Notes under the pieces: generated by a model
What the model saw: only the letters and a program-made list of their open reading frames with translations
Told to the model about the DNA's origin: nothing
The model's database searches: none
Translations under genes and position numbers: made by a program
Assembly: GCA_025450375.1 (NCBI GenBank)
Contig: JANWHO010000113.1
Location: forward strand, 1 to 7,205
Reading direction: 5' to 3'
DNA: 7,205 nt
Origin: Chloroflexota bacterium
GTDB taxonomy: Bacteria; Chloroflexota; UBA5177; JANWHV01
Shown here: in pieces, positions 1 through 7,205 of the stretch
Layout of the letters: each line of letters opens with the position of its first letter
Numbering within the stretch: the stretch's first letter is position 1

Positions 1-374
1 GGCCCCATGAGCCGGAGATAGGGCGCTCCATCCACCCCCAAGCCGGCAGCCGTCGTCCGGAGCGAGCGTTCGAGGATCGCCACCGTGCCATCGTCCAGGG
101 GATGGGCCAGGGGCGCCTCGGGATGGACCCAGTGCAGGCCATGTTCATCCAGCGGCAAGCGGCGGAAGAAGGGAGAGCCAACCGCGAAGGGATGAACCGC
201 CGAGCCAAGATCGTGGACGAAGCCGGGAAGGGTGAGGGCACCTGAACGCACCGCCCCTCCGATGGTCGGTTGCCCCTCCACCACCAGAACGGACCGGCCC
301 GCCCGGGCCAGGGTGATCGCGGCCGCCAGCCCGTTTGGACCGGAGCCCACCACGACCGCGTCATACCGGGCCAC
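1..374 (-). CDS. Phytoene desaturase-like FAD/NAD(P)-dependent oxidoreductase (C-terminal part beyond the left edge)
   Basis: This is the N-terminal ~124 residues of a flavin-dependent oxidoreductase of the phytoene desaturase/amine oxidase superfamily; the gene runs off the left edge. The N-terminus carries a beta-alpha-beta dinucleotide-binding fold with GSGPNGLAAA at residues 10-19 (GxGxxG) and the acidic residue closing strand 2 at Glu33 (VLVVEG). A glycine-rich stretch (IGGAVRSG) then leads into LPGFVHDLGSAVHP, typical of the 'GPNGL' clade of NAD(P)/FAD-dependent oxidoreductases. I chose the GTG at 374 because GGAGGT lies 5 nt upstream and the Rossmann strand starts within a few codons. 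The gene overlaps the stop of the upstream DUF2071-like gene by 14 nt, so it is probably translationally coupled and last, or nearly last, in the operon. Carotenoid desaturases fall in this superfamily, but this clade is mostly uncharacterised and the substrate cannot be read from the fragment. Confidence 0.88.
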   Translation of the reverse strand, partial: MARYDAVVVGSGPNGLAAAITLARAGRSVLVVEGQPTIGGAVRSGALTLPGFVHDLGSAVHPFAVGSPFFRRLPLDEHGLHWVHPEAPLAHPLDDGTVAILERSLRTTAAGLGVDGAPYLRLMG

Positions 375-1074
375 GAACCACCTCCGGATTCCAGGCCACC
401 ACGTCGAGCCGGCGCGCGAAGTGGAGGAGCGGGGCCACGGATGGCAAAACGATCCGGATCGGAGCGATCATGGTGTTCCGCTCAAGCTCTACCTCGGCTG
501 GTTGCAGGGGCCACGGGGCATGATCGATCTCGCCGCGCCAGGCTTTCCCGCGGCGATTCGCGGCATAGAGGCAGTAGCGAGCGGTCAGCCAGTCCTCCAG
601 GGTGCCTGGCCGCGCGAACGCCGGTGGCCCGATGGGGTGATAGGATGCACCGAACGCGGCGGGCGGGGCAAGGCGGTGAGTTCGGAGACTGGAGTAGCGG
701 ATATTCCGGCCATCCATGAGGCAGCGCATACGGGCGTCATAGTAGGGCAGATGGAAAGCCAGACGAGCGGCCCGGACCGCCGGGCCGTTGGCCGCGTCCA
801 GACTGAAGAACCAGACCCCTGGCTTGCCGCCGATCGTGACGTAGGTGCGGACGTTCAGTTCGCAAAAGGCCGAGAGGCCGGGCATGGGAGGGACGAGCCT
901 TGCGGTCACACCGCACATCTGGAACGGCACAATCCCGATCCAGGCGGCTCCATCGAAGGTGTCAAGGTGCAACGGGGCGGGAATGAGCGGGCGGAGCACC
1001 TGGGGCGGGAGCGGCCAATGCATGAACAGCAGATTATGCCACTGCATCCTCATGATCCAGGGCCGCGTGGGCAC
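361..1074 (-). CDS. DUF2071/YqjF-like protein
   Basis: This is a soluble protein of about 237 residues matching the DUF2071 (YqjF-like) family, whose biochemical role is not established. The family pattern is clear: RPWIMRMQWHNLLFMHWP at the N-terminus, then LRPLIPAPLHLDTFDGAAWIGIVPF, GLSAFCELNVRTYV, GGKPGVWFFSLDAANGPAVRAAR and FHLPYYDARM. The start is uncertain. GTG at 1074 keeps the RPWxM segment that I recall as conserved. ATG at 1053 is the first ATG but would cut into that segment. GTG at 1125 would give a 4-nt GTGA overlap with the preceding glycosyltransferase stop. None has a strong Shine-Dalgarno. The open frame extends to 1362, but that part lies within the upstream gene and is not family-like. 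The stop overlaps the start of the oxidoreductase by 14 nt. Family identity is seen in the sequence; its role in this operon is unknown. Confidence 0.85.
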   Translation of the reverse strand: MPTRPWIMRMQWHNLLFMHWPLPPQVLRPLIPAPLHLDTFDGAAWIGIVPFQMCGVTARLVPPMPGLSAFCELNVRTYVTIGGKPGVWFFSLDAANGPAVRAARLAFHLPYYDARMRCLMDGRNIRYSSLRTHRLAPPAAFGASYHPIGPPAFARPGTLEDWLTARYCLYAANRRGKAWRGEIDHAPWPLQPAEVELERNTMIAPIRIVLPSVAPLLHFARRLDVVAWNPEVVRGPV

Positions 1075-1121
1075 CGGCCAGGGACGGCGCCCCCCTGACC
1101 TGGAGTGGTTCTCTCCGCCGC

Positions 1122-2834
1122 TCACTGTCCAAGACCATAGATGACCGCGTTCTCCACCTGAAAGACGGGCCGATAGTGGAGGCGCAGGAACGGTGCCAAG
1201 CCGGCGGCGGGCGGATTCGCGGGCTTGATGAGCACGACATAGGACGGCGGGTTTCCTCGTAGCCCGGGCAACACACTGGCGCCGCTGCCGGGAACCACGG
1301 GCCGGTAAAAGGCCGAGAGGAAGCGCGTCGCGTGTTCGTACCCCGAAAGGTAGTAGATCCACGGAGCGTTACCCCACACATAGAGGCGATTGGGAGGCCG
1401 GGGATGCCTTTTCAGATACTCCGCGACCGCGATGTTCCGCTCCACCCGAGGGTCGATCCGATTGCCGTACGCGGCATCATCCAGGCCGCCGGTCTGATGT
1501 AGCCAGAAATAGGCGTAGTAGGCCAGGGTGTCGCTCCCAGGCGCCGGATGCCCACCGCCGAGACGGAGGGCTACGAATGAGGTGAGCGGGACAAGGATGG
1601 CCCAGGCCGCCACCAGCCCAACTACCGTCCGTCGATAGGCGCTCGCCGATGACCGAGTGCCCACATCCGGCCGCGGCCCAGAGGAGTGAGCAGGTTGGCT
1701 CACATGCCCGGTTGTCCCCGTGACGAGATCGCCTGGGAGCGCATCTGGCTCACCCCCCTTCAACCTTGTTCCACGAAACCTGCCCACTCCTCTGGGCTGC
1801 GCCCCGCCCGCCACCGCCTTCTCCCGGACCAGCCCATCCAGCAGCAGCACCACACAGATGGCGGCTGGGACGACCGCTTGCAAGAAGTAGTGCGGGTAGG
1901 TGCGCCCGCTGACCAGCGCCCCCAGAAGCGCCAGTCCCAGCCACCAGGCGGCGCCGGCGCCAAAAGGAAGGCCGGCGCGGCGCCCGCGCCAGGCAATCAC
2001 GGCTCCGGCCCCCAGCGCGGCCAGTGGGGCCAACACGGTAAACAGTCCAACGATCGGCGAATGCAGGCTCTGCCCGGTGGAGACGTAGCCGCGATTGTAG
2101 CCGATGGTGGCATAAAGGGCGTCTCCTACCAGCCCCTGACCGGCCAGCCACCCGGTGACCACCCCGAGAGGAATCACGGCCCCTAGAAGAAGAGCGGCCA
2201 GCCGCGCAATCCGTCTTTTGTGGAATATGACCACCAGGGCCGCCGCCAGCCCGTCCGCTCCCGCCGGTAGCTTGAACAATACGCCAATCCCAAAAGCAAT
2301 ACCGGCAAACATGAGGGCCGGCCCGGAGGCAGGGAAGCGCGGACTATCGTCCGCCCTAGCGCGCTCGGCGCTCCACACCAGGGCCATGCCGATAGCGGAA
2401 GCGGCGGCGACAAAAATCTCGGCGTTTGCCTCGGTGCCGTCGATCAAGGGCAGATCCAATCCGATTCCGGCCACGATAACCGCCAGACGAGCGGCGCCGA
2501 TCCCGCATTCCGCCGCCATCAGGCGGTACAGGGCGGCCAGGGCAATCACCGAGGCGGCCAGGGCCAGCAGTCGCATGCTGGTGATGACGTGTCCGGCCCC
2601 CCCCAGACGCTCCGCCGTCGCGTTCACGAGATAGATCGCCGGCGGCTTGTTTTCCCAGACCTGCCGATAGAGTTTCTCCCCATGCAGCAGGGCTCGCCCG
2701 ACCATTGCGTAGACGCCTTCATCATTCAGCCAGGGAGGCTCTCCCAGGCCGGGAAGGCGCCAGAGGGTGCAGAACCCGATCAGCCCCCACGGAGCCAGAC
2801 GCTCGGCGAGCCTCCCACCGCTCAGGCGACCCAC
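1122..2834 (-). CDS. ArnT/GT39-like membrane glycosyltransferase with an in-frame palindromic insert
   Basis: This is a GT-C-fold polytopic membrane protein of about 570 residues, expected to move a sugar from a polyprenyl-phosphate donor onto an acceptor at the outer membrane face. The N-terminus has the acidic motif NDEGVYA (Asp38-Glu39) in the first extracytoplasmic loop, followed by LLHGEKLYRQVWENKPPAIYL (about 49-69). DGTEANAEIF (about 132-141) follows the next hydrophobic segments. Several hydrophobic helices are followed by a soluble C-terminal part with LYVWGNAPWIYYLSGYEHATRF. The reading frame continues upstream to 3536, but that stretch overlaps the PIG-V-like gene and shows no GT-C features. 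The GTG at 2834 is the first start next to the upstream stop (13-nt overlap), although its Shine-Dalgarno is weak. Residues about 345-388, between two membrane segments, are a polar Gly/Pro/Arg-rich insert encoded by a 25-bp-armed inverted repeat (1672-1801). The sugar and acceptor cannot be told. Confidence 0.88.
   Translation of the reverse strand: MGRLSGGRLAERLAPWGLIGFCTLWRLPGLGEPPWLNDEGVYAMVGRALLHGEKLYRQVWENKPPAIYLVNATAERLGGAGHVITSMRLLALAASVIALAALYRLMAAECGIGAARLAVIVAGIGLDLPLIDGTEANAEIFVAAASAIGMALVWSAERARADDSPRFPASGPALMFAGIAFGIGVLFKLPAGADGLAAALVVIFHKRRIARLAALLLGAVIPLGVVTGWLAGQGLVGDALYATIGYNRGYVSTGQSLHSPIVGLFTVLAPLAALGAGAVIAWRGRRAGLPFGAGAAWWLGLALLGALVSGRTYPHYFLQAVVPAAICVVLLLDGLVREKAVAGGAQPRGVGRFRGTRLKGGEPDALPGDLVTGTTGHVSQPAHSSGPRPDVGTRSSASAYRRTVVGLVAAWAILVPLTSFVALRLGGGHPAPGSDTLAYYAYFWLHQTGGLDDAAYGNRIDPRVERNIAVAEYLKRHPRPPNRLYVWGNAPWIYYLSGYEHATRFLSAFYRPVVPGSGASVLPGLRGNPPSYVVLIKPANPPAAGLAPFLRLHYRPVFQVENAVIYGLGQ
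1672..1801. repeat. Inverted-repeat (palindromic) element inside the GT39-like coding sequence
   Basis: The arms 1677-1696 (CCCAGAGGAGTGAGCAGGTT) and 1777-1796 (AACCTGCCCACTCCTCTGGG) are reverse complements at 19 of 20 positions. Pairing extends outward by five more positions, one of them G-U, giving arms 1672-1696 and 1777-1801. The ~80-nt centre contains the direct repeat GGCTCAC at 1697-1703 and 1747-1753. Read on the minus strand, the element is open and adds about 43 residues to a loop between predicted membrane helices. It resembles, in size and position, palindromic elements known to insert in frame into coding genes (Rickettsia palindromic elements are the named precedent). I see no clear target-site duplication. 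The arms are seen directly; mobility is inferred. Confidence 0.75.
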
Positions 2835-4096
2835 CCGCCGCTCAGGAAGACAATCGTGTTGAAAATCAGGAGGGGAACGGACAGGGCGCAGGAGATCAGG
2901 AAGCGCTTCCGCGTACCGGACAAAAAGATAATCAGCGGGAACGCGGTGGCCAGGAACCGGGGTAGGGAGATCAGGGGAGAAGGAACGCCGTCGAGGAGGG
3001 CCGGGGTGCTCAGAACCTCGAGCCAGAACAGCCAGAGATAGCATGAGTAGCGGACAGGGAGGGCACGGGTGGCTGGAACGGAAATGGCCAGAAAGATCAC
3101 CCCCCATAGCGTGTCGGTCAAGGCATGTACGTCGGAGCCGCCAAGGTTGGGAAAGTGCGCGAAAGGCTGAGTGAACGCCCCGATCAGGGCCTGCCACGGC
3201 CAGGCCCAGCCGCGATGCCAGGATCGCTGACTGGCGCTGAAGGCAAACGGCTGGCCAAAGCGTAGCCACAGGAAGATCATGTAGGCCAGTACGCCGGCCG
3301 GAATCAGGGCCCCGGCGGCCAGAGCCTCCGGCGCCCGGCGGAAGCGGGCCAGGGCACCACGCGCCAACGCACGGGGATGGAGGGAGAGCGTTGGTCCCCC
3401 GCGCTCCCACCACGCCACCAGAAATGGCCCCACGAGCAAGATGCCGAGTGGGCGGGTCGCCCCCGCCAGACCGCCCCAAAGACCGGCCATCCACCATTGC
3501 CGCAGCCGCAGATGGTAGCAGCAGCGGAGGAGACACAGGAGGAAGAGACTTTCGCTATAGCCCCCGAAAAAGAACAGGCTGGTGGGAAAGAGAGCCAGCA
3601 TCCACACGGACCGCCTGGCCCAACGGTGGCCAAAGTCAAGGACCACCAGTTGGTACAAGGTACAGGCCGCCGCGAAAAAGCAGAGATTGCTCAGCACCAG
3701 AGCGGCGGCGCCCGGCGACCACGGCCAGACGGCCAGAAGCAGATGCAGGGCCAAGGGATAGAGGGGAAAGAAGGCCAGGCTGACGTGATTATGCAGATCG
3801 GGAGCCGCGCTATAGCCGTCGGTGGCTACCCGAAGGTACCAGAGCGCATCCCAGCGATCCCAATAGCCCGCGAGCGTCTCGCTCACCGGCACGGTGGCAC
3901 CCGGGACCGATCGGAGGCCATTGAGCGCCATGACCACGGCGGTAACGATCAGAAGGAGAACCCGGCTGGCCGCGAACGGAACCAGCGTCTCGCGCATCGC
4001 GAGCGCCGGATGTATCGCGCGCTCCAGAGCGGTGGTGTGGGCAGCCGGCCTTGTAGTGGATTGCGCGACGATCGCCAAAGGCTGCCCCCAGTTCAT
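2822..4096 (-). CDS. PIG-V-like (GPI mannosyltransferase 2 family) membrane mannosyltransferase
   Basis: This 424-residue multi-pass membrane protein resembles the prokaryotic branch of the PIG-V mannosyltransferases, GT-C enzymes that use dolichyl/polyprenyl-phosphate mannose in eukaryotic GPI-anchor synthesis. The key N-terminal signature is YWDRWDALWYLRVATDGY (about 78-95), matching the family pattern of acidic and aromatic residues before an 'A-x-x-GY' motif. It is followed by HVSLAFFPLYPLALHLL and by LFPTSLFFFGGYSESLFLL. About ten hydrophobic segments follow, ending in SGGWVA. The gene is probably the first of the minus-strand operon, and its stop overlaps the GTG of the next glycosyltransferase. 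The ATG at 4096 lacks a well-spaced Shine-Dalgarno; GAGAGG sits 18 nt away and instead suits a four-codon frame at 4107-4093 that ends at this start. ATG at 3997 (MRETLVPF) is an alternative that would remove a polar 33-residue N-terminus. The bacterial acceptor is unknown. Confidence 0.88.
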   Translation of the reverse strand: MNWGQPLAIVAQSTTRPAAHTTALERAIHPALAMRETLVPFAASRVLLLIVTAVVMALNGLRSVPGATVPVSETLAGYWDRWDALWYLRVATDGYSAAPDLHNHVSLAFFPLYPLALHLLLAVWPWSPGAAALVLSNLCFFAAACTLYQLVVLDFGHRWARRSVWMLALFPTSLFFFGGYSESLFLLCLLRCCYHLRLRQWWMAGLWGGLAGATRPLGILLVGPFLVAWWERGGPTLSLHPRALARGALARFRRAPEALAAGALIPAGVLAYMIFLWLRFGQPFAFSASQRSWHRGWAWPWQALIGAFTQPFAHFPNLGGSDVHALTDTLWGVIFLAISVPATRALPVRYSCYLWLFWLEVLSTPALLDGVPSPLISLPRFLATAFPLIIFLSGTRKRFLISCALSVPLLIFNTIVFLSGGWVA

Positions 4097-4107
4097 CTGG
4101 CGTTCAT
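4093..4107 (-). other. Possible four-codon leader minicistron overlapping the PIG-V-like start
   Basis: The frame ATG-AAC-GCC-AGA-TGA begins 7 nt after a GAGAGG Shine-Dalgarno-like run (4115-4120). Its stop overlaps the ATG of the mannosyltransferase in ATGA (4093-4096). The large gene has no ribosome binding site at normal spacing, so initiation here and re-initiation at the overlapping ATG is a possible route. The arrangement is visible; its use is inferred, and it may be chance. Confidence 0.25.
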
Positions 4108-4122
4108 ATACTAACCTCTCTG

Positions 4123-4151
4123 AAGGTAGCGGTGGGTGGGTTATCAGTCAA
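4123..4151 (-). promoter_or_regulatory. Possible sigma-70-type promoter for the glycosyltransferase operon
   Basis: On the minus strand, TTGACT (4151-4146) matches the -35 consensus at five of six positions. It is followed after exactly 17 nt by TACCTT (4128-4123), a weak -10 (three of six). Transcription would begin near 4116, which would leave little or none of the GAGAGG ribosome-binding run in the transcript, so the true -10 may differ. Confidence 0.3.
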
Positions 4152-4166
4152 AAGGATTAAAGGATT
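4151..4166. repeat. Tandem 8-bp repeat AAAGGATT x2 in the divergent spacer
   Basis: Two exact adjacent copies of AAAGGATT lie between the divergent operon and carA, touching the predicted -35 of the minus-strand promoter. In a GC-rich background this AT-rich direct repeat could be a regulator site, but nothing identifies a regulator. Confidence 0.3.
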
Positions 4167-4174
4167 CGCGTCCC

Positions 4175-4204
4175 TGGACTTCGTCCGGCCTCGCTGCCTA
4201 CACT
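4175..4204 (+). promoter_or_regulatory. Weak candidate promoter for carA
   Basis: TGGACT (4175-4180) and TACACT (4199-4204) each match the -35 and -10 consensus at four of six positions, spaced 18 nt. Transcription would start near 4211, leaving a ~30-nt leader with the GGGAGGAG ribosome binding site at 4222-4229. No pyrimidine attenuator or PyrR-type structure is apparent in so short a leader. Confidence 0.25.
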
Positions 4205-4240
4205 TGGAAGGAAGGTTAGGCGGGAGGAGATCACCGACCA

Positions 4241-5338
4241 ATGGATGAACCCTATCTGGTGCTGGCTGATGGCACGGTGTTTCCCGGACAGGGATTCGGG
4301 GCGCCGGCGGAGTGCGAGGGCGAGGTGGTATTCACCACCGGGATGGTTGGGTACCCCGAGAGCCTGACTGATCCCTCCTATCGAGGCCAGATTCTCGTCT
4401 TTACCTACCCACTGATCGGGAACTACGGCATTCCAGAGTTGGACGTGGTGAACGGGATCCCCACTCGCTTCGAATCGAACGCGATTCAGGTCCGCGGGGT
4501 GGTAGTGGCGCGTTACTGCGCGGGGCCCAGTCACCACGAATCAGCCGGCAGCCTGGGCGACTGGCTGGCCGCCTCGGGCATCCCGGGAATCGAGGGCGTG
4601 GATACCCGCTCGCTCACCCAACATCTGCGGTCCGATGGGGTGGTGCAGGGGCGAATCGTCCATGCCGCGAGCGTCTCCGCCGCGCGGGCCCGCGCCACTG
4701 CCGGCCAATTTCCCCTGGATATTCTGGCCGAGGTGTCGGTAAGTGAGCCCCGCGTCCTCTATCCGGCGGCCGGGCGGATCGGTCCCACCGTAGCGGTATT
4801 GGACTGCGGAGTGAAGAACAATATTCTGCGCGCCTTGCTGGCGCGCGGCGCCACCGTGGTACAGCTTCCCTGGGATGCCGAACCCGAGGCGGGAGGGAAG
4901 TCGATCGATGGGGTGCTGATCTCCAACGGACCGGGTGACCCCAAGGATGCCGGCCCCACGGTGGCCACCGTGCGCCGCCTCCTCGAACGTGAAGTCCCCA
5001 CCTTTGGCATTTGCTATGGGAACCAGATTCTTGCCCTCGCGGCGGGGGCCGAAACGTTCAAGCTGAAATGGGGTCATCGGGGCCAGAACCAACCATGCGT
5101 GAACCTTGATTCAGGCCGTTGCTATATCACCAGCCAGAACCACGGCTACTCCGTGAACGAGGATACCCTGCCGAGCGGCTGGGAACCCTGGTTCCGCAAT
5201 GCGAATGACCAGACGAACGAGGGGATTCGCCACCGCGAGAAACCGTTCAGCGCGGTGCAGTTTCATCCCGAGGCGCATCCAGGCCCCGAGGACATGGGGT
5301 TTTTGATCGACGATTTCCTGGCTTCTCTCGGACGATAG
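4241..5338 (+). CDS. carA: Carbamoyl-phosphate synthase small (glutaminase) subunit
   Basis: CarA hydrolyses glutamine and passes ammonia to the large subunit CarB, which makes carbamoyl phosphate for arginine and pyrimidine synthesis in the cytoplasm. At 365 residues it is of normal length. The N-terminal CPSase domain shows LADGTVFPGQGFGA, GEVVFTTGMVGYPESLTDPSYRGQI and TYPLIGNYG, followed by GVDTRSLTQHLR. The C-terminal class I glutamine amidotransferase domain shows DCGVKNNILRALLARG, SNGPGDP, FGICYGNQ with nucleophile Cys258, FKLKWGHRGQNQPC, SQNHGYSV and QFHPEAHPGPED, giving His342 and Glu344 of the triad. The usual GICLGHQ reads GICYGNQ here, an Asn in place of the second His. I recall Asn there in other CarA proteins, so activity is expected. 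The ATG at 4241 follows GGGAGGAG by 11 nt. No carB is adjacent; the next gene converges on it 9 bp beyond the stop. Confidence 0.97.
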   Translation: MDEPYLVLADGTVFPGQGFGAPAECEGEVVFTTGMVGYPESLTDPSYRGQILVFTYPLIGNYGIPELDVVNGIPTRFESNAIQVRGVVVARYCAGPSHHESAGSLGDWLAASGIPGIEGVDTRSLTQHLRSDGVVQGRIVHAASVSAARARATAGQFPLDILAEVSVSEPRVLYPAAGRIGPTVAVLDCGVKNNILRALLARGATVVQLPWDAEPEAGGKSIDGVLISNGPGDPKDAGPTVATVRRLLEREVPTFGICYGNQILALAAGAETFKLKWGHRGQNQPCVNLDSGRCYITSQNHGYSVNEDTLPSGWEPWFRNANDQTNEGIRHREKPFSAVQFHPEAHPGPEDMGFLIDDFLASLGR

Positions 5339-5343
5339 TCCGA
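5328..5343. terminator. Hairpin at the carA / DUF2079 convergent junction
   Basis: TCGGAC-GATA-GTCCGA forms a perfect 6-bp stem with a 4-nt loop exactly over the carA stop codon. It can be lengthened by 3 bp past a bulge, toward the stop of the convergent gene at 5348. There is no T-run on either side, so it is at best a weak bidirectional terminator or 3' end stabiliser. Confidence 0.4.
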
Positions 5344-5347
5344 AGAG

Positions 5348-6778
5348 CTACCGGGCCGAAACTGGGCTGATCCCCCGGCGCAGGTAGAGCACGATGTCGT
5401 CCTGTTTCGCCACCAGTCGCCAGGCGGGGTCATGCGCGATCGCCGCTATGGCTGCCTGGCGCTTGGCTTCGGTGGGAGACTGCTCTTTGAGGTCGAACAG
5501 GAGCGCCTGGGCCTGCTGATAGCCGGTGAAGAAGTGGGTGACCCAGACGCGCTCGGTCAGATGTGCCCCCATCTGGTTATCCACCGCCAGAGACGCATTC
5601 GTGGGCACCATGGCGGCTAGGCGGGCCATGGTCCGCTCCCGTGGAGCCCAGGTGTACTGGGAACTGGTCCACTCGCGTTCCCCCGGCAGCGGACCGACCA
5701 GCCAGCCGCTCCCCACCACCAGAATCAAGACGAGAGCCGTCACGGGCAGCCGCGCTCGTGGGCGGAGCCTGAGCAAGCCAAACACCGTACCCGAGAACAG
5801 CAGCGGGAGCAGCGGCGCCGCGTAATGGTAATGATAGTCGTATTGCAACGGATAACTGCTCAGGATGGTATACAGGGTGGTGGGCACGATGAGGAGCACC
5901 GACCAGCCGCCGATCAGAGGCAACCCCAGAAGGGGCGCCATGAGGAGGGCGAAATACTCCACCTTGGTCAAGGTCAGGAAATGGCCCAGGTAGGCCAGAT
6001 TCAGCCGCCCATGCTCGATCATCCCGCCTTGATAGCGGCTGATGAACAGATACGGCCCGCCGCGGATATGGGGCACGGCCACGTAGACCACCACCGCGAT
6101 CCAGCCCAGGCCCAACCCGATCAATCCGGCGCCCAATCGCCTTTTCCCCTGGCTCAAGGCGGCAAAAGCGCCAAAAGCGGCTACGATCAGGCCAATTTCC
6201 TCTTTGAACAGCAAGGCGCCGCAGAGCAGCGCCACGGCGGCCCTGGGCCGATCGGCATCCAGCCGCTCCACCGCCCAGGCGAGAAGAGGGACCGCCATGG
6301 CGATTTCGTGGAAATCGAAGAGATTCGCGTAGGACAGCGAGGGGGTGGCCAGATAGGCGACCGCGAGGAGGAGGGCGATCCGCTCGTCGTCCAGGCGACG
6401 GGCCGCCAGCAGATAGATCGGCACCGCTGCCAGGGCAAGGGCCAGGGTCTGCGCCACCAGGAGCGTGTAGACGGACGGCGCCGCCCAATAGAGGGGGGCC
6501 AATACCGCCAAGCCGGGACTGAAATGCTGGCCCAGGAAATTATGGGAGGTTTGTACGTAGGGATCGAGAGTGTCCCAGAACCAATGGCCGTGGGCCGTGT
6601 TCCAGATCACCTGATCAAAGATGCCCAGATCGATCAGCGATGAGTGATAGGTGGCATGCTTGAGGATGCTGAGGGTGCCGAGTAGTCCGGCATAGAGAAC
6701 CAGGGCCGCCGCCAGCAGGTAGCGGCAGCGAACGGGAGCCGCCTCATCTGATCTGCCGTGCCGCACCCTGAGGATCAT
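5348..6778 (-). CDS. DUF2079 domain-containing multi-pass membrane protein
   Basis: This 476-residue polytopic membrane protein fits DUF2079, a family of uncharacterised membrane proteins with GT-C-like topology. The first helix (about 20-40) is followed by the extracytoplasmic signature SSLIDLGIFDQVIWNTAHG (about 46-64). HNFLGQHFSPGLAVLAPLY (about 79-97) comes next and gives the family's typical D-L-G-x-F-D-Q...H-F-S-P pattern. LFDFHEIAMAVPLLAWA and LLFKEEIGL come later and are also family-like. About nine or ten further hydrophobic segments precede a soluble tail. I chose ATG at 6778, which has GGAGGT 11 nt upstream; a TTG at 6802 is the alternative. The gene stands alone on this strand, converges on carA and faces away from the right-hand gene. 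A glycosyltransferase role is plausible from the topology, but no reaction is established for the family. Confidence 0.87.
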   Translation of the reverse strand: MILRVRHGRSDEAAPVRCRYLLAAALVLYAGLLGTLSILKHATYHSSLIDLGIFDQVIWNTAHGHWFWDTLDPYVQTSHNFLGQHFSPGLAVLAPLYWAAPSVYTLLVAQTLALALAAVPIYLLAARRLDDERIALLLAVAYLATPSLSYANLFDFHEIAMAVPLLAWAVERLDADRPRAAVALLCGALLFKEEIGLIVAAFGAFAALSQGKRRLGAGLIGLGLGWIAVVVYVAVPHIRGGPYLFISRYQGGMIEHGRLNLAYLGHFLTLTKVEYFALLMAPLLGLPLIGGWSVLLIVPTTLYTILSSYPLQYDYHYHYAAPLLPLLFSGTVFGLLRLRPRARLPVTALVLILVVGSGWLVGPLPGEREWTSSQYTWAPRERTMARLAAMVPTNASLAVDNQMGAHLTERVWVTHFFTGYQQAQALLFDLKEQSPTEAKRQAAIAAIAHDPAWRLVAKQDDIVLYLRRGISPVSAR

Positions 6779-6871
6779 AGCCAGTCGGCACCTCCACGGC
6801 AAACGCGGCTAATCCTTACCCACATTTTCGCTCCAGGGGGAAGGATGGAGTTCGCGTCCGGGACGGGGCGC

Positions 6872-7059
6872 CCTGAAGCACAGAAAAACACAGAGGGAAT
6901 GGATGACACAGAGTGCGGCTCCGGTTCGCGCGGCGGTGATTGCAGGCAGGGCTTCCGCGGGGTTAGTAGCGTAGACATCCCTATCCCACCGCCTTACTCA
7001 CCCTTCTCCCAGGGTAGGCATCTGTGTTTTCCATTCCCTCGGTGCTTCTGTGCTTCAGG
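6872..7059. repeat. Long inverted-repeat element with CACAGAG-type arms
   Basis: The left arm 6872-6912 and right arm 7021-7059 pair in order. There are 13 bp (6872-6884 with 7047-7059), an 8x6 internal loop, 11 bp (6893-6903 with 7030-7040), a 3x3 loop and 6 bp (6907-6912 with 7021-7026). This totals 30 pairs around a ~108-nt centre. GCGCC (6868-6872) and GGCGC (7063-7067) can extend pairing at the base, partly competing with the stem. GGCGGTG (6932-6938) and CACCGCC (6987-6993) can form an inner stem. The left arm holds three CACAGA units. The element occupies the spacer between the DUF2079 gene and the gene at 7173. It looks like a palindromic or MITE-like interspersed repeat with no coding capacity; a structured RNA is possible. 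Confidence 0.75.
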
Positions 7060-7123
7060 AAGGGCGCGGAGCAGGTGCATCTCTCACCCTCCCATCCCCA
7101 CGCCGCCTGTATCCTATGAACGG

Positions 7124-7129
7124 TATAAT
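7124..7129 (+). promoter_or_regulatory. Consensus -10 box upstream of the right-hand gene
   Basis: TATAAT is a perfect -10 hexamer in a GC-rich spacer, 43 nt before the ATG at 7173. Transcription would start near 7136 and give a leader of about 37 nt. No TTGACA-like -35 is seen 16-18 nt upstream and there is no TG extension, so an activator or a degenerate -35 must be assumed. Confidence 0.5.
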
Positions 7130-7172
7130 TTGGTCGCGCGGGGCGCGGCATTGAGAAGTGAGGGCACACGCG

Positions 7173-7205
7173 ATGGACTGGTATCCGATCAAGCTGACCG
7201 CGCAC
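7173..7205 (+). CDS. Start of a gene, possibly class I mannose-6-phosphate isomerase (cut by the right edge)
   Basis: Only eleven codons are present, MDWYPIKLTAH. The start is supported by GTGAGGG, 8 nt upstream, and by a perfect TATAAT box 43 nt upstream. The pattern 'xYPIKLTxH' resembles the beginning of class I mannose-6-phosphate isomerases, zinc enzymes that interconvert mannose-6-phosphate and fructose-6-phosphate and so feed GDP-mannose synthesis. That would suit the mannosyltransferase-like genes nearby. The identification rests on recalled similarity over a few residues and is tentative; that a gene starts here is more secure. Confidence 0.5.
   Translation, partial: MDWYPIKLTAH

Follow-up and report, generated by a model that had tools for sequence, protein, structure and literature searches.

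An in-frame palindromic element in the linker of an ArnT/GT39-like glycosyltransferase gene from a probable member of the Chloroflexota

The window, by which we mean the whole analysed stretch of DNA of 7205 nt, contains seven genes or gene parts, one of which, an intact gene for an ArnT/GT39-like membrane glycosyltransferase, carries in frame an inverted repeat of 120 nt. The codons of both arms and of the loop between them are unlike those of the rest of the gene, and the linker in which they lie is longer than that of two close homologues. We consider it probable (about 0.6) that the segment is an insertion similar to the Rickettsia palindromic elements (RPE) and to MITEs, that is selfish DNA which has been translated rather than removed. 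The features referred to below are:

1122..2834, minus strand: host gene, ArnT/GT39-like membrane glycosyltransferase (PMT_2), intact, 570 codons
1677..1796, minus strand: core palindromic element, 120 nt, codons 347-386 (from the stem search; codon-usage segment 348-385)
1669..1696, no strand assigned: extended inverted-repeat arm, forming the element's 3' end as the gene is read (core 1677-1696; from the arm match)
1777..1804, no strand assigned: extended inverted-repeat arm, forming the element's 5' end as the gene is read (core 1777-1796; from the arm match)
1697..1776, minus strand: 80-nt loop between the core arms, with below-average codon usage for the gene and without known relative

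The glycosyltransferase gene (2834-1122 on the minus strand) consists of 570 codons plus the stop and begins with GTG, as does the database protein P0001, which is the entry of the window's own glycosyltransferase. The protein matches PMT_2 in Pfam, and when its predicted structure was compared by Foldseek, ArnT from Cupriavidus metallidurans ranked first (E 1.8e-07; TM 0.53, normalised to query length). In the alignment with homologues the similarity is collinear on either side of the palindrome. Pfam assigns the neighbours to a DUF2071 protein, a PIG-V-like protein, the small chain of carbamoyl-phosphate synthase, a DUF2079 protein and a partial FAD oxidoreductase. The host of the contig is probably a member of the Chloroflexota, since the homologues with a readable organism in their source names (P0005, P0013 and P0021) are all from Chloroflexi/Chloroflexota.

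The core arms of the palindrome (1677-1696 and 1777-1796), each of 20 nt, match at 19 of 20 positions and enclose a loop of 80 nt; with longer arms (1669-1696 and 1777-1804), which match at 25 of 28 positions, the palindrome extends to 136 nt. On the transcript strand the single mismatch of the core arms is a U-G wobble. The original prediction had placed the palindrome at 1672 to 1801, and this is exactly the position of the strongest ungapped stem found in the whole window when loops of up to 150 nt are allowed (score 19). The prediction of 25-nt arms with one G-U pair around a 19/20 core was right with respect to the core; at the predicted position, 23 of the 25 pairs are of the Watson-Crick type, and on either strand one of the remaining two forms a G-U wobble, which is not the same pair on both. 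The residues named, about 345 to 388, agree with the core palindrome, which occupies exactly 40 codons, 347-386, in frame with the glycosyltransferase. The gene frame is free of stops throughout the core, and one frame of the opposite strand is open, too.

The inverted repeat is real. Dinucleotide shuffles of the glycosyltransferase gene (n = 100) gave a mean stem score of 9.6 and synonymous-codon shuffles (n = 100) one of 9.9, with a maximum of 13 in either set; an origin of the stem by chance was rejected on the basis of these 200 shuffles. When folded as RNA, the palindrome yielded a z of −5.03 for the transcript strand and of −5.75 for the plus strand, none of 200 shuffles being equally stable in either case. 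A Rho-independent terminator was rejected upon reading of the sequence, which has no run of T after either arm, and an intron, an intein or a bypassed insert was rejected as superfluous because the reading frame is open all through.

How often stems of this strength occur within genes was estimated with 400 kb of a plasmid from Thermomicrobium roseum. Four stems scored at least 19, three of them outside open reading frames of at least 200 codons and one within a mechanically called reading frame, at a place where the incomplete gene table lists no gene and which lies amid palindromic repeats of approximately 60 nt. At a score of 15 there were 18 stems, eight of them inside reading frames of at least 200 codons. 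By these counts, which come from one replicon of a different genus, a stem with a score of 19 within a gene is rare. The repeats, which contain GTAGGGGCGAGGCG, form an array in a sparsely annotated stretch at positions 7800-9400 of the plasmid (L009); these are probably the GTAG repeats described for the species in PMC3733652, an assignment that we regard as putative.

Evidence of insertion that is independent of the palindrome came from codon usage. Codon preferences were learnt from four further genes of the window alone. As the score weighs each codon only against its synonyms, amino-acid composition has no bearing on it. Codons 347-386 scored −0.31 per codon, as against a mean of 0.30 (sd 0.16) elsewhere in the gene. 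None of 451 sliding windows of 40 codons clear of the element was as low (minimum −0.20). The same holds for 1354 such windows from the four neighbouring genes, on which the preferences had been trained (minimum 0.075), and for 20000 sets of 40 codons drawn at random from the remainder of the gene. GC3 minus GC2 was −0.08 in the element, to which neither the 451 windows of the gene (minimum 0.03) nor 273 windows in the other genes came down. All three parts of the palindrome were under the average of the gene (left arm −0.49, loop −0.16, right arm −0.69). The linker flanks outside it had native scores (0.56 and 0.32). Since arms and loop fit poorly and the flanks are native, the entire 120 nt, including the loop, most likely entered the gene as non-coding DNA. 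The codon usage of a hypervariable linker might be relaxed for other reasons, but the flanks of the linker do not show it.

The maximal segment of poor fit in the gene, which was located without using the position of the palindrome, comprises codons 348-385 and thus ends within one codon of the palindrome on each side. The support is only moderate, as a segment equally extreme was obtained in 175 of 5000 permutations of the codon order. Codons 178-217 also score low (−0.20), although less so than the element; within them, codons 203-217 (2184-2228, minus strand) form a second stretch of odd codon usage, next to a loop whose length differs between homologues.

Whether the segment is extra can be judged from the homologues, which were found in a search that scored the 7997 candidates with most shared words. 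The first alignment took 17 of 40 proteins; the linker lengths are from an alignment of 39 rows, in which P0040 is absent and from which P0033 was omitted because it ends there. Counting the window's own protein, 38 rows remain, and in these the counterpart of residues 325-411 is between 24 and 96 residues long, which disagrees with the assumption that GT-C proteins normally have a short loop at this place. From the same spread it follows that the site is tolerant; the linker is hypervariable. The stretch has 87 residues in the window protein, 58 and 57 in P0002 and P0003, which are both 78% identical to it, 40 in P0004 and 96 in P0005. The net excess over the linkers of P0002 and P0003 is therefore 29-30 codons. 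A comparison with homologues had been suggested as a way to recognize a clean insertion: two of the closest homologues, P0002 and P0003, do have shorter linkers, but where the element would be, 10-11 unrelated residues separate the matching flanks, and neither a clean empty site nor the same linker lacking the palindrome was seen. In 17 homologue linkers, those of at least 15 residues among the first 33 of the 39 rows, similarity to the element in any of its frames did not exceed that of shuffled sequences (lowest 14 of 200 shuffles). AlphaFold2, run with a 39-sequence alignment, gave pLDDT values below 50 for residues 1-5 and 350-389 and nowhere else; the 40 residues encoded by the palindrome are thus predicted to be disordered and to be part of a linker between two predicted transmembrane helices.

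Further copies were sought in viral contigs, phages, plasmids and the protein database, none of which is a DNA source where a copy would be expected. In the viral contigs the full arm was not matched, nor were paired 12-nt arms at a spacing of 70-100 nt; a 16-nt arm was found once at each of 15 loci, always unpaired, with 8-10 mismatches in 21 positions for the best opposite arm within approximately 320 nt. Plasmids did not yield a match to the element and phages only one of 24 nt (E 5), present in five records of PhiCh1, which is a chance match. The six-frame translation of the element had no match at E ≤10 among 6358 candidates of the protein database of approximately 160-507 residues, a range that excludes the window's own, longer protein and hence a positive control. 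When the two open frames were compared with 154 candidates of approximately 311-990 residues, only the window's own protein was found, which served as positive control. These translated searches depend on shared words of five residues, which diverged copies would escape. Rfam (E ≤1) did not recognize the element and had two weak matches elsewhere in the window, below the gathering score. No relative was confirmed for any of the pattern matches in genome contigs (55 by protein and four by alignment) or for the 21 stretches matched by alignment in viral contigs.

The original prediction also suggested looking for a transposase with ends matching those of the palindrome. None was found among the six window proteins checked against Pfam; the arms were not found in plasmids and phages and were unpaired in viral contigs. 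None of 22 mirrored boundaries showed a target-site duplication of 3-12 bp compatible with the frame; there were two 3-bp matches, neither of which sums to a multiple of three. Of the idea that a mobile palindromic repeat had landed in a tolerant loop and left the frame open, the insertion, the open frame, the tolerant linker predicted to be disordered and the foreign codon usage were borne out. Membership of a repeat family and mobility are unproven.

The reading that we favour is as follows. A non-coding element of approximately 120 nt, made up of terminal inverted repeats of 20-28 nt and a middle of 80 nt, would have arrived as one unit in the ArnT/GT39-like gene of an uncultured bacterium, in the hypervariable linker that joins two predicted transmembrane helices, possibly as a member of a repeat family that is mobilised in trans. 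It would have survived there thanks to a length divisible by three, to the absence of in-frame stops and to the tolerance of the protein for 40 extra residues as a disordered loop. Like an RPE or an intragenic MITE, it would thus have been kept and translated.

A possible, if unlikely, origin is a one-off local rearrangement, in which one arm arose as the reverse-complement copy of the other, by template switching or fold-back repair, within an already long and hypervariable linker; other DNA may or may not have been captured at the same time, and no mobile element would have taken part. Such events are described as generating inverted repeats in a single step (PMC8794818), which would agree with the lack of a second copy in viral contigs, phages, plasmids and the protein database; and since the linker varies between 24 and 96 residues across the family without any common sequence, it must also be lengthened by other means. 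However, one arm and the loop should then be native, whereas the poor codon fit is seen in the loop and in both arms, and the net gain of 29-30 codons over P0002 and P0003 is larger than one arm of 20-28 nt. The poor fit could also be due to selection for pairing if the palindrome were a functional RNA hairpin, regulatory or pacing translation, that evolved within coding sequence. The stable fold of the transcript strand (z −5.03) and the U-G wobble as sole mismatch of the core on that strand are in line with this proposal, which we nevertheless consider improbable: the loop is less paired and yet also fits poorly, Rfam has no match to the element (E ≤1) and the 17 homologue linkers show the sequence in no frame beyond the level of shuffles.

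Finally, the inverted copy could have been made during library preparation or assembly, as the palindrome is known from a single contig and the protein is carried by this contig only. That the frame is preserved across exactly 40 codons, that homology is collinear on both sides and that the window contains no other sequence from which the 80-nt middle could derive make such an artefact very improbable.

P0005, which is 77% identical to the window protein, has a long linker (residues 339-406) unrelated to that of the window. Back-translation of the peptides at the ends of this linker permits a perfect palindrome of 30 nt enclosing 141 nt. None of 200 composition-preserving shuffles was as good, and subsequently 12 of 6000 were, which corresponds to approximately 0.03 when 16 tests are allowed for. 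The test was applied to the first 32 of 39 rows without linkers shorter than 25 residues, and among the resulting 16 linkers, including that of P0001, only P0005 had 0 of 200. It is a weak test, the true palindrome of P0001 being matched by 40 of 200 shuffles. Over whole proteins P0005 scored 22.3 as compared to 29.0 for P0030 and 22.5 for P0017, with a null of up to 31.0 (156 shuffles). A second palindrome in the linker of P0005 is thus suggestive only, a lead and no result. Were it real, the linker of the family could be a hot spot that receives different in-frame palindromes in different lineages of uncultured GC-rich Chloroflexota (120 nt here, approximately 200 nt in P0005), and there would be an RPE-like class of mobile, protein-lengthening elements outside the Rickettsiales; we put this forward tentatively and regard it as rather doubtful.

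In the window itself, the spacer ahead of the last partial gene contains a second, unrelated palindrome of approximately 200 nt (6866-7067). Its arms 6872-6885 and 7046-7059 match at 14 of 14 positions, and 6881-6912 and 7021-7052 are 81% complementary across 32 nt; its RNA fold has a z of −4.54. A 25-letter pattern from it was not matched in viral contigs, nor was the region matched in plasmids. Palindromic elements may be common in the genome of the host.

If the element is repeated in that genome, proteins of a GC-rich lineage, probably free-living and distant from Rickettsia, would be shown to lengthen by way of in-frame palindromic insertion. The codon-usage test places the ends of an insert without the help of a second copy and could be used genome-wide to look for more such inserts.

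An in-frame palindromic element in Chloroflexota was not found reported in the literature searched, which is no proof of absence. The closest counterparts are the Rickettsia palindromic elements, described as palindromes of 100-150 bp within preexisting genes whose frame they do not destroy (PMC3767692, PMC10969869, PMC3733652). The element of the window, with its 120-136 nt and arms of 20-28 nt, in frame in an intact gene, is alike in form. According to the work on Rickettsia japonica, groups that differ by species may occupy nearby sites of the same gene, as do RPE-4, RPE-6 and RPE-7 (PMC3767692); similarly, P0001 and possibly P0005 hold different palindromes in the linker of the same gene. 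Differences are that RPEs are present in many copies per Rickettsia genome, whereas one copy of the window element is known, that those of R. conorii are reported to end in CGTC (PMC3733652), a motif which the window element has once, in the loop and not terminally, and that its host is GC-rich and probably belongs to the Chloroflexota.

MITEs are given as 70-300 bp long, with terminal inverted repeats of 15-30 bp and without coding capacity of their own (PMC3733652), and in-frame fusions of MITEs with genes are on record (PMC10969869). The window element resembles them in size, in the arms at its ends and in a codon usage unlike that of the surrounding genes; it differs in that no frame-fitting target-site duplication (3-12 bp), no transposase in the six window proteins and no other copy was found. 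GTAG-tagged REPs, among them those of the Chloroflexota relative Thermomicrobium roseum, are palindromic repeats that are sometimes intragenic and translated, as is the window element, intragenic REPs being reported from several species (PMC3733652); in contrast to these units of 20-40 bp, it has 120 nt and a single known copy, and neither GTAG nor CTAC occurs in 1677-1796, the tag thus being absent from both strands. As it lacks GTAG, as no duplication of 3-12 bp that would suit the frame was found and as a single copy is known, we assign it to no named family.

Two systems without a mobile element may be set beside these. In mitochondria of Nematomorpha, coding palindromes are described in which a reverse-complement repeat is likewise part of a gene that is still translated (PMC6649704); there the arms encode conserved residues, whereas both arms of the window element encode variable linker. 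Template switching accounts for inverted repeats (PMC8794818), but local copying leaves the poor codon fit of the loop and of both arms unexplained. By analogy, then, the element is in its working like the palindromes of the RPE, REP and MITE type.
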